DNA of 45,911 nucleotides from a virus. Shown here piece after piece: positions 1-45,911 of this stretch (positions are counted from its first letter, which is position 1; each line of letters starts with the position of its first letter). Under the pieces are notes generated by a model that saw nothing but the letters and a program-made list of their open reading frames with translations, had not been told where the DNA came from and made no database searches. The position numbers and the translations under genes were made by a program. The DNA is taken from positions 1 through 45,911 of the IMG/VR virus record IMGVR_UViG_3300031226_000004. One strand, written 5' to 3'.

Positions 1-80
1 CGCAGGTGCGATGGCATAAAGAGAACCCCACATACAGCCGCGATTACGCACGCAGGCAGCGCGCCAAGGCCAAGGAGTGA
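1..80 (+). CDS. 3' end of an HNH-endonuclease-like gene (cut by window edge)
   Basis: Reading frame 3 is open from base 3 to a TGA at 78-80 and encodes a basic tail (..WHKENPTYSRDYARRQR..AKAKE) resembling the C-termini of small phage HNH proteins, including the one at 27202 that ends ..HMKEYRARKAQ. The frame stops 4 bases before the stop of the convergent adaptor gene. At the other end of the window a different HNH gene stops against the same adaptor 3' end, so these look like two alternative occupants of one site. The catalytic part is not in the window, so the family call is inference. Confidence 0.45.
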   Translation, partial: QVRWHKENPTYSRDYARRQRAKAKE

Positions 81-84
81 CATC

Positions 85-990
85 TCATCCCCCCTGCCAG
101 AACGCGAAGTTCGGCGTCTCGTCCATGATCCGGTCGCGTTCGCGCAGGATGGCCTGCTGGAAGAGCTGCTCGTAGTACGCGGCCGTCTTCACGGCCGACG
201 TGGCGGGCACCAGGTTGGCTCGCTCCGAGCCCTCCACCGAGAGCTGCTGAAGCCGTCCCACCTCATAGGTGGGGATCAGGCGGGCGCAGGCGCCCCATAC
301 GACGGTCTCCGCGAGGCGGTCCTCAAAACCGGACGCCGTCAGCAGATCGGTGCCCGCAGACAGCGTCGTGGGCGCCTTGACGTACACGATGCGGATCGCC
401 CTGCCGGGCGTCACGTAGTCCAGGAGCTGAATCGACTTCCCCGTGGCGAAGTCGCTCGTCGGCGCCATCGGGTTATAGCGCCAGCGGGGCGACGGGTAAT
501 GCACCTGAGTGGGGCCCACCGTGTCCGAGACGATGTACCAGATGTCCTCGGTGTCGGCAGGCAGCGCGTACTCGAAGACCGGCGCCAGCTTCGTGATCTC
601 GGTCGTCGAGAAGATCGGGATCGTGGGGTACATCGCCAGGATGGTCTGGTTGATCGCCTCCGTCACGCGGATGCGCGGGACGATGGGCGACATGGTCACC
701 AGTGCATTGGCGCTGTGTGAAGCGGCGGTCGTGCCCATGCGGCCACGGCCGTTGGTCAGACCGATCACGGTGGCCACATTGGTGGTCACGTCGATGGACT
801 TAACCAGGATCAGCTCATCGTCGATCTCCACCAGTCCACGGCTGACGTTCCTGGCCGTGTTCTGGTCCAGCGTGAAGGACGTGTCGCTACTGATCATCGG
901 AGATGCCAGCTCCGAGATCTGCTGCTGGTCACGGGTGAAGCCCATGATGTTGGACAGGACCCGCTGGCGCAGATCCTCCAGCGTTGTCAT
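85..990 (-). CDS. Head-tail adaptor/connector-like virion protein
   Basis: 301 aa with a strong AGGAGGT Shine-Dalgarno just before the ATG. It lies downstream of capsid, scaffold and small head genes, where podovirus-type genomes carry the adaptor that docks on the portal. Residues about 80-98 carry a G-R-G..GT-x-A-x2-H-x2-A pattern that recurs in the fibre gene at 43909 (..FGGTSAVSHSNGA), a small beta domain common in phage connector and tail proteins. The last codons (..NFAFWQGG) are repeated, with different synonymous codons, at the right end of the window. Adaptor role is inferred from position; the structural assignment is firmer. Confidence 0.6.
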   Translation of the reverse strand: MTTLEDLRQRVLSNIMGFTRDQQQISELASPMISSDTSFTLDQNTARNVSRGLVEIDDELILVKSIDVTTNVATVIGLTNGRGRMGTTAASHSANALVTMSPIVPRIRVTEAINQTILAMYPTIPIFSTTEITKLAPVFEYALPADTEDIWYIVSDTVGPTQVHYPSPRWRYNPMAPTSDFATGKSIQLLDYVTPGRAIRIVYVKAPTTLSAGTDLLTASGFEDRLAETVVWGACARLIPTYEVGRLQQLSVEGSERANLVPATSAVKTAAYYEQLFQQAILRERDRIMDETPNFAFWQGG

Positions 991-1006
991 GGGTTACCTC
1001 CTCGGA

Positions 1007-1411
1007 TCAGCTATTCGCCATGATCTTGCACGTTACTGTCCCCGCGCCGGAAGCGCCGGACAGGCTGACCCGGTAGTAGCGAAGTGCCTTCAGGGTGCTG
1101 GTCGCGGTCACGGTCGCCGCTGCCGTCAATGCGACCGTGGCGCCGGTAGACACGAAGGTGGTGTTGTCCATCGACCCCTCGATGGTCAGCGTGCCCGCCA
1201 AGGTGCCGGTACCGACCGCTATGGCGGTGAGTGTGTTGTGGCTCGAACCGGCGTCCATGGTGACGCCCGTGGCGTTGGTCGTAGCAGCGTTCAGGGTGAC
1301 GAAAGCGACCTGCTGCCCCAGGTCCACGGGGAGGCTCAGGGGGTGTCCATCGACGCCTACGACGCCAATGTCGCTGGTGCCGACCTGGATAGAGACCTTG
1401 TTCTCAGCCAT
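1007..1411 (-). CDS. Small beta-rich virion protein (possible capsid decoration)
   Basis: 134 aa, rich in Thr, Ala, Val and Gly with no Cys until near the C-terminus. The strand-forming pattern and the segment ..TLTIEGSMDNTTF.. with ..LRYYRVSLSG.. near the end resemble the Ig-like or jelly-roll head-decoration and fibre proteins of phages. Its ATG overlaps the stop of the upstream gene (TAATG), so it is translationally coupled. Decoration versus head fibre cannot be decided from sequence alone. Confidence 0.55.
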   Translation of the reverse strand: MAENKVSIQVGTSDIGVVGVDGHPLSLPVDLGQQVAFVTLNAATTNATGVTMDAGSSHNTLTAIAVGTGTLAGTLTIEGSMDNTTFVSTGATVALTAAATVTATSTLKALRYYRVSLSGASGAGTVTCKIMANS

Positions 1412-1815
1412 TACGCACTCTCCATCGGCGCGGCCTTCGAGAAGTCCTTGCCGTACCCGGCGCCAGCCTTGTCGCTCAGTCGGCGCGCTTCATCGATCTT
1501 CTTCTGGGTCGTACCGTCCGGCTGCATGCCTTCCTTGCGGGCACGGTGGTACGAGTCCAGCTCTCGGTCCCAGCGCTTCTGCTCGGTCCCGTCCTGGCCC
1601 ATGGAGGCCTTGACGAGGAACGTGCCGATGCTCGCGTCAGCGAGGCAGTCGGCATAGGACGCGTGGTCCTTCGTCTTGCACCCTGTACGGCACTTGGAGC
1701 CAGTGAAGATTCCGCCATGCTCCTCGCGAGGCATAGTCGGCGTGTGGCCACAGCGGAAACTGTCCGCTGTGTCGCCGCATAGGATCGCGTCGTCCCCAAA
1801 TACGACCTTCGTCAT
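1411..1815 (-). CDS. Conserved-looking Cys/His-containing protein of the head module
   Basis: 134 aa, start overlapping the previous gene's stop (ATGA). The N-terminal half holds clustered cysteines and histidines (C13, C22-x-H, C43, C47 with H51, C58) consistent with metal binding. The C-terminal half is a charged helical region (W-D-R-E-L-D-S-Y..EARRLSDKAG). I recognise no enzymatic motif. The position between small head genes suggests a virion assembly or accessory role. Confidence 0.6.
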   Translation of the reverse strand: MTKVVFGDDAILCGDTADSFRCGHTPTMPREEHGGIFTGSKCRTGCKTKDHASYADCLADASIGTFLVKASMGQDGTEQKRWDRELDSYHRARKEGMQPDGTTQKKIDEARRLSDKAGAGYGKDFSKAAPMESA

Positions 1816-2072
1816 CAGGACCCCGCAAAGTCAGCGGCCTGGGCCTTGTAAACGCCCATGACGTGGCTGTCGTCCTCGTTGGACAGAAGGCCGCTGCGCG
1901 ACTGTGTTGCCTCGATGATCGAGGCCGTCATGTCGTCCTCGTCCTGGTTTTTCAGGCAGGTGTTGCCGCCGTTAGTCTCGGCGTCAACGGTGCCCGGAGC
2001 CTCATAGGGCATGTGGTACTCGGGGTACTCCTCGCCCTGCTCCTCGGTCTGCATGCCGCCGTTGCCTGCCAT
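1815..2072 (-). CDS. Acidic small head-module protein, unknown function
   Basis: 85 aa when started at the ATG that overlaps the previous stop (TGATG); an in-frame GTG one codon earlier is possible. Very acidic (runs such as QTEEQGEEYPEY and DEDD) and probably disordered. It directly follows a lysine/alanine-rich basic protein, so an acidic/basic pair is co-expressed. No domain recognised. Confidence 0.55.
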   Translation of the reverse strand: MAGNGGMQTEEQGEEYPEYHMPYEAPGTVDAETNGGNTCLKNQDEDDMTASIIEATQSRSGLLSNEDDSHVMGVYKAQAADFAGS

Positions 2073-2287
2073 CACTTGCCACCCTTCGACTTGCCCTTGA
2101 CCTTGTTCAGGTTGGGGTTGGCCTTCTTCGCGGCAGGCGATGCGCCACGGGCACCAGCGGCGATGATCGCCTTGGCACGGTCGGGCGAGACGCCCTCCTT
2201 CTTCGCGACAGAAGCGGCTGCGGCAGCGAAGCCCATGCCCTTCTTCGCGGGAGCAGCCTTTTTGGCTGCCGCCTTCTTTGCTGCCAT
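2072..2287 (-). CDS. Lys/Ala-rich histone-like basic protein
   Basis: 71 aa. The first 17 residues are KKAAAKKAAPAKK-type repeats and the tail ends KGKSKGGK, like histone H1 tails and the basic tails of actinobacterial HU and phage DNA-condensing proteins. The central part (..SVAKKEGVSPDRAKAIIAAG..) can form a short helical domain. A GTAGGAG Shine-Dalgarno precedes the ATG. Likely binds DNA, perhaps condensing packaged genome or binding host nucleoid; this is inferred from composition. Confidence 0.6.
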   Translation of the reverse strand: MAAKKAAAKKAAPAKKGMGFAAAAASVAKKEGVSPDRAKAIIAAGARGASPAAKKANPNLNKVKGKSKGGK

Positions 2288-2296
2288 CAGGTACTC

Positions 2297-2575
2297 CTAC
2301 GAGATCAGGGTGAAGTTGCCGGTCGTCACACCTACGCCACCGGCGATAAGCGCGGCCTTGGTCGCATCGTCCACAACGTACTCATGCCCGCCCATGTAGA
2401 GAGCGGGCGCTGACGCGAACTGTTCGTCCTGGGTAGGGAAGCGGACCGCCCGGTAGGTTCCGGGCGGTCCCTCCAGGATCGTGATGCCCCTGGCCAGCTT
2501 GAGCCGGTGGAAGAGAGGGTCCAGGCCCGCTGGACCCTCATCGACCGTTGGCGTCCTGAATGTCCAGGTAGCCAC
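2297..2575 (-). CDS. Small head-module protein, unknown function
   Basis: 92 aa with a GTG start soon after the capsid gene. The sequence (..EGPPGTYRAVRFPTQDE.. and ..YMGGHEYVVDDATKAALIAGGVG..) looks like a small globular protein of the kind found right after the major capsid gene, possibly a head-completion or decoration protein. No catalytic motif. Confidence 0.55.
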   Translation of the reverse strand: MATWTFRTPTVDEGPAGLDPLFHRLKLARGITILEGPPGTYRAVRFPTQDEQFASAPALYMGGHEYVVDDATKAALIAGGVGVTTGNFTLIS

Positions 2576-2587
2576 GATCCACCACCG

Positions 2588-3562
2588 TCAGGACGAGTCG
2601 ATGGTCGAGGTCGACTCAGCGCGGATGAGGGCTTCCTCCCTGTATCGGGCCCACCCGGCTACTCCGTACCACCCGAGCGGGCGGAAGCGCATGAGCTTGT
2701 CGGTGATGGGACCGGCCACGGTGTGGAACTCATCCGCGACGGCCTCCGCCAGCGCCTGCTGGCCTGCGTAGTACGTACGGAAGCGGCGCACGGTGTTGTC
2801 GCCGGTACCGGCGTCCACGGCGTTGTAGCAACGCGGGGACTCGATGTAGAAGGCGCCCTCGTAGGCGCCGATCTCACCGGCCCAGATGTTGCCCGCAGCC
2901 GAGTAGTTGTGCGGGTCGCGCCACGCGGCAGCACCGGTCTCCGAGCGGAGGTCGTAGGAGACCTCCGGGTGCATCGCACACCAGTAGAGCGAGCCCTTGC
3001 GGGGCACGGCCTTGTTAGTGCGGAGCTTGACCACGGCAAGGCGAGCCATTGCCGAGGTGTAGGAGTCGGTGGCCGCCATGGTGGTGCCGACCGGCAGCGA
3101 GACGGTACCGGTGGTCACGTAAGTGACCACGCCCGCCTTGCGCTGAATGACGTTGGTGCCCGACCGCAGGACGGTCTGCACAACGGAGTCGATCGAGTCG
3201 GCCGCGTTGAACGCCACGATGTTGGCGATCGCCGGGTCGATGTCGGTCAGCGAGAACAGGTACAGCTTGCGGGTGCGGAGCACCGGGTTGCCGTACTCGT
3301 TCAGGGTGATGGTGACGGTGGTGGGGTTACCCATCGCCACCGAGTCGGGGTCGACGGCCTCCGTGAGCGGAGTCGTCGCCACCGCAAGATCCTGGTACCG
3401 CTCAAGAACGACAGAACCACCAGGGGCGGTCTGGTTCGCAGGACGCTTGTCAGCGACCTGGCGGAAGAGCGGCTGCGCACGGAGCGCGAACTCGAAGAAC
3501 TTGTCGTACGCGGTCTGGACCGCGTTGGACATTGCGGTCGTATCCGTATAGGCGTTAGCCAT
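2588..3562 (-). CDS. Major capsid protein, N4-gp56-like family
   Basis: 324 aa. The N-terminus (MANAYTDTTAMSNAVQTAYD) and the segments ..FRQVADKRP.., ..GSVVLERYQDL.., ..VTITLNEYGNPVL.., ..LTDIDPAIANIVAFN.. are typical of N4-gp56-type HK97-fold capsid proteins of podoviruses. It follows the scaffold gene. The leader has a GAGAGG Shine-Dalgarno and a small ACCCC-AGAA-GGGGT hairpin. Length fits the family. This is the most secure structural call together with terminase and portal. Confidence 0.88.
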   Translation of the reverse strand: MANAYTDTTAMSNAVQTAYDKFFEFALRAQPLFRQVADKRPANQTAPGGSVVLERYQDLAVATTPLTEAVDPDSVAMGNPTTVTITLNEYGNPVLRTRKLYLFSLTDIDPAIANIVAFNAADSIDSVVQTVLRSGTNVIQRKAGVVTYVTTGTVSLPVGTTMAATDSYTSAMARLAVVKLRTNKAVPRKGSLYWCAMHPEVSYDLRSETGAAAWRDPHNYSAAGNIWAGEIGAYEGAFYIESPRCYNAVDAGTGDNTVRRFRTYYAGQQALAEAVADEFHTVAGPITDKLMRFRPLGWYGVAGWARYREEALIRAESTSTIDSS

Positions 3563-3612
3563 GGCCTCTCACCCCCTTCTGGGGTGTCCGTAGTCGGTAG
3601 AGGCCAGTCAGC

Positions 3613-4152
3613 TCAGCCGCTGAAGTTGTACGGGTTCCCCTGCCCCTTGAGGAACTCCATGAGCGCCTCGGGAGTCTGGGTCTGCCGCATCTGGGCGATC
3701 TGTTCCGCCTCAGTCCCCTGGGGTCCTGCGGCATTCATTCCCGCCTGCTGCATCTGCTGAAGTGCTGCCTGGCCATCGGCCGGAACGGTTGAGGCTGGTG
3801 CTCCCGTGCCCTGCCCTGCCTGGCCCTGTCCCGACGTATCGGTGGGCGCCTTGGCGAGCATGGTCCCGTAAGTCCCAAGCCAGTCGTCCAGCTTGTTGGG
3901 GTCCCCCGCGTACAGGCCTGCGGCCTCGCGCTCGTACCCCTTGGCCTGGAGTGCATCGGCTACCTGGTTGCGGCGACGGTCCGCCGCAAGCTCTGCATTC
4001 TGATCCTGCAAAGCCTTGAGCTGGTCTTCGACCCTCTTCAGTTGGTCACGGAGCGGGTTGCCCTTCTGCTGCTGGGCCGCCTGCTGCGCAACGAGGTCGT
4101 TTCCATTCTCGTCGTACAGGTCACCGTCGTAATACCCCATGCCACCGCTCAT
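3613..4152 (-). CDS. Capsid scaffolding protein (candidate)
   Basis: 179 aa from the ATG at 4152, chosen because a GGGAG Shine-Dalgarno sits 8 bases upstream. An upstream in-frame start would add 10 residues. Highly charged and Gln-rich, with a coiled coil over roughly residues 30-60 (..QLKRVEDQLKALQDQNAEL..) and a Gly/Gln/Ala-rich middle. Acidic, helical and immediately upstream of the major capsid gene is the classic scaffold signature, although scaffold sequences are poorly conserved. Confidence 0.65.
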   Translation of the reverse strand: MSGGMGYYDGDLYDENGNDLVAQQAAQQQKGNPLRDQLKRVEDQLKALQDQNAELAADRRRNQVADALQAKGYEREAAGLYAGDPNKLDDWLGTYGTMLAKAPTDTSGQGQAGQGTGAPASTVPADGQAALQQMQQAGMNAAGPQGTEAEQIAQMRQTQTPEALMEFLKGQGNPYNFSG

Positions 4153-4280
4153 TTTGAGCTTCTCCCTCAAGGCCAGCACCACCCCGGGGAGGGTGGTGCG
4201 CTCCGTCCTGGACTTCTACCGGGAAGGGGCCAGGTGATCCATCCCGAACATCGTTAAGGAATGTACCTCATAGCAAACAA

Positions 4281-4308
4281 AAGGACCCGTGTCCCCCGAC
4301 ACGGGTCC
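4281..4308 (-). terminator. Rho-independent terminator after the tRNA cluster
   Basis: An 11-bp perfect stem (GGACCCGTGTC / GACACGGGTCC) with a GGGG loop is followed on the minus strand by TTTTGTTT. It ends transcription from the large virion genes and tRNAs before the scaffold-capsid operon, so a promoter for scaffold and capsid should lie between here and 4152. Confidence 0.85.
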
Positions 4309-4318
4309 CTATGTCAGC

Positions 4319-4392
4319 GTATGGCGGGATACCGGCACCCCCCACCCCCGACGCGGTCGGGGGGCCAGGAATTGAACCTGGGATCTCCATAC
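4319..4392 (-). tRNA. Candidate circularly permuted tRNA (or tRNA-like RNA)
   Basis: Read on the minus strand, the 74 bases contain all tRNA modules but in rotated order: anticodon-stem 3' strand (GTATGG), a 5-base variable loop AGATC, a perfect T arm (CCAGG-TTCAATT-CCTGG), acceptor 3' strand CCCCCGA, a 5-base linker, acceptor 5' strand TCGGGGG, then T, a D arm with GGGG, a loop containing GGTA, TCCC, one G, and the anticodon-stem 5' strand (CCATAC). CCATAC pairs with GTATGG and TCGGGGG with CCCCCGA. Conserved TTC-A-A, G18-G19, A21 and a G15-C48 pair can be placed. A14 is missing, one extra base sits in each acceptor junction, and no anticodon is defined because the gene ends fall in the anticodon loop. 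It begins 3 bases after tRNA-fMet and ends before the terminator. A degenerate tRNA fragment is the alternative. Confidence 0.5.
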
Positions 4393-4395
4393 TCG

Positions 4396-4469
<74 letters not shown>

Positions 4470-4486
4470 GGCTCCAAGGTAACCCA

Positions 4487-5710
4487 TCAGATCGTCTGGT
4501 TGTAAGCGGATAGCCCCTGCGAGGTGCTGCCACCGAAGCCGGAGAACAGGGCTCGCTCCTGCGAGGCCAGGTTCTTGCGCTTCGCCGTGGTCGAGCCCAT
4601 GTCGGTCTGTCCGACACCGCCTTCGATCATGTCCTGCTCCAGGTTCGACTGCGTGAAGTCGGTGCCGTAGCGGGCAGCGATGGCCTGAATGTTCGGGAGC
4701 GCTTCGGCGACCGCCTGGAACCCCTGCGAGACCTGGGACTGGGACAGGCCCGAGGTCACCATGTCTTCCAGGTTCCCCTGGTTGAGGCCCAGCCCGCGCT
4801 TGAGCGCCTCGCCACCGAACTGTGCCGCCTGGCTCTGCTTCTGGAGCAGCGGCAGGGCGGTCTTCTGGTCCAGGAAGTACGCGGTGATGTAGGACTGATC
4901 CACGCCGTACAGGTCCTTCAGGGCCTGCACTGACGCGGGGTTCGCCTGCATGGTGTTGGCGACCGCAAGGTCTACGCGCCCCTTCAGCTCGGTCGCGGAC
5001 GTGTCGCCCGCAATCCAGTTCGTGAAGTCGGTGACCGAGTCGTAAAAGCCCTTGGGCAGACCGGCGTCCTGAAGCACCTGGCGATAGGCGCTCTCGGTGG
5101 ACAGGTACTCAGCCGGGCTCAGTACCGGCAGCCCAGCCTTGACGCGAGTCTCGTTGGCCGCAAAGCGCGTCTTGTACTCGGAGGTGTCCTGGAGCAGCAT
5201 CGAGATCACGTCTGCGCCATAGCCTTGCTTGGCGTACTCGTAGATCTTCGGGGCCAAGGTGCCAAGCCCGATGTTGTTGAACATCGAGCGCAGCGACGCG
5301 TAGGCGTCGCGGTTGTCGCCGGTGAGCAGCTTCTCGTACTGCCCGCTGGTCTCATAGACCTGATTCTGGGCTATGCCCTGGGCCTTCAGGGAGTTGTTGC
5401 GACGCGTGGTCCAGATCTTCATCTGGGCCAGCGCAGCACCGCGCGCCTTGGTCGCCGCAGCCCTCTGTGCTGCGGTAGCGCCCTTCTTGCTGTACGCAGC
5501 CATGGCCTTGGCAGCCACGGCCTTCTGGTTGTTGTACGCGTCCATGGCCGAGGAGGCGGACTTCTTGTTGGCCGCAAGAGCCGCCTGGGCCCTGGCGACC
5601 GCAGCCTGGTCAACGCCCCCAGAGCTGGGCATGTCGAGCTGATCGCCGAAAGAGCCAGGAATGTACTGGCCGGTGGCGGGGTCGACGTAGCCCCCAGTCG
5701 GTGTGGACAT
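4487..5710 (-). CDS. Internal virion protein, unknown function
   Basis: 407 aa, ATG with a GGAAGG Shine-Dalgarno. Residues about 35-120 are Ala/Lys-rich helix, probably coiled coil (..AAKAMAAYSKKGATAAQRAAATKARG..). The rest is mixed helical with ..DTSEYKTRF.. and ..LSTESAYRQVL.. segments reminiscent of minor virion proteins. It is the last protein gene before the tRNA cluster in a run of four large proteins that includes two peptidoglycan-cutting enzymes, so it is probably part of the ejected or internal complex. No enzyme motif seen. Confidence 0.55.
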   Translation of the reverse strand: MSTPTGGYVDPATGQYIPGSFGDQLDMPSSGGVDQAAVARAQAALAANKKSASSAMDAYNNQKAVAAKAMAAYSKKGATAAQRAAATKARGAALAQMKIWTTRRNNSLKAQGIAQNQVYETSGQYEKLLTGDNRDAYASLRSMFNNIGLGTLAPKIYEYAKQGYGADVISMLLQDTSEYKTRFAANETRVKAGLPVLSPAEYLSTESAYRQVLQDAGLPKGFYDSVTDFTNWIAGDTSATELKGRVDLAVANTMQANPASVQALKDLYGVDQSYITAYFLDQKTALPLLQKQSQAAQFGGEALKRGLGLNQGNLEDMVTSGLSQSQVSQGFQAVAEALPNIQAIAARYGTDFTQSNLEQDMIEGGVGQTDMGSTTAKRKNLASQERALFSGFGGSTSQGLSAYNQTI

Positions 5711-5727
5711 GTCGGCCTACCTTCCTG

Positions 5728-7017
5728 CTAGTAACTAAGTCCCCAGTCCTTCGCGACCTGGTGGGCCACAGAGAACATGCTCTCGCGTGCGTTATTGGTC
5801 TTCTTCCACAGTGGATCACTGCGGAGGTCATTCTCGAACTTCCAGATCGGGTACTGCGTGCCAGGTTGCTGCCCCGCAGCCACCTTTGTAGTCATTGCCT
5901 TGGACACGTACTTGTTATTCAAGTCGATGTCCGTGGATGGCAGTTCAAGGATCTGCGACACCGCGCTGATGTAGGGCTGAGCCAGATCCATGACGGTCTG
6001 GCCTGCCCTGATCTGGCTCGCAAAGGCGTAGTACTTACTGGCCGCCTTATTGCGGATGTCCGCCTGAAGCGCCTCGATGGTCGTACGTCCCGACACCACA
6101 TTGCGGATGTTGGTCTGATACCAGTTGCGCGAGTAGGACTGGCCATTGGCGTAGGCCAGCTGAAAGACCTGGTCGTAGGCCTCCCCGGCCTCTCCGTACA
6201 TCTCACCAGTGCCCTGGCCGTGCATGGTGACCTGTCCACCCAGGTAGGCCTTGATACGCGCGTCGGTCCAGCCGTCGCGCATGCGGTACTGGATGACCCG
6301 GTCCAGCAGCGAGGAGGGCTTGTTGCCCTTTCCGAGCTGACTACCCAATCCCACCGTCACGGCGAGCGAGTTGATATCGAAGGCAGCCTGGTTGTACTTC
6401 TGCTTATAGGTCGCCGGGTCGCCGGTCTTGAGCATGAAGTACTTGCGGGCCGAATCCGAAGTGGTCTTCCACCACTTCGTGTTCTTCAGCTTGGCCGTGA
6501 AGAGGGTGGCATCCCAGCCACCCGCAACGGCCTGACCGAAGAGCTTCTTCAGTTCCGAGTTTCCGTTGATGGTGGCAGCGGTCAAGCCGTACTGCTGCAT
6601 CAGCTCGTACTTGTCCAGCTTGGGTGTCGTAGCCGACACGGAATAGGCAGAAGTGCTGGTTCCCGTGAGGGCGGCGCCACCACTGCCGCCGTAGTACTGC
6701 TTGTAGGCCCCGTTGGTATAGGTCGACCATGGTCCCCAGCTGGTGCCGCCGTGGGACATTTTGTAGGCGACCTTGGCGTTGGTCAGCGCATCGTAGAGCG
6801 AGTTGTTCGAGGAGAGCCCGTACTGCTTGCGGCGTGCGGGACCCATGGCCCCGAGCATATTGATCTGGAACAGGCCATATGAGTTGTCGCCCGTTCCCGC
6901 GTTGCCGTTGTGGGCGTTGGCACGCCCACCCGACTCGGCCATGGCGATGGCGTAAGCCATCTTCAGGCCGTTGCCCTTAAAGCCAGCCTGCTGAAGGATG
7001 CTCATCAAAGACGCCAT
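5728..7017 (-). CDS. Virion lysozyme/transglycosylase with C-terminal virion module
   Basis: 429 aa. Residues 15-90 form a lysozyme-like soluble lytic transglycosylase domain: catalytic-type Glu28 in AMAESGGR, then SYGLFQINM at 47-54. After a Gly/Ser linker, about 280 residues match the C-terminal part of the next protein upstream (7017-8354): both have a tyrosine-glycine start (..QQYGLTAA../..ETYGMSTA..), ..KNTKWWKTT../..KNTKWYKTT.., ..DPATYK.., and end near W-K-K-T..QVAKDWGL / W-R-K-T..QVLQDMGL. Probably carried in the virion to open peptidoglycan during entry. Its start overlaps the previous stop (ATGA). Confidence 0.75.
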   Translation of the reverse strand: MASLMSILQQAGFKGNGLKMAYAIAMAESGGRANAHNGNAGTGDNSYGLFQINMLGAMGPARRKQYGLSSNNSLYDALTNAKVAYKMSHGGTSWGPWSTYTNGAYKQYYGGSGGAALTGTSTSAYSVSATTPKLDKYELMQQYGLTAATINGNSELKKLFGQAVAGGWDATLFTAKLKNTKWWKTTSDSARKYFMLKTGDPATYKQKYNQAAFDINSLAVTVGLGSQLGKGNKPSSLLDRVIQYRMRDGWTDARIKAYLGGQVTMHGQGTGEMYGEAGEAYDQVFQLAYANGQSYSRNWYQTNIRNVVSGRTTIEALQADIRNKAASKYYAFASQIRAGQTVMDLAQPYISAVSQILELPSTDIDLNNKYVSKAMTTKVAAGQQPGTQYPIWKFENDLRSDPLWKKTNNARESMFSVAHQVAKDWGLSY

Positions 7018-8354
7018 CAGCCGGTCGCCACCTTCGGTGCAAGGCCCATGTCCTGAAGCACCTGATGGCCGGTCGCCATCAGGGTGTTCTGCGCATTCTG
7101 GGTCTTACGCCAGTCCGGCGACGACTTGAGCTGTTCCTCAAAGTCGGTGAGTGACATGGGCTCCGGCTTGCCGTCCTTGCCAGCGCGATTGAGGGCAGCC
7201 TTGATCTTGGAGTTGTACATGTCGACTGCCGTATCCGGCAGTTCCAGCGTCTTGGCCATGGCCTGGACGTAGGGGTCCGCGATGTCCTTCATGTTCTGAC
7301 CAGCAGCGATCTGATCCGCGTAGGCGGGGTAGGCGCCCATGGCCACCCCACGGATGTTGGCCATCTCCTTCTCCATGGTGGAGACGCCCTTGACCACGTA
7401 TGCGGCAGAGTCCTTGAGGGACTGCTCCGAGACCGATACGCCGTTGTCGTAAGCGGCCGTCTTGAGCTGCTGAAAGGCCTGTCCTGCCTGACCGCCCAGG
7501 ACGTGCTTGTCGTTGAACTTGATGTAGTTGCCCAAGAAGTTCTGCACCTGGGCGTCGTCCCAGCCGTAGTGCAGGATGTTCTTGGCCAGCTTGTCCTTGG
7601 CGGCGCTGGAGAGGATGGCGCCCATCTTCTCGGCCACCTGGTCGACCGCTACGCGGTTGGCCGCCAGAGAGGCCTTGTAGGTCGCTGGGTCCTGCTTCGC
7701 CATCAACTCGGCCTGGCGGTTCGTGGACGACGTGGTCTTGTACCACTTGGTGTTCTTCAGGTGCGCCTGGAAGAGGTCGGCATCCCACTGGTTGCTGACG
7801 GCCTGCCCCAGCAGTCGCTTCAGCTCCGGCTGGGAGTTGAAGAACGCCGTGGACATGCCGTATGTCTCCGCCAACTCGTCCTTGGACTTGCGCACTTCCT
7901 CGCTCGACGCGTTGAAGGTGGACGCGTCGATGGCGCCGACGCCACTCGCGTTGCCCTGCACGCCCGGCACGCGGCGAATCGCCATGAGGCGGTCGTTGTA
8001 GTACGAGTCCGTCAGCGAGCTGATCTGCACGCCCTTGCCGGGGCGTGGGGCGTGGATGAACTTCCCATTGCCCAGGTAGATCCCGACGTGATCAGGGCCC
8101 TTCTTCGACTTGTCCGTGTCGAAGAAGACCAGGTCACCTACGGCGAGCTTGCCTCGCGAGACGCTAGCGCCGACGCCTACCTGTTCGTACGTCACGCGCG
8201 GCAGGTTGATCCCGAACTGCTGGAACACCTGCTGGACTAGACCTGAGCAGTCCACGCCCGTCTTGAGCGAGTTGCCGCCCCAGATGTAGGGCGTGCCCAG
8301 CGCCGCCTGTGCCGCAGAGGCGATCGAGGAACCCGGAACGTAGGTAGCCACCAT
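7017..8354 (-). CDS. Virion NlpC/P60 peptidase with shared C-terminal module
   Basis: 445 aa from the ATG at 8354, which overlaps the upstream stop (TGATG); a TTG one codon earlier is less likely. Residues 10-130 are an NlpC/P60 cysteine peptidase: GTPYIWGG, catalytic Cys36 in DCSGLV, His89 in PDHVGIYLG and a further His101. This family cuts peptide cross-links of the cell wall. The remaining 300 residues are a paralogous module also found behind the transglycosylase of the next gene. The pair can attack both glycan and peptide bonds at infection. Confidence 0.8.
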   Translation of the reverse strand: MVATYVPGSSIASAAQAALGTPYIWGGNSLKTGVDCSGLVQQVFQQFGINLPRVTYEQVGVGASVSRGKLAVGDLVFFDTDKSKKGPDHVGIYLGNGKFIHAPRPGKGVQISSLTDSYYNDRLMAIRRVPGVQGNASGVGAIDASTFNASSEEVRKSKDELAETYGMSTAFFNSQPELKRLLGQAVSNQWDADLFQAHLKNTKWYKTTSSTNRQAELMAKQDPATYKASLAANRVAVDQVAEKMGAILSSAAKDKLAKNILHYGWDDAQVQNFLGNYIKFNDKHVLGGQAGQAFQQLKTAAYDNGVSVSEQSLKDSAAYVVKGVSTMEKEMANIRGVAMGAYPAYADQIAAGQNMKDIADPYVQAMAKTLELPDTAVDMYNSKIKAALNRAGKDGKPEPMSLTDFEEQLKSSPDWRKTQNAQNTLMATGHQVLQDMGLAPKVATG

Positions 8355-9280
8355 CAACTCCCGAAGGGGTTGTTGAAGATCGCGTTCTCCAGGGCGTTCT
8401 CGTACGTCGTCGCGGACTGGACCACGCCGTACTCCTTGGACTTCTTGACCTTCTGCTGCTCCAGGTACTGCTTGGCGTCGGCCGTCAGACCGCCGGTGGT
8501 GTTCGTGCTAGAACCGATGGCCTCGCCCGTATTCGGGTCATACTCCGTGGTCGTGTTCGCGATGACCGGGGAACTCTGCTCCGCCGTACGCAAGGCATCG
8601 CCATAGCTGGCCAGTTCTCCACTGCCAGGGTCACGGTGCAGGAGCTGCTGGAACACCGACGTGGCGAGCGCCTTCGCGGTCGTCGGGTCGGTCATATCGA
8701 TGGTCTTCTGATAGGTGGTCTCGAACTTCGGACCCTGGTACTTGACCTGCCCGGTCTGGGTGTTGACCAGGAACTTCCGCCCCGAGCGGTACTGCACCTG
8801 CCACAGAGATGCACCGGACTGCCCCGAGCCAGCGGCCCCAAGGGGCCCCTTGCCCAGGTAGCTGGAAAGGATGTCCAGGGGAGCCACCTTGCGCCCTGCG
8901 GCAGTAAGGCCCGCCGAGGCGTCCACGAGCTTCTTCCAGAGCTTCTGACCCTCAATGAAGCCGTCGTTGTCTCCCAGGAGACCGGCCACTTGGCCGGTGG
9001 CGATGAAGTCCCTGAGCTGCTTACCGGAGAAGTTGTTGAAGTAGCCGTAAGCGTCGTTCTTGGACAGGTAGTTGTCGCTGGACAACGCGTTCTTGTTGCC
9101 CGAGGCGAGCGTCTGTCCTGTGGCTCCAGTCGGAGCGTATGGCGATACGTACCCACTGCCCGACGCGGCGCCCATGTAGACACTTCCGCCAGCGGTCGAC
9201 GACGTTGCCGCGCCCGACTTGAACTTGCTGGCGCCAGCGGCTTCGCCGCCAGTCGACCCACCACCGTCATTGACGAGCAT
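8354..9280 (-). CDS. Internal virion protein, unknown function
   Basis: 308 aa, start overlapping the stop of the 1674-aa gene (TAATG). The first 70 residues are Gly/Ser/Thr/Ala-rich and probably flexible. The rest is globular with ..LRDFIATGQVAGLL.. and ..VAPLDILSSYLGKG... It also carries a ..YQKTIDMTDPTTAKALA.. helix. No catalytic residues recognised. Tight coupling to its neighbours suggests it belongs to the same internal or ejected complex. Confidence 0.55.
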   Translation of the reverse strand: MLVNDGGGSTGGEAAGASKFKSGAATSSTAGGSVYMGAASGSGYVSPYAPTGATGQTLASGNKNALSSDNYLSKNDAYGYFNNFSGKQLRDFIATGQVAGLLGDNDGFIEGQKLWKKLVDASAGLTAAGRKVAPLDILSSYLGKGPLGAAGSGQSGASLWQVQYRSGRKFLVNTQTGQVKYQGPKFETTYQKTIDMTDPTTAKALATSVFQQLLHRDPGSGELASYGDALRTAEQSSPVIANTTTEYDPNTGEAIGSSTNTTGGLTADAKQYLEQQKVKKSKEYGVVQSATTYENALENAIFNNPFGS

Positions 9281-12200
9281 TACTGAGCCTCCTCCTCCGC
9301 GTCGACACCCATGTCGCGAGCCAGGTACCGGTGGTACAAGTCTCCGAACTTCGTGTCGGCCTCAACCAGGCCGTCCACAAAGCTGACCCACTGGTTCTTC
9401 AGATCCGCATTGTCCTGCGCTGCCAGCGTGTGCGCTTCTCCAGCTTTCTTCAAGTCGTTGAGTTGGCCCACCAGGGCTTTGCGTCCTCCGAGATACTGCT
9501 GAAGCATGCGCAGATCACTACGACCCGGCTGCTTGGCCAGGTCCGAATTGGCAATCTGCGTCAGCCCGGGAATCAGGCGCTCGTACTTGCGCTGGTCCGT
9601 GGTGAAGAAGTCCTTGGACCACTCCGCGTTGTAGTACGGATTCGGGGTGCCGTCCGGATAGAGCGGCTCCGCATAGAGCGAAGTCCACGCCTTCTTCTGG
9701 TCGGCGAAGTCCTCCGCGCCCGCGTCGGCGAACGAAGCGAAGCCCGCCTTGTGCAGGCTCGCCGTCACCGTGTTCATCTTGGCTGTGTACTTAGCCCACC
9801 CAAGACGCCGCTGGTTCTCCTTCATCGCATCCGTGGCACTCATCTTGGTGCGCATCATCTCCGCCCCACCGGGCGTGAGTGGGTTGTTCAGCTCGTACTG
9901 GTACGCCTCTGGCGAGAAAGGCCCATTGCCCTCAGGGCCGACCACGAGGGCGGCCAGGTCAGGGTTCTTCTCGATCTCCTTGCCATACTTCTTGGCGATA
10001 TCGAGTGCGTTCATCGTCGGCTGCACGCCGACCGACTTCGAGATCTCCTGAGCGAAGATGAAGTACGACTCCCCGTAGCGCTCAAGGAACTGGTCGTCCG
10101 CCGTCAGCGGGTTCTGGTTGCGCAGCGCGTTGTACTGGTCCCGATAGAACTGATACGGGTCCTTGCGCTGGGTCGCCACCGGCTGAAGGAAGCTGCTGGC
10201 GGCAGAGAAGAGCCAGTAATTGCGCGTCTTGTCGGCGATCTGCTGCGCCGACAGCATCGGCTTATGCAGTTCTTGGTGCTCGTAGATCGCCTTCTGCATG
10301 ATCTGGAGCTTGATCTGCTGGTAGCGCGTATCGCTGGTGTCGAACGCCGTGAGGAAGTTCCGGAACTGAGCCGGGGTGGCCATGTTGGCGGCGCGACCAA
10401 AGGGGTTGTCGCCGAAGGCGCCCCCGCCCTGTACGCCGAAGGGCAGCACGCCGAATTCGCGCGCCATCTCGGCGGCGCGAGGCTTGTCCTTGACCAGCTC
10501 ATTCACTGGGATCTGAACGATCGGACCGACGCCCGGATTGAACCAGGGATCTCCCTGGGTGACCATGTCCATGGAGTTCTGAGACAGGGCGAGCTTGCCG
10601 CCTGCATTCGTCACGTTGAACGCAGCGCCGAGCGGCGACTCAGCGAACCACTTGGGCACGCGGGTGATGATGTACCGCTCGGACTTCGGCACCTGACGCT
10701 TCACGACCTGCGGCTTCTTCGTGTAGTCCGGAGTGCCGTCCGCCTTCAGCGGGTAGATCGGGATGTATGTGTTGCCGTCCGCGTTGACGGTGTTGCCGTC
10801 AAGATCCTGCATGGCGCCGGTATATGCAGGTGCGTTGTACCAGTTGCCCGCGTAGCCCACGACCTGGGGCTTGTCCGCGATGACGCGGCCCCAGCGCTGA
10901 AAGGCCTCTGCTGTAGCCGAGAAGAACGGCGAGATGAACCGCAGGGCAGCCGATGCGTCACTGCGGTGCGCGATATCGAAGACGAGACCGCGCATGTCGC
11001 GCAGCGCAAGCTGGCGCGAGGAGTGAGCGATCTTCTCCACATCGTCGACCGTGAAGTTCGGCTGGCCCTGAAGCTTCCGCTGCGTGGTGATCTTCTTCAG
11101 GTGCCCCTCGTAGAACTGATTGAAGAGGGGGTGGCGGGACATCTTGTTCGCGGGCTGTGTCGCTGCGAACCGGTACCACTTCTCGATCACGCGGTCGAGA
11201 GTGTTGGCGTGGTGCAGTTGAGACTGCCCCACCTGACCGATATGCACGTCCGGCCGGTCGGCGATGTCCGGCGTGGCCTTCTTCAGGAAGTCCGGCGAAA
11301 CACCCTTATCTTCAAGCGCCTTCATGCGGATCTCAGGCGTGTGCATGTACTGGTCGATCTCGTACCGCTGCGACTGTGCGATGTCCTCGTTGTCGAGGTA
11401 CTTGGGCAGGCGGGCGCGGTAGGCAATACCTCGGGAGTCCGAGGTCATCCACCTCACGGCCTCCGCCGTGGTGTTGACCTTCCCCTGGACCATCATCTTC
11501 TGGAGCGGGTCCTGCATGATCACGTTGTTGATGGCGTGCGTCCACGCCTTCGCGTGCTCGATGGGGTCCTGTGCAGCCGAGATGGGCTTTGCGCCATGGT
11601 TGAACGAGCGCTCCAGGTTGCCTTGCATGAGCTGCTTGTTGGTCGCAAAGATGTTGCCGACCGACTCATCTGCGCTGGTCAGCGCGTGGTAGTACTCGCC
11701 CTCGCGTCCACCGAAGGCGGCAGGGAAGACCTTCCCGTCGATCGTGACGGCTTGATTGCCCTGACGCGCCTTGAGTTGCTGGGCCGCATAGTCGTCGGCC
11801 GCTCTGGTGGACAGGTCGTGATAGCGCGACAGGAAGTCGTGCTGATCCTTCATTCGCTGGAGATCTTGCGCCTTGCCGGGCCAGACGGGGGACTTGGCCC
11901 GTGCGTTGGCGCGGGCTACCTCATTGCGCTTGCCCTGAACGAAGGTTTGGAGCGCACTGCGTTGTGCAGGCGTAGCCGCAGGGTCAAGGTTGGCCAGGCG
12001 GCCCTCTGCACGCTGGAGACGTTGGGCGGAGAGCGTGACATCCCGAGCGCGGGCGTTCTGCTCCGTCTGGAAGCGGCCCTCCAGCTTGCGAATCTGGGGG
12101 GCGAGATTGCCCATCTCCCCCGCTGCGTAGTCCACGCCAGCGCGGGCGTTCGACTCTCGCGCTTCCAGCGCAGGGCGCGTGACCCCCAACGCTGCGTTGG

Positions 12201-14304
12201 AGAAGGCGTTTTTGACACCCCTGCCGACGCGTAGAGCCATCGCCGCCGTACCGGCGCGGGCCCACTGTGAGGCCAGGTCGTCCCCCAGGACGCGAGGGAT
12301 GTAGCCCAGGCGGAAAAGCGTGGAAGCCTTCCAGAGGTAGGAGCTGTAGTCGGCGAAACCCTCCATTGCGTCACGCGTGTTACCCATCCCGACACGCAAC
12401 GTCTCGAACTTGGAGGCGTGACGGCTCAGCACCTTGCTCAGGGCATCAAGATCCTGGAACGTGTGGCCGTTGGCCAGTCGCGTCACGGTGAAGGGCGAGA
12501 GCTTGACCTTGCCGCCGTCTGTGCGGAACTCATCAATGTGCAGCGGCATCCCTGCTGCTACGTCATCCGGGGAGCGCAGAGCAGCCGAGTAGCGCTGCAT
12601 GTTATCCAGCTCGCCCTGGCGGCGAGCGGTGTGCTCCTTATAAAACGCTTCACCGTCCTCCGGCTTGAGGCCGTACTTCTGAGCCACCTTGGCGGCGCCA
12701 AGGCGCCCTACGTCGTCCAGTAGGTCAAGACGCTGGGCCTCGGTCTCGGTCTTGAGGTACTTGTTCAGGATGTCCGCACGCGTGGATTCCTTGATGCTCG
12801 GAATGCGGGCCAGGTGCCCCCGCAGCTCGTTGAGTGAGTCCTTGTCCAGAACGTCCACCCGCATGTAGCCATTGGGGTGGAAGTTCTTCAACGAACGCAC
12901 CAGGGTTACGGGGCCAGAGAAGTAGTCCCCACCGCCCCAGAGTTGGCTCTTCACGTAGCCCGTGTCGATGGGCGTGGGGGTCACGCCCATCCCGCGTGCA
13001 TGGGTGAGGCCGACGCCCTTGTTGCCGAACTGAATCGGGCCCACGCCGGGCTGAATCGTCACCGGCCGGTTAGCGCCCCGGGCAGGGCCCGCCAGGTATG
13101 CGTTCTGCGCTTCCGTCTTGTCTACGGCGCGCTGCATCGACCAGCGACTCACATGCAACTGGTCGATCTGGTTCGCCGAATCCAGAATGTCGTTGTATCG
13201 ACTGGTGAGCGCGGCGTCAGAACCGATCTGAGTAGAGATTCGGTTCATCTCAGTGTCGATCAGGTTCTGCATAGCGGGCTGGCTCGAATAGCGCGTCTTC
13301 ATCAGGTCCAGGCCCGATAGGCGCGTGGTGTCCGAACGCAGGCGAAGCCCTGCTTCCGCATTGCGCAGCGACAGTTCATCCATGGCGCGCATGTCGCCCA
13401 TGCCGGTGCGGATGAACAGGTTCAGTTCGTCCGGGTCTTGAAGTTTGGAGACAATCGCGCCAAAGCGCGGACCCATGCCGGAGTGCTGAGCCAGCGCTGT
13501 GTTGTTGATGAGCTGCGGGTTGTCCTTGTTGAGCCAGATCCCGTTCATCAGCTTGCGCATATTGGACTGATCGACCAGGTGATCGATCTGGGCTCCGTCC
13601 CAGCCGCCCTTCGGCATCTCCTTGACTGTGGCCAGGGTGCGGACCTTGCCCACTGCGCCAAGGCCAAGGGTGGTGGGGTCCAGGAACATCACCGAGGAGA
13701 AATCCAGCGCCCCGGTTCCGTACTTGAACCAGCCGTTATTGCCACGCACCTTCGCTACGTACGCGTTGCCGACTGCGGGCATCCCCGCCTGGCGCAAGAG
13801 TTGCTGCTGCTGGTCATCCGGCAGTTCGTCGAAGCCTGGTGGCAAGTAGGACGACGGGGGCTTGTAGTACAGCAGCGGCGAATCGATGGCCTTCTTCGCC
13901 TCGTCAGGATCCATCGAGAGCGCCTGACCGGGCGAAATGTGATTCGCCGCGTGCCAGGAATTCGTCCAGGACTTGGCCGACCAGAAGTCCTTGTCGAAGC
14001 CCCAGGGGTCATTGTTGCTGCGACGACCCAGCTTGCCCACCAGGGCAGCGGTCGCAATCGGCTGACTCACTCCGTTGGAGTAGAGCCAGCGCATCCCCTG
14101 CATCGTATCTTCGAGCCCCGGCGCGAAAATTCCCCGGGGCTGAGAGCCGCCAGACTCGGCAGCCTTCTTCCCCTCGGGGGTAATCGTCTGTTCCGTGTGG
14201 AACGGGTTGATGTATCGGTCCAGGGCATTCGCGCCCTGGACCGCATGCTCTAGGCCGTGGGCAACGCCATCGCCAATGTCTCCGAGGAAGCCACCGATCC
14301 CCAC
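9280..14304 (-). CDS. Giant internal virion protein (1674 aa), possible ejection protein
   Basis: GTG start with a GGAGAG Shine-Dalgarno 6 bases upstream. The N-terminus (GIGGFLGDIGDGVAHGLEHA) is Gly-rich and amphipathic. A helix-rich stretch occurs near residues 660-720, a coiled coil around residues 730-800 (..RFQTEQNARARD.. ..AQRLQRAEGRLANLD..), and the tail is acidic (..VDAEEEAQ). There is no long hydrophobic zone and no tail-tube or chaperone genes nearby, which argues against a siphovirus tape measure. Size, place after the portal and neighbours with lysin domains fit the large ejected internal proteins of podoviruses. Function is inferred from context only. Confidence 0.6.
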   Translation of the reverse strand: MGIGGFLGDIGDGVAHGLEHAVQGANALDRYINPFHTEQTITPEGKKAAESGGSQPRGIFAPGLEDTMQGMRWLYSNGVSQPIATAALVGKLGRRSNNDPWGFDKDFWSAKSWTNSWHAANHISPGQALSMDPDEAKKAIDSPLLYYKPPSSYLPPGFDELPDDQQQQLLRQAGMPAVGNAYVAKVRGNNGWFKYGTGALDFSSVMFLDPTTLGLGAVGKVRTLATVKEMPKGGWDGAQIDHLVDQSNMRKLMNGIWLNKDNPQLINNTALAQHSGMGPRFGAIVSKLQDPDELNLFIRTGMGDMRAMDELSLRNAEAGLRLRSDTTRLSGLDLMKTRYSSQPAMQNLIDTEMNRISTQIGSDAALTSRYNDILDSANQIDQLHVSRWSMQRAVDKTEAQNAYLAGPARGANRPVTIQPGVGPIQFGNKGVGLTHARGMGVTPTPIDTGYVKSQLWGGGDYFSGPVTLVRSLKNFHPNGYMRVDVLDKDSLNELRGHLARIPSIKESTRADILNKYLKTETEAQRLDLLDDVGRLGAAKVAQKYGLKPEDGEAFYKEHTARRQGELDNMQRYSAALRSPDDVAAGMPLHIDEFRTDGGKVKLSPFTVTRLANGHTFQDLDALSKVLSRHASKFETLRVGMGNTRDAMEGFADYSSYLWKASTLFRLGYIPRVLGDDLASQWARAGTAAMALRVGRGVKNAFSNAALGVTRPALEARESNARAGVDYAAGEMGNLAPQIRKLEGRFQTEQNARARDVTLSAQRLQRAEGRLANLDPAATPAQRSALQTFVQGKRNEVARANARAKSPVWPGKAQDLQRMKDQHDFLSRYHDLSTRAADDYAAQQLKARQGNQAVTIDGKVFPAAFGGREGEYYHALTSADESVGNIFATNKQLMQGNLERSFNHGAKPISAAQDPIEHAKAWTHAINNVIMQDPLQKMMVQGKVNTTAEAVRWMTSDSRGIAYRARLPKYLDNEDIAQSQRYEIDQYMHTPEIRMKALEDKGVSPDFLKKATPDIADRPDVHIGQVGQSQLHHANTLDRVIEKWYRFAATQPANKMSRHPLFNQFYEGHLKKITTQRKLQGQPNFTVDDVEKIAHSSRQLALRDMRGLVFDIAHRSDASAALRFISPFFSATAEAFQRWGRVIADKPQVVGYAGNWYNAPAYTGAMQDLDGNTVNADGNTYIPIYPLKADGTPDYTKKPQVVKRQVPKSERYIITRVPKWFAESPLGAAFNVTNAGGKLALSQNSMDMVTQGDPWFNPGVGPIVQIPVNELVKDKPRAAEMAREFGVLPFGVQGGGAFGDNPFGRAANMATPAQFRNFLTAFDTSDTRYQQIKLQIMQKAIYEHQELHKPMLSAQQIADKTRNYWLFSAASSFLQPVATQRKDPYQFYRDQYNALRNQNPLTADDQFLERYGESYFIFAQEISKSVGVQPTMNALDIAKKYGKEIEKNPDLAALVVGPEGNGPFSPEAYQYELNNPLTPGGAEMMRTKMSATDAMKENQRRLGWAKYTAKMNTVTASLHKAGFASFADAGAEDFADQKKAWTSLYAEPLYPDGTPNPYYNAEWSKDFFTTDQRKYERLIPGLTQIANSDLAKQPGRSDLRMLQQYLGGRKALVGQLNDLKKAGEAHTLAAQDNADLKNQWVSFVDGLVEADTKFGDLYHRYLARDMGVDAEEEAQ

Positions 14305-14307
14305 GAG

Positions 14308-14499
14308 TCACTCTCCTTCGGGGGATGCCACCCCATCCTGCGGATACATATTCAGCGGTGTCGGACTGTTCTGCATGTTGTACGCCAACGAGTACTTGAA
14401 TGGCGCGTGCTGAGGGCCGTTGACCGTCATATCGAAAGCCAGGGCAGGTGTATCGGGCATGAACTGAAGATTCACCCCCAGATCCTGGAACCACTCCAT
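14308..14499 (-). CDS. Small protein of the virion operon
   Basis: 63 aa (MEWFQDLGVNLQF..). Its ATG overlaps the upstream stop (TGATG) and its stop lies 3 bases before the giant virion gene. ..LAFDMTVNGPQHAPFKYSLAYN.. suggests a small beta protein. No known domain. Kept because of the tight coupling on both sides. Confidence 0.5.
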   Translation of the reverse strand: MEWFQDLGVNLQFMPDTPALAFDMTVNGPQHAPFKYSLAYNMQNSPTPLNMYPQDGVASPEGE

Positions 14500-14954
14500 C
14501 AGAGCCTCCCCTTGAGTTCCCTCACCAGGTTCCGAGCGGCCCTCGAACTGTTTGGCTGCGACGACATGTGCTCCAGTACCGGCAGGTACTGCATCAGTCG
14601 CTGCATGTCGTCGTCGCTCTGCGAGGTCAACCCCAGGGCCTCTGGCCCAGCGCCTGGGCCGAGCCCGGCGCCATCCGTCACGGGAGTGTCGGGCTGCTGC
14701 GTACCAGCCCCGAATGCCACGCCCGGGGGGACCTGCACTCCAGCAGGCGGCGCTACGTCTCCACCGGGGGAAGCGGCCAGTGGCGCCGCCTGCTGGAGCT
14801 TCATCATCTGGGTGGCGTCCCCATAGCTACCGCCCGTGGGGACCTTGATCGGCTGCTTCGCGTCGCCAGGCCCCCCGTCCGTACGACGGCTGAGCTGGCC
14901 TGGGCCACTCACCGGTGCCGGATTGGCGGGCTGGCGGGCGCCACCCCGCGCCAT
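14499..14954 (-). CDS. Gly/Pro-rich small virion-operon protein
   Basis: 151 aa from the ATG at 14954, which overlaps the previous stop (TGATG); longer upstream starts lie inside the preceding gene. The N-terminal two thirds are low-complexity Pro/Gly/Ala/Gln (..GGDVAPPAGVQVPPG..) and the last 40 residues are helical and charged (..LMQYLPVLEHM..RELKGRL). Low-complexity proteins next to the portal are frequent in phages but have no agreed role. Confidence 0.55.
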   Translation of the reverse strand: MARGGARQPANPAPVSGPGQLSRRTDGGPGDAKQPIKVPTGGSYGDATQMMKLQQAAPLAASPGGDVAPPAGVQVPPGVAFGAGTQQPDTPVTDGAGLGPGAGPEALGLTSQSDDDMQRLMQYLPVLEHMSSQPNSSRAARNLVRELKGRL

Positions 14955-15214
14955 CAGGTGGCCTTGGAGCGGTTGTCGTTGCCGTTGACGCCGTGGGCGC
15001 CACCGGTCGAGCTGATGGTGGTCGAGTCCCAACCGGTGATGTCACCCGACGTGTCGGACGGGCTGCCAACAGCGGAGCCGCTGTTCTGGAAGCCCTGATC
15101 GATGGGCTGGAGGTGAACTCCCGAGCACGAGCCCTTGAGGCCGCGCATCGGCTGGGAACCGCCTTCGTGACCCGGGTCGCCGGGGAACGGCGACGGAGTG
15201 ACGCTGGTGTCCAT
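14954..15214 (-). CDS. Small disordered protein of the virion operon
   Basis: 86 aa, ATG preceded by GAAGGAG. Rich in Gly, Ser, Asp and Asn with little hydrophobic core, likely flexible. It starts 3 bases after the preceding gene ends and its stop overlaps the next ATG, so it is a genuine operon member. No function recognised. Confidence 0.5.
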   Translation of the reverse strand: MDTSVTPSPFPGDPGHEGGSQPMRGLKGSCSGVHLQPIDQGFQNSGSAVGSPSDTSGDITGWDSTTISSTGGAHGVNGNDNRSKAT

Positions 15215-15217
15215 GAA

Positions 15218-15439
15218 CTACTCCTTCCGGTTCTTCGGGTCCTTGTGATCCGCACAGTACTTCGCGCGAGGCGAGTTGCTGGCCTTCATGTTCTCGCAGC
15301 CCTCGATCTCGCACTGCTCACGAGTCTCGCCACCACCTATGGCAACTGTGGGCACGGGGCCCTGTGCGCCGACCGCCTCACAGCCAAGCCAATGCCCCCC
15401 GCCGTCCTCTTCCGTGCGACCGCACGTCTGGCAACTCAC
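15218..15439 (-). CDS. Small zinc-ribbon-like protein
   Basis: 73 aa with a GTG start overlapping the portal stop (GTGA). Paired cysteines CQTC (3-6), C20, then CEIEGC (43-48) and a CADH close to the end can bind two zinc ions. Many small genes in this genome share this architecture. DNA, RNA or protein binding is possible; no specific family recognised. Confidence 0.55.
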   Translation of the reverse strand: MSCQTCGRTEEDGGGHWLGCEAVGAQGPVPTVAIGGGETREQCEIEGCENMKASNSPRAKYCADHKDPKNRKE

Positions 15440-17301
15440 GCTGGGACACTCCTCTTGACCGAAGCGGACAGGTTCTGCTTGCCGTTGCCGTTCAGACCTG
15501 CGAGCAAGGTCATCAGGTCCGGCTTGCCGCCAGGGCCCATTTCACCCTGACCGGGGGCGGTGCCCCCAGGCATACCCGTGCCGGGGTTCATCCCGAACGG
15601 AACTCCACCACCCGGAGCGCCTCCGGCGCCCTGGTCCCCGGGGCCGCCAGGCCCCGCAGCCGCTGAGGCTGGCGTCAGTGCAGGTTGTGGCTGGAATGCC
15701 TTCATGATGGCCTCGTGCATGGGCACGCCCTTCTCGCGCTGGTCGATGATGGTCGCCGCACGGGCGAGCACCTGAGTGGGGTCCATGCCCTGCTGGGCCA
15801 TGATCCCCGCCGACGACAGCATCGAGAAGACGCCCTGCTTGAGGGCGTCCGTGACTTGCTCATTGTCGATCTGGGCCTGCATCGCCGTGACGTCGATATC
15901 CATGGGCAGCTGGCGCTGAAGGAAGTCGCGCGAGATGTCCTGGTCGCCACGGAGCTGGAGAAGGAAGATCAGGGCCTGGTTCGGGTTCATACCGGCCGCG
16001 AAGCCGTACGACACGTTGACCGTGTAGTCGCCCTTGATGTCCTTCGTCGGCACGTACGTCTCGTTGAACGGCGTGCCGTTGACCATCCCCTGGATGGACT
16101 TCTGGTGGTTGGGCCAGTACTTCTCGTCCATCTCGAAGCAGAGCGCGATGGCCTCTTCGAGAGCGTGGCCGATCTGTCGCTGACCCGTGGCGATCTGGGT
16201 GTCGTAGCCGCCGTTGAGCGCCTCTACGCCCTTGCCCGTGATGATGCTCGCCTGGACGTCGCCCGTAGCCGACGCAGGTGTGCGGGTCCCCTGCCGGATC
16301 TCGTCCTGGAGGACGGCCTCCTGCTGGAAGGCATGAACCGGCAGATCCGTGGTGATGCGACGGATCTTCTCGGGGCTGTTCGTCCGGAGGATCGCGTCGT
16401 CACCGAACGGGACCTTCTGGATATCCGTCGGAATGGCGAGAGGTGCACGCACGTTCCGCTGGGTCCCCTGGAGTCCGAGGAGGGCCATACGAGCGCGAGC
16501 AAGGTAGGGGTAAATGATGTCGTCGAACTGGCCACGATCCTGGTCGTCGTACGACGGCTTGAGCGCAATGGCCACAGGAACCTTGCCAAAGGGGTTCGGC
16601 GTGGCCGAGAGGACCAGGTTCTGTCGTTCCGGCAGGTAGAGGACATACGCATCGCGGTCGCAGTACTTGATGCACTCCAGGAGCGAGTCCGGCTGGATCT
16701 CGGACGTGGGACCCCACTGGCGACCGAGGATCGCCGTCGCGTACTCGGGGAACTTGTCGGCAAGGCGCCAGGCCTCCTCTCGCCAGACCTTCGTGAACGA
16801 GATGACCTTCCCCGACAGATCCATCTGCGGGTAGGTCTTCATCGGGTTCTCGATGCGGATGCGCGGTGTACCGCGCTCGAAGTCCGGCTCAACGACCAGC
16901 GGCAGCGATCCGTAGCTCAGATACCAGTCGCAGCCCTGGGTCATCTTGGAGCGCAACTGCGAGTGGTCCACGTAGTGGTGGGCCACCTTGGTCTTCTTCG
17001 CGACGTACTTGCGCTGGCGCTCAGAAGTCACCACGCCGTTGGCGCAGTTGATCGCGGGCAGGGGCGCCAGGTTCTCCGCCATCTGCCGCGACGCGATATC
17101 GATCGCGTTGGCGACGATGGGCTTGGGCCAGATGTCCGGCATGGTGCCGGGCATGACGTTGTCGATCTTGCCTGTGCGTACGTCGTACACCGTCATGTGC
17201 CGCGAGTCGCGTTCCTGGTGGAACCGGCGCAGCGCTTCCACGCGCTTCGCGACCTTGGCAATGTCCGGCATAGGCCAGATCACTTCCATCGGAGAACCCA
17301 T
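15436..17301 (-). CDS. Portal protein
   Basis: 621 aa, ATG with a GGGAGGG Shine-Dalgarno. Follows terminase in the late arm, as portals do. The N-terminal 40-300 residues contain the ..DIASRQMAENLAPLP.. helix and ..VDHSQLRSKMTQGCDWYLSYG.. typical of the portal wing. A long helical region runs through ..ALEEAIALCFEMDEKYWP... The last 110 residues are Gly/Pro-rich, then a basic end. Twelve copies form the DNA channel at one capsid vertex. Family-level call from context and pattern. Confidence 0.78.
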   Translation of the reverse strand: MGSPMEVIWPMPDIAKVAKRVEALRRFHQERDSRHMTVYDVRTGKIDNVMPGTMPDIWPKPIVANAIDIASRQMAENLAPLPAINCANGVVTSERQRKYVAKKTKVAHHYVDHSQLRSKMTQGCDWYLSYGSLPLVVEPDFERGTPRIRIENPMKTYPQMDLSGKVISFTKVWREEAWRLADKFPEYATAILGRQWGPTSEIQPDSLLECIKYCDRDAYVLYLPERQNLVLSATPNPFGKVPVAIALKPSYDDQDRGQFDDIIYPYLARARMALLGLQGTQRNVRAPLAIPTDIQKVPFGDDAILRTNSPEKIRRITTDLPVHAFQQEAVLQDEIRQGTRTPASATGDVQASIITGKGVEALNGGYDTQIATGQRQIGHALEEAIALCFEMDEKYWPNHQKSIQGMVNGTPFNETYVPTKDIKGDYTVNVSYGFAAGMNPNQALIFLLQLRGDQDISRDFLQRQLPMDIDVTAMQAQIDNEQVTDALKQGVFSMLSSAGIMAQQGMDPTQVLARAATIIDQREKGVPMHEAIMKAFQPQPALTPASAAAGPGGPGDQGAGGAPGGGVPFGMNPGTGMPGGTAPGQGEMGPGGKPDLMTLLAGLNGNGKQNLSASVKRSVPA

Positions 17302-17337
17302 GGTGCCCTCCCTTCAAGTGTCGACTTGGCAGTGAAT

Positions 17338-18048
17338 CTACAGGCCCAGCTTCTTTTCGAGCCGCTCAAGCCGCTGCTCAACGGTAAGCGTTGTAGTGGG
17401 CTTTGTAGCAGCACCGGCCCAGACGCCCGGCTTCTGGAACAGGCAGGCCGCCACATCGGCACGGAACTTGGTCATCGAGAAGCCCTTGGGGTCGATCTTC
17501 TGGTTCGACCATTCCAGGTGGCCGATGACCGACTTCTCGGTCCACTTGTAGAAGCGGCAGATGGCCGCTGCCGCCTTGACCATGGCGACGTACTGCACGG
17601 CGGGCCACGGGTCCTTGCCGTCGCCCAGGTTCTCGCACTCGAAGCCGTAGAAGCAGTCGTTGCCGTCTGCGGCGCCAGCGTCGCCCTCACCGAACTTCGT
17701 CGCGGGCGGGACGGTCATGTACGACTCTGCCGTCACGGCCCGCAGTACGTTGGGGTCGCCGCCTCCGGCGTGGTTGGCGCGCCCAGCGCTGCACATCAGC
17801 GCCTGGCCCGCCTTGTTGATGTAGGCGTGAGCGCGCGGCCCCGGCAGGGCCGCGTTGCCGGTATAGACGACCTCGTAGTCCCCGTGCGCGGCGGTGTGGT
17901 GGATGACCACACCGTGGACGGGGCCGAAGGGCTTGCCGGTGGCCGCGTCCCGCTCATGGGTCGGCCAGCCGGTGTGGGGCGTCTTCACGACGACACCCTC
18001 GCCCGCGAAGATGCGTACGAGTGTCGCTGCGGGAATCGGGTCAGCCAT
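17338..18048 (-). CDS. Endolysin: N-acetylmuramoyl-L-alanine amidase (Amidase_2)
   Basis: 236 aa from the ATG at 18048, overlapping the end of the Tad2-like gene. The zinc amidase fold shows VVIHHTA (His50), NHAGG (around His93), and GHLEWSNQKIDPKG (His177, Asp186), the expected ligand and catalytic pattern. The last 15 residues form a short charged helix (..EQRLERLEKKLGL). No separate wall-binding domain is present. Cuts the bond between muramic acid and the peptide to release progeny. A holin candidate lies at 40807. Confidence 0.85.
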   Translation of the reverse strand: MADPIPAATLVRIFAGEGVVVKTPHTGWPTHERDAATGKPFGPVHGVVIHHTAAHGDYEVVYTGNAALPGPRAHAYINKAGQALMCSAGRANHAGGGDPNVLRAVTAESYMTVPPATKFGEGDAGAADGNDCFYGFECENLGDGKDPWPAVQYVAMVKAAAAICRFYKWTEKSVIGHLEWSNQKIDPKGFSMTKFRADVAACLFQKPGVWAGAATKPTTTLTVEQRLERLEKKLGL

Positions 18049-18262
18049 CGGTCTTCTCCCAGTCCTCCGCCAGTAGGTCTGTCTGGGATGCCACCCACGG
18101 CACCAAGGCGCCATCTACCGTGCTCATGTAGACGTACGGCCGCCCCATCTTGGAGTGGGCATCCGGCTCCTGGAGTCGCAGCCACATGCCCTTACCGTTC
18201 CAACCCTCACGGGTGATGGAGTCGCCTTCCTTCAGGAAGGACAGTGCTGTACCGAAATCCAT
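18041..18262 (-). CDS. tad2: Tad2-like anti-Thoeris protein (DUF2829)
   Basis: 73 aa covering the whole small DUF2829 fold: MDFGTALSFLKEG at the start, then ITREGWNGKGMWL, and VPWVASQTDLLAEDWE near the end, which are the family's signature segments. Members studied experimentally bind and sequester the cyclic ADP-ribose signal made by the bacterial Thoeris defence system. Here the gene is coupled by overlap to the endolysin downstream and to a small gene upstream, in the late arm rather than among early genes. Family match is strong; activity against Thoeris in this host is inference. Confidence 0.85.
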   Translation of the reverse strand: MDFGTALSFLKEGDSITREGWNGKGMWLRLQEPDAHSKMGRPYVYMSTVDGALVPWVASQTDLLAEDWEKTDG

Positions 18263-18513
18263 CAGTCTTCCTCTCGTTCCGGCCAGTGCCAGGTGCCGCC
18301 AGCCTTGGCGATTTCGTCCTGGGGGCAGATGTCGTGAAAGATCCCTGCCGGGTTCATTACGAAGAGGCGCACTGTGGTGTGGTCAGTCTCCGTGCCGCCC
18401 GCCAGGTTGGGCGACAGTTCGGTCACCACGGCAGCACGACACTCTCTGCCGTACTCACCGCCCGGGGTCCCATAGCTGACGTAGTGCACGATCCCGCCGA
18501 CACTCGGCTTCAT
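18262..18513 (-). CDS. Small protein, paralogue of the 41434 gene
   Basis: 83 aa, ATG overlapping the upstream stop (ATGA) and stop overlapping the Tad2 start. The pattern V-H-Y..G..E-C-R-A-A-V-V-T-E.., then V-R-L-F-V-M-N-P and a G-G-T-W-H-W-P ending, recurs in the gene at 41434-41799. Function unknown. The presence of two copies in the late arm suggests a useful host-interaction or structural role. Confidence 0.6.
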   Translation of the reverse strand: MKPSVGGIVHYVSYGTPGGEYGRECRAAVVTELSPNLAGGTETDHTTVRLFVMNPAGIFHDICPQDEIAKAGGTWHWPEREED

Positions 18514-18704
18514 CCGTACCTCTCCTCAATCTCCGGCGAGTGACGCACCGCGTCAGCCTCGGTCCACTTCGGCCACTTCCTGGATTCCTCCAGGTCGAGG
18601 GTGTCCATATCCAAGCAGCGATCACAGATGACCTGGACCGCCATCTCCCAGTTCACGATGGGGCCCACGCGCCAGTCGTGATCACCATCCCTGCATGCTT
18701 CCAT
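18510..18704 (-). CDS. Small Cys-containing protein overlapping the terminase end
   Basis: 64 aa. The ATG lies inside the last codons of the terminase gene and the stop overlaps the next ATG. Contains HDW and CDRC, consistent with a single zinc-binding knuckle, plus an acidic helical tail (..LEESRKWPKWTEAD..). No recognised family. Confidence 0.5.
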   Translation of the reverse strand: MEACRDGDHDWRVGPIVNWEMAVQVICDRCLDMDTLDLEESRKWPKWTEADAVRHSPEIEERYG

Positions 18705-20685
18705 TCCAGGCCCCCTGATTCATGCCCTGCATCTGCAAGGCGTAGTCGATGTCGATGACCGACTGGCCTTCTTCGTCGCGGTCGGTCGTGAACTCGGAGC
18801 CCTCTACGTGGTACGTCGAGAAGTCGGTGAACATCAGCTCCCGAGCGCGGATCTCAGCGAACCATAGGGCCATCACGGTGTCCGTGAGTCCCTTGGTCTC
18901 CGGGAACCAGGCGCAGAGCTGCTCCACCAGGTTCCGCATGGGCTCGGACTGCGTTTGCGACGGCATCCGGATCAGATGGTGTCCCGAGTCCCAGCCGTCG
19001 AAGAGCGACGCCATGGAGGCGACGCCGAAGTTCGGGTCCCACTTCCCGGAGTCGGTGAAGTGGGGCGAGATCAGGCAGCCGCGCTGGTTGAGCATGTCAC
19101 GCACCAGGCGGTCCTGGACGATGGAGCCCTGGTAGGCGTTCTTCTCGATCCGCCACTCGTTGATCTTGTAGCGGTCGGTCAGCCGCTCCATCTCCGCCCG
19201 CATCTCGTGCGGAGGAAGGGCGCGCTTGTTGACCACCTCCAGCAGCCACCTGATCCCGGTCTGTCGATCCAGACCAAGAACCACCATGGCAGTGAAACCT
19301 GCGGCTGCGGGGTCGAGGCCAGCCACGACGTAGAGACCTTCCATGCCGTGGAGGCGATGGCCTGGCTGCCCAGGCATGAGCCGACCGGGATAACGAGCCC
19401 GGTCGATGGTTCCCTGAACCGCTTCCATCTTGAAGATCGAGTCATCGCTCACCTGGTCCTGCATGTAGACCATCGACCAGTTGCGGGCCGACATTTTGCG
19501 CCGCTTCTTCTGAAGCGCGACGCCGTGCCACATAGGCCATTCAACTGCTCCAGTCTCTGCGTCCGTACGCGGCCAGCCAGCAGCCTCGGCAATACGACGC
19601 CCCTTCTGCGAGACAGGCGCTCGGTTGGTGGCAGGCCAGAGCGTCACCCAGTCTTTTGGGTCGTCTGCGTACTCCAGCACGGCGGGCTGCGTGAGGTAGG
19701 TCCACGGCGACTCGCCGTCCACGTAGTAGTGGTCCTTCAGCAGCTCCGAGTAGAGGTCCACGGACTCGATACGGGTGCCGATGACCACGGTGAGTCCACC
19801 CGAGTCCGCGACGCGGGTGCCTACCTGGTTCTGGAGCCAGGTGATCTGGGACTCGAACTGCTGGAAGTTCGTATGGTCCACGCAGTCGTCCAGGATCGCC
19901 ACGTCGGCACGGGTGCCGTAGATCTGGCCGCCAACGCCCACCGCTTGAACCGTGTAGGCGTGCTCGCCGGAATCAGACCCATTGACTCGAATCGCGGTCT
20001 GAGACCAAGTGTCTCCAGAAGCGAAACCTCCAGGGGGCCCAAAGGTCGACTGGAGCTTGGCGTACGCCGCGTTGTCATTGAGGCGCTCCTTGATGGCGTG
20101 CAGGAACTTCTTGGACATGTCCTGGGTGCGCGAGATCAGCAGGATGCGGACGTTGGGGTCCTGGCAGATCCGATACGTGATCCAGTTGATGGTGAGCGTC
20201 GTCGACTTGGCGTGCTCCGGGGGCGTGTTGATCAGGAACTGATCCGGCTCCCCCTTCACGTAGATCTGCCTCGGGTGCAGATCCCTGGGCTCCTTGCCCT
20301 CCAGGAGGTCGAACCACTGGAGGTGGTGCCAGTTCATCTCCGTGTTCAAGTACTCCCGGCAGAAGTCCGGGAAGGACGGCATGTCCTCACGCCGCTTGGC
20401 CAGACCCTCGGTGCGCTGCGTGAGCAGCACGTCGACCCGGTTGCGGAACTCGGGGAAGTTGTCCCGGTAGTACTGGTACGCGGAGCGGGACCGCTGAGCG
20501 GCCCGGCACGCGTCATTGATCGAGAAGCCCTTCTCGATCGCCACCATGATGGTGTTCATCGCGGCCTGGGACGTGTCCGTGCCGCGTGTGCGCTGGTATC
20601 CGAGCCGGGTGGCCCCGGCAGTGCCCTTGCGCCCGGCGTACGACGGCTGGCCGTCGTCATCGACAGGGATCTCTACACGAACCAC
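18682..20685 (-). CDS. terL: Large terminase subunit with N-terminal HTH-like region
   Basis: 667 aa from a GTG at 20685 that overlaps the upstream stop (TAGTG) and has a GGAAGGGCGG Shine-Dalgarno; the longer frame upstream reads through another gene. Residues 43-80 (..IEKGFSINDACRAAQRSRSAYQ..) look like the helix-turn-helix of small terminase subunits. Walker A PPEHAKST is at 155-162, Walker B DVAILDD at 261-267, and an RNase-H-type nuclease starts at VVAGLDPA (Asp458) with IEKN and TDTVMAL further on. It packages DNA by ATP hydrolysis and cuts concatemers. No separate small subunit was found. Confidence 0.9.
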   Translation of the reverse strand: MVRVEIPVDDDGQPSYAGRKGTAGATRLGYQRTRGTDTSQAAMNTIMVAIEKGFSINDACRAAQRSRSAYQYYRDNFPEFRNRVDVLLTQRTEGLAKRREDMPSFPDFCREYLNTEMNWHHLQWFDLLEGKEPRDLHPRQIYVKGEPDQFLINTPPEHAKSTTLTINWITYRICQDPNVRILLISRTQDMSKKFLHAIKERLNDNAAYAKLQSTFGPPGGFASGDTWSQTAIRVNGSDSGEHAYTVQAVGVGGQIYGTRADVAILDDCVDHTNFQQFESQITWLQNQVGTRVADSGGLTVVIGTRIESVDLYSELLKDHYYVDGESPWTYLTQPAVLEYADDPKDWVTLWPATNRAPVSQKGRRIAEAAGWPRTDAETGAVEWPMWHGVALQKKRRKMSARNWSMVYMQDQVSDDSIFKMEAVQGTIDRARYPGRLMPGQPGHRLHGMEGLYVVAGLDPAAAGFTAMVVLGLDRQTGIRWLLEVVNKRALPPHEMRAEMERLTDRYKINEWRIEKNAYQGSIVQDRLVRDMLNQRGCLISPHFTDSGKWDPNFGVASMASLFDGWDSGHHLIRMPSQTQSEPMRNLVEQLCAWFPETKGLTDTVMALWFAEIRARELMFTDFSTYHVEGSEFTTDRDEEGQSVIDIDYALQMQGMNQGAWNGSMQGW

Positions 20686-20873
20686 TACAGCCGCCCTTCC
20701 AGGGCCAGGATCGTCTTGCAGGGCCAGCGGGCCTTCACGAAGACCGGCTTGCCGCTGGAGTCGTGCTCCAGGCGGCTGCACTCCTCGCAGTACCCGCCAC
20801 CCAGATCGCAGTGGAGGGTGCGGGCGGTGTGCCACCCGCCCTCATAGTCGATGCCCTGCGTCTCGCTCTCCAT
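20685..20873 (-). CDS. Small Cys-rich protein upstream of terminase
   Basis: 62 aa from the ATG at 20873; a longer start at 20930 would run through a perfect palindrome and is less likely. Contains HCDLGGGYCEEC, a compact zinc-knuckle pattern, and a basic end. Its TAG overlaps the terminase GTG, so the two are coupled. It is the first gene of the late arm. The Shine-Dalgarno is weak. It could be a small DNA-binding partner of terminase, but nothing proves it. Confidence 0.5.
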   Translation of the reverse strand: MESETQGIDYEGGWHTARTLHCDLGGGYCEECSRLEHDSSGKPVFVKARWPCKTILALEGRL

Positions 20874-20897
20874 GACCGCAGTATGCCCATACGGTGA

Positions 20898-20927
20898 AGA
20901 GCCCGGGGTTTCCCTGCCCCGGGCTCT
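20898..20927. promoter_or_regulatory. 11-bp perfect palindrome between divergent arms
   Basis: AGAGCCCGGGG and CCCCGGGCTCT flank an 8-base spacer in the gap where leftward (late) and rightward transcription diverge. No T-run follows on either strand, so a terminator is less likely than an operator or a processed leader hairpin. Confidence 0.5.
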
Positions 20928-20968
20928 CACTCACACATCCGAACCTACGAGAGGAACGTGATCACATC

Positions 20969-21202
20969 ATGCCACGACTGTATGGCGGCTTCGGATCTCG
21001 CTACAAGTGCCCCACCTGCCGCCAGAGCGTGAACCGCGAGGCGGGCTACAAACGCTACGGCGCCTGGTCCGCGCACAAGGGCTGCACGGTGACGTGCGCC
21101 CTGTGCGAGAAGGAGATCCCCGAGCCCGCCATCGGCTCGGGCCACCTGGTGGCCGCCTATTGCGGCGAGCCGGTCCACAGCGCCTGCAAGGAGGCCCAGT
21201 GA
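20969..21202 (+). CDS. Small zinc-finger-like protein
   Basis: 77 aa from the ATG at 20969, chosen for its GAGAGG Shine-Dalgarno; upstream in-frame starts fall in the divergent palindrome. Three cysteine pairs (CPTC, CALC and C..HSAC) can bind two zinc ions. The second half resembles a zinc-ribbon (TCALCEKEIPEPA.. ..CGEPVHSAC). Its stop overlaps the next ATG. First gene of the short rightward operon next to terminase. Confidence 0.6.
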   Translation: MPRLYGGFGSRYKCPTCRQSVNREAGYKRYGAWSAHKGCTVTCALCEKEIPEPAIGSGHLVAAYCGEPVHSACKEAQ

Positions 21203-21378
21203 TGGTGTTCGCCGTATGGCCCGCAATGGTCCTGTTCTTCGGCGGAAGCGCCGTGTGGTCCGCCGTGAGCGGCCCACAGAACCTCACCGGCTGGCTCTTC
21301 CTCATCACCCTGCCGCTCATGGCGGCAACGGTGGCCAAGGGGATCGCCTGGCGCATCAACCGGAGGGTGATGCGATGA
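21202..21378 (+). CDS. Small membrane protein
   Basis: 58 aa, ATG overlapping the preceding TGA. Two hydrophobic segments (..VFAVWPAMVLFFGGSAVW.. and ..LTGWLFLITLPLMAATVA..) separated by a short polar turn, then a basic C-terminus (..WRINRRVMR), predicted to sit in the inner membrane with its tail inside. No family recognised. Confidence 0.55.
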   Translation: MVFAVWPAMVLFFGGSAVWSAVSGPQNLTGWLFLITLPLMAATVAKGIAWRINRRVMR

Positions 21379-21521
21379 CGCTGCCCGCCTGCGGTACCCG
21401 CAAAGGCGTCGTGGGGTCAGTGCGTGTCGTCAAGGCCAGAGGCGACGGCAAGCCCCTCCTCATCGAGTGCACCGTGTGCGGCCAGCGATGGCCGCTCAAG
21501 GACGGATCGCGGCATCCATGA
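21375..21521 (+). CDS. Micro-protein with zinc-binding cysteines
   Basis: 48 aa, ATG overlapping the previous stop (ATGA). Cys6 and the pair CTVC near the end may hold one zinc ion; the rest is basic (..SVRVVKARGDGKPLL..). Ends the three-gene operon; a terminator hairpin follows 20 bases later. Confidence 0.5.
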   Translation: MTLPACGTRKGVVGSVRVVKARGDGKPLLIECTVCGQRWPLKDGSRHP

Positions 21522-21540
21522 GCTGACGCAGAATCTGAGG

Positions 21541-21565
21541 GCCCCCACCAGGGGGCTTTCTTTTC
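21541..21565 (+). terminator. Rho-independent terminator of the small rightward operon
   Basis: GCCCCC-ACCA-GGGGGC followed by TTTCTTTT on the plus strand, right after the third gene of the operon that starts at 20969. Confidence 0.8.
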
Positions 21566-21572
21566 GAAAGTG

Positions 21573-21588
21573 GGTTACACGTATAACC
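21573..21588. promoter_or_regulatory. Operator-like imperfect palindrome
   Basis: GGTTACACGTATAACC is a 16-base near-perfect inverted repeat (GGTTA..ACGT..TAACC). It sits between a terminator and a large hairpin, in an otherwise GC-rich region, so it is a good candidate binding site for a dimeric regulator. Confidence 0.4.
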
Positions 21589-21626
21589 TCGCTCGGCCAT
21601 CTGGTACTAATGGTGTGCCGAGCGAG
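21588..21626 (+). ncRNA. Long hairpin, possible structured leader or small RNA
   Basis: A perfect 10-bp stem (CTCGCTCGGC / GCCGAGCGAG) closes a 19-base loop. A further perfect 8-bp hairpin (GTGCCCGG / CCGGGCAC) follows at 21690-21711. No reading frame of quality overlaps. It may be the 5' part of a non-coding RNA or a packaging or recombination signal. Confidence 0.4.
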
Positions 21627-22175
21627 CACGAGTTCCTCGGTCACCGGCACTGAATGCCGATGCAGGCCGTCAGAGGGCGCCGCGTAAGCGTGCCCGGATT
21701 CGGCCGGGCACACCCCCCTGAGAGACCAGGACGACGATGGCCGGAGCGCCGGGGCGTCCACCGAAGGCGGCTGAGGCACAAGCCGCGTACCTGGCTCACA
21801 TACCGCGCTCATCTGGAGTAATGCCCAGATGTCCCCCTCACAGGGTCCCCTGTCTCCCCCGCTGCGCGGGGCCCCCGTCGCCGGTGGCGACATACGCGGC
21901 CCGGCGCCCCCTTCGGGGCGTCGATGGGGCCGCACGGAGGCGGCACGCGCCGTGTGCGCGTGCAAATGGCGGCCGATGCCGCCTGATAGGTCTGGGGCGC
22001 GTGTAGGGGGAGGGTTCATCCCTCCCCAGCGCCCCGGGGTTAAACACCCCGGGTCATACCCGGGCAGATGCCGACATATCGGACACGATATGGAGGCGCA
22101 GGGGAGGAGGCGGAGCCGACTCCCAGGTCTGTCGCACCTGGTCGCGGCTGCACACACCAGCCGCCATAGCGGCTG
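21627..22175. other. Non-coding hairpin cluster
   Basis: No convincing gene. Contains a dense run of short perfect inverted repeats: GTGCCCGG/CCGGGCAC (21690-21711), GTCGCC/GGCGAC near 21880, CGCCCC/GGGGCG near 21910, GGAGGG/CCCTCC near 22010, CCCGGGGT/ACCCCGGG and CCCGGG/CCCGGG near 22040-22070, CCAGGT/ACCTGG near 22120 and CAGCCGC/GCGGCTG near 22160. The stems differ in sequence but recur every 30-60 bases. Such clusters occur at replication origins, telomere-like ends and packaging sites. Confidence 0.6.
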
Positions 22176-22520
22176 ATGGTATGTGTGTGTGGCTGCCTTC
22201 GCAGCTACACACATGCAAACCCATGCATGAGTGGATCACTGGTAGTGATCCACATATCGCGTACACGTACGCGTGCGTACACACGCACGCGCATACACAT
22301 ACATGCGCACGCTCACGCGTGCGCGCATGGTGTACATACATGCGCGCGGCGCGCGCACACACATGCACACGCCCCCCCTACGGGGGGCGTGTGTGTATGT
22401 ACTACCAGTAGTAGTAGTTATCTATTGCGTGCGCGCGTGGGCGCGCACATATACGCGTGCGCGTAGCGCGCATGCAGGTACCCGCGCTACGCGCGAGCGC
22501 ACGCATGGCGTGCATGCGTG
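22176..22520. repeat. Alternating purine-pyrimidine tract with palindromes
   Basis: About 345 bases dominated by CA/TG and CG/GC dinucleotide steps (GTGTGTG, CACACA, GCGCGC, ACGTACGCGTGCG), interrupted by perfect hairpins: GTGGATCACT-GGT-AGTGATCCAC at 22231-22253 and CACACGCCCCCC../..GGGGGGCGTGTG at 22366-22393. Runs of this kind favour left-handed Z-DNA and cruciforms. All frames give low-complexity Cys/His/Thr/Arg strings, so it is not coding. Confidence 0.7.
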
Positions 22521-22616
22521 AGAGCCCTTTGTGTCCTGCTTTGTCCTTCGATCTCAGCTCTCATCGATCATGGTTTCTCGTTCGTAGCAGGCTTTGTATG
22601 TCGACAAGAGCGTGTG

Positions 22617-22641
22617 CAGAGGCCTGTTGATCAGGCCTCTG
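22617..22641. promoter_or_regulatory. Perfect 10-bp hairpin
   Basis: CAGAGGCCTG and CAGGCCTCTG flank the loop TTGAT. It closes the hairpin field on its right side. There is no T-run, so it is not a standard terminator. Confidence 0.5.
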
Positions 22642-23286
22642 ACCTGCGCTGTTCAAACTTCTCAAAGAATCTTGTTGGGAGGGTATTGACACGCTCTTCG
22701 CCCCAGTGCAGAGTCGACCTCGTTCCACCGCACCACAGCCAGCCGCACCGCCCGAGTCACTCGCCCGCAGCACAAGGGGCTTGAGAGACCGGGATCAGGA
22801 GCGGCGGGGGTTGGAGGCTCAGTCCTCACCCCCGCAGAGGGCATACGGCGTGAGGCGGAGTGAGCGGGAGGTAGGGCCTGCGGGTACCGCCGAACGGATC
22901 GTGGGACGGATCTTGATAGCTGAAGAGCGCGACCATCACCGGCCCCCCGAGAGGGGGGCGTGGACGGGTGACGACTGCCGACATGGCCTTGTGGGTGCTT
23001 CAACAGACCTTGGGGTGAGCGGCAGGGTGAACCGACGGATGCACGCAAGTGCACGGGTGATGGGCTACAGCGCCTCAGGGGACGTCGCGAGACGGACCGT
23101 GAGACACATCGAAACTTCTTACATTCCTGCGCTCATCTCTCCGATGGGGCGCAGGGCACGGCTCTCACGCCAGTACGTGCCCCTCTCCGGGCCGTACGCA
23201 CCACGTGTGGGGGTTGCGTACCCGAAGACGCTGAGAGCCGCTTAGGCGGACGCTGAGAGCTTTTGGTACGCGTTCCGTGCTGTGGG
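22642..23286. other. Non-coding leader region of the early arm
   Basis: About 640 bases without a credible gene; the frames that stay open have random-looking composition. It holds a CCCCCC-GAGA-GGGGGG hairpin near 22945, a bulged CGGGGGT..ACCCCCG hairpin near 22810-22840, and near 23235-23260 a direct repeat GACGCTGAGAGC that occurs twice around a GCCGC..GCGG inverted repeat. Early promoters probably lie here, but no clear -35/-10 pair could be assigned. Confidence 0.5.
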
Positions 23287-23302
23287 CAGGGTGGAGACCC
23301 TG
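23287..23302 (+). promoter_or_regulatory. Intergenic hairpin before the first early gene
   Basis: CAGGGT-GGAG-ACCCTG, 6 bp. One of a series of hairpins that precede the early genes, each 20-60 bases ahead of a Shine-Dalgarno hairpin. Confidence 0.5.
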
Positions 23303-23322
23303 TTCGCTGCATGGTTCGAACC

Positions 23323-23342
23323 GACGAACTGGAGAGATCGTC
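23323..23342 (+). promoter_or_regulatory. Shine-Dalgarno hairpin, copy 1
   Basis: GACGA / TCGTC stem with loop ACTGGAGAGA, directly followed by ATG. The Shine-Dalgarno GGAGA is in the loop. First of six copies that share the loop but differ in stem sequence. Confidence 0.7.
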
Positions 23343-23597
23343 ATGGGAAAGCACGCACGCCAGTACCTGTTCACACAGGCCCCCAGCGGACCCCGCCCCC
23401 TGCATGCAGGGAACGAGACGGGAACGCCCAAGGGGATCTTCCAACTGATATCCATTGACACCCTGGCCACGGGCGAGAGCCCGGGGCGCATCACGGTGTT
23501 GAAGATCAAGGGACTCAAGAAAATGTCCCACATCAGTCCGAAGGTGATCGACGCATACCTCACTACCGACCCGCGCGGTGAGCGCGTGTTCGGGTGA
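23343..23597 (+). CDS. Early protein, unknown function
   Basis: 84 aa from the ATG directly after Shine-Dalgarno hairpin 1. Basic N-terminus (MGKHARQYLF), then ..GIFQLISIDTLATGESPGRITVLKIKGLKK.. suggesting a small beta barrel. No Cys and no recognised motif. First gene of the early arm, so a host-takeover role is plausible. Confidence 0.6.
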   Translation: MGKHARQYLFTQAPSGPRPLHAGNETGTPKGIFQLISIDTLATGESPGRITVLKIKGLKKMSHISPKVIDAYLTTDPRGERVFG

Positions 23598-23616
23598 ACC
23601 CTCATTGCATGGTGAG

Positions 23617-23635
23617 CGGCCATCTCGCATGGCCG
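23617..23635 (+). promoter_or_regulatory. Intergenic hairpin
   Basis: CGGCCAT / ATGGCCG, 7 bp with loop CTCGC, in the gap before the gene at 23680. Confidence 0.45.
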
Positions 23636-23660
23636 TTGACCGGAGCAACAGGGCTCCAAT

Positions 23661-23679
23661 GACGTCTGGAGAGAGCGTC
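23661..23679 (+). promoter_or_regulatory. Shine-Dalgarno hairpin, copy 2
   Basis: GACGT / GCGTC stem (one T-G wobble) with loop CTGGAGAGA; T23660 can also pair with the A of the ATG. Confidence 0.65.
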
Positions 23680-24063
23680 ATGAAGCTGATCATCGAAGCA
23701 ACAGGTGAAGAGATCCTGTTGGGGCACCACACTGTCCAGGCCGTTGCGGGCCCCTACCGGGGCACGTGGTGGCGTATCGACGACGTGGTGATGGGTGACG
23801 CGGGTTACCGCGTCAACGCATCGCGTAAGCACCCCATCGGGCGTCACCGCATCATCGTCCCGCCGCACGTCTTCGGTCTGATCATCGAAGAGGCTCAGCG
23901 GCTGGTACGACGCGTGCTCACCTGGCTCCGGGGATGCCTGTCCGAGCTGAACACGGGCCTGATCATGGGTGCTATCGCCCTGATCCCGCTTGCGTTCTTC
24001 GAACAGGCTCACGGAGCGGAAACCGTGGCTCCGCTCATCGAGTGGATTCGAGAGATGCGGTGA
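23680..24063 (+). CDS. Early protein with one membrane segment
   Basis: 127 aa from the ATG after Shine-Dalgarno hairpin 2. The first 85 residues form a soluble region (..GPYRGTWWRIDDVVMGD..), followed by a basic helix and a hydrophobic segment around residues 95-112 (LNTGLIMGAIALIPLAFF). Likely anchored in the membrane with the N-terminal domain inside. No known family. Its TGA overlaps the GTG of the next gene. Confidence 0.55.
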   Translation: MKLIIEATGEEILLGHHTVQAVAGPYRGTWWRIDDVVMGDAGYRVNASRKHPIGRHRIIVPPHVFGLIIEEAQRLVRRVLTWLRGCLSELNTGLIMGAIALIPLAFFEQAHGAETVAPLIEWIREMR

Positions 24064-24248
24064 ACGGGTGGCAGACGGCCTTGTGGGCCGTCACCTCCGG
24101 TCTCATCGTCCCCGGCGCCATCGTCCTTCGGGGGCAGTACGAGAGTGCCAACAGGGACTCTCGCGCCCGTGCCGAACTGGCGCGCCTGTACCCGGACCTG
24201 TCCTATGAGGACGCCGTAATGGCGTACTCGCGGGACGTACGCAAGTGA
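24060..24248 (+). CDS. Small membrane-anchored early protein
   Basis: 62 aa, GTG start overlapping the previous stop (GTGA). Residues 4-24 are hydrophobic (..TALWAVTSGLIVPGAIVL..) and the rest is a charged helical tail (..RARAELARLYPDLSYEDAVM..). Co-translated with the preceding membrane protein. Confidence 0.5.
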   Translation: MNGWQTALWAVTSGLIVPGAIVLRGQYESANRDSRARAELARLYPDLSYEDAVMAYSRDVRK

Positions 24249-24265
24249 TCTGTGTTCGCTGGGAG

Positions 24266-24285
24266 CGCTCCTCTTCGGAGGAGCG
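24266..24285 (+). promoter_or_regulatory. Intergenic hairpin with TTCG tetraloop
   Basis: CGCTCCTC-TTCG-GAGGAGCG, 8-bp perfect stem with the very stable UUCG tetraloop. No T-run follows, which suggests an RNA stability or processing element more than a terminator. Confidence 0.55.
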
Positions 24286-24310
24286 TTGCCGGGGGCAACA
24301 CAGCCTCACC

Positions 24311-24329
24311 GATCATGGGAGAGATGATC
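24311..24329 (+). promoter_or_regulatory. Shine-Dalgarno hairpin, copy 3
   Basis: GATCA / TGATC stem with loop TGGGAGAGA; three bases (ACT) separate the stem from the ATG at 24333. Confidence 0.65.
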
Positions 24330-24332
24330 ACT

Positions 24333-24548
24333 ATGGCTTCAACCGTGTACGCACCCCACGACAACCACGGCACCATCGTGGGCGTCGAGATGGCTACACG
24401 TGACGCGGACTCGCTCTTGGGCGAGTTCTACCGCACGGGTGTGGACGTCGTGACGTACGACTTCCTGGCTCGCTCCGGCGAACCGATGGACGTGTGGGCG
24501 CAGCGTGACCACCAGGGCAACGTGAGGTTGGTTGTCGAGACTGTCTGA
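24333..24548 (+). CDS. Early protein, unknown function
   Basis: 71 aa (MASTVYAPHDNHGTIVGVEM..). Compact and neutral, with ..VVTYDFLARSGEPMDVWAQRD.. suggesting a small alpha/beta fold. Start chosen because it lies after Shine-Dalgarno hairpin 3. No recognised motif. Confidence 0.55.
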   Translation: MASTVYAPHDNHGTIVGVEMATRDADSLLGEFYRTGVDVVTYDFLARSGEPMDVWAQRDHQGNVRLVVETV

Positions 24549-24567
24549 TCCGGCGCAGTGCGCAGAG

Positions 24568-24587
24568 CGCACCCCTTCGGGGGTGCG
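24568..24587 (+). promoter_or_regulatory. Intergenic hairpin with TTCG tetraloop
   Basis: CGCACCCC-TTCG-GGGGTGCG, 8 bp, the same architecture as at 24266 with an unrelated stem sequence. Confidence 0.55.
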
Positions 24588-24619
24588 TTGTGCGGAGCTG
24601 TCCGGCTCCACCACGTCAA

Positions 24620-24638
24620 GATCTCTGGAGAGAAGATC
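24620..24638 (+). promoter_or_regulatory. Shine-Dalgarno hairpin, copy 4
   Basis: GATCT / AGATC stem with loop CTGGAGAGA, directly followed by the ATG at 24639. Confidence 0.7.
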
Positions 24639-25046
24639 ATGAACGTTGCATCTGCGGTCGAACTCATCAACAACTCGCTTGTGTACAAGCCGGGTTGGAC
24701 GTTCACTGCGACGGACCACACCAACCGCTTCGAGGACACGATCGTGGTGCGCGTCGACTATCCGGCGCTCAACAGCAACCGTGACCAGGCAGCGGACGGG
24801 TACCAACAGGAGATCCAGACCTACGCGTCGTTCCCGTTGGTCGTGCGGGACTGCACCGACGAAGACTTGTTCTTCCAGGTGCTGACCGCAATCGGCAAGA
24901 TCGAGCTGCACGAAGCGCGTGAGTTCCTGCGTCTCAAGCCCACCATGTGGGCGCCGTTCCACCCGCACAACGTGGACGGCATGAAGCGCTGGAGTGTTCG
25001 CACCGGAGACCGCATGGTCGACGACTTGCAGTTCGGCATTGCCTGA
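24639..25046 (+). CDS. Early protein, unknown function
   Basis: 135 aa. Acidic and globular, with ..GWTFTATDHTNRFEDTIVVRVDYPALNSN.. at residues 19-47, which looks like a beta sheet, then helices (..LFFQVLTAIGKIELHEAREFLR..). Proteins with this layout are widespread in actinobacteriophages without known function. The stop overlaps the next ATG. Confidence 0.6.
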   Translation: MNVASAVELINNSLVYKPGWTFTATDHTNRFEDTIVVRVDYPALNSNRDQAADGYQQEIQTYASFPLVVRDCTDEDLFFQVLTAIGKIELHEAREFLRLKPTMWAPFHPHNVDGMKRWSVRTGDRMVDDLQFGIA

Positions 25047-25225
25047 TGTGGCTCATCGAGTACAGCTCCCTCTACGAGTGGGAGGGGACCTTCCCCACCC
25101 CTCGTGAGGGGTACTCGCACCACTCAGAGCGCGTTTCCTCCGAGGAAGCCGTCAATCGGTTGCGTCACCTCATGGGGCGCAGTGGGCGGTACGGCATGCA
25201 CCACGTGACCGTGCGCCCCGCCTAG
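25046..25225 (+). CDS. Small early protein, unknown function
   Basis: 59 aa, ATG overlapping the previous stop (TGATG). Aromatic N-terminus (MWLIEYSSLYEWEG) and a His-rich end (..GMHHVTVRPA). No motif recognised; coupled to the gene before. Confidence 0.5.
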   Translation: MWLIEYSSLYEWEGTFPTPREGYSHHSERVSSEEAVNRLRHLMGRSGRYGMHHVTVRPA

Positions 25226-25247
25226 GAACCTGCCCCACAGCGTCGTG

Positions 25248-25267
25248 CACGGCCCTCAGTGGCCGTG
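25248..25267 (+). promoter_or_regulatory. Intergenic hairpin
   Basis: CACGGCC-CTCAGT-GGCCGTG, 7 bp plus a wobble, before the gene at 25318. Confidence 0.45.
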
Positions 25268-25298
25268 TGCGGCCCTGTCCGGAGGTTCCGGACTCTGT

Positions 25299-25317
25299 GG
25301 TCACTGGAGAGATGATC
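25299..25317 (+). promoter_or_regulatory. Shine-Dalgarno hairpin, copy 5
   Basis: GGTCA / TGATC stem (one G-T wobble) with loop CTGGAGAGA and ATG immediately after. Confidence 0.65.
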
Positions 25318-25578
25318 ATGCCTGAGAACGACGTACAAGAGGTTCGCTCCCTGTCCGTCATCGCGGACGAGATCACTCGGGACTGGAAGAAACCGTACTT
25401 CGGTGCGGTGCCCTACCTGGACGCCATGCATACGCTCAATCGCATGGGGGACAGCTATTGGGCCGACAGTGCCGAGAGCATCGTGCGGTACTTCCTGGCC
25501 AACGCGGGCACGTGGCGCGGCGAGACCGCGCGACGCGTCAAGGCGGAACTCAACGCGATGGTCAAGGGCGCTTATTGA
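25318..25578 (+). CDS. Early protein, unknown function
   Basis: 86 aa, mostly helical (..SVIADEITRDWKKPY.., ..YLDAMHTLNRMGDSY.., ..ESIVRYFLANAGTWRGETARRVKAEL..). The repeated helices and aromatic positions suggest a small helical bundle. The type is common among small early actinophage proteins but has no assigned role. Confidence 0.6.
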   Translation: MPENDVQEVRSLSVIADEITRDWKKPYFGAVPYLDAMHTLNRMGDSYWADSAESIVRYFLANAGTWRGETARRVKAELNAMVKGAY

Positions 25579-25584
25579 AGAGCT

Positions 25585-25617
25585 GATGTGGAGCCAGCAC
25601 TAGCCGTGCTCCACATC
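25585..25617 (+). promoter_or_regulatory. Intergenic hairpin
   Basis: GATGTGGAGC / GCTCCACATC, 10 bp perfect, 13-base loop, directly after the stop at 25578. Confidence 0.5.
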
Positions 25618-25643
25618 TTCGCAGGTCAAGCCTAGGAGAAGGC

Positions 25644-25853
25644 ATGTCCAGAAAAGTAGTCGAGACCCTCGTATGTGATCGGTGCGGTTTTGAATACCCC
25701 ACCGTGACCGGTGAGGGTGACACGACTCAAGATCTTGCCTACATGTTCATGCGCAATGGAGGCGGAAGCCGCCATAGCGACATGGCTCAAGATCTTTGCG
25801 TGAACTGCACCCAGTCTTTCAAGGCTTGGTGGCGAAACGGCAAAACGAACTGA
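25644..25853 (+). CDS. Small zinc-ribbon-like early protein
   Basis: 69 aa with a TAGGAGAAGG Shine-Dalgarno but no Shine-Dalgarno hairpin, unlike its neighbours. CDRC at 11-14 and CVNC at 52-55 form a classic two-knuckle zinc site, ending in an aromatic basic helix (..FKAWWRNGKTN). Likely nucleic-acid or protein binding. Confidence 0.6.
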   Translation: MSRKVVETLVCDRCGFEYPTVTGEGDTTQDLAYMFMRNGGGSRHSDMAQDLCVNCTQSFKAWWRNGKTN

Positions 25854-25868
25854 CCACCCCTCAACGTG

Positions 25869-25899
25869 CGGCACGGGTCGATGCGATGATCCCGTGCCG
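25869..25899 (+). promoter_or_regulatory. Intergenic hairpin
   Basis: CGGCACGGG / CCCGTGCCG, 9 bp with a 13-base loop, before the gene at 25946. Confidence 0.5.
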
Positions 25900-25926
25900 T
25901 GCCTTGTCCGATGGTCGGGCACATGT

Positions 25927-25945
25927 GATGACTGGAGAGATCATC
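25927..25945 (+). promoter_or_regulatory. Shine-Dalgarno hairpin, copy 6
   Basis: GATGA / TCATC stem with loop CTGGAGAGA, ATG immediately after. Differs from copy 1 by a compensated C-G to T-A change in the middle of the stem. Confidence 0.7.
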
Positions 25946-26155
25946 ATGGCAATGAGTCGTAAGCACTACCGCGAGACAGCGGAGATCGTTAAGGCTGTAG
26001 TGGATGACACCCCAGCCCATAGCGATCTTGAGGGGTTCATCGCTACCGGTCGCATGCAGGCCGCGCGTTCCATTGCGCGTGGCCTGGCCAGCATGTTCAA
26101 GGAAGACAACCCCTGCTTCGACCGGGAAAAGTTCCTGGACGCGTGCGGCCTGTGA
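25946..26155 (+). CDS. Small helical early protein
   Basis: 69 aa (MAMSRKHYRETAEIVKAVVD..). The C-terminus carries A-x2-F-x4-N-P-x-F-D-x3-F-x4-G, also found at the end of the protein at 26423-26878. The K-H-Y-R-E-T-A-E-I start is common in small actinophage proteins of unknown function. Its stop overlaps the next GTG. Confidence 0.65.
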   Translation: MAMSRKHYRETAEIVKAVVDDTPAHSDLEGFIATGRMQAARSIARGLASMFKEDNPCFDREKFLDACGL

Positions 26156-26304
26156 AGCGCGCCGCCCTACGAGGCCTGATCTTCGGTCTCATCGCGTCAT
26201 TCGCCGTACTGTCCATCCGCCCAGCGTTCGCGCTGGGTGCGTGGCTGGCGAGCGTGGTGCATCCCGAGCACAACCCGTCCGAGATTTACTTGGACGTGCA
26301 CTAG
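26152..26304 (+). CDS. Small membrane or exported peptide
   Basis: 50 aa, GTG overlapping the previous stop (GTGA). Basic start (MKRAALR) followed by a hydrophobic stretch (GLIFGLIASFAVLSI) and ..PAFALGAWL.., resembling a signal peptide or a single membrane span, then a polar end. Function unknown. Confidence 0.45.
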   Translation: MKRAALRGLIFGLIASFAVLSIRPAFALGAWLASVVHPEHNPSEIYLDVH

Positions 26305-26307
26305 ACC

Positions 26308-26347
26308 GGCACCCCCCTCCGTCGCTGCCCGTCGGGAGGGGGGTGCC
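26308..26347 (+). promoter_or_regulatory. Large intergenic hairpin
   Basis: GGCACCCCCCTCC / GGAGGGGGGTGCC, 13-bp perfect stem, 14-base loop, 4 bases after the stop at 26304. No T-run. Confidence 0.55.
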
Positions 26348-26357
26348 TCCCTTCATG

Positions 26358-26392
26358 GGGGCAACTGCCTTCCATCCATGGGCAGTTGCCCC
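26358..26392 (+). terminator. Terminator-like hairpin before the 26423 gene
   Basis: GGGGCAACTGCC / GGCAGTTGCCCC, 12 bp, followed by TTTGTT. It sits between two co-directional genes, so it probably works as a partial terminator or attenuator. Confidence 0.55.
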
Positions 26393-26422
26393 TTTGTTGG
26401 GACCACAAAAGGAGAGAAAATC

Positions 26423-26878
26423 ATGGCTTTGTTCAAGGACAAAGAGAGTGAGTTCGTGACGCGTGATGAGGCGCAGAGCGCCCTGTCCGCGTACGTCACG
26501 AAGGAAGAGGCGACCGCTGTCGTCAACCAGCTCAACGGGATGGACACTCGTGTCCGTGCGTTGGAGACGCTGGCGGAGCAGATCAAGGGCAACAACGCTC
26601 ACCGCGTGCAGGTAGCGGAGCAGCCCAGCCGGTCCGGCGACTACACCATCACGCTGCCCACCCGCACCCCGGGTGCGACGCTCGGTGTCGACTACGGCGC
26701 CATCGCGTTCGGTCTCTCGGAGATCAAGCACAACGTCACCCGCGCCCTCTCGGTTCAGGGCGGCGGTGCTGATCTCGCGCAGCAGTACGAGGGCACCGTG
26801 CAGTACTTCGCCGACGTGTTCAGCAAGTCGGACCCGTCGTTCGACGAGGCACTGTTCAAGCGCCAGTCGGGTGTCTGA
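26423..26878 (+). CDS. Early protein with coiled-coil N-terminus
   Basis: 151 aa, ATG with GGAGAG, but the flanking A-rich bases cannot form the Shine-Dalgarno hairpin seen in its neighbours. Residues 10-60 are heptad-like helix (..RDEAQSALSAYVTKEEATAVVNQLNGMDTR..). The end (..FADVFSKSDPSFDEALF..) shares its motif with the protein at 25946. Probably oligomeric; role unknown. Confidence 0.65.
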   Translation: MALFKDKESEFVTRDEAQSALSAYVTKEEATAVVNQLNGMDTRVRALETLAEQIKGNNAHRVQVAEQPSRSGDYTITLPTRTPGATLGVDYGAIAFGLSEIKHNVTRALSVQGGGADLAQQYEGTVQYFADVFSKSDPSFDEALFKRQSGV

Positions 26879-26984
26879 CGTTCAGCAAGTCGTCGTAAAC
26901 GGTCGCCTGTATGCCAACCACCCCACATGGGGCTGGTTGGTCATGGGCAGCTGGGGCTGGAAGCCAGTAGTCCAGCCCTTCTAG
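26871..26984 (+). CDS. Trp-rich micro-protein
   Basis: 37 aa, GTG start inside the end of the previous gene. N-terminus MSDVQQVVVNG, then ..HPTWGWLVMGSWGWKP.. with four tryptophans in 14 residues. Likely real because of coupling, but very short. Confidence 0.4.
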   Translation: MSDVQQVVVNGRLYANHPTWGWLVMGSWGWKPVVQPF

Positions 26985-26989
26985 TACGT

Positions 26990-27029
26990 CCCGCAGGGGG
27001 TAGCTACTACCTTGGGTGCCCCCTGCGGG
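26990..27029 (+). terminator. Terminator-like hairpin
   Basis: CCCGCAGGGGG / CCCCCTGCGGG, 11 bp, 18-base loop, 5 bases after the stop at 26984. GC-rich without a T-run; it separates the early cassette genes from the HNH gene. Confidence 0.5.
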
Positions 27030-27195
27030 GCCGTAGGCTCGTGGCGCTACCTCTTTGAGGCAGCATCTCTGACGCTGAGTTCCGGATCGAGGGGCCTGAT
27101 TCCCCTCGCGACAGGAATTCCGCCCCTCTCTCCCCCCTGCCCCCCAGGGGTGGGGCGTGAAGGGTGTCAGAGGTGCTGCCCCATGGGGGTAGCGT

Positions 27196-27210
27196 GTAGG
27201 TATGACCTAC
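27196..27210 (+). promoter_or_regulatory. Palindrome enclosing the HNH start codon
   Basis: GTAGGT and ACCTAC pair exactly around the ATG. In RNA this would place the start codon in a three-base loop. It could limit translation from read-through transcripts. Confidence 0.5.
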
Positions 27211-27588
27211 GACACCCCCGAAAAAGCACGCGCTGCCCAACGGGCCCGGCGCCGTGAGCGCCGCGCCGCATGGTTCGCGGGCAAAGTGTGCGTTCACTGC
27301 GGCGGTACAGATCGGCTGGAACTGGACCACATCGATCCGGCAGCCAAGATCGCTTCTGCCGTTTGGCTCTGGCGCGCTGAACGTCGGACTGCGGAGTTGG
27401 CCAAATGCCAGCCCCTTTGCTACGCGTGCCACAAGGCAAAAACATTCACTGACATGAAGTACGGCCACCACGGTACAAAACGCCGGTACAGCGGAGGCTG
27501 TCGCTGCGCTCCATGTCGTGAAGCTCAGCGCGTGCACATGAAGGAGTACCGCGCACGCAAGGCTCAGAAGGGGTCGGTTCCCAACTAA
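27202..27588 (+). CDS. HNH endonuclease
   Basis: 128 aa. An HNH/zinc fold is visible: CVHCGG (about 30-35), LELDHID (40-46), and CQPLCYACHKAK with the final H and K of the motif. A basic Arg-rich N-terminus and a second Cys cluster (GCRCAPC) at the C-terminus would bind DNA. Its ATG is the loop of a perfect palindrome (GTAGGT-ATG-ACCTAC, 27196-27210), which would hide the start codon, similar in effect to the translational silencing of phage homing endonucleases. Homing or packaging-related nuclease are both possible. Confidence 0.75.
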   Translation: MTYDTPEKARAAQRARRRERRAAWFAGKVCVHCGGTDRLELDHIDPAAKIASAVWLWRAERRTAELAKCQPLCYACHKAKTFTDMKYGHHGTKRRYSGGCRCAPCREAQRVHMKEYRARKAQKGSVPN

Positions 27589-27594
27589 GCCACT

Positions 27595-27641
27595 GCCCCC
27601 ACCCTTCCGGGATTCGCTCCCTGGCGAAGGGGGGTGGGGGC
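27595..27641 (+). terminator. Terminator-like hairpin after the HNH gene
   Basis: GCCCCCACCC / GGGTGGGGGC, 10 bp or more with extra pairing of TTCC/GAAGG inside, directly after the HNH stop and before the gene at 27674. Confidence 0.5.
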
Positions 27642-27673
27642 TTCACACACACCGTTCAAGGAGAGGGACACTC

Positions 27674-28681
27674 ATGTCCGAAAGCAAGGAAGAGGAACTG
27701 GTCGAGTTCCAGGGCAAGCGCATGTACCCGGAGGTCGCCGCGTACTTCGAGACGAAACGACAGGCTGAGAAGATCCATAACGACGCTCACGCGGACGCGT
27801 CCTACACCTGGGAAAAGGCGGTCCGCGAAGCGCAGTTCAACTTCGTGCCGACCGCTGACCGCTCGCAGTTCGATTCGTACACCGAGCGCCGCACCCGGGG
27901 CAATGCGCTGTGCGAGCCGTACCAGGTGTACACCGCTACTATCAACGCCGCCGACCGTGCGTTCAGCGAAGCCGTCAACGGGCGTCGCGAAGGCTTGCGT
28001 ACCTCGATCCACCCCGAGGTGAGGTGGATCGAGGCGAACGCCCTGAGCGGTGAGCAGTCCTACTCGGAAGCCGTTCTCAGGGCCCTTCCGGTGGCGGACC
28101 CGTCCGAGCTCTGGGACGTCAAGCGTCAGTACAACATGTGCGCCGAGTTCGACCGGCTGTACGCGGCTGCCGAGCTGGACGGAGTGTTCAACAACGGCAA
28201 GAAGGTCGTCGGGGCGCGCCAGCGTACGGCCCTGAACAACTGGGTCGTCCGCAACTGGGGCAGCAACTACGCCCGGCAGTTGATGCAGCAGATTTCCCCG
28301 CTCATGAAGGAGATCGAAGCGGAGCGCGTCAAGGAGCTGGAGGACGCCAAGGCCGAGTGGCAGGGCCTGGACGAAGCCTGGCGCTCGGAGCGCTCCCGCA
28401 GGGGCGCCGCAACGCGTGCGGCGAACCGCGAGACGGTTGCCGTCAACGGCAACCACCCGGACGTGACCATGGACGGCGGCGCCGTGGTTACCGGCCCGGT
28501 CGAGGTCGAGGACAATACGGGCGATGTGCCCTTCTCCGACTTCACGGAGACGCGCGAGAGCCGGATCGAGCGCGTTAGCGAGGAACTGCGGGCCCGTGTG
28601 GACGACATGCGCGCTCGTACCGCATTCCCGAACGACCCCTTCGAGGCCGTCTCAGAGACCGAGGAGAAGGTAGACGCGTGA
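27674..28681 (+). CDS. Large helical early protein, unknown function
   Basis: 335 aa, ATG with AAGGAGAGGG. Almost entirely helical and charged (..YFETKRQAEKIHNDAHADASYTW.., ..LMQQISPLMKEIEAERVKELEDA..), with a probable coiled coil at 210-250 and an acidic tail. The last part has E-E-L-R-A-R-V-D-D-M-R-A-R. No active-site motif. Could be a scaffold or partner protein for early replication or host takeover. Overlaps the next GTG. Confidence 0.6.
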   Translation: MSESKEEELVEFQGKRMYPEVAAYFETKRQAEKIHNDAHADASYTWEKAVREAQFNFVPTADRSQFDSYTERRTRGNALCEPYQVYTATINAADRAFSEAVNGRREGLRTSIHPEVRWIEANALSGEQSYSEAVLRALPVADPSELWDVKRQYNMCAEFDRLYAAAELDGVFNNGKKVVGARQRTALNNWVVRNWGSNYARQLMQQISPLMKEIEAERVKELEDAKAEWQGLDEAWRSERSRRGAATRAANRETVAVNGNHPDVTMDGGAVVTGPVEVEDNTGDVPFSDFTETRESRIERVSEELRARVDDMRARTAFPNDPFEAVSETEEKVDA

Positions 28682-28866
28682 CGGATGAGCACGGCTCATC
28701 CCGAGCGCACCCCTGGCACTGCATCGTCATTGACGATCTGACGCCAGACGGCTGGCCCGTGCGGTGCATCCCGCATGGGCTGGTTGGCATCCATCAGGAC
28801 CGTGTCCAGGCGTTCCTGATGGCGCTGGAACATGACGCCGCCTACGGTGGCGACACCTGGAAGTAA
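28678..28866 (+). CDS. Small early protein
   Basis: 62 aa, GTG overlapping the previous stop (GTGA). Contains WHCIVIDD, WPVRCIPHG and an acidic C-terminus; possible single metal site from the Cys/His pairs. Unknown function. Confidence 0.5.
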   Translation: MTDEHGSSRAHPWHCIVIDDLTPDGWPVRCIPHGLVGIHQDRVQAFLMALEHDAAYGGDTWK

Positions 28867-28890
28867 GACCCCCCTGGGGCTGTGCTGGTG

Positions 28891-28908
28891 GGGACTGTGG
28901 ACAGTCCC
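28891..28908 (+). promoter_or_regulatory. Hairpin upstream of tRNA-Arg
   Basis: GGGACTGT-GG-ACAGTCCC, 8 bp, with additional ACCCC..GGGGT complementarity outside. It ends about 10 bases before the tRNA and may be a terminator or a processing signal. Confidence 0.5.
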
Positions 28909-28918
28909 AGGGGTCCAA

Positions 28919-29007
28919 GCGCTCGTAACTCAACTGGATAGAGAACCGCCCTAGCCCCCGCAAGGGGACGACGGCGGGCTGTGCAGGTTCGAATCCTGCC
29001 GAGCGCA
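28919..29007 (+). tRNA. tRNA-Arg(ACG) with a 15-base insertion in the anticodon loop
   Basis: Perfect 7-bp acceptor (GCGCTCG/CGAGCGC), T8, a D arm with loop AACTGGATA (G18, G19 and the arginine identity base A20), anticodon stem CCGCC/GGCGG, 5-base variable loop and perfect T arm (GCAGG-TTCGAAT-CCTGC). The anticodon loop is 22 bases instead of 7. Removing 15 bases (28954-28968, GCCCCCGCAAGGGGA) leaves C-T-A-C-G-A-C, the usual tRNA-Arg(ACG) loop. The insert is a hairpin with a GCAA tetraloop. All other positions are canonical, so the gene is not simply decayed. Confidence 0.75.
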
Positions 29008-29009
29008 CT

Positions 29010-29053
29010 GCCACCCCCTTCTCACCTGACTTGTTCGGTGCGTCGGGGGTGGC
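29010..29053 (+). promoter_or_regulatory. 9-bp hairpin after the tRNA
   Basis: GCCACCCCC / GGGGGTGGC with a 26-base loop. It starts 3 bases after the tRNA and ends before the Shine-Dalgarno of the next gene. Could be a processing or attenuation element. Confidence 0.45.
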
Positions 29054-29081
29054 TTACCAACTCAAGGGAGAGGAGAGGAAG

Positions 29082-29513
29082 TTGCCCCCGGGCACTAGGG
29101 GACGGAACGCAGATCTGATCCGCGCCCAGAAGTACGGCTTCTGGGTCGGCACCAAACTCATGCCCCGCCGCGCCGTGCGATGGGAGGACGCCCGCCACGA
29201 AGACGGCCGCCCCTCGCTGCGCGGACGCAACTGGGTCGAAGTGCTGGCGCACGGAGAAACCCATACGCCGGAACGGTTCCATGCGGCAGATGTGGAACTG
29301 GTGGGCCCCAATGAATGGCTCACGTACTACCCCAGCGCTGAAGATCCCGTATGCGGCTGGGGACGCCCCCGCCTGCCTCATGGGGCTATGCAGTACTGCC
29401 CGCGCAAGCGGGAGGAGGGCGACCCTTTCTGTCGCCTCCACATGACGGAGCTGACCAGCTCCGAAGGAGAGGAAGAGCATGCGCGTGGAAATGAGGGTTC
29501 TCACACCAGCTGA
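29082..29513 (+). CDS. Early protein with Cys-rich end, unknown function
   Basis: 143 aa from a TTG at 29082 that follows GGGAGAGGAGAGG; another TTG at 29031 would lie inside the preceding hairpin. Contains an Arg-rich region and ..GWGRPRLPHG.. with Cys/His (C, C..CRLH) near the end that may bind zinc. The last 35 bases overlap the ParB-like gene. Role unknown. Confidence 0.5.
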   Translation: MPPGTRGRNADLIRAQKYGFWVGTKLMPRRAVRWEDARHEDGRPSLRGRNWVEVLAHGETHTPERFHAADVELVGPNEWLTYYPSAEDPVCGWGRPRLPHGAMQYCPRKREEGDPFCRLHMTELTSSEGEEEHARGNEGSHTS

Positions 29514-30402
29514 GAGCACCTATCCCCTCCCCTCGGAGGGGCAGATCATGGGGATCACCCCGGAGATGGCCAGTGATTGGCTGGCCACCCGCAGGTGGCC
29601 CAACAACCGCAACATCTCCCGGTCGATCACCGCGAAGTACCTCGGTGATATCCGCCAGGGCCGGTGGAAGCTGACCCGGCAGGGCATCATCTTCGATACC
29701 GAGGGCTTCCTGATCGACGGCCAGCACCGCTTGTCGGCGCTGGCCAACACCCCGCCCGAGGATCTCGTCGAAAAGTACGGCCACCCGTGGCTGGACCTGT
29801 GGGTCTACCCGGACGAGCCCACGGACACGTTCGACTCGTACGACCAGAACTTCCGCCGCGTGGCGGCCCACCTGATCAACGAGCCGAACTCGGTCCCCCT
29901 GGCCGCGTCGGCGCGGTTCCTGGCGTCTGTCATCGACCAGGACCCGTACTCCTTCCCGCGCTTCGGGCGCCTGAGCACCGCTGAGGTGCTGGCCACGAAG
30001 GACGCCTGGCCGGAGCTGTCCCGCTACATGTCGGACGCGCTCACGGTCAAGGGCCGTGCGTGGGTGCCCACACCTCCGCACCTGGCGGTCATTGCTCAGG
30101 CCGCGCGTACCCCGCTGGGTACGCCGGAGAAGATCAACGAGTGGTTCGACGTGCTCCGTAGCGGAGTCGTCAACAACGGGAACGACCCACGCTTCAAGCT
30201 GCGGGACCGGTTCCTGCGGGACGGCAGGACCCTATCTCTGTCCAACTTCCGGCCCGTGGTCTACTCCATGATCGTCAAGGCGTGGAACGCTCACGCCAAG
30301 GGCGAGGAGCTGACCACGCTGGCGTGGCGTTCCAACGAGCGCATTCCTACGGTCGAGGGCTACACGTCCGCGACCGCCGTTGCCGTCACCAAGGAGAGCT
30401 GA
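29479..30402 (+). CDS. ParB/sulfiredoxin-like domain protein
   Basis: 307 aa. Residues 40-85 carry the hallmark of this phage family: ..SITAKYLGDIRQGRWKLT.., then GIIFDTEG and LIDGQHRLSAL. The rest is helical (..AASARFLASVID.., ..LRSGVVNNGNDPRFKLRDRF..). ParB-like folds bind or cut DNA or act as nucleotide-dependent switches. In phages this type is common but its substrate is unknown. The start is inside the previous gene, preceded by GAAGGAGAGGAAG. Confidence 0.75.
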   Translation: MRVEMRVLTPAESTYPLPSEGQIMGITPEMASDWLATRRWPNNRNISRSITAKYLGDIRQGRWKLTRQGIIFDTEGFLIDGQHRLSALANTPPEDLVEKYGHPWLDLWVYPDEPTDTFDSYDQNFRRVAAHLINEPNSVPLAASARFLASVIDQDPYSFPRFGRLSTAEVLATKDAWPELSRYMSDALTVKGRAWVPTPPHLAVIAQAARTPLGTPEKINEWFDVLRSGVVNNGNDPRFKLRDRFLRDGRTLSLSNFRPVVYSMIVKAWNAHAKGEELTTLAWRSNERIPTVEGYTSATAVAVTKES

Positions 30403-30404
30403 AC

Positions 30405-30680
30405 ATGGCCGAGCGGAGCGTTCACGCCACAAGGATCTTGAGGACCCAGGCGCTCGCGCCTCGCGAGAAGCGTGCCTGGGTCGCGAAGATCATGGCGAAG
30501 GCGGAGGAGATCGAGACGGCGCAGGACGAACTCAGCGACACGTTCGTCGATGCGTACGACGCCGGTATGTCGTACGGACAGCTCGGTGCAGCCCTGGGGC
30601 TGCACTCCACCACCATGAAAGATCGGATCGAGAGTGCCCGCGCAGCGCGTGCTGAACGCGGTGGCAAGCGTTCTCGGTGA
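30405..30680 (+). CDS. Helix-turn-helix DNA-binding protein
   Basis: 91 aa from the ATG at 30405 with AAGGAGAGC. Residues 45-80 form an HTH: ..AYDAGMSYGQLGAALGLHSTTMKDRI.., like sigma-factor region 4 or small transcription regulators. A basic tail follows. Probably regulates early or middle transcription. The next gene starts inside its end. Confidence 0.65.
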   Translation: MAERSVHATRILRTQALAPREKRAWVAKIMAKAEEIETAQDELSDTFVDAYDAGMSYGQLGAALGLHSTTMKDRIESARAARAERGGKRSR

Positions 30681-31215
30681 CCCCGAGAACGCGGATCTGA
30701 CCGCCGAGGAAGTGGCTGAGAAGGCGATCGAGGCGTACGAAGCCGAGCAGGCCAAGACGCACAACTTGATCGTGCTCGGTCACTTCCGAATCAGTGAGAC
30801 CGAGTCCTACGTGGCCGCAGTCGGCCCCCTGAGCACCCGCGCTACGGCGCGGGCTCGGGAGGTCGGCGAGCGGTTCGCCTGGGACTACAAGACCCGCAGG
30901 GGCACCGGACAGTTCGTGCTGGTGCCCCTGATCCGTAACCCGAATGAGGCGTGGGACGAAGCGCGTGTGGCCCAACTCGTCGAGTACGAGGGGCATATGG
31001 GTTCTGTGACGCCGGGCATCGAGCCCGGCTACGAGCCCATGCGGTTCGACATTCCCGACGAGGTACGGAAGCGGATCGCCGCCTCCGTCGAAGAGGTGGT
31101 GGAGAACACCGCCGTGCCCACCTGTACTTGCGGGATGGATACCACCTTGATCGAGGCGCAGAGCAAGTACGCCCTGTGTCCTCGCCATCCGAAAGGACGA
31201 GAAGGTGATAGTTGA
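30634..31215 (+). CDS. Early protein with C-terminal Cys motif
   Basis: 193 aa, GTG start, overlapping the HTH gene by 47 bases. The helical N-terminus (..AEEVAEKAIEAYEAEQAK..) leads to a beta-rich core (..LIVLGHFRISETESYVAAVGPL.. ..GQFVLVPLIRN..). It ends with CTCG..C in a small zinc-like tail. It resembles phage proteins of unknown role that accompany ParB-like genes. Confidence 0.55.
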   Translation: MPAQRVLNAVASVLGDPENADLTAEEVAEKAIEAYEAEQAKTHNLIVLGHFRISETESYVAAVGPLSTRATARAREVGERFAWDYKTRRGTGQFVLVPLIRNPNEAWDEARVAQLVEYEGHMGSVTPGIEPGYEPMRFDIPDEVRKRIAASVEEVVENTAVPTCTCGMDTTLIEAQSKYALCPRHPKGREGDS

Positions 31216-31972
31216 TCTTGGAAAGTCGTGGCTGAAGGACGCCAAGTGCTCCGGCATGGGTAGCGAGAAGTTCTTCACCGATCACAGCGTGCACTCTCTT
31301 CAGAAGCCCACGAAGACGCTGCAAGCGGCGTGGGACGAGATGAAGATGGTGTGCGGCGACTGCCCTGTGCGGCGCCAGTGCGCCCGTGACTTCCTCGGTG
31401 AGACCGAGGGCATCTACGGCGGCATGGACCCCGCGCAGCGGTACGCCGTACGGAAGGTCCATGACGTTCACGTACGAGCCCTGGACGGCCCCCTCAAGGA
31501 AGAGTATGCAGCCCTGGCGTGGCGCCTCAGCAAGGAGTGCGGCTACCCGGGCGTCTCTGTGGCTCGCATCATGGGCCTTGGCCTGACCGCAACCCAGTAC
31601 CTGGTCCAGTGGCACGAGGATCACCTCCGCGAGGAAGGTGAAGCCAAGGCCGCGCAGACACTGACTGTCGAGCTGGTGGAGACACGCCTTCCGGTGGACT
31701 TCCCGATCCGCTCAGTCGGTGACCGGGATGCCTGGGTGCGCTACGGCCGTCGTGTCGTAGCCGGGTACTACCTTGGCCAGACCGAGGACGACGCGTGGTT
31801 CTTCATGAAGGTGCCGCTCAGCAGAGAAGACTCCAGCGCCTGGTTCAAGGCGCAGGACGTGCAGATGCGACGCTCAATGCCACGTCGCGTCATGAAGCGC
31901 GTAGGGAATGAGAGTCGCATCTATGGCACGGCGCTCAGCAAGTACAGCGGGGACGTCAAGCAGGCTGGGTGA
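31205..31972 (+). CDS. WhiB-like iron-sulphur regulator with long C-terminal extension
   Basis: 255 aa, GTG start. Four cysteines (C15, then CGDCPVRRQC at 50-59) and GIYGG at 69-73 match the WhiB family pattern for a 4Fe-4S cluster and the turn that contacts sigma factors. Typical WhiB proteins are about 80-140 aa; here an extra 150 residues follow, with a helix-turn-helix-like ..GVSVARIMGLGLTATQYLVQW... WhiB proteins are specific to Actinobacteria and their phages. Likely redirects host RNA polymerase. Confidence 0.78.
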   Translation: MIVDLGKSWLKDAKCSGMGSEKFFTDHSVHSLQKPTKTLQAAWDEMKMVCGDCPVRRQCARDFLGETEGIYGGMDPAQRYAVRKVHDVHVRALDGPLKEEYAALAWRLSKECGYPGVSVARIMGLGLTATQYLVQWHEDHLREEGEAKAAQTLTVELVETRLPVDFPIRSVGDRDAWVRYGRRVVAGYYLGQTEDDAWFFMKVPLSREDSSAWFKAQDVQMRRSMPRRVMKRVGNESRIYGTALSKYSGDVKQAG

Positions 31973-32834
31973 GATCAAGCATGTCTCGTACTCCACCCTG
32001 ACCAGCTGGTTCGACTGTCCCAAGAAGGTCGAACTGGCAAAGATCAGGCGGGCGCCCGCGCGTCCCGCCTGGTGGTTCGCCGGGGGCAGTGCCGTACACG
32101 CGGCGACCGAGGAGTACGACCGCTGGACACTGCGCGATGCGGTGTCCAGGCCGAAGTTCTCCATCGTGGACGAGTTCCAGATCGCCTTCGATCGCGAGTA
32201 CGAGGAGATCAAGGCCAAGTGGCCGGAAGAGTCCGAGTGGCGTCACGCGGGGCCGAAGACGGCCCCCGAGACGTACGACCGGTGGATGAAGAACGGACCG
32301 TTGTTCGTCGGCAACTACATCTCCTGGCGCCGGAGCACGGACTACATCATCTGGACGGCTGGAGCGGATGAAGTCCGCTCCGAAGTCGTCGGCATCGAGA
32401 CCGACCTGTCGTGCTTCCTGCCCGGCTGCGACAAGGAGATCAAGGCGTACGCCGACCGGATCTTCTGGACTCCGTCGCTTCAGCAGATCCACATCATCGA
32501 CCTGAAGACCGGCACGCGTGGTCCACGCGTGCCTCTCCAGTTCGGCACCTACGGTGCGTGCCTGAAGTACAAGTTCGACGTGGACGCGGCCACCGGCGCG
32601 GCCTTCATGAACCGGGAGGGCGCCTTGGGTAAGGCGTTCCCTCTCGCCAAGTACACGCCCGCGTACGTCGGGCGCCTGTTCGGGCACCTGTCCCGAGCAG
32701 TAGATGCGCAGGTCTTCCCTGCGCACGAGGGCAGCTCGTGTCGTATGTGCGACGTGTCCGACAGTTGCTACATCAACGGCGGAACCCTGTCGGCGACGTA
32801 CGACCCTGACGATCCGGACTGCCCGCCGTTCTAG
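31908..32834 (+). CDS. Cas4/RecB-like PD-(D/E)XK exonuclease with iron-sulphur cysteines
   Basis: 308 aa, or 303 from the ATG at 31923, which has a better-spaced Shine-Dalgarno. YSTLTSWFDCPKK (Cys37), GSAVHAATEEY, GIETD (Glu164), IIDLKTG (Asp198, Lys200) and CRMCDVSDSC (Cys278, 281, 287) match the nuclease core and four cysteine ligands of Cas4/AddB-type exonucleases. Likely resects DNA ends in replication or recombination. Overlaps the WhiB-like gene by 65 bases. Confidence 0.8.
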   Translation: MRVASMARRSASTAGTSSRLGEIKHVSYSTLTSWFDCPKKVELAKIRRAPARPAWWFAGGSAVHAATEEYDRWTLRDAVSRPKFSIVDEFQIAFDREYEEIKAKWPEESEWRHAGPKTAPETYDRWMKNGPLFVGNYISWRRSTDYIIWTAGADEVRSEVVGIETDLSCFLPGCDKEIKAYADRIFWTPSLQQIHIIDLKTGTRGPRVPLQFGTYGACLKYKFDVDAATGAAFMNREGALGKAFPLAKYTPAYVGRLFGHLSRAVDAQVFPAHEGSSCRMCDVSDSCYINGGTLSATYDPDDPDCPPF

Positions 32835-32849
32835 GAGGAGAGGAACCTC

Positions 32850-33308
32850 ATGAGTTACAGCAACAACGACAGTGCCGAAGAGTTCAAGTTCGCCCGGCAC
32901 GCCACCTTCACGGTGCTCGGTGCCGTCGCACTGATCATCGTGATCATCCTCGGCTGCATGTTCGGCTTCCGTGCCTACAGCCGAGGGCAGGCGGTGAAGG
33001 ACGCGCACAACAACGTCACCACCAGCCAGATCAAGGCGAACAACCAGGTTCAGCTCAACAAGATCGAGATTGCGCAGCAGGCACAGCGCGTCAAGATCGA
33101 GCAACAGAAGGCACAGATCCGCTTCGAGAAGTCCAAGGGCATCCGCGAAGCGCAGGATGAGATCGCCAAGACCCTGACGCCCCTGTACGTGCAGTTCGAG
33201 ATGACCGAAGCGCTCAAGGAGATCGCCCTGTCGGGCAAGAACTCCTCGGTCATCTACATCCCGACCGGCGCGGACGGACTGCCCATCACCGCCATCGCGA
33301 AGAAGTAG
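32850..33308 (+). CDS. Membrane-anchored coiled-coil protein
   Basis: 152 aa, ATG with TAGGAGGAGAGG. One transmembrane segment at about 20-42 (..FTVLGAVALIIVIILGCMFG..), then a long Gln/Lys-rich coiled coil (..QVQLNKIEIAQQAQRVKIEQ..) and a short conserved end (..SSVIYIPTGADGLPIT..), similar in layout to SPFH/stomatin-like phage proteins. Could organise the membrane or protect it; unknown function. Confidence 0.6.
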   Translation: MSYSNNDSAEEFKFARHATFTVLGAVALIIVIILGCMFGFRAYSRGQAVKDAHNNVTTSQIKANNQVQLNKIEIAQQAQRVKIEQQKAQIRFEKSKGIREAQDEIAKTLTPLYVQFEMTEALKEIALSGKNSSVIYIPTGADGLPITAIAKK

Positions 33309-33311
33309 TCC

Positions 33312-33593
33312 GTGACCCACACCCAGATGTTCTGGCTCGGCGCGGGCTTCGTGTTCGTGGGCTTCGTGCTGAACATGATGCAGGACCGCTTCTGGTTCAA
33401 CCTGGCCGCCGCCCTAACGGGCTCCTCGGGCATGGTCCTGGTGGGGTTCTCGTCCAAGGACCCGTGGGCCACTCAGGTCTCCTGGGTTTTCGCGCTCATC
33501 ATCATGGCCAGTTGGGCGGTCGACGAACTCAGCGCCTGGTACGGCAGATACCGAGTGAAGGAGAAGGATGGCAAGCAACGGTTCGATGCGTGA
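33312..33593 (+). CDS. Small multi-span membrane protein
   Basis: 93 aa, GTG start. Three hydrophobic stretches (..MFWLGAGFVFVGFVLNM.., ..FNLAAALTGSSGMVLVGF.., ..VSWVFALIIMASWAV..) followed by a basic tail. Adjacent to another membrane protein. Unknown function; holin-like topology is possible but it is in the early arm. Confidence 0.55.
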   Translation: MTHTQMFWLGAGFVFVGFVLNMMQDRFWFNLAAALTGSSGMVLVGFSSKDPWATQVSWVFALIIMASWAVDELSAWYGRYRVKEKDGKQRFDA

Positions 33594-33747
33594 CAAGTCC
33601 ATGGCCTCGTACCTCAAGGAGCGAGGCATCGAGCGCAACAGTGGCGCCTGCCCCTGGGGGTGCGGGCGCCTGATCACCAACGGCGGTACGCCGCTGCTGC
33701 TGCACCTGAACTCCTGCAAGGGGAGTCCGAGGAAGGTGCGGGGATGA
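33568..33747 (+). CDS. Micro-protein with CCHC zinc finger
   Basis: 59 aa; ATG with GAAGGAG, starting within the end of the membrane protein. C28-x3-C32 and H-x3-C near residues 46-50 (CPWGC..LLLHLNSC) form one zinc finger. Basic ends suggest nucleic-acid binding. Confidence 0.5.
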   Translation: MASNGSMRDKSMASYLKERGIERNSGACPWGCGRLITNGGTPLLLHLNSCKGSPRKVRG

Positions 33748-33827
33748 GCAACGCATGCGAGGGGTGCCACAGGCGCCCAGGTCAGTGCGAGTGCCCGAAC
33801 CCCATGGATGTGAAGGGTCGTCCTTGA
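33744..33827 (+). CDS. 27-aa Cys-rich micro-protein
   Basis: MSNACEGCHRRPGQCEC..; ATG overlaps the previous stop (ATGA). Four cysteines in 13 residues could hold one zinc ion. Small size keeps confidence low, but it continues the coupled chain. Confidence 0.35.
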   Translation: MSNACEGCHRRPGQCECPNPMDVKGRP

Positions 33828-33901
33828 CCTTCTGGAAGGTGGCCACGTTCGTTACCGTGGCCACCTTCGGCTTCCTGCTGATGATGATCTTGTTCGCGTA
33901 G
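33824..33901 (+). CDS. 25-aa membrane micro-peptide, or hairpin-bearing leader
   Basis: TTG start overlapping the previous stop, encoding MTFWKVATFVTVATFGFLLM.. , a single hydrophobic span. The same DNA contains a 13-bp perfect stem (33834-33867, GAAGGTGGCCACG / CGTGGCCACCTTC) with an 8-base loop. The peptide could be real, the hairpin could be a regulatory element, or both. Confidence 0.35.
   Translation: MTFWKVATFVTVATFGFLLMMILFA
33834..33867 (+). promoter_or_regulatory. 13-bp perfect hairpin
   Basis: GAAGGTGGCCACG and CGTGGCCACCTTC around TTCGTTAC, 47 bases upstream of the next TTG start. No T-run follows closely, so attenuation or RNA processing is more likely than termination. Confidence 0.55.
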
Positions 33902-33913
33902 AAGGAGAGTGCG

Positions 33914-34681
33914 TTGACCGAGGAGAACACTGCTGGACCGGACGCCGAGGGCGTCGACTGGACTGGCGCCGCAGGGCCTGACTGGCAGGCAGCGACCGCC
34001 GACGTGGCGTCGGAGGTTGGCCCCTATGCCGCTGGCGCTACCCCCGGCTACCCCGAGTACAGCGACAACCCCCACAATCACCGCTTCACCCTGACCTTCG
34101 CCCCGGACAAGCCCCCCTTCATCGTGGTGCGTGGGCAGACGGCGGCCGAGTGCACGGCCGCGCTCAATGAACTCGAAGCGGGCGGCGTCTACGCCAACCT
34201 CGCAGCCGCCTGGGCCTCCCTGAAGGTCCAGGGAACCATCGGTGCGGGACTGGGCCCCGTGTCCCCTGTGCCCCCGCAGGGGCCTCCTCCAGGCCCTCCG
34301 CAGGCGCCGCAGGGCTACGCTCCCCAGGGCCCTGCAACCCCTCCCCCCTTCGGGGCCAACGTGTCCGTACCGCAGGCGCCCGGCTACCAGGGGCCGCCTC
34401 AGCAGCAGTGGCAGCAGGCCGCGCCGCAGAGTGGTGGGTGGAATGGTGGAGGTGGTGCACCGCAGGGGGGTAACCCAAACGAGAAGCCGCGCCCGGCTGG
34501 GTGGGCCATGGTGGACGTGCCCTTCAGCGACAAGGACCGCTTCAAGGCCTTGCGAGTGAAGGGCACGGAGACCGAGGCCTACCTGCGCGGGAAGATTCAG
34601 TGGGGTGGGAAGGGCGTCTACTGGCTGGAGCCCAGCATCGCTGGGTGGCTGGCGCAGCAGGGGTTCCCTGTCACCCAGTGA
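33914..34681 (+). CDS. Pro/Gln-rich protein of the replication module
   Basis: 255 aa from a TTG with AAGGAGAG. The N-terminal 110 residues are globular (..HRFTLTFAPDKPPFIVVRGQTAAECTAALNELEAGG..), a Pro/Gln/Gly linker spans about 115-190, and a small C-terminal domain ends ..KIQWGGKGVYWLEPSIAGWL... It precedes SLOG, ATPase and primase genes. Layout and place suggest a single-strand-binding or replication accessory protein, but no OB-fold signature is certain. Confidence 0.5.
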   Translation: MTEENTAGPDAEGVDWTGAAGPDWQAATADVASEVGPYAAGATPGYPEYSDNPHNHRFTLTFAPDKPPFIVVRGQTAAECTAALNELEAGGVYANLAAAWASLKVQGTIGAGLGPVSPVPPQGPPPGPPQAPQGYAPQGPATPPPFGANVSVPQAPGYQGPPQQQWQQAAPQSGGWNGGGGAPQGGNPNEKPRPAGWAMVDVPFSDKDRFKALRVKGTETEAYLRGKIQWGGKGVYWLEPSIAGWLAQQGFPVTQ

Positions 34682-35046
34682 GGGTGATCGTCACCGGCTC
34701 CCGTAAGTGGATGGACGGCAAGGCTGTACATCACGCCCTGTCCAACCTCTATCTGGAGCATGGTGCGTTCCACCTGATGCACGGCGCCTGCGCCACGGGC
34801 GCCGACGCTGCGGCCCAGGCGTGGTGGGAGGCCACTCACGCCATCACGGGATGCACAGAGGAGCGCTTCCCGGCCAACTGGGAGCGCGGCAAGCAGGCGG
34901 GACCTGAGCGCAACCGGCGCATGGTGGAGGCGGGCGCTGATCTGGTGCTCGCCTTCCCACTCCCCGACGGCTCGGGGACCCAGCACACGATGCAACTGGC
35001 CCGCGATGCGGGCATTGAGATTGTGGAGCCTTGCAAGGAGGGGTAG
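34678..35046 (+). CDS. SLOG-domain protein (YspA-like)
   Basis: 122 aa, GTG overlapping the previous stop (GTGA). Rossmann-like start RVIVTGSRKW, then HGACATGADAAAQAW, RFPANWERGKQAGPERNRRMV and LVLAFPLPDGSGT, the standard SLOG/YspA-like set of nucleotide-binding motifs. SLOG proteins bind nucleotide-derived signals or cleave nucleotide derivatives. Common in actinobacteriophages; substrate unknown. Confidence 0.75.
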   Translation: MRVIVTGSRKWMDGKAVHHALSNLYLEHGAFHLMHGACATGADAAAQAWWEATHAITGCTEERFPANWERGKQAGPERNRRMVEAGADLVLAFPLPDGSGTQHTMQLARDAGIEIVEPCKEG

Positions 35047-35907
35047 TTGCATCGTCTCTCTCGCCTGGTGAAGACGGGGACGGTGGGGCAAGAGCCCTTG
35101 CCGTCCCCGTTTCCATCCTGGACCGAGCGCGGTATGCGCATCCGCAGGTCAAGCTTGCACTTGTGGGCTGGCCCATCGGCCAGCTTCAAGACCATGACGA
35201 TCATGAACGCGATCATGAACATGCGGACACCCACGCTCATGTTCTCGACCGACTCGGATGAGTCGACCATCGCCTCACGCATGCTCGGAGTCATCACGAA
35301 GACTCCGATCGAGCAGACCGAGGAGTGGCTGAAGCCCACCTCCCAGCATCTGAACCGGGCAGCACAACTCCTTGCGGAGTACGACTTCATACGGTTCGAC
35401 TTCGCACCGAATCCAAGTCTGGACGATGTCTGGAACGGGGCGTACGCCTACGCCACGGTCGAGGGGGTGTGGCCGCAGCAGATCGTCATCGATATCGCGT
35501 CCGACGTGGGCCACACGTTCGGCAACGCCGATGAGTGGGGGATCTTGAAAGACCTCATGCGCCAGGGCAAGGTGCTCGCCCGTGAGACGGGCGCCGCTGT
35601 GCACCTGGTACACCACGTCTCGGACGCCTGGCGTCCCACGGCAGAGCGTCCGGTCCCCTCGAAGGGGGACGTGCTGGGCAAGGTCTCGGGTCTCCCGGTC
35701 CTCATGGTCAACTTCGCACCGACCGACCGAGAGGGGGAACTCCTTGCCGCATGCGTCAAGAACCGCTTTGCCAAGTGCGACCCGTCCGGGCGCACCTACC
35801 TTCGGATGCGGGTGGACCCGCAGACCGGCTTCGTCGGGGACTGGGTCCCTGGTCTAGTCAGCAACAACGCCAACTGGTGGGGAGAATCCCGTGGAAGAGA
35901 AGACTGA
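35047..35907 (+). CDS. RecA/DnaB-like ATPase (candidate replicative helicase)
   Basis: 286 aa, TTG with a strong AAGGAGGGG Shine-Dalgarno. P-loop AGPSASFKT at 41-49, Walker B QIVIDIASD at 145-153, and a following LVHHVSD, matching the RecA/DnaB core. The N-terminal domain of DnaB is absent and the protein is short, so it may act with the primase proteins downstream or be a RecA-like recombinase (KaiC/RadA type). Replication module context supports the helicase view. Confidence 0.7.
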   Translation: MHRLSRLVKTGTVGQEPLPSPFPSWTERGMRIRRSSLHLWAGPSASFKTMTIMNAIMNMRTPTLMFSTDSDESTIASRMLGVITKTPIEQTEEWLKPTSQHLNRAAQLLAEYDFIRFDFAPNPSLDDVWNGAYAYATVEGVWPQQIVIDIASDVGHTFGNADEWGILKDLMRQGKVLARETGAAVHLVHHVSDAWRPTAERPVPSKGDVLGKVSGLPVLMVNFAPTDREGELLAACVKNRFAKCDPSGRTYLRMRVDPQTGFVGDWVPGLVSNNANWWGESRGRED

Positions 35908-36157
35908 GATGAAGTGGGGGGCGCCGCCCCCAGCGGTACCGAAGAGCAACCTGCATGCGCCGAAGGCGGCAGCCATGCGGGAGCGCCCCGGCGAGTGGGG
36001 TGAGGTGGGAACCTACGGCTCCGAAAGTTCGGCCGCATCCATGGCGCGGACCATCCGCACCGGTCAGGTCGCCGCCTGGAAGCCCGCAGGGGCGTTCGAG
36101 GCCACCTCGCGTGGATGCGTGGTCTACGCCCGCTACGTGGGTGAGTCCGATGAGTGA
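35891..36157 (+). CDS. Small basic protein of the replication module
   Basis: 88 aa, GTG with GGGGAG. Residues 30-80 (..PGEWGEVGTYGSESSAASMARTIRTGQ.. ..FEATSRGCVVYARYVG..) look like a small DNA-binding or regulatory fold. Overlaps the ATPase end and the next ATG. Unknown function. Confidence 0.5.
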   Translation: MEEKTEMKWGAPPPAVPKSNLHAPKAAAMRERPGEWGEVGTYGSESSAASMARTIRTGQVAAWKPAGAFEATSRGCVVYARYVGESDE

Positions 36158-36356
36158 CCCCATGGAGGAATGGATCGAAGCGCACTCCCAGCTACTGGAG
36201 GCCATACAAAGGACCGTCACCGAAAACCAGGCGGCGGGTAGAAGCCGTGAGTACGTGCTGGGCTACATCGAGGGCATGATCCATGCCGCCCAGATCCCTT
36301 CCCGCACACGCGCTAGCGCGCTGACCTACTTCGAGGCAGCGTGGCCTCATGAGTGA
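36150..36356 (+). CDS. Small helical protein of the replication module
   Basis: 68 aa, ATG inside the end of the previous gene. Mostly helix (..EEWIEAHSQLLEAIQRTVTENQAAG.., ..EYVLGYIEGMIHAAQ..). No motif recognised. Confidence 0.5.
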   Translation: MSDPMEEWIEAHSQLLEAIQRTVTENQAAGRSREYVLGYIEGMIHAAQIPSRTRASALTYFEAAWPHE

Positions 36357-36549
36357 TCTGCACCCGTTGCCCCTGGTGGGGCACGACATGCCGGTCACGC
36401 CCGAAGTGCGAGGCAGGGTCTGGCGCGCCGGGCAGTCCTGGTACTGGGGTTACGCCAACCAGGACACGTTCTTCGTCACCGCTCACGGCCCCTTCGGGTC
36501 GTGGCGCGAGGCGTACGACTCGGCACATCGGATGGTGAGTTTGCTGTGA
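36349..36549 (+). CDS. Small aromatic protein
   Basis: 66 aa, overlapping the previous gene end. ..VWRAGQSWYWGYANQDTFFVTAHGPFGSW.. suggests a compact beta sheet. No known family; supported by coupling on both sides. Confidence 0.45.
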   Translation: MSDLHPLPLVGHDMPVTPEVRGRVWRAGQSWYWGYANQDTFFVTAHGPFGSWREAYDSAHRMVSLL

Positions 36550-36719
36550 ACAAGCGAGCGCGCCTGACCAGGCGCATCCTGCGGGAACACCGCAGGGGTG
36601 AGCTGATGCACTTCGAGTTGATCCGCAAGCCGCCACGCAAGGGGTGGGCAACTCTATGGAACTGCACCCACTGCCACGTCTTCTTCGGGCGACAGGAGAT
36701 CCCACGTGCCTACCGCTAA
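36546..36719 (+). CDS. Small basic protein with CxxC
   Basis: 57 aa, GTG overlapping the previous stop. Basic N-terminus (MNKRARLTRRILREHRRG) and one CTHC; probably binds nucleic acid. No family recognised. Confidence 0.45.
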   Translation: MNKRARLTRRILREHRRGELMHFELIRKPPRKGWATLWNCTHCHVFFGRQEIPRAYR

Positions 36720-37257
36720 CGCCCGCAAGGGTGCGGAGACCGAGCGCATGGTGGCGAAGTACCTGGTCAAACAGGGCTTCCCGCTGGCCGACCGGCGTCT
36801 GCGGGAGGGTCGCGCAGACGATCAAGGGGACATCGACGGTGTCCCCTACACCACGATCCAGGTGAAGTACGTGGCCCAGCCACGTATGCAGTCCTGGGTG
36901 GACGACACGCTCAAGCAGCGGGATGAAGCGGGCACTCCGCTTTGCATGCTGGTCGTGCGGGTCAAGGGGCAGGCCCCCGGCAAGTGGCACGCCTACATGC
37001 CGTCCTCGTACTTCATCGCCTCCTTCGAGGGCTTCGAGGGTGACCTGGTCAGTGGTGTGCCCGAGACGGAGGCCTGGACATGGATAAGGCTCGACCTTCG
37101 CATGGCCGTTTTCGCTCTTCTGAGAATGACGACGACCCTCGCTGGCCTCTCGCGCCAGTCCTTGAGCACTACGACGTCGAGCTTTCCGGGCGAGACGAGG
37201 GCGCCGCTCTCTGTCCGATTCACGGTGAGCGGGTCGCCTCCTTCAGCTACAACCTGA
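36706..37257 (+). CDS. Holliday-junction-resolvase-like PD-(D/E)XK nuclease
   Basis: 183 aa, GTG with CAGGAG. Residues 5-70 show the Hjc-like core: KGAETERMVAKYL (Glu), then ADDQGDIDG (Asp) and the Q-V-K triad ..TIQVKYV. The last 60 residues overlap the primase gene in another frame and look less protein-like, so the functional domain is the first 120 or so. It would resolve branched DNA during replication or packaging. Neighbours are primase and ATPase. Confidence 0.68.
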   Translation: MPTANARKGAETERMVAKYLVKQGFPLADRRLREGRADDQGDIDGVPYTTIQVKYVAQPRMQSWVDDTLKQRDEAGTPLCMLVVRVKGQAPGKWHAYMPSSYFIASFEGFEGDLVSGVPETEAWTWIRLDLRMAVFALLRMTTTLAGLSRQSLSTTTSSFPGETRAPLSVRFTVSGSPPSATT

Positions 37258-37514
37258 CCAAGGGCGTGTACTTCTGCTTCGCATGCGACGCGAAGGGCAC
37301 GGCCATCAATCTGATCATGGCGATGGAGTCGTGCGACCGTGGAACTGCCATCACCCGAGCAGAAGGTCTTCTACGAGCAAGCGGCATCGCAGTACCAACG
37401 CGATCTCTCCAGCGATACGGCCGCCCAGGACTATCTGAAGGGGCGGGGGATCGGCCCCGAGCTGGCCGGTTTGTTCCGCCTGGGAAGCGTGCAAAGCCCG
37501 CTCTTGGGTCATGA
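37080..37514 (+). CDS. Primase N-terminal zinc-binding part
   Basis: 144 aa, ATG with GGAGG. Zinc site C45-x2-H48 and C66-x2-C69 (CPIHG..FCFAC) followed by the G-T-A-I-N-L-I motif, as in DnaG-type CHC2 zinc domains. The frame continues 175 bases into the TOPRIM gene in another frame, where it becomes basic and irregular. It recognises template for primer synthesis together with the next gene. Confidence 0.72.
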   Translation: MDKARPSHGRFRSSENDDDPRWPLAPVLEHYDVELSGRDEGAALCPIHGERVASFSYNLTKGVYFCFACDAKGTAINLIMAMESCDRGTAITRAEGLLRASGIAVPTRSLQRYGRPGLSEGAGDRPRAGRFVPPGKRAKPALGS

Positions 37515-38028
37515 GAACTACCGCTCGCGCCTAGCCATTCCGTACATCACCCCCGGTGGGGTCGTTAACTTCACGTTCCGGTGCATCGAGAACCACGTCT
37601 GCAAGGACGTGGTTCGCTACGTGGACGACAAGGGCAAGGAGCACACCTGCCGCAAGTACCTGGCGGCGGACGGGGAACGCACCCTGTTCAATGTCGGCGA
37701 CTTCAAGCGTGAGGGCAATGCCCTCTACGTGTGCGAGGGAGAGATCGACACGCTGACGCTGTCAGCGTGTGGCTTCCCCTCCATCGGCATCCCTGGCGTG
37801 AAGAACTGGAAGGCGCACTACACCCGCTGCTTCGCCGACTACGTGGATGGCGGGCAGCTCTTCTGTGTCGCTGACGGCGATGCAGCGGGGGCGGGCATGG
37901 CCCGCTTCCTGTCTCAGGAGATCAAAGCCAGGCCCATACGCCCGCCCAAGGGCGAAGACATCAATTCGATCTACAGCAAAGGAGGGGCGGATGCCGTCCG
38001 AACCTGGCTCTCCGGAGCCACGAGCTAG
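37339..38028 (+). CDS. Primase TOPRIM part
   Basis: 229 aa, GTG at 37339. Residues 11-50 (..FYEQAASQYQRDLSSDTAAQDYL.. ..FRLGSV..) and the TOPRIM core EGEID (133-137) and DGDAAG (179-184) are those of DnaG-like primases. Zinc and TOPRIM parts are in different frames with a 176-base overlap, so either two proteins cooperate or a frameshift joins them. A GGAG lies about 10 bases before the GTG, which favours separate initiation. Confidence 0.78.
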   Translation: MELPSPEQKVFYEQAASQYQRDLSSDTAAQDYLKGRGIGPELAGLFRLGSVQSPLLGHENYRSRLAIPYITPGGVVNFTFRCIENHVCKDVVRYVDDKGKEHTCRKYLAADGERTLFNVGDFKREGNALYVCEGEIDTLTLSACGFPSIGIPGVKNWKAHYTRCFADYVDGGQLFCVADGDAAGAGMARFLSQEIKARPIRPPKGEDINSIYSKGGADAVRTWLSGATS

Positions 38029-38335
38029 CCTGCGTGCGCTGCTGAGCGCACGGGGCTGGGCCCCAGGCAATGACCTGGAAGGAATGCTTACCACCGAGGA
38101 GCAGCAGGCCATCGTCGCTGGCGAGCCCTACTGCTACCGCTGCGGCAAGCCCGCGTCCTCATTCGCGGAGTACGACCAATACATCGACCCCTGCCCCGAC
38201 AGGGCTGAGGCCGTACGCCACGAAGAGGGCACCTACAACCCCAACACCAACCGCTTCGCCTGCGACGAGTGCTACATCGCCATCGGCATGCCCGCTGGCG
38301 AGCCGGGCGACGCGTACGGATGGAAGGCGCCATGA
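37991..38335 (+). CDS. Zinc-binding protein of the replication module
   Basis: 114 aa, ATG with an AAAGGAGG Shine-Dalgarno. CYRCG, then CPDR and CDECY further on: two or three metal-binding knuckles. Starts inside the end of the primase gene. First of a string of tiny zinc-knuckle genes. No family recognised. Confidence 0.6.
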   Translation: MPSEPGSPEPRASLRALLSARGWAPGNDLEGMLTTEEQQAIVAGEPYCYRCGKPASSFAEYDQYIDPCPDRAEAVRHEEGTYNPNTNRFACDECYIAIGMPAGEPGDAYGWKAP

Positions 38336-38433
38336 GCTGCCCCGTGCCTCCCGGCGAGGAGCACTACCCCATCGAGACCGTCGTTGACGGTGTCCCTGTC
38401 CGGATGTGTGCCAAATGCCAACTCGTCTACTGA
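38332..38433 (+). CDS. 33-aa zinc-knuckle micro-protein
   Basis: MSCPVPPGEEHYPIETVV.. with CAKC near the end; ATG overlaps the previous stop. Cys3, His11 and CAKC could hold one zinc ion. Confidence 0.45.
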   Translation: MSCPVPPGEEHYPIETVVDGVPVRMCAKCQLVY

Positions 38434-38501
38434 ACGGCACCTGCCCGCGCTGCAACGAGCCCTACCCCTGCCTTGTCTGTGCTCCGAAAGGATCTGCGTG
38501 A
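38415..38501 (+). CDS. 28-aa zinc-knuckle micro-protein
   Basis: MPTRLLNGTCPRCNEPYPC.. : CPRC and CLVC form a complete four-cysteine site within 13 residues. It overlaps the genes on both sides (starts inside the previous one; stop overlaps the next GTG). Confidence 0.4.
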   Translation: MPTRLLNGTCPRCNEPYPCLVCAPKGSA

Positions 38502-39040
38502 AGCACAACCTCAAGCAGTTGCTCCACCTGACGATGGCCCGAGACTTCACAGTCCGGGCCATCCGCGCGTGGCGCAAGCTGCTGCCCGACTGGACCCCCA
38601 CCCTGGACATGCTGCGGGACCTGGACATCAGGCCGCACGAGCACATCGCGGCCGTCCGCATCGTGGCCACCGGCTGGGAGGCCAACGACCCCCGCTGGGA
38701 CGTGCTGATGGCGCTGCTGGAGTACGAGCGCCGCGAGGCCATCAAGGAGTGCGTCTCCTCCTGCGAGGAGGACGCCTATCTCAAGGCGCTGGACGAGAGT
38801 ATCCAGCCGCTGCCTTCGGCGCCGGTATGCCCGCCAGGTGAATGTACCTGGCCCGACTGTGGCTGCCCCGAGATCGAGCAGCCACCCGTGCGTCAGGTCG
38901 TCATCCCCTTCAAGGTCGTCAATCGCGCCGGACAGGTCTTCCACTCCGGCGAGACCACCGTCGAGACGCCGCTCAAGGCGGCCTTCCTGAACAACGTCCG
39001 ACTCGTCAAGCACCTGCGGGAGAAGAACATCGATGCCTGA
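38498..39040 (+). CDS. Early protein, unknown function
   Basis: 180 aa from a GTG at 38498 with GAAAGGA upstream. N-terminal helices (MKHNLKQLLHLTMARDFTV.. ..RAWRKLLPDW..), a middle zone with CTWPDCGC, and a C-terminal strand-helix unit (..VVIPFKVVNRAGQVFHSGE.. ..LKAAFLNNVRLVKHL..). Could bind zinc. No known domain. Confidence 0.5.
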   Translation: MKHNLKQLLHLTMARDFTVRAIRAWRKLLPDWTPTLDMLRDLDIRPHEHIAAVRIVATGWEANDPRWDVLMALLEYERREAIKECVSSCEEDAYLKALDESIQPLPSAPVCPPGECTWPDCGCPEIEQPPVRQVVIPFKVVNRAGQVFHSGETTVETPLKAAFLNNVRLVKHLREKNIDA

Positions 39041-39164
39041 AACCGGCCCCTGCGCCCACAACAACCGCATCTACACCGACACCCAGGGCCCCAACAACAC
39101 CATCATCGTCAAAGTCACCTGCGCCACCTGTGGTGCCGACCTGGGCAGTTATCAACGACCGTGA
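39033..39164 (+). CDS. 43-aa zinc-ribbon-like micro-protein
   Basis: Starts CAHNN.. near the N-terminus and has CATCG in the second half; Cys7, His9, Cys30 and Cys33 can make one zinc site. ATG overlaps the previous gene's end; TGA overlaps the next GTG. Confidence 0.45.
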   Translation: MPETGPCAHNNRIYTDTQGPNNTIIVKVTCATCGADLGSYQRP

Positions 39165-39262
39165 ACACCCTGGCCGCAGTGACTAGCCAGACCGGCAACG
39201 GGGGAGGCGGAGGCCTTGTACTCCTGCTGGTGGTCTGGCTCTTGTTCTGGAGGAAGAAATGA
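39161..39262 (+). CDS. 33-aa membrane micro-protein
   Basis: GTG start overlapping the previous stop. A Gly-rich turn is followed by one hydrophobic span (..GLVLLLVVWLLFW) and a basic end (RKK). Sits between two zinc-knuckle micro-genes. Confidence 0.4.
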   Translation: MNTLAAVTSQTGNGGGGGLVLLLVVWLLFWRKK

Positions 39263-39351
39263 CCGACAACGGATGTACGCACGCGAGCGCCAGCGTGGAC
39301 AGCAACGGCCGGATCGTCTGCAACAGCTGCGGCATGGTGCTGCATGGCTGA
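39259..39351 (+). CDS. 30-aa zinc-knuckle micro-protein
   Basis: MTDNGCTHASASVDSNG.. then CNSCG: Cys6, His8 and CNSC give a full metal site, almost the same layout as the 39033 gene. ATG overlaps the previous stop. Confidence 0.4.
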   Translation: MTDNGCTHASASVDSNGRIVCNSCGMVLHG

Positions 39352-39859
39352 TCGCCCCATGGCCGTGGTCTTCGCGTGCGGCGACGGCCGTACGTACGAG
39401 GTCTACGTGCCCCCCGGATTCGCCTTCACGGTGGCTCGGGGGGGCATCCTGATCCTTCGCGAGGATTCAGAAGTGCTGGGCATCGTCAGTGCCCGGCCCA
39501 TTGGAGGAGAGGCTCATGCCGCTGAAGGTGAGCAGCAACAGCAAGGGCACGTGGATCACGTGGACGACACCGGACGAGAGCGTGTCGTCGACCTTCAGGG
39601 TCAACCCGGAAGCGCCGGACGAGAAGATCCTGGAAGTGCTCTTCAAGGCGACGCGGTTCATCGCAGCGCAGATGGGAGCGCTGGCAGTGGAGATAGCGGA
39701 ACTGGAGCTGGAGATCATGGGAACGACTGCTGCCCCGACCCCGCAGCCTGCACTGGGGCCTGCCAGCCGGATGACTACGACGACGACCACGGCGCCATCT
39801 GGCCCGTCTATGGCGGACCCGAACGCGGAGCGGATTCTGATGACGCCCGCGAAGTCTGA
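39344..39859 (+). CDS. Small protein with a long out-of-frame overlap
   Basis: 171 aa as read; the first 55 (..MAVVFACGDGRTYEVYVPPGFAFTVARGG..) look like a genuine small fold. After that the frame overlaps the next gene by more than 340 bases and becomes Gly/Asp/Gln-rich. Either the C-terminus is not conserved, or the stop has been lost, or a frameshift is present. Confidence 0.4.
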   Translation: MADRPMAVVFACGDGRTYEVYVPPGFAFTVARGGILILREDSEVLGIVSARPIGGEAHAAEGEQQQQGHVDHVDDTGRERVVDLQGQPGSAGREDPGSALQGDAVHRSADGSAGSGDSGTGAGDHGNDCCPDPAACTGACQPDDYDDDHGAIWPVYGGPERGADSDDAREV

Positions 39860-39986
39860 TCTGCCTGCGGGCGGTGTCCCCATCACCACCTTCGGGTGGT
39901 CGTCCATGCCCACCACGTCGGTGCCCGCAGAGCTTGCGGCGCCGGAGGCGGGCGGCTGGGAAATGATCCCGCCCGGGGAGCTGTGA
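39516..39986 (+). CDS. Early protein with helical core and Thr/Pro linker
   Basis: 156 aa from the ATG at 39516 with GGAGGAGAGG. A beta start (..GTWITWTTPDESVSSTF..), a coiled-coil-like helix (..FIAAQMGALAVEIAELELEIM..), then Thr/Pro-rich repeats and a short Trp-containing end. No enzymatic motif. Its TGA overlaps the next ATG. Confidence 0.55.
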   Translation: MPLKVSSNSKGTWITWTTPDESVSSTFRVNPEAPDEKILEVLFKATRFIAAQMGALAVEIAELELEIMGTTAAPTPQPALGPASRMTTTTTTAPSGPSMADPNAERILMTPAKSDLPAGGVPITTFGWSSMPTTSVPAELAAPEAGGWEMIPPGEL

Positions 39987-40216
39987 TGAGTGCAGAGGAA
40001 GAGCTGTTCTCCCTGGCCTGCCAGGACATGCCGGTCAGCCCGGACGAGATCCGGGCTGCCATGAGGGCCTGGGCCAGCGAGCTGGCGGACAAGGTGCGCG
40101 ACGTGGACTCCTGGCCGGAGGCCAGGAACTACGCCCAGGGCACGATGTACACCTATCGCTCCTTCGCTCGCCGCTGTGCGGCACAGATCGATCCGAGGGA
40201 GCACGGTGGACCCTGA
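39986..40216 (+). CDS. Small helical protein
   Basis: 76 aa, ATG overlapping the previous stop. Predominantly helical, acidic at the start (MSAEEELFSLACQDMPVSPDE..) and basic at the end. No domain recognised. Confidence 0.5.
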   Translation: MSAEEELFSLACQDMPVSPDEIRAAMRAWASELADKVRDVDSWPEARNYAQGTMYTYRSFARRCAAQIDPREHGGP

Positions 40217-40391
40217 ACAGGAGATCAACGCCTACCTGCGCAGCAAGGGCGTACAGCATGCCGTGCTCAAGGACATGCTGGACCAGTTCGCACACAACCT
40301 GGCTCAGGCGCAGCGTCTCGCATTGATCGCCGATCCCGAGATGGGCACGCTAGCGCTGATCGATCTCATAGATCCCGAGGTCGAGAAGTGA
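40206..40391 (+). CDS. Small helical protein
   Basis: 61 aa, GTG inside the previous gene's end. ..NAYLRSKGVQHAVLKDMLDQFAHNLAQ.. is a helical bundle pattern. Unknown function. Its TGA overlaps the next GTG. Confidence 0.5.
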   Translation: MDPEQEINAYLRSKGVQHAVLKDMLDQFAHNLAQAQRLALIADPEMGTLALIDLIDPEVEK

Positions 40392-40486
40392 GAGACCTTT
40401 ACTGGACACCACGGCACTGGGTGCACAGGCTCTTCCATCGCCAGATGCACCTGGAGATGTGCTCGCACCGGAGGTGCAAGGGATGA
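40388..40486 (+). CDS. 32-aa basic micro-protein
   Basis: GTG start overlapping the previous stop. Rich in His, Arg and Trp (..TPRHWVHRLFHRQMH..) with CSHRRC near the end, which can hold a metal ion. Coupled to the next ATG. Confidence 0.35.
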   Translation: MRDLYWTPRHWVHRLFHRQMHLEMCSHRRCKG

Positions 40487-40731
40487 AGAACAACATGATC
40501 GGTTTCGTTCAGGAGTACTACACGCTCCAGAACGCCGATGGTCATGACCTGGCTCTTACGACGGACAACCACTGGCTCACCGAAGATATCGCCGCAGAGG
40601 CGGCCATCCGTGCGTGCGCGGAGTACAAGGACGTCATCATGGTGCGCAAGCACGTGGACGAGGTGGTCCGTGTCTTCCAGGCCGTGACCACGGTGGAAGA
40701 GGTTGTGGATACGTCCGCTGTGGCATCCTGA
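40483..40731 (+). CDS. Last gene of the early arm, unknown function
   Basis: 82 aa from the ATG at 40483. Short alpha/beta protein (..MIGFVQEYYTLQNADGHDLALTT.. ..AAEAAIRACAEYKDVIMVRKHVDEVV..) with no catalytic motif. Followed by the hairpin that separates the converging arms. Confidence 0.5.
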   Translation: MKNNMIGFVQEYYTLQNADGHDLALTTDNHWLTEDIAAEAAIRACAEYKDVIMVRKHVDEVVRVFQAVTTVEEVVDTSAVAS

Positions 40732-40770
40732 CGGAGCCGGTTTCTTTCCTCTCCTCCGGTGCCGCTGCCC

Positions 40771-40799
40771 CCACCGATGTCTGCCGACTCGGTGGGGGT
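40771..40799. terminator. Convergent-arm hairpin
   Basis: CCCCACCGA / TCGGTGGGG, 9 bp with an 11-base loop, lies between the converging early and late arms. No long T-run on either side, but its position fits a bidirectional transcription stop. Confidence 0.55.
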
Positions 40800-40806
40800 C
40801 AGTGCG

Positions 40807-41088
40807 TTACTCGGCCGGAGGCACCTGGCGGTTCTGCTCCGTCAGGGCTTCTGCCACGGCGTCCTTGATCTTCTGCTTCAGGATGCCGTTGGTGTTCTCG
40901 TGGATGGTGCTCAGCACCTGGTCCTGGCTGTCGCTGCGCGAGTTGACGGCCTGGATCACGAACAGGGCCGTGAGGATCGGCGTCACGACGCCGATGTACG
41001 TGCCCACGTCCTTGTCCTTCAAGGTCAGGATGACGAGTCCGGCCACGATCACCAGCAGTGCGGCCACTTGGAGCGCGGTGATTCTCAA
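40807..41088 (-). CDS. Holin candidate (two membrane spans)
   Basis: 93 aa, TTG start with GGAGGATTAG before it. Two hydrophobic segments (..LQVAALLVIVAGLVILTL.. and ..YIGVVTPILTALFVIQAV..) separated by KDKDVG, then a charged coiled-coil tail (..ILKQKIKDAVAEAL..). This is typical of small phage holins that release the endolysin. It is the last late gene on the minus arm. Confidence 0.65.
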   Translation of the reverse strand: MRITALQVAALLVIVAGLVILTLKDKDVGTYIGVVTPILTALFVIQAVNSRSDSQDQVLSTIHENTNGILKQKIKDAVAEALTEQNRQVPPAE

Positions 41089-41098
41089 CTAATCCTCC

Positions 41099-41437
41099 TC
41101 AGTACTTTCTGACGGGCGGCCCGTCCGCCTCTACCTGCCATGGTCTGAGCTTGTCGATCACGACGGCAGTCGCCTCGTCGAGGAAGCCCGTCACGGGTAC
41201 CCCATAGAGAGCCTGTACGCCCCGCAGAGAGGCCCGGGTGGCCTCGTTCATGCCACCGGTCACCGGGATGCGCAGAGCGCGCTGAGCGATCCGTATGGCC
41301 TCGTGCTCGCCCTCGCTGACGGGGGCGACGATGTCCCGCTCGAACCACTCAGGCCTGCCAGGGATCTCATCCCGGCATCCACAGAGACACGACGGGTTCT
41401 CCTCATCGTGTCGGATCAGCTCTCCCCAACGGCTCAC
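41099..41437 (-). CDS. Peptidoglycan-binding-like domain protein
   Basis: 112 aa, GTG overlapping the previous stop. Two half-repeats R-I-P-V-T-G-G-M-N-E-A-T-R-A and G-V-P-V-T-G-F-L-D-E-A-T-A match PG-binding_1-type repeats. The N-terminus has CLCGC. It precedes the holin candidate, so it may help lysis or wall anchoring. It has no catalytic domain. Confidence 0.6.
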   Translation of the reverse strand: MSRWGELIRHDEENPSCLCGCRDEIPGRPEWFERDIVAPVSEGEHEAIRIAQRALRIPVTGGMNEATRASLRGVQALYGVPVTGFLDEATAVVIDKLRPWQVEADGPPVRKY

Positions 41438-41799
41438 TGGCCCTCACCGCAGGCCCAATGCCAGGTCTGGCCGTCGCCGTCTGGCGAGCGAACCTCGTCG
41501 TGGTCGCACTGCCAGTCCTGGAAATTCTGCCCGGGAATATGCACCCGCAACATGGCGCCGTGACCGAAGGTCTCGGTCTCCATGACGATGGCTGCCCGAC
41601 ATACGCCGTCGTCCCAGTAGTGGACGATGTCGCCCACCTCGGGTGGGCGCTCCGCCTTCGTCTCCCGTTTCATGCGGGCGTACGACATGAAGGGTCCACC
41701 TTCAGCCTGCTGTGCCGTCTCCAGGCTCTCCATGTACTCCTTCGACGGACGCTTCGGCGTCCCGTCGTCGTTCCACAGATCCGGGTCCAGAATCTCCAT
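41434..41799 (-). CDS. Small protein, paralogue of the 18262 gene
   Basis: 121 aa from the ATG at 41799 (a GTG two codons earlier is too close to the GGAGAGG Shine-Dalgarno). The second half shares V-H-Y-W-D-D-G-V-C-R-A-A-I-V-M-E-T and the G-x-T-W-H-W ending with the 83-aa gene at 18262. The longer N-terminus is helical (..KEYMESLETAQQAEGG..). Its stop overlaps the next GTG. Function unknown. Confidence 0.6.
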   Translation of the reverse strand: MEILDPDLWNDDGTPKRPSKEYMESLETAQQAEGGPFMSYARMKRETKAERPPEVGDIVHYWDDGVCRAAIVMETETFGHGAMLRVHIPGQNFQDWQCDHDEVRSPDGDGQTWHWACGEGQ

Positions 41800-41953
41800 G
41801 GTCACGTCCTCTCCAGTGGCACCAGCAGATGCATTTAGCCCCGCAGAACTTACATTCTGCGGGGCGCTTGGGCCCTGCCTGTCCGTGCTTGTTCTGGCAG
41901 TACGCGTGCTGCCGGTGGCGGCAGCCGGTTGACCAGTACAGATGCCACTTCAC
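41702..41953 (-). CDS. Small Cys/His-rich protein overlapping two genes
   Basis: 83 aa from a GTG (TAGTG overlap with the previous stop). The first 45 residues are strongly zinc-like: WHLYWSTGCRHRQHAYC.. and CKFCGAKCICWCH. After that the frame overlaps the following gene by about 100 bases and turns acidic. Resembles other small phage zinc proteins; the C-terminal part may not matter. Confidence 0.45.
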   Translation of the reverse strand: MKWHLYWSTGCRHRQHAYCQNKHGQAGPKRPAECKFCGAKCICWCHWRGRDHGDSGPGSVERRRDAEASVEGVHGEPGDGTAG

Positions 41954-43899
41954 TACGAGACCACGTCGGCGATTGTCCGAAGCTGAACGGTGAGGTAACC
42001 GCCGTAGACGTTGGCGTTGTTGGCTGGCTGCGCCAGCATCCGGAACTCGAAGTCGTCCACGACCACCGTCCAGGTGCGGGACAGGTTCAAGTCCTGGAAG
42101 GTGATGGAGTCGCCCTTCTGGGCGAGCTGCTCGAACTGCTCCAGCCGGTCCAGGCAGCGGCCCTCGTACCCGTCCCACTGACCGTTATGGTCGACCTCCC
42201 GGTCGAAGCACAGTAGTGGCACTGTGAATACGCGCTGGCGAATCACGCCCGGCATGGCCTTGAGCTGCCAGCCGTTGACCTCCGGACCGAGCGCGGTATT
42301 CGATCCGGAGCGCGTGAAGTCGAGGCGCACCTGGAGCCACTCAACTGCGGTCGAGGGCGCAGCGAGACCAATGTCTGTGATGAACTGCGAGGAGTTCTCG
42401 CTCACCGAAATGACCGAGGTCTGCGTACCACTCGGATCGATGACCGAGGCAGCCACGGTGCCGAAGTAGCCCTGTGGCATACGCACCGTGAGGAACTTGA
42501 AGAGCTTCGGTTCGAGTGTGCTGTAGCGAATGCGACCCGTGTTGTAGTAGCCGGTCGGCTCCAGCACCGTGGCCGACTCCAGGTAGGACCCCTGTCCTAC
42601 CTGGCCGATCACCATGCGGTCGGATGTGCCGAAGTTCGTCACACCCGTGACGGCTCCCGTCAGATGCGTTTGCAGATCCGTTGCATACGCGAAGCGCAAG
42701 GACGCCGACGAGGAGTTGTCGTAAATCGGCTGCGACAGGTCCACCCGGTACAGGCCGGAGAACCCGTCGATGCCCGCAGGCATCCCGACGAAGAAGAACC
42801 GGTCATAGGCACCGATGGACTGCACACCCGCCTGGCCAGCGGCCACCGTGAAGAGCAACGGGCCGTAGACGATGTCACCGGAGGTGTCATCGATCTGCCC
42901 CACACGGAAACCACGGTTGGTGCCGATGCCGATGAAGCTACCCAGGTAGCAGTTCATCGAGAGCACGATCTCCCCCATGGGGAGCTGGCAGGCCTGGATA
43001 CCGCCTGAGGCCAGCGTCGGCACGTTGCCGGAGGTGTCCAGGGTGAGCTTGTAGATCTGGCTCTGGTTGCCCGCGTAGCCGGACACATAGATGGAGTTCG
43101 TGCCCTCCGCGAAGGCGGTGAACACGAAGGACGCATTGAGGTGCGTGAACTTGGCGGTCGGCAGCACCGGCGGGGCGCCGCCGACCAGCTCGTAGACCTT
43201 GTTGTCGATGGCCGCCATGAGGCGCCCCTTTACCCAGGCGCACACCGTGTTGGCGGAGCCGGTGTTCCAGAGCTTGGCGCCAGCGCCGGTGCCCGTACCG
43301 GACCAGATGCCGACCGAGTCGGCCGCGTAGTACTTCGTCCCATCCGAAGCCAGGGAGTTGATGGTGTTGGCACCACCCCACGTAATCGTGGTGGTGGACG
43401 CTCCGTCGTCCGACTTCAGGTTGGTGGAATAGCCCGCGTAGAAGGAATCCGTGCCGCCGTTCTTCCAGCCGACCACATAGTGGTTCAGGCCGGACGCGTC
43501 GGCGATGCGCTGCACAGTTGAGCGTAGGAGAGTCAACTTGCCGTTGGTCCACGGGTTCAGGCCGACGCTGTGGCCAAACTGAATCGTGTGCCGGTTCTGA
43601 AGGTTGGCAGCAGAGACCTGGTCCGGGTCCTGGTAGAGGATGCCTTCGCCGCCAATGAACGTGGACTGGTTGCGCAGCCACCAGTTCGCCAGCGACTGCT
43701 CGCCCGGCTCACGGTTGTTGTCGAACTGGTCCTTGCGCATGGGCGCCAGCCCCCGCAGGTACGGGTGCTGGTCATCCGACGCGGAGATGAAGGCCATGCC
43801 GCCCAGGGCGAAGTCATAGGCAGCCGTGCCCAGGGTGGTGGTGGCACCGCTGGCCACCGACCGCCCGAGTCCGAACGGAAGGCGATCGACGATGCTCAC
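41953..43899 (-). CDS. Large tail protein (beta-propeller-like repeats)
   Basis: 648 aa, GTG with GGAGGCGCA. A repeating beta pattern of about 40-50 residues (..SIGAYDRFFFVGMP.., ..NSIYVSGYAGNQSQIYKL.., ..DGTKYYAADSVGIW..) is typical of propeller-like tail nozzle or appendage proteins. The C-terminal 150 residues look like a separate beta domain (..WTVVVDDFEFRML..). It follows the fibre gene and likely forms the tail tip or knob. No enzymatic motif seen. Confidence 0.65.
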   Translation of the reverse strand: MSIVDRLPFGLGRSVASGATTTLGTAAYDFALGGMAFISASDDQHPYLRGLAPMRKDQFDNNREPGEQSLANWWLRNQSTFIGGEGILYQDPDQVSAANLQNRHTIQFGHSVGLNPWTNGKLTLLRSTVQRIADASGLNHYVVGWKNGGTDSFYAGYSTNLKSDDGASTTTITWGGANTINSLASDGTKYYAADSVGIWSGTGTGAGAKLWNTGSANTVCAWVKGRLMAAIDNKVYELVGGAPPVLPTAKFTHLNASFVFTAFAEGTNSIYVSGYAGNQSQIYKLTLDTSGNVPTLASGGIQACQLPMGEIVLSMNCYLGSFIGIGTNRGFRVGQIDDTSGDIVYGPLLFTVAAGQAGVQSIGAYDRFFFVGMPAGIDGFSGLYRVDLSQPIYDNSSSASLRFAYATDLQTHLTGAVTGVTNFGTSDRMVIGQVGQGSYLESATVLEPTGYYNTGRIRYSTLEPKLFKFLTVRMPQGYFGTVAASVIDPSGTQTSVISVSENSSQFITDIGLAAPSTAVEWLQVRLDFTRSGSNTALGPEVNGWQLKAMPGVIRQRVFTVPLLCFDREVDHNGQWDGYEGRCLDRLEQFEQLAQKGDSITFQDLNLSRTWTVVVDDFEFRMLAQPANNANVYGGYLTVQLRTIADVVS

Positions 43900-43908
43900 T
43901 GCGCCTCC

Positions 43909-45288
43909 TTAGGCCACTCGGGTCAGACGGAACCAGCTGTAGATCTTCATGGTGGTGCCCGTGGCCTGGGAGGTGGCCTGAGACCAGTCGACCGTGATGT
44001 TGCCAGCGGTGCCCGCGATCTCGAACATGCCCTTCAGCTCCAGGCCGAACACGCTGGAGGCGATGGGTACGCCGTAGGAGCGGCCGGAGCCGATGGTGCT
44101 GGCGATGGTGCGGTTACCCGACTGGGATGCGCCAACCGCCTCATTGGGCGGGTCGGTGTTGACCACGGTGGACGGGCCCACGGTGGTGTAGAAGCCGGAC
44201 ACCCCGGCAGGACCGCTGAACTGGTAGTTCAGGTCACCCGTGATGATGGTCGACGTGTAGAACAAACACCCCACCATCTCCCAGATGGTGTTGGCCGGTA
44301 CGGCGATCGACAGGTGTGGGTCGGTGCTGGGAGTGGCATTGCTCGTGACGGTCGTATCCGCCGTCTTGCGGGCGTGCAGCTCGGCGCCGACGCCGGAGAC
44401 CGTGAGGTTGCCGGTGATGCTGGCATTGAGCGCCACAGAGAGGTTGTCGTCCGTGGCCAGCGTATTGGCCGCGCTGCGGTACAGATTGGTGTCGCGCGCC
44501 AGCGCGCCAGAGCCCCACTCCAGCAGACCGGAGGCGTAGGAACGCCACCGGTCGAACGTGTCGGCCGTGACGATGGACGCGTAGCTCACGTTGGTCGACG
44601 CGGACTGCGTCGACTGGACCGTGCCGGTGTGGTTCGGGTTGCCGGAGAACGTGGGCGAGCCGGTGAAGGTACCGGCGAGTGCGCCACCCGCAGAGATGTT
44701 CGGTGCGCCGGAGAACACCACGGCGCCGTTGAAGGTCGGAGTGCCGGTGAAGGTGCCCGTCAGTGCGGCGCCTGCGGAGATAGAGGGCGTGCCGCTCAGG
44801 ACCACCGCACCATTGAAGGTGGGAGTCCCCGAGAACGTACCGGCCAGCGAACCGCCACCCGTGATGGTGGGTGCCGAGATCGCCGGAGCGGTGATCGTCT
44901 TGTTGGTCAGGGTCTGCGAGTCGGTGGTACCGACCAGCGTTCCCGCCACGCCATGCACAGCGGCGACTGCCGCTTCATGGGTGCGGAAGTCGGTGGAATC
45001 CTGCGCGTTGTACACGTGGCGCACCACGGCGCCATTGGAGTGCGATACCGCAGAGGTGCCACCGAAGGCGCGCGTGATGGTGAGCGTGCCCGCAGCATTT
45101 GCGGTGACCTTGACCAGCTCTTCGTTGGATGTACCGAAGTCCAGCGCCACCACGTAGGGCGTGGAACTGGGCCAGCCGGTCGTGCTGGCCACGGTGCAGC
45201 TGACTGCCGAGTTGTTGATATTTCCAGACAATGTAGTAGGAACGGCTATATTTGAATAGAAGTAACTGTTAGGTATTAGACTCACCAC
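43909..45288 (-). CDS. Tail fibre-like protein with 28-residue repeats
   Basis: 459 aa, GTG start (a second GTG follows). Residues 1-135 form the base (with ..FGGTSAVSHSNGAVV.. shared with the adaptor); residues 141-222 are three tandem copies of a 28-residue unit (T/S-I-S-A-G-G-A-L-A-G-T-F-T-G-T-P-T-F-N-G..). The C-terminal domain, about 230 residues, is probably receptor binding. The first 25 or so codons are AT-rich (CTA, ATA, AGT, TCA, AAT, ACA, TTG), unlike the rest, and lie next to the HNH insertion. Shine-Dalgarno is weak (AGG). Confidence 0.7.
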   Translation of the reverse strand: MVSLIPNSYFYSNIAVPTTLSGNINNSAVSCTVASTTGWPSSTPYVVALDFGTSNEELVKVTANAAGTLTITRAFGGTSAVSHSNGAVVRHVYNAQDSTDFRTHEAAVAAVHGVAGTLVGTTDSQTLTNKTITAPAISAPTITGGGSLAGTFSGTPTFNGAVVLSGTPSISAGAALTGTFTGTPTFNGAVVFSGAPNISAGGALAGTFTGSPTFSGNPNHTGTVQSTQSASTNVSYASIVTADTFDRWRSYASGLLEWGSGALARDTNLYRSAANTLATDDNLSVALNASITGNLTVSGVGAELHARKTADTTVTSNATPSTDPHLSIAVPANTIWEMVGCLFYTSTIITGDLNYQFSGPAGVSGFYTTVGPSTVVNTDPPNEAVGASQSGNRTIASTIGSGRSYGVPIASSVFGLELKGMFEIAGTAGNITVDWSQATSQATGTTMKIYSWFRLTRVA

Positions 45289-45307
45289 CTGCGGTTATAG
45301 TGAAGCC

Positions 45308-45760
45308 ATGAGGCGAACCGCAGGAGAGCGATTCTGGTCCAAGGTGGACCGGGGTGGAGAGTGTTGGCTGTGGCTTGGGTACGGCCTGGCCAGCGGATAC
45401 GGAATGTTCTGGGACGGTGAGCGCAAGATCGGCGCTCACGTCTACTCGTTCAAGCTGCACGGGGGCGTGCTTACGCCCCGCAGGCCGTACGTCCTGCACT
45501 CGTGCGACAACCCTCCATGCGTGAATCCGGCGCATCTGCGCGCGGGTTCGCAGAAGGAGAACATCGCTGATGCAGTAGGGCGGAAGCGCATGACAGGCAA
45601 CTACCACCCGCGCACTGAGCGCGCGAAACTCAGCGAGGCGGACGTACGAGACATCCGCGAGTCGCCGGAGCGAGGCTCCGATCTCGCGGAGAGGTACAGC
45701 GTCACCCGCATCACGATCTACAACATCCGCAACTACAAGACCTGGAAGCATCTGCCCTAG
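45308..45760 (+). CDS. Homing-type HNH endonuclease inserted between virion genes
   Basis: 150 aa. VLHSCDNPPCVNPAHLRAGS with N-I-A-D-A-V-G-R-K-R is the HNH_3 signature, and the C-terminus (..LSEADVRDIRESP.. ..RYSVTRITIYNIRNYKTW) is the DNA-binding helix-turn-helix of phage homing enzymes. It is antisense to the late operon, starts 19 bases from the fibre gene start and its TAG overlaps the TAG of the adaptor copy. Both flanking gene ends have unusual AT-rich codons. A TATAGT lies just upstream of the ATG. Confidence 0.85.
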   Translation: MRRTAGERFWSKVDRGGECWLWLGYGLASGYGMFWDGERKIGAHVYSFKLHGGVLTPRRPYVLHSCDNPPCVNPAHLRAGSQKENIADAVGRKRMTGNYHPRTERAKLSEADVRDIRESPERGSDLAERYSVTRITIYNIRNYKTWKHLP

Positions 45761-45911
45761 CCTCCTTGCCAGAAGGCAAAATTTGGCGTCTCGTCCATGA
45801 TCCGGTCGCGTTCGCGCAGGATGGCCTGCTGGAAGAGCTGCTCGTAGTACGCGGCCGTCTTCACGGCCGACGTGGCGGGCACCAGGTTGGCTCGCTCCGA
45901 GCCCTCCACCG
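45757..45911 (-). CDS. Adaptor gene 3' end, second allele (cut by window edge)
   Basis: Encodes the same C-terminus as the adaptor at 85-990. From 45785 to 45911 the DNA is identical to 113-239 (127 bases). The last ten or so codons differ only at synonymous positions: CCA, AAT, TTT, GCC, CAA, GGA, GGC against CCG, AAC, TTC, GCG, CAG, GGG, GGA, with stop TAG against TGA. It is most likely the same gene seen in a second allele after going once around a circular map, not a duplicated gene. Confidence 0.8.
   Translation of the reverse strand, partial: VEGSERANLVPATSAVKTAAYYEQLFQQAILRERDRIMDETPNFAFWQGG

Follow-up and report, generated by a model that had tools for sequence, protein, structure and literature searches.

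Why should six small genes of one phage each begin with an RNA hairpin that carries the ribosome-binding site in its loop, when neighboring genes start without one? The question arises in a 45,911-nucleotide virus record (IMG/VR IMGVR_UViG_3300031226_000004, the whole of which is referred to here as the window) that is related to Streptomyces Beephvirinae phages. A preliminary description had reported six such hairpins with covarying stems and a fixed loop, at genes that it presumed to be early. Comparison with relatives indicates that the letters of the stem differ from gene to gene and from phage to phage while the pairing is kept, so that the shape itself is under selection, most likely to control when ribosomes start.

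Hairpins around the Shine-Dalgarno sequence

Read base by base, all six hairpins are present where they had been reported, each lying 0 or 3 nt from an ATG (Table 1), and the original observation is therefore confirmed. The sequence TGGAGAGA occurs 6 times in the window against 1.55 expected, a number reached by 0 of 100 shuffles, whereas the starts at 25644 and 26423 lack the hairpin, as had also been described. Folding energies of the single hairpins are modest (−3.8 to −6.2 kcal/mol in isolation, with z from −0.6 to −3.5) and would not prove them on their own; folding of every Shine-Dalgarno (SD)-containing start against shuffles was likewise too noisy when unfiltered ORFs were used. The evidence rests instead on joint occurrence and covariation. 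In the window and its close relatives, 29 of 67 GGAGRG-ATG sites carry a stem of 5 bp or more around the SD, against a mean of 3.3 and a maximum of 10 in 3,001 shuffles of the arms among the same starts; in a wider set the count is 59 of 205 against about 11.8.

Table 1. Hairpins, leader elements and genes of the region, in window coordinates
Feature	Position	Strand	Description	Supporting observation
SD hairpin C1	23323..23342	+	GACGA-ACTGGAGAGA-TCGTC; ATG at 23343	match of 23.4 bits to R1, the SD-hairpin model
SD hairpin C2	23661..23679	+	GACGT-CTGGAGAGA-GCGTC, one G.T; ATG at 23680; stem can extend over A and U of the AUG	orthologues in relatives L007, L013 and L093 have different compensated stems
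SD hairpin C3	24311..24329	+	GATCA-TGGGAGAGA-TGATC; ATG at 24333 after ACT	
SD hairpin C4	24620..24638	+	GATCT-CTGGAGAGA-AGATC; ATG at 24639	L007 orthologue has GACTG/CAGTC
SD hairpin C5	25299..25317	+	GGTCA-CTGGAGAGA-TGATC, one G.T; ATG at 25318	L013 orthologue has the same arms and a different loop
SD hairpin C6	25927..25945	+	GATGA-CTGGAGAGA-TCATC; ATG at 25946	
P1-P2-P3 interrupted hairpin, 23680 leader	23599..23653	+	begins 1 nt after the TGA at 23595-23597	covariation in alignment A4; z −4.3
Hairpin B, 23680 leader	23642..23657	+	GGAG-CAACAGGG-CTCC; loop is the P1 3' strand	covariation (helix 3)
P1-P2-P3 hairpin, 24333 leader	24250..24303	+	begins 1 nt after the TGA at 24246-24248	covariation; z −4.7
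Hairpin B, 24333 leader	24292..24307	+	GGGG-CAACACAG-CCTC	covariation
P1-P2-P3 hairpin, 24639 leader	24550..24605	+	begins 1 nt after the TGA at 24546-24548	covariation; z −3.9
Hairpin B, 24639 leader	24594..24609	+	GGAG-CTGTCCGG-CTCC	covariation
P1-P2-P3-like hairpin, 25318 leader	25225..25289	+	GGAACCT/AGGTTCC outer stem, overlapping the TAG stop of the upstream frame	z −4.7; 28.5 bits to R2, the whole-leader model
Competing hairpin B, 25318 leader	25277..25293	+	GTCCGGA-GGT-TCCGGAC; shares bases with P1	sequence
P1-P2-P3-like hairpin, 25946 leader	25851..25917	+	TGACCA/TGGTC.. outer stem, overlapping the TGA stop	z −2.4; R2 match of 36 bits at 25887-25948
Competing hairpin B, 25946 leader	25906..25920	+	GTCCGA-TGG-TCGGGC	sequence
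Gene 1 with SD hairpin	23343..23597	+	84 aa	no known family
Gene 2 with SD hairpin	23680..24063	+	127 aa	no known family
Gene 3 with SD hairpin	24333..24548	+	71 aa	no known family
Gene 4 with SD hairpin	24639..25046	+	135 aa	phrog_1540 (unknown function)
Gene 5 with SD hairpin	25318..25578	+	86 aa	phrog_13953 (unknown function), also in Gordonia and Mycobacterium phages
Gene 6 with SD hairpin	25946..26155	+	69 aa	weak phrog_2922 match only

Orthologous genes keep the hairpin with different, compensated stems. Families of this kind (numbers give the position in the window or in relatives L007, L013, L093 and L094) comprise window 23680, L007 4466, L013 8690 and L093 638; window 24639 and L007 3676; L007 4994, L093 1101 and L094 524; L007 3996, L013 9499 and L093 139; and L007 2050 and L013 10331. 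Conversely, the families of 26423 and 27674, which lack the hairpin in the window, also lack it in their orthologues.

The interpretation offered in the preliminary description, a shared translation-control element that is perhaps bound by a phage protein or else presents the start site so that early messages outcompete host mRNA, is only partly supported. Selection on RNA structure and a link to translation starts are borne out. The supposedly fixed loop, however, is mostly the ordinary SD of this phage, GGAGAG, which is also used at the unstructured starts 26423, 27674, 29479, 30405, 32850 and 39516; in relatives the flanking loop letters vary (CT, AT, AA, CA, TA, TG), so that there is no sign of a loop-specific protein. 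Presentation is, moreover, only half of the picture, because the stem often takes in the start codon: 15 of 27 close and 32 of 38 distant hairpins pair at least its A, 23 of the distant ones pair all of AUG, and a T lies opposite the A of AUG in 19 of 27 flush hairpins. Competition with host mRNA remains conjecture.

A larger covarying leader

Missed in the preliminary description, the SD hairpin is the 3' domain of an intergenic RNA of about 90 nt, with 28 pairs in 4 helices. In alignment A4, 95.9% of cells are paired against 71.0±2.0 in shuffled controls, 60 cells are compensatory against 20.9±3.2, and covariation is 0.631 against 0.188±0.026, with slid controls reaching at most 0.114; a later realignment (A5) that misplaced P1 was discarded, and a MAFFT alignment of the distant leaders was poor and was not used for counts. 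Rfam returned no family for positions 22800-27000 at E<=1 apart from a chance miRNA match, and only tRNAs at gathering thresholds in eight relatives.

The distribution of the element was explored at several levels. A megablast search of the region against isolated phages found nothing, and exact-pattern scans of viral contigs gave few hits, those examined lying in the same phage group. Model R1 had no convincing match in eight Beephvirinae-type isolates or in phiC31, R4, TG1 and VWB; the hits in FlowerPower and Dennebes are inverted repeats without an SD (CATGATCA-N9-TGATCATG). Isolated Beephvirinae phages appear to share the upstream part of the leader but to lack the SD hairpin. Model R2 found nothing in 199 Streptomyces genomes, a result that shows little, as the model is too specific and the search had no positive control.

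A proposed gate for initiation and its alternatives

The explanation preferred here, with moderate confidence, is a cis-acting translation-initiation gate that leaves the SD out and takes the AUG in. What the comparison establishes is that an RNA stem-loop maintained by compensatory change encloses the SD of a conserved subset of small genes directly upstream of AUG, as the last domain of the covarying leader, and that predicted folding keeps the SD core unpaired while the stem pairs part (close relatives) or all (many distant relatives) of the start codon. The predicted unpaired probability of the SD is 0.83 (close) and 0.91 (far) against 0.56 and 0.63 with the 5' side shuffled, and that of AUG is 0.61 and 0.31 against 0.87 and 0.86; since the hairpin sets behind these values and behind the count of fully paired AUGs were chosen because they form hairpins, the numbers describe rather than test. 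The gating itself is inferred from sequence alone. In this view, the hairpin would fix the start region in a local fold that keeps the SD out of strong neighboring structures (in most leaders of the aligned type, hairpin B carries a CTCC that could capture GGAG), offer the SD to the 30S anti-SD, and hold the AUG until the docked 30S, or a factor, melts the weak 5-8 bp stem, thus setting the strength or timing of these genes separately from their unstructured neighbors on the same message. As the loop core equals the phage SD while its flanks vary, the 16S anti-SD is a sufficient ligand; extended pairing to the 16S tail beyond GGAG was considered and dropped. The absence of any sigma-70-like promoter or U-tract terminator in 23000-26500 fits control after transcription. 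On the other hand, a stem between SD and AUG could simply inhibit, the insulating role of hairpin B fails for leaders whose B stem is GGGG/CCCC or GGGG/CCTC, and isolated relatives (Manuel, FlowerPower and others) manage without the SD hairpin.

A less likely alternative is a translational operator, in which a phage or host protein, or an RNA, binds the hairpins, locks SD and AUG and shuts these genes off together, as RegA, CsrA or RNA-phage coat proteins do. Shared, dispersed copies on a defined gene subset would suit this reading, an SD in the loop with the AUG in the stem is an ideal block, and GGA in a hairpin loop is what CsrA prefers (PMC7652899). However, the loop outside the SD is not conserved in relatives and the arms vary freely, leaving a sequence-specific reader little to read. 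The CsrA family PF02599 is absent from the window and eight relatives, the phage genomes to which the search was confined, although it was recovered in E. coli, B. subtilis and T. maritima controls; searches for RegA and RegB, which lacked a positive control, gave no match, and no candidate RNA-binding protein was recognized.

A further unlikely but not excluded possibility is that the repeated intergenic RNA is a two-state leader switch used phage-wide. The outer stem P1 starts at the stop codon of the preceding gene, so that a terminating ribosome would mask it; with P1 open, hairpin B would form from the P1 3' strand and the SD-out/AUG-in hairpin would be licensed. A single message would then pass control from gene to gene through RNA folding and initiation gating, without any regulatory protein.

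Similarly doubtful is an RNA processing and stability cassette, in which P1-P2-P3 would be an RNase III-type site between genes, as between T7 early genes; cutting would free the P1 3' strand to fold as hairpin B at the new 5' end, and the SD hairpin would be the rest of a protected 5' leader. The long interrupted hairpins directly after the upstream stop, the lack of U-tract terminators and promoters, and a B loop that is exactly the P1 3' strand with no linker, so that P1 and B should exclude each other, are consistent with this putative cleavage. It explains P1-P3 and B, but not why the SD hairpin itself covaries and takes in AUG.

Inverted repeats acting as DNA, either as transcription factor sites or as quasi-palindromes kept up by templated mutation rather than selection, are improbable: although the arms are often GATC-rich palindromes (TGATCA) and FlowerPower and Dennebes carry a repeat without an SD, arms that differ from gene to gene inside one phage exclude a fixed DNA motif, the repeats center on the SDs of a conserved gene subset, and P1, P2 and P3 covary as well. 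Coincidence of a common GATC-ATG context with a common SD, or shared descent without selection, is very unlikely given the shuffle test and unrelated yet paired arms such as GACTG/CAGTC, GAGTG/CACTC, GTCGT/ACGAC and GGTGA/TCACC, even though TC before ATG is common in these phages and several arms are TGATC.

Precedents and significance

The closest precedent is the start-associated sequence (SAS), with its extended form (ESAS), of cluster K mycobacteriophages (Pope 2011, PMC3203893; PMC11373665). It too is a repeated, SD-containing element within a few bases of the start of a subset of small non-structural genes with long upstream gaps; its G/C flanks (GGG...CCC) could close a 3-bp stem around AGGAG, about half of the copies have an inverted repeat further upstream, and a role in translation initiation has been proposed. 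SAS is, however, one fixed 13-bp sequence (GGGATAGGAGCCC), so that pairing is not demonstrated, and its authors doubt that the ESAS repeats, later read as promoters, form mRNA hairpins. Here the arms vary and covary, AUG is included, and the upstream element covaries as RNA. The SAS sequence is not enriched in the window (20 matches with up to 3 mismatches against 18.2 by chance) and has no match at the six starts, one 3-mismatch match at 23651-23663 lying on the opposite strand.

CsrA/RsmE sites share a GGA exposed in the loop of a weak hairpin at the ribosome-binding site, but the present loops are of 7-11 nt with variable flanks instead of an A(R)GGA hexaloop with an AC/GU closing pair, and lack the ACA/GU loop context. 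T4 RegB target sites and RegA operators (PMC3014915) share phage-wide control at GGAG SDs or at AUGs of early genes, but lack defined structure, which protects from RegB. The coat operator hairpin of RNA phages can also block initiation at a start site, but is a single site with a fixed loop and the SD in the stem; here there are many sites, with the SD in the loop and the AUG in the stem.

In summary, these data give strong comparative evidence that phages select RNA structure holding the SD in a loop and the AUG in a stem at many genes at once, where the one published parallel, SAS, has remained unexplained since 2011. Stems of defined, naturally varied sequence on orthologous genes amount to ready-made compensatory mutants for the question of how a 30S subunit enters a structured start site. 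The wider leader is an RNA family not in Rfam; relatives lie in Streptomyces genomes, and its upstream part appears to extend to phages grown on laboratory Streptomyces lividans.

Hairpins around the Shine-Dalgarno sequence of phage gene starts

The window, an IMG/VR virus record, encodes a terminase about 50% identical to those of Streptomyces Beephvirinae phages and up to 90% identical to those of uncultured contigs; moreover, four Streptomyces assemblies hold relatives at 58-64%, one of them inside a 7.9-Mb scaffold. The observation made in the preliminary description holds, as all six hairpins that it had listed are exactly where it placed them. Each consists of a 5-bp stem and a loop of 9-10 nt holding GGAGAG, followed by ATG at once in five cases and after 3 nt in the sixth (24333).

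In the window plus its close relatives (L007; G002, the contig of L013; G005, the contig of L093; L094; L099), 67 ORF starts carry GGAGRG at Shine-Dalgarno (SD) distance and 29 of these have a stem of 5 bp or more around it, whereas dealing the 5' sides anew among the same starts gives 3.3 on average and 10 at most in 3,001 shuffles. Over all relatives, 59 of 205 starts have 5 bp or more, against about 11.8. The matter is settled by orthologous genes, designated by their start positions: window 23680 has GACGT/GCGTC, with TGACAG/CTGTCA in L007, GATCAG/CTGATC in L013 and GTCAG/CTGAC in L093; window 24639 has GATCT/AGATC, with GACTG/CAGTC in L007; L007 4994 has GACGG/CCGTT, with GATCT/AGATC in L093 and GAGTG/CACTC in L094; and L007 3996 has GTCG/CGAC, with GGTGA/TCACC in L013 and GTCGT/ACGAC in L093. 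The families of 26423 and 27674, on the other hand, lack the hairpin in all members, so that its presence follows the gene. A gap-free alignment of nine hairpins has 100% of cells paired and a covariation of 0.600, against 0.234±0.060; however, its members were chosen as hairpins, and it is therefore the shuffle and orthologue tests that carry the weight.

The preliminary interpretation of a selected translation-control element, perhaps bound by a phage protein, is only partly supported, since GGAGAG is also the SD of unstructured starts (26423, 27674, 29479, 30405, 32850 and 39516) and the loop letters around it vary in relatives; the loop is thus the SD rather than a visible protein code. 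In addition, the stem is usually not confined to the upstream side: in 19 of 27 flush hairpins a T faces the A of AUG, and folding of the region from -30 to +3 pairs at least the A in 15 of 27 close hairpins and all three letters in 23 of 38 distant ones (for example CATGATC..GATCATG and ATGGCCAA..TTGGCCAT). In close and distant hairpins, respectively, the predicted unpaired probability of the SD rises to 0.83 and 0.91 (0.56 and 0.63 with the 5' side shuffled), while that of AUG falls to 0.61 and 0.31 (0.87 and 0.86).

A larger covarying leader RNA

Hairpin-bearing genes after the first in the window follow an intergenic stretch of 82-92 nt that folds far better than shuffles (z -2.4 to -4.7). 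Alignment of nine such leaders (A4), scored for a structure with P1, P2-P3, B and the SD hairpin C, gives 28 pairs with 95.9% of cells paired (71.0±2.0 shuffled), 19 pairs with a double-sided change and 60 compensatory cells (20.9±3.2); sliding the partner by 1-3 columns drops covariation from 0.631 to 0.114 or less. Because the structure was named after inspection of these same sequences, it is favored on percent paired, although the compensatory counts are less open to this bias. P1 starts one base after the upstream stop in the three window members of the alignment, and at or over the stop in the two other window leaders. The loop of B is exactly the P1 3' strand with no linker, from which it is inferred that P1 and B should be alternatives.

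No Rfam family matches the element. A model of the whole leader finds further leaders in the relatives and also gives weak hits just upstream of gene starts in the right arm of phages Manuel, FlowerPower and Dennebes (E 0.003-0.9), where P1-P3-like folds precede unstructured SDs (ACAAGGGAGAGAG); the upstream part thus seems older or wider than the SD hairpin. More distant relatives display, by inspection, a row of hairpins ending in the SD hairpin. Other features of the window and its relatives are collected in the table.

Additional features of the window and of related sequences
Sequence	Coordinates	Feature
Window	22180-22520	Stretch of alternating purine-pyrimidine (CACACGCGTGCGC...) with several inverted repeats just upstream of the rightward gene array; has the look of a structured or origin-like region
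Window	25318-25578	86-aa product (phrog_13953), about 50-70% identical to proteins of Gordonia and Mycobacterium phages; a widely exchanged small gene of unknown function
Window	26302-26425	Two very strong long hairpins in the leader of 26423 (MFE -72 kcal/mol, z -6.2), a gene without the SD hairpin
Window	31205-31972, 34501-35046	WhiB-like regulator and YspA/SLOG-family protein encoded in the rightward array
L203 (FlowerPower record)	45523-45547	Inverted repeat CATGATCA-N9-TGATCATG near the right genome end of a Beephvirinae phage, without an SD in the middle
L204 (Dennebes record)	45568-45592	Same inverted repeat, likewise near the right genome end of a Beephvirinae phage and without an SD in the middle
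L101-L138, L174 (distant relatives)	e.g. L125 1369 leader, L117 7029 leader	Several hairpins in a row, some with recurring loop motifs (TTACGGATG or TTGCAG; TGCCA or TGATC), before the SD hairpin; probably another unlisted RNA family

Inferred mechanism and comparison with other systems

The region has no sigma-70-like promoter and no U-tract terminator, so that the genes probably share a message and are tuned after transcription. A weak local stem with the SD outside and AUG inside fits a gate opened by 30S docking, which might either raise or lower output, and would also shield the SD from its neighbors. Whereas the RNA structure and its selection are demonstrated by the sequence comparisons, this function is inferred from them. 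The main rival is an operator for a trans-acting repressor, against which stand the unconserved loop flanks and the absence of a recognizable regulator.

The start-associated sequence (SAS) of cluster K phages (PMC3203893, PMC11373665) is closest in place and distribution, but it is one fixed sequence without shown pairing, and the window is not enriched for it. CsrA, RegA and RegB resemble the present system in target only.

In summary, with a function that is inferred, the hairpin is a real, selected RNA structure of translation starts in a Streptomyces phage group, embedded in an undescribed leader RNA.
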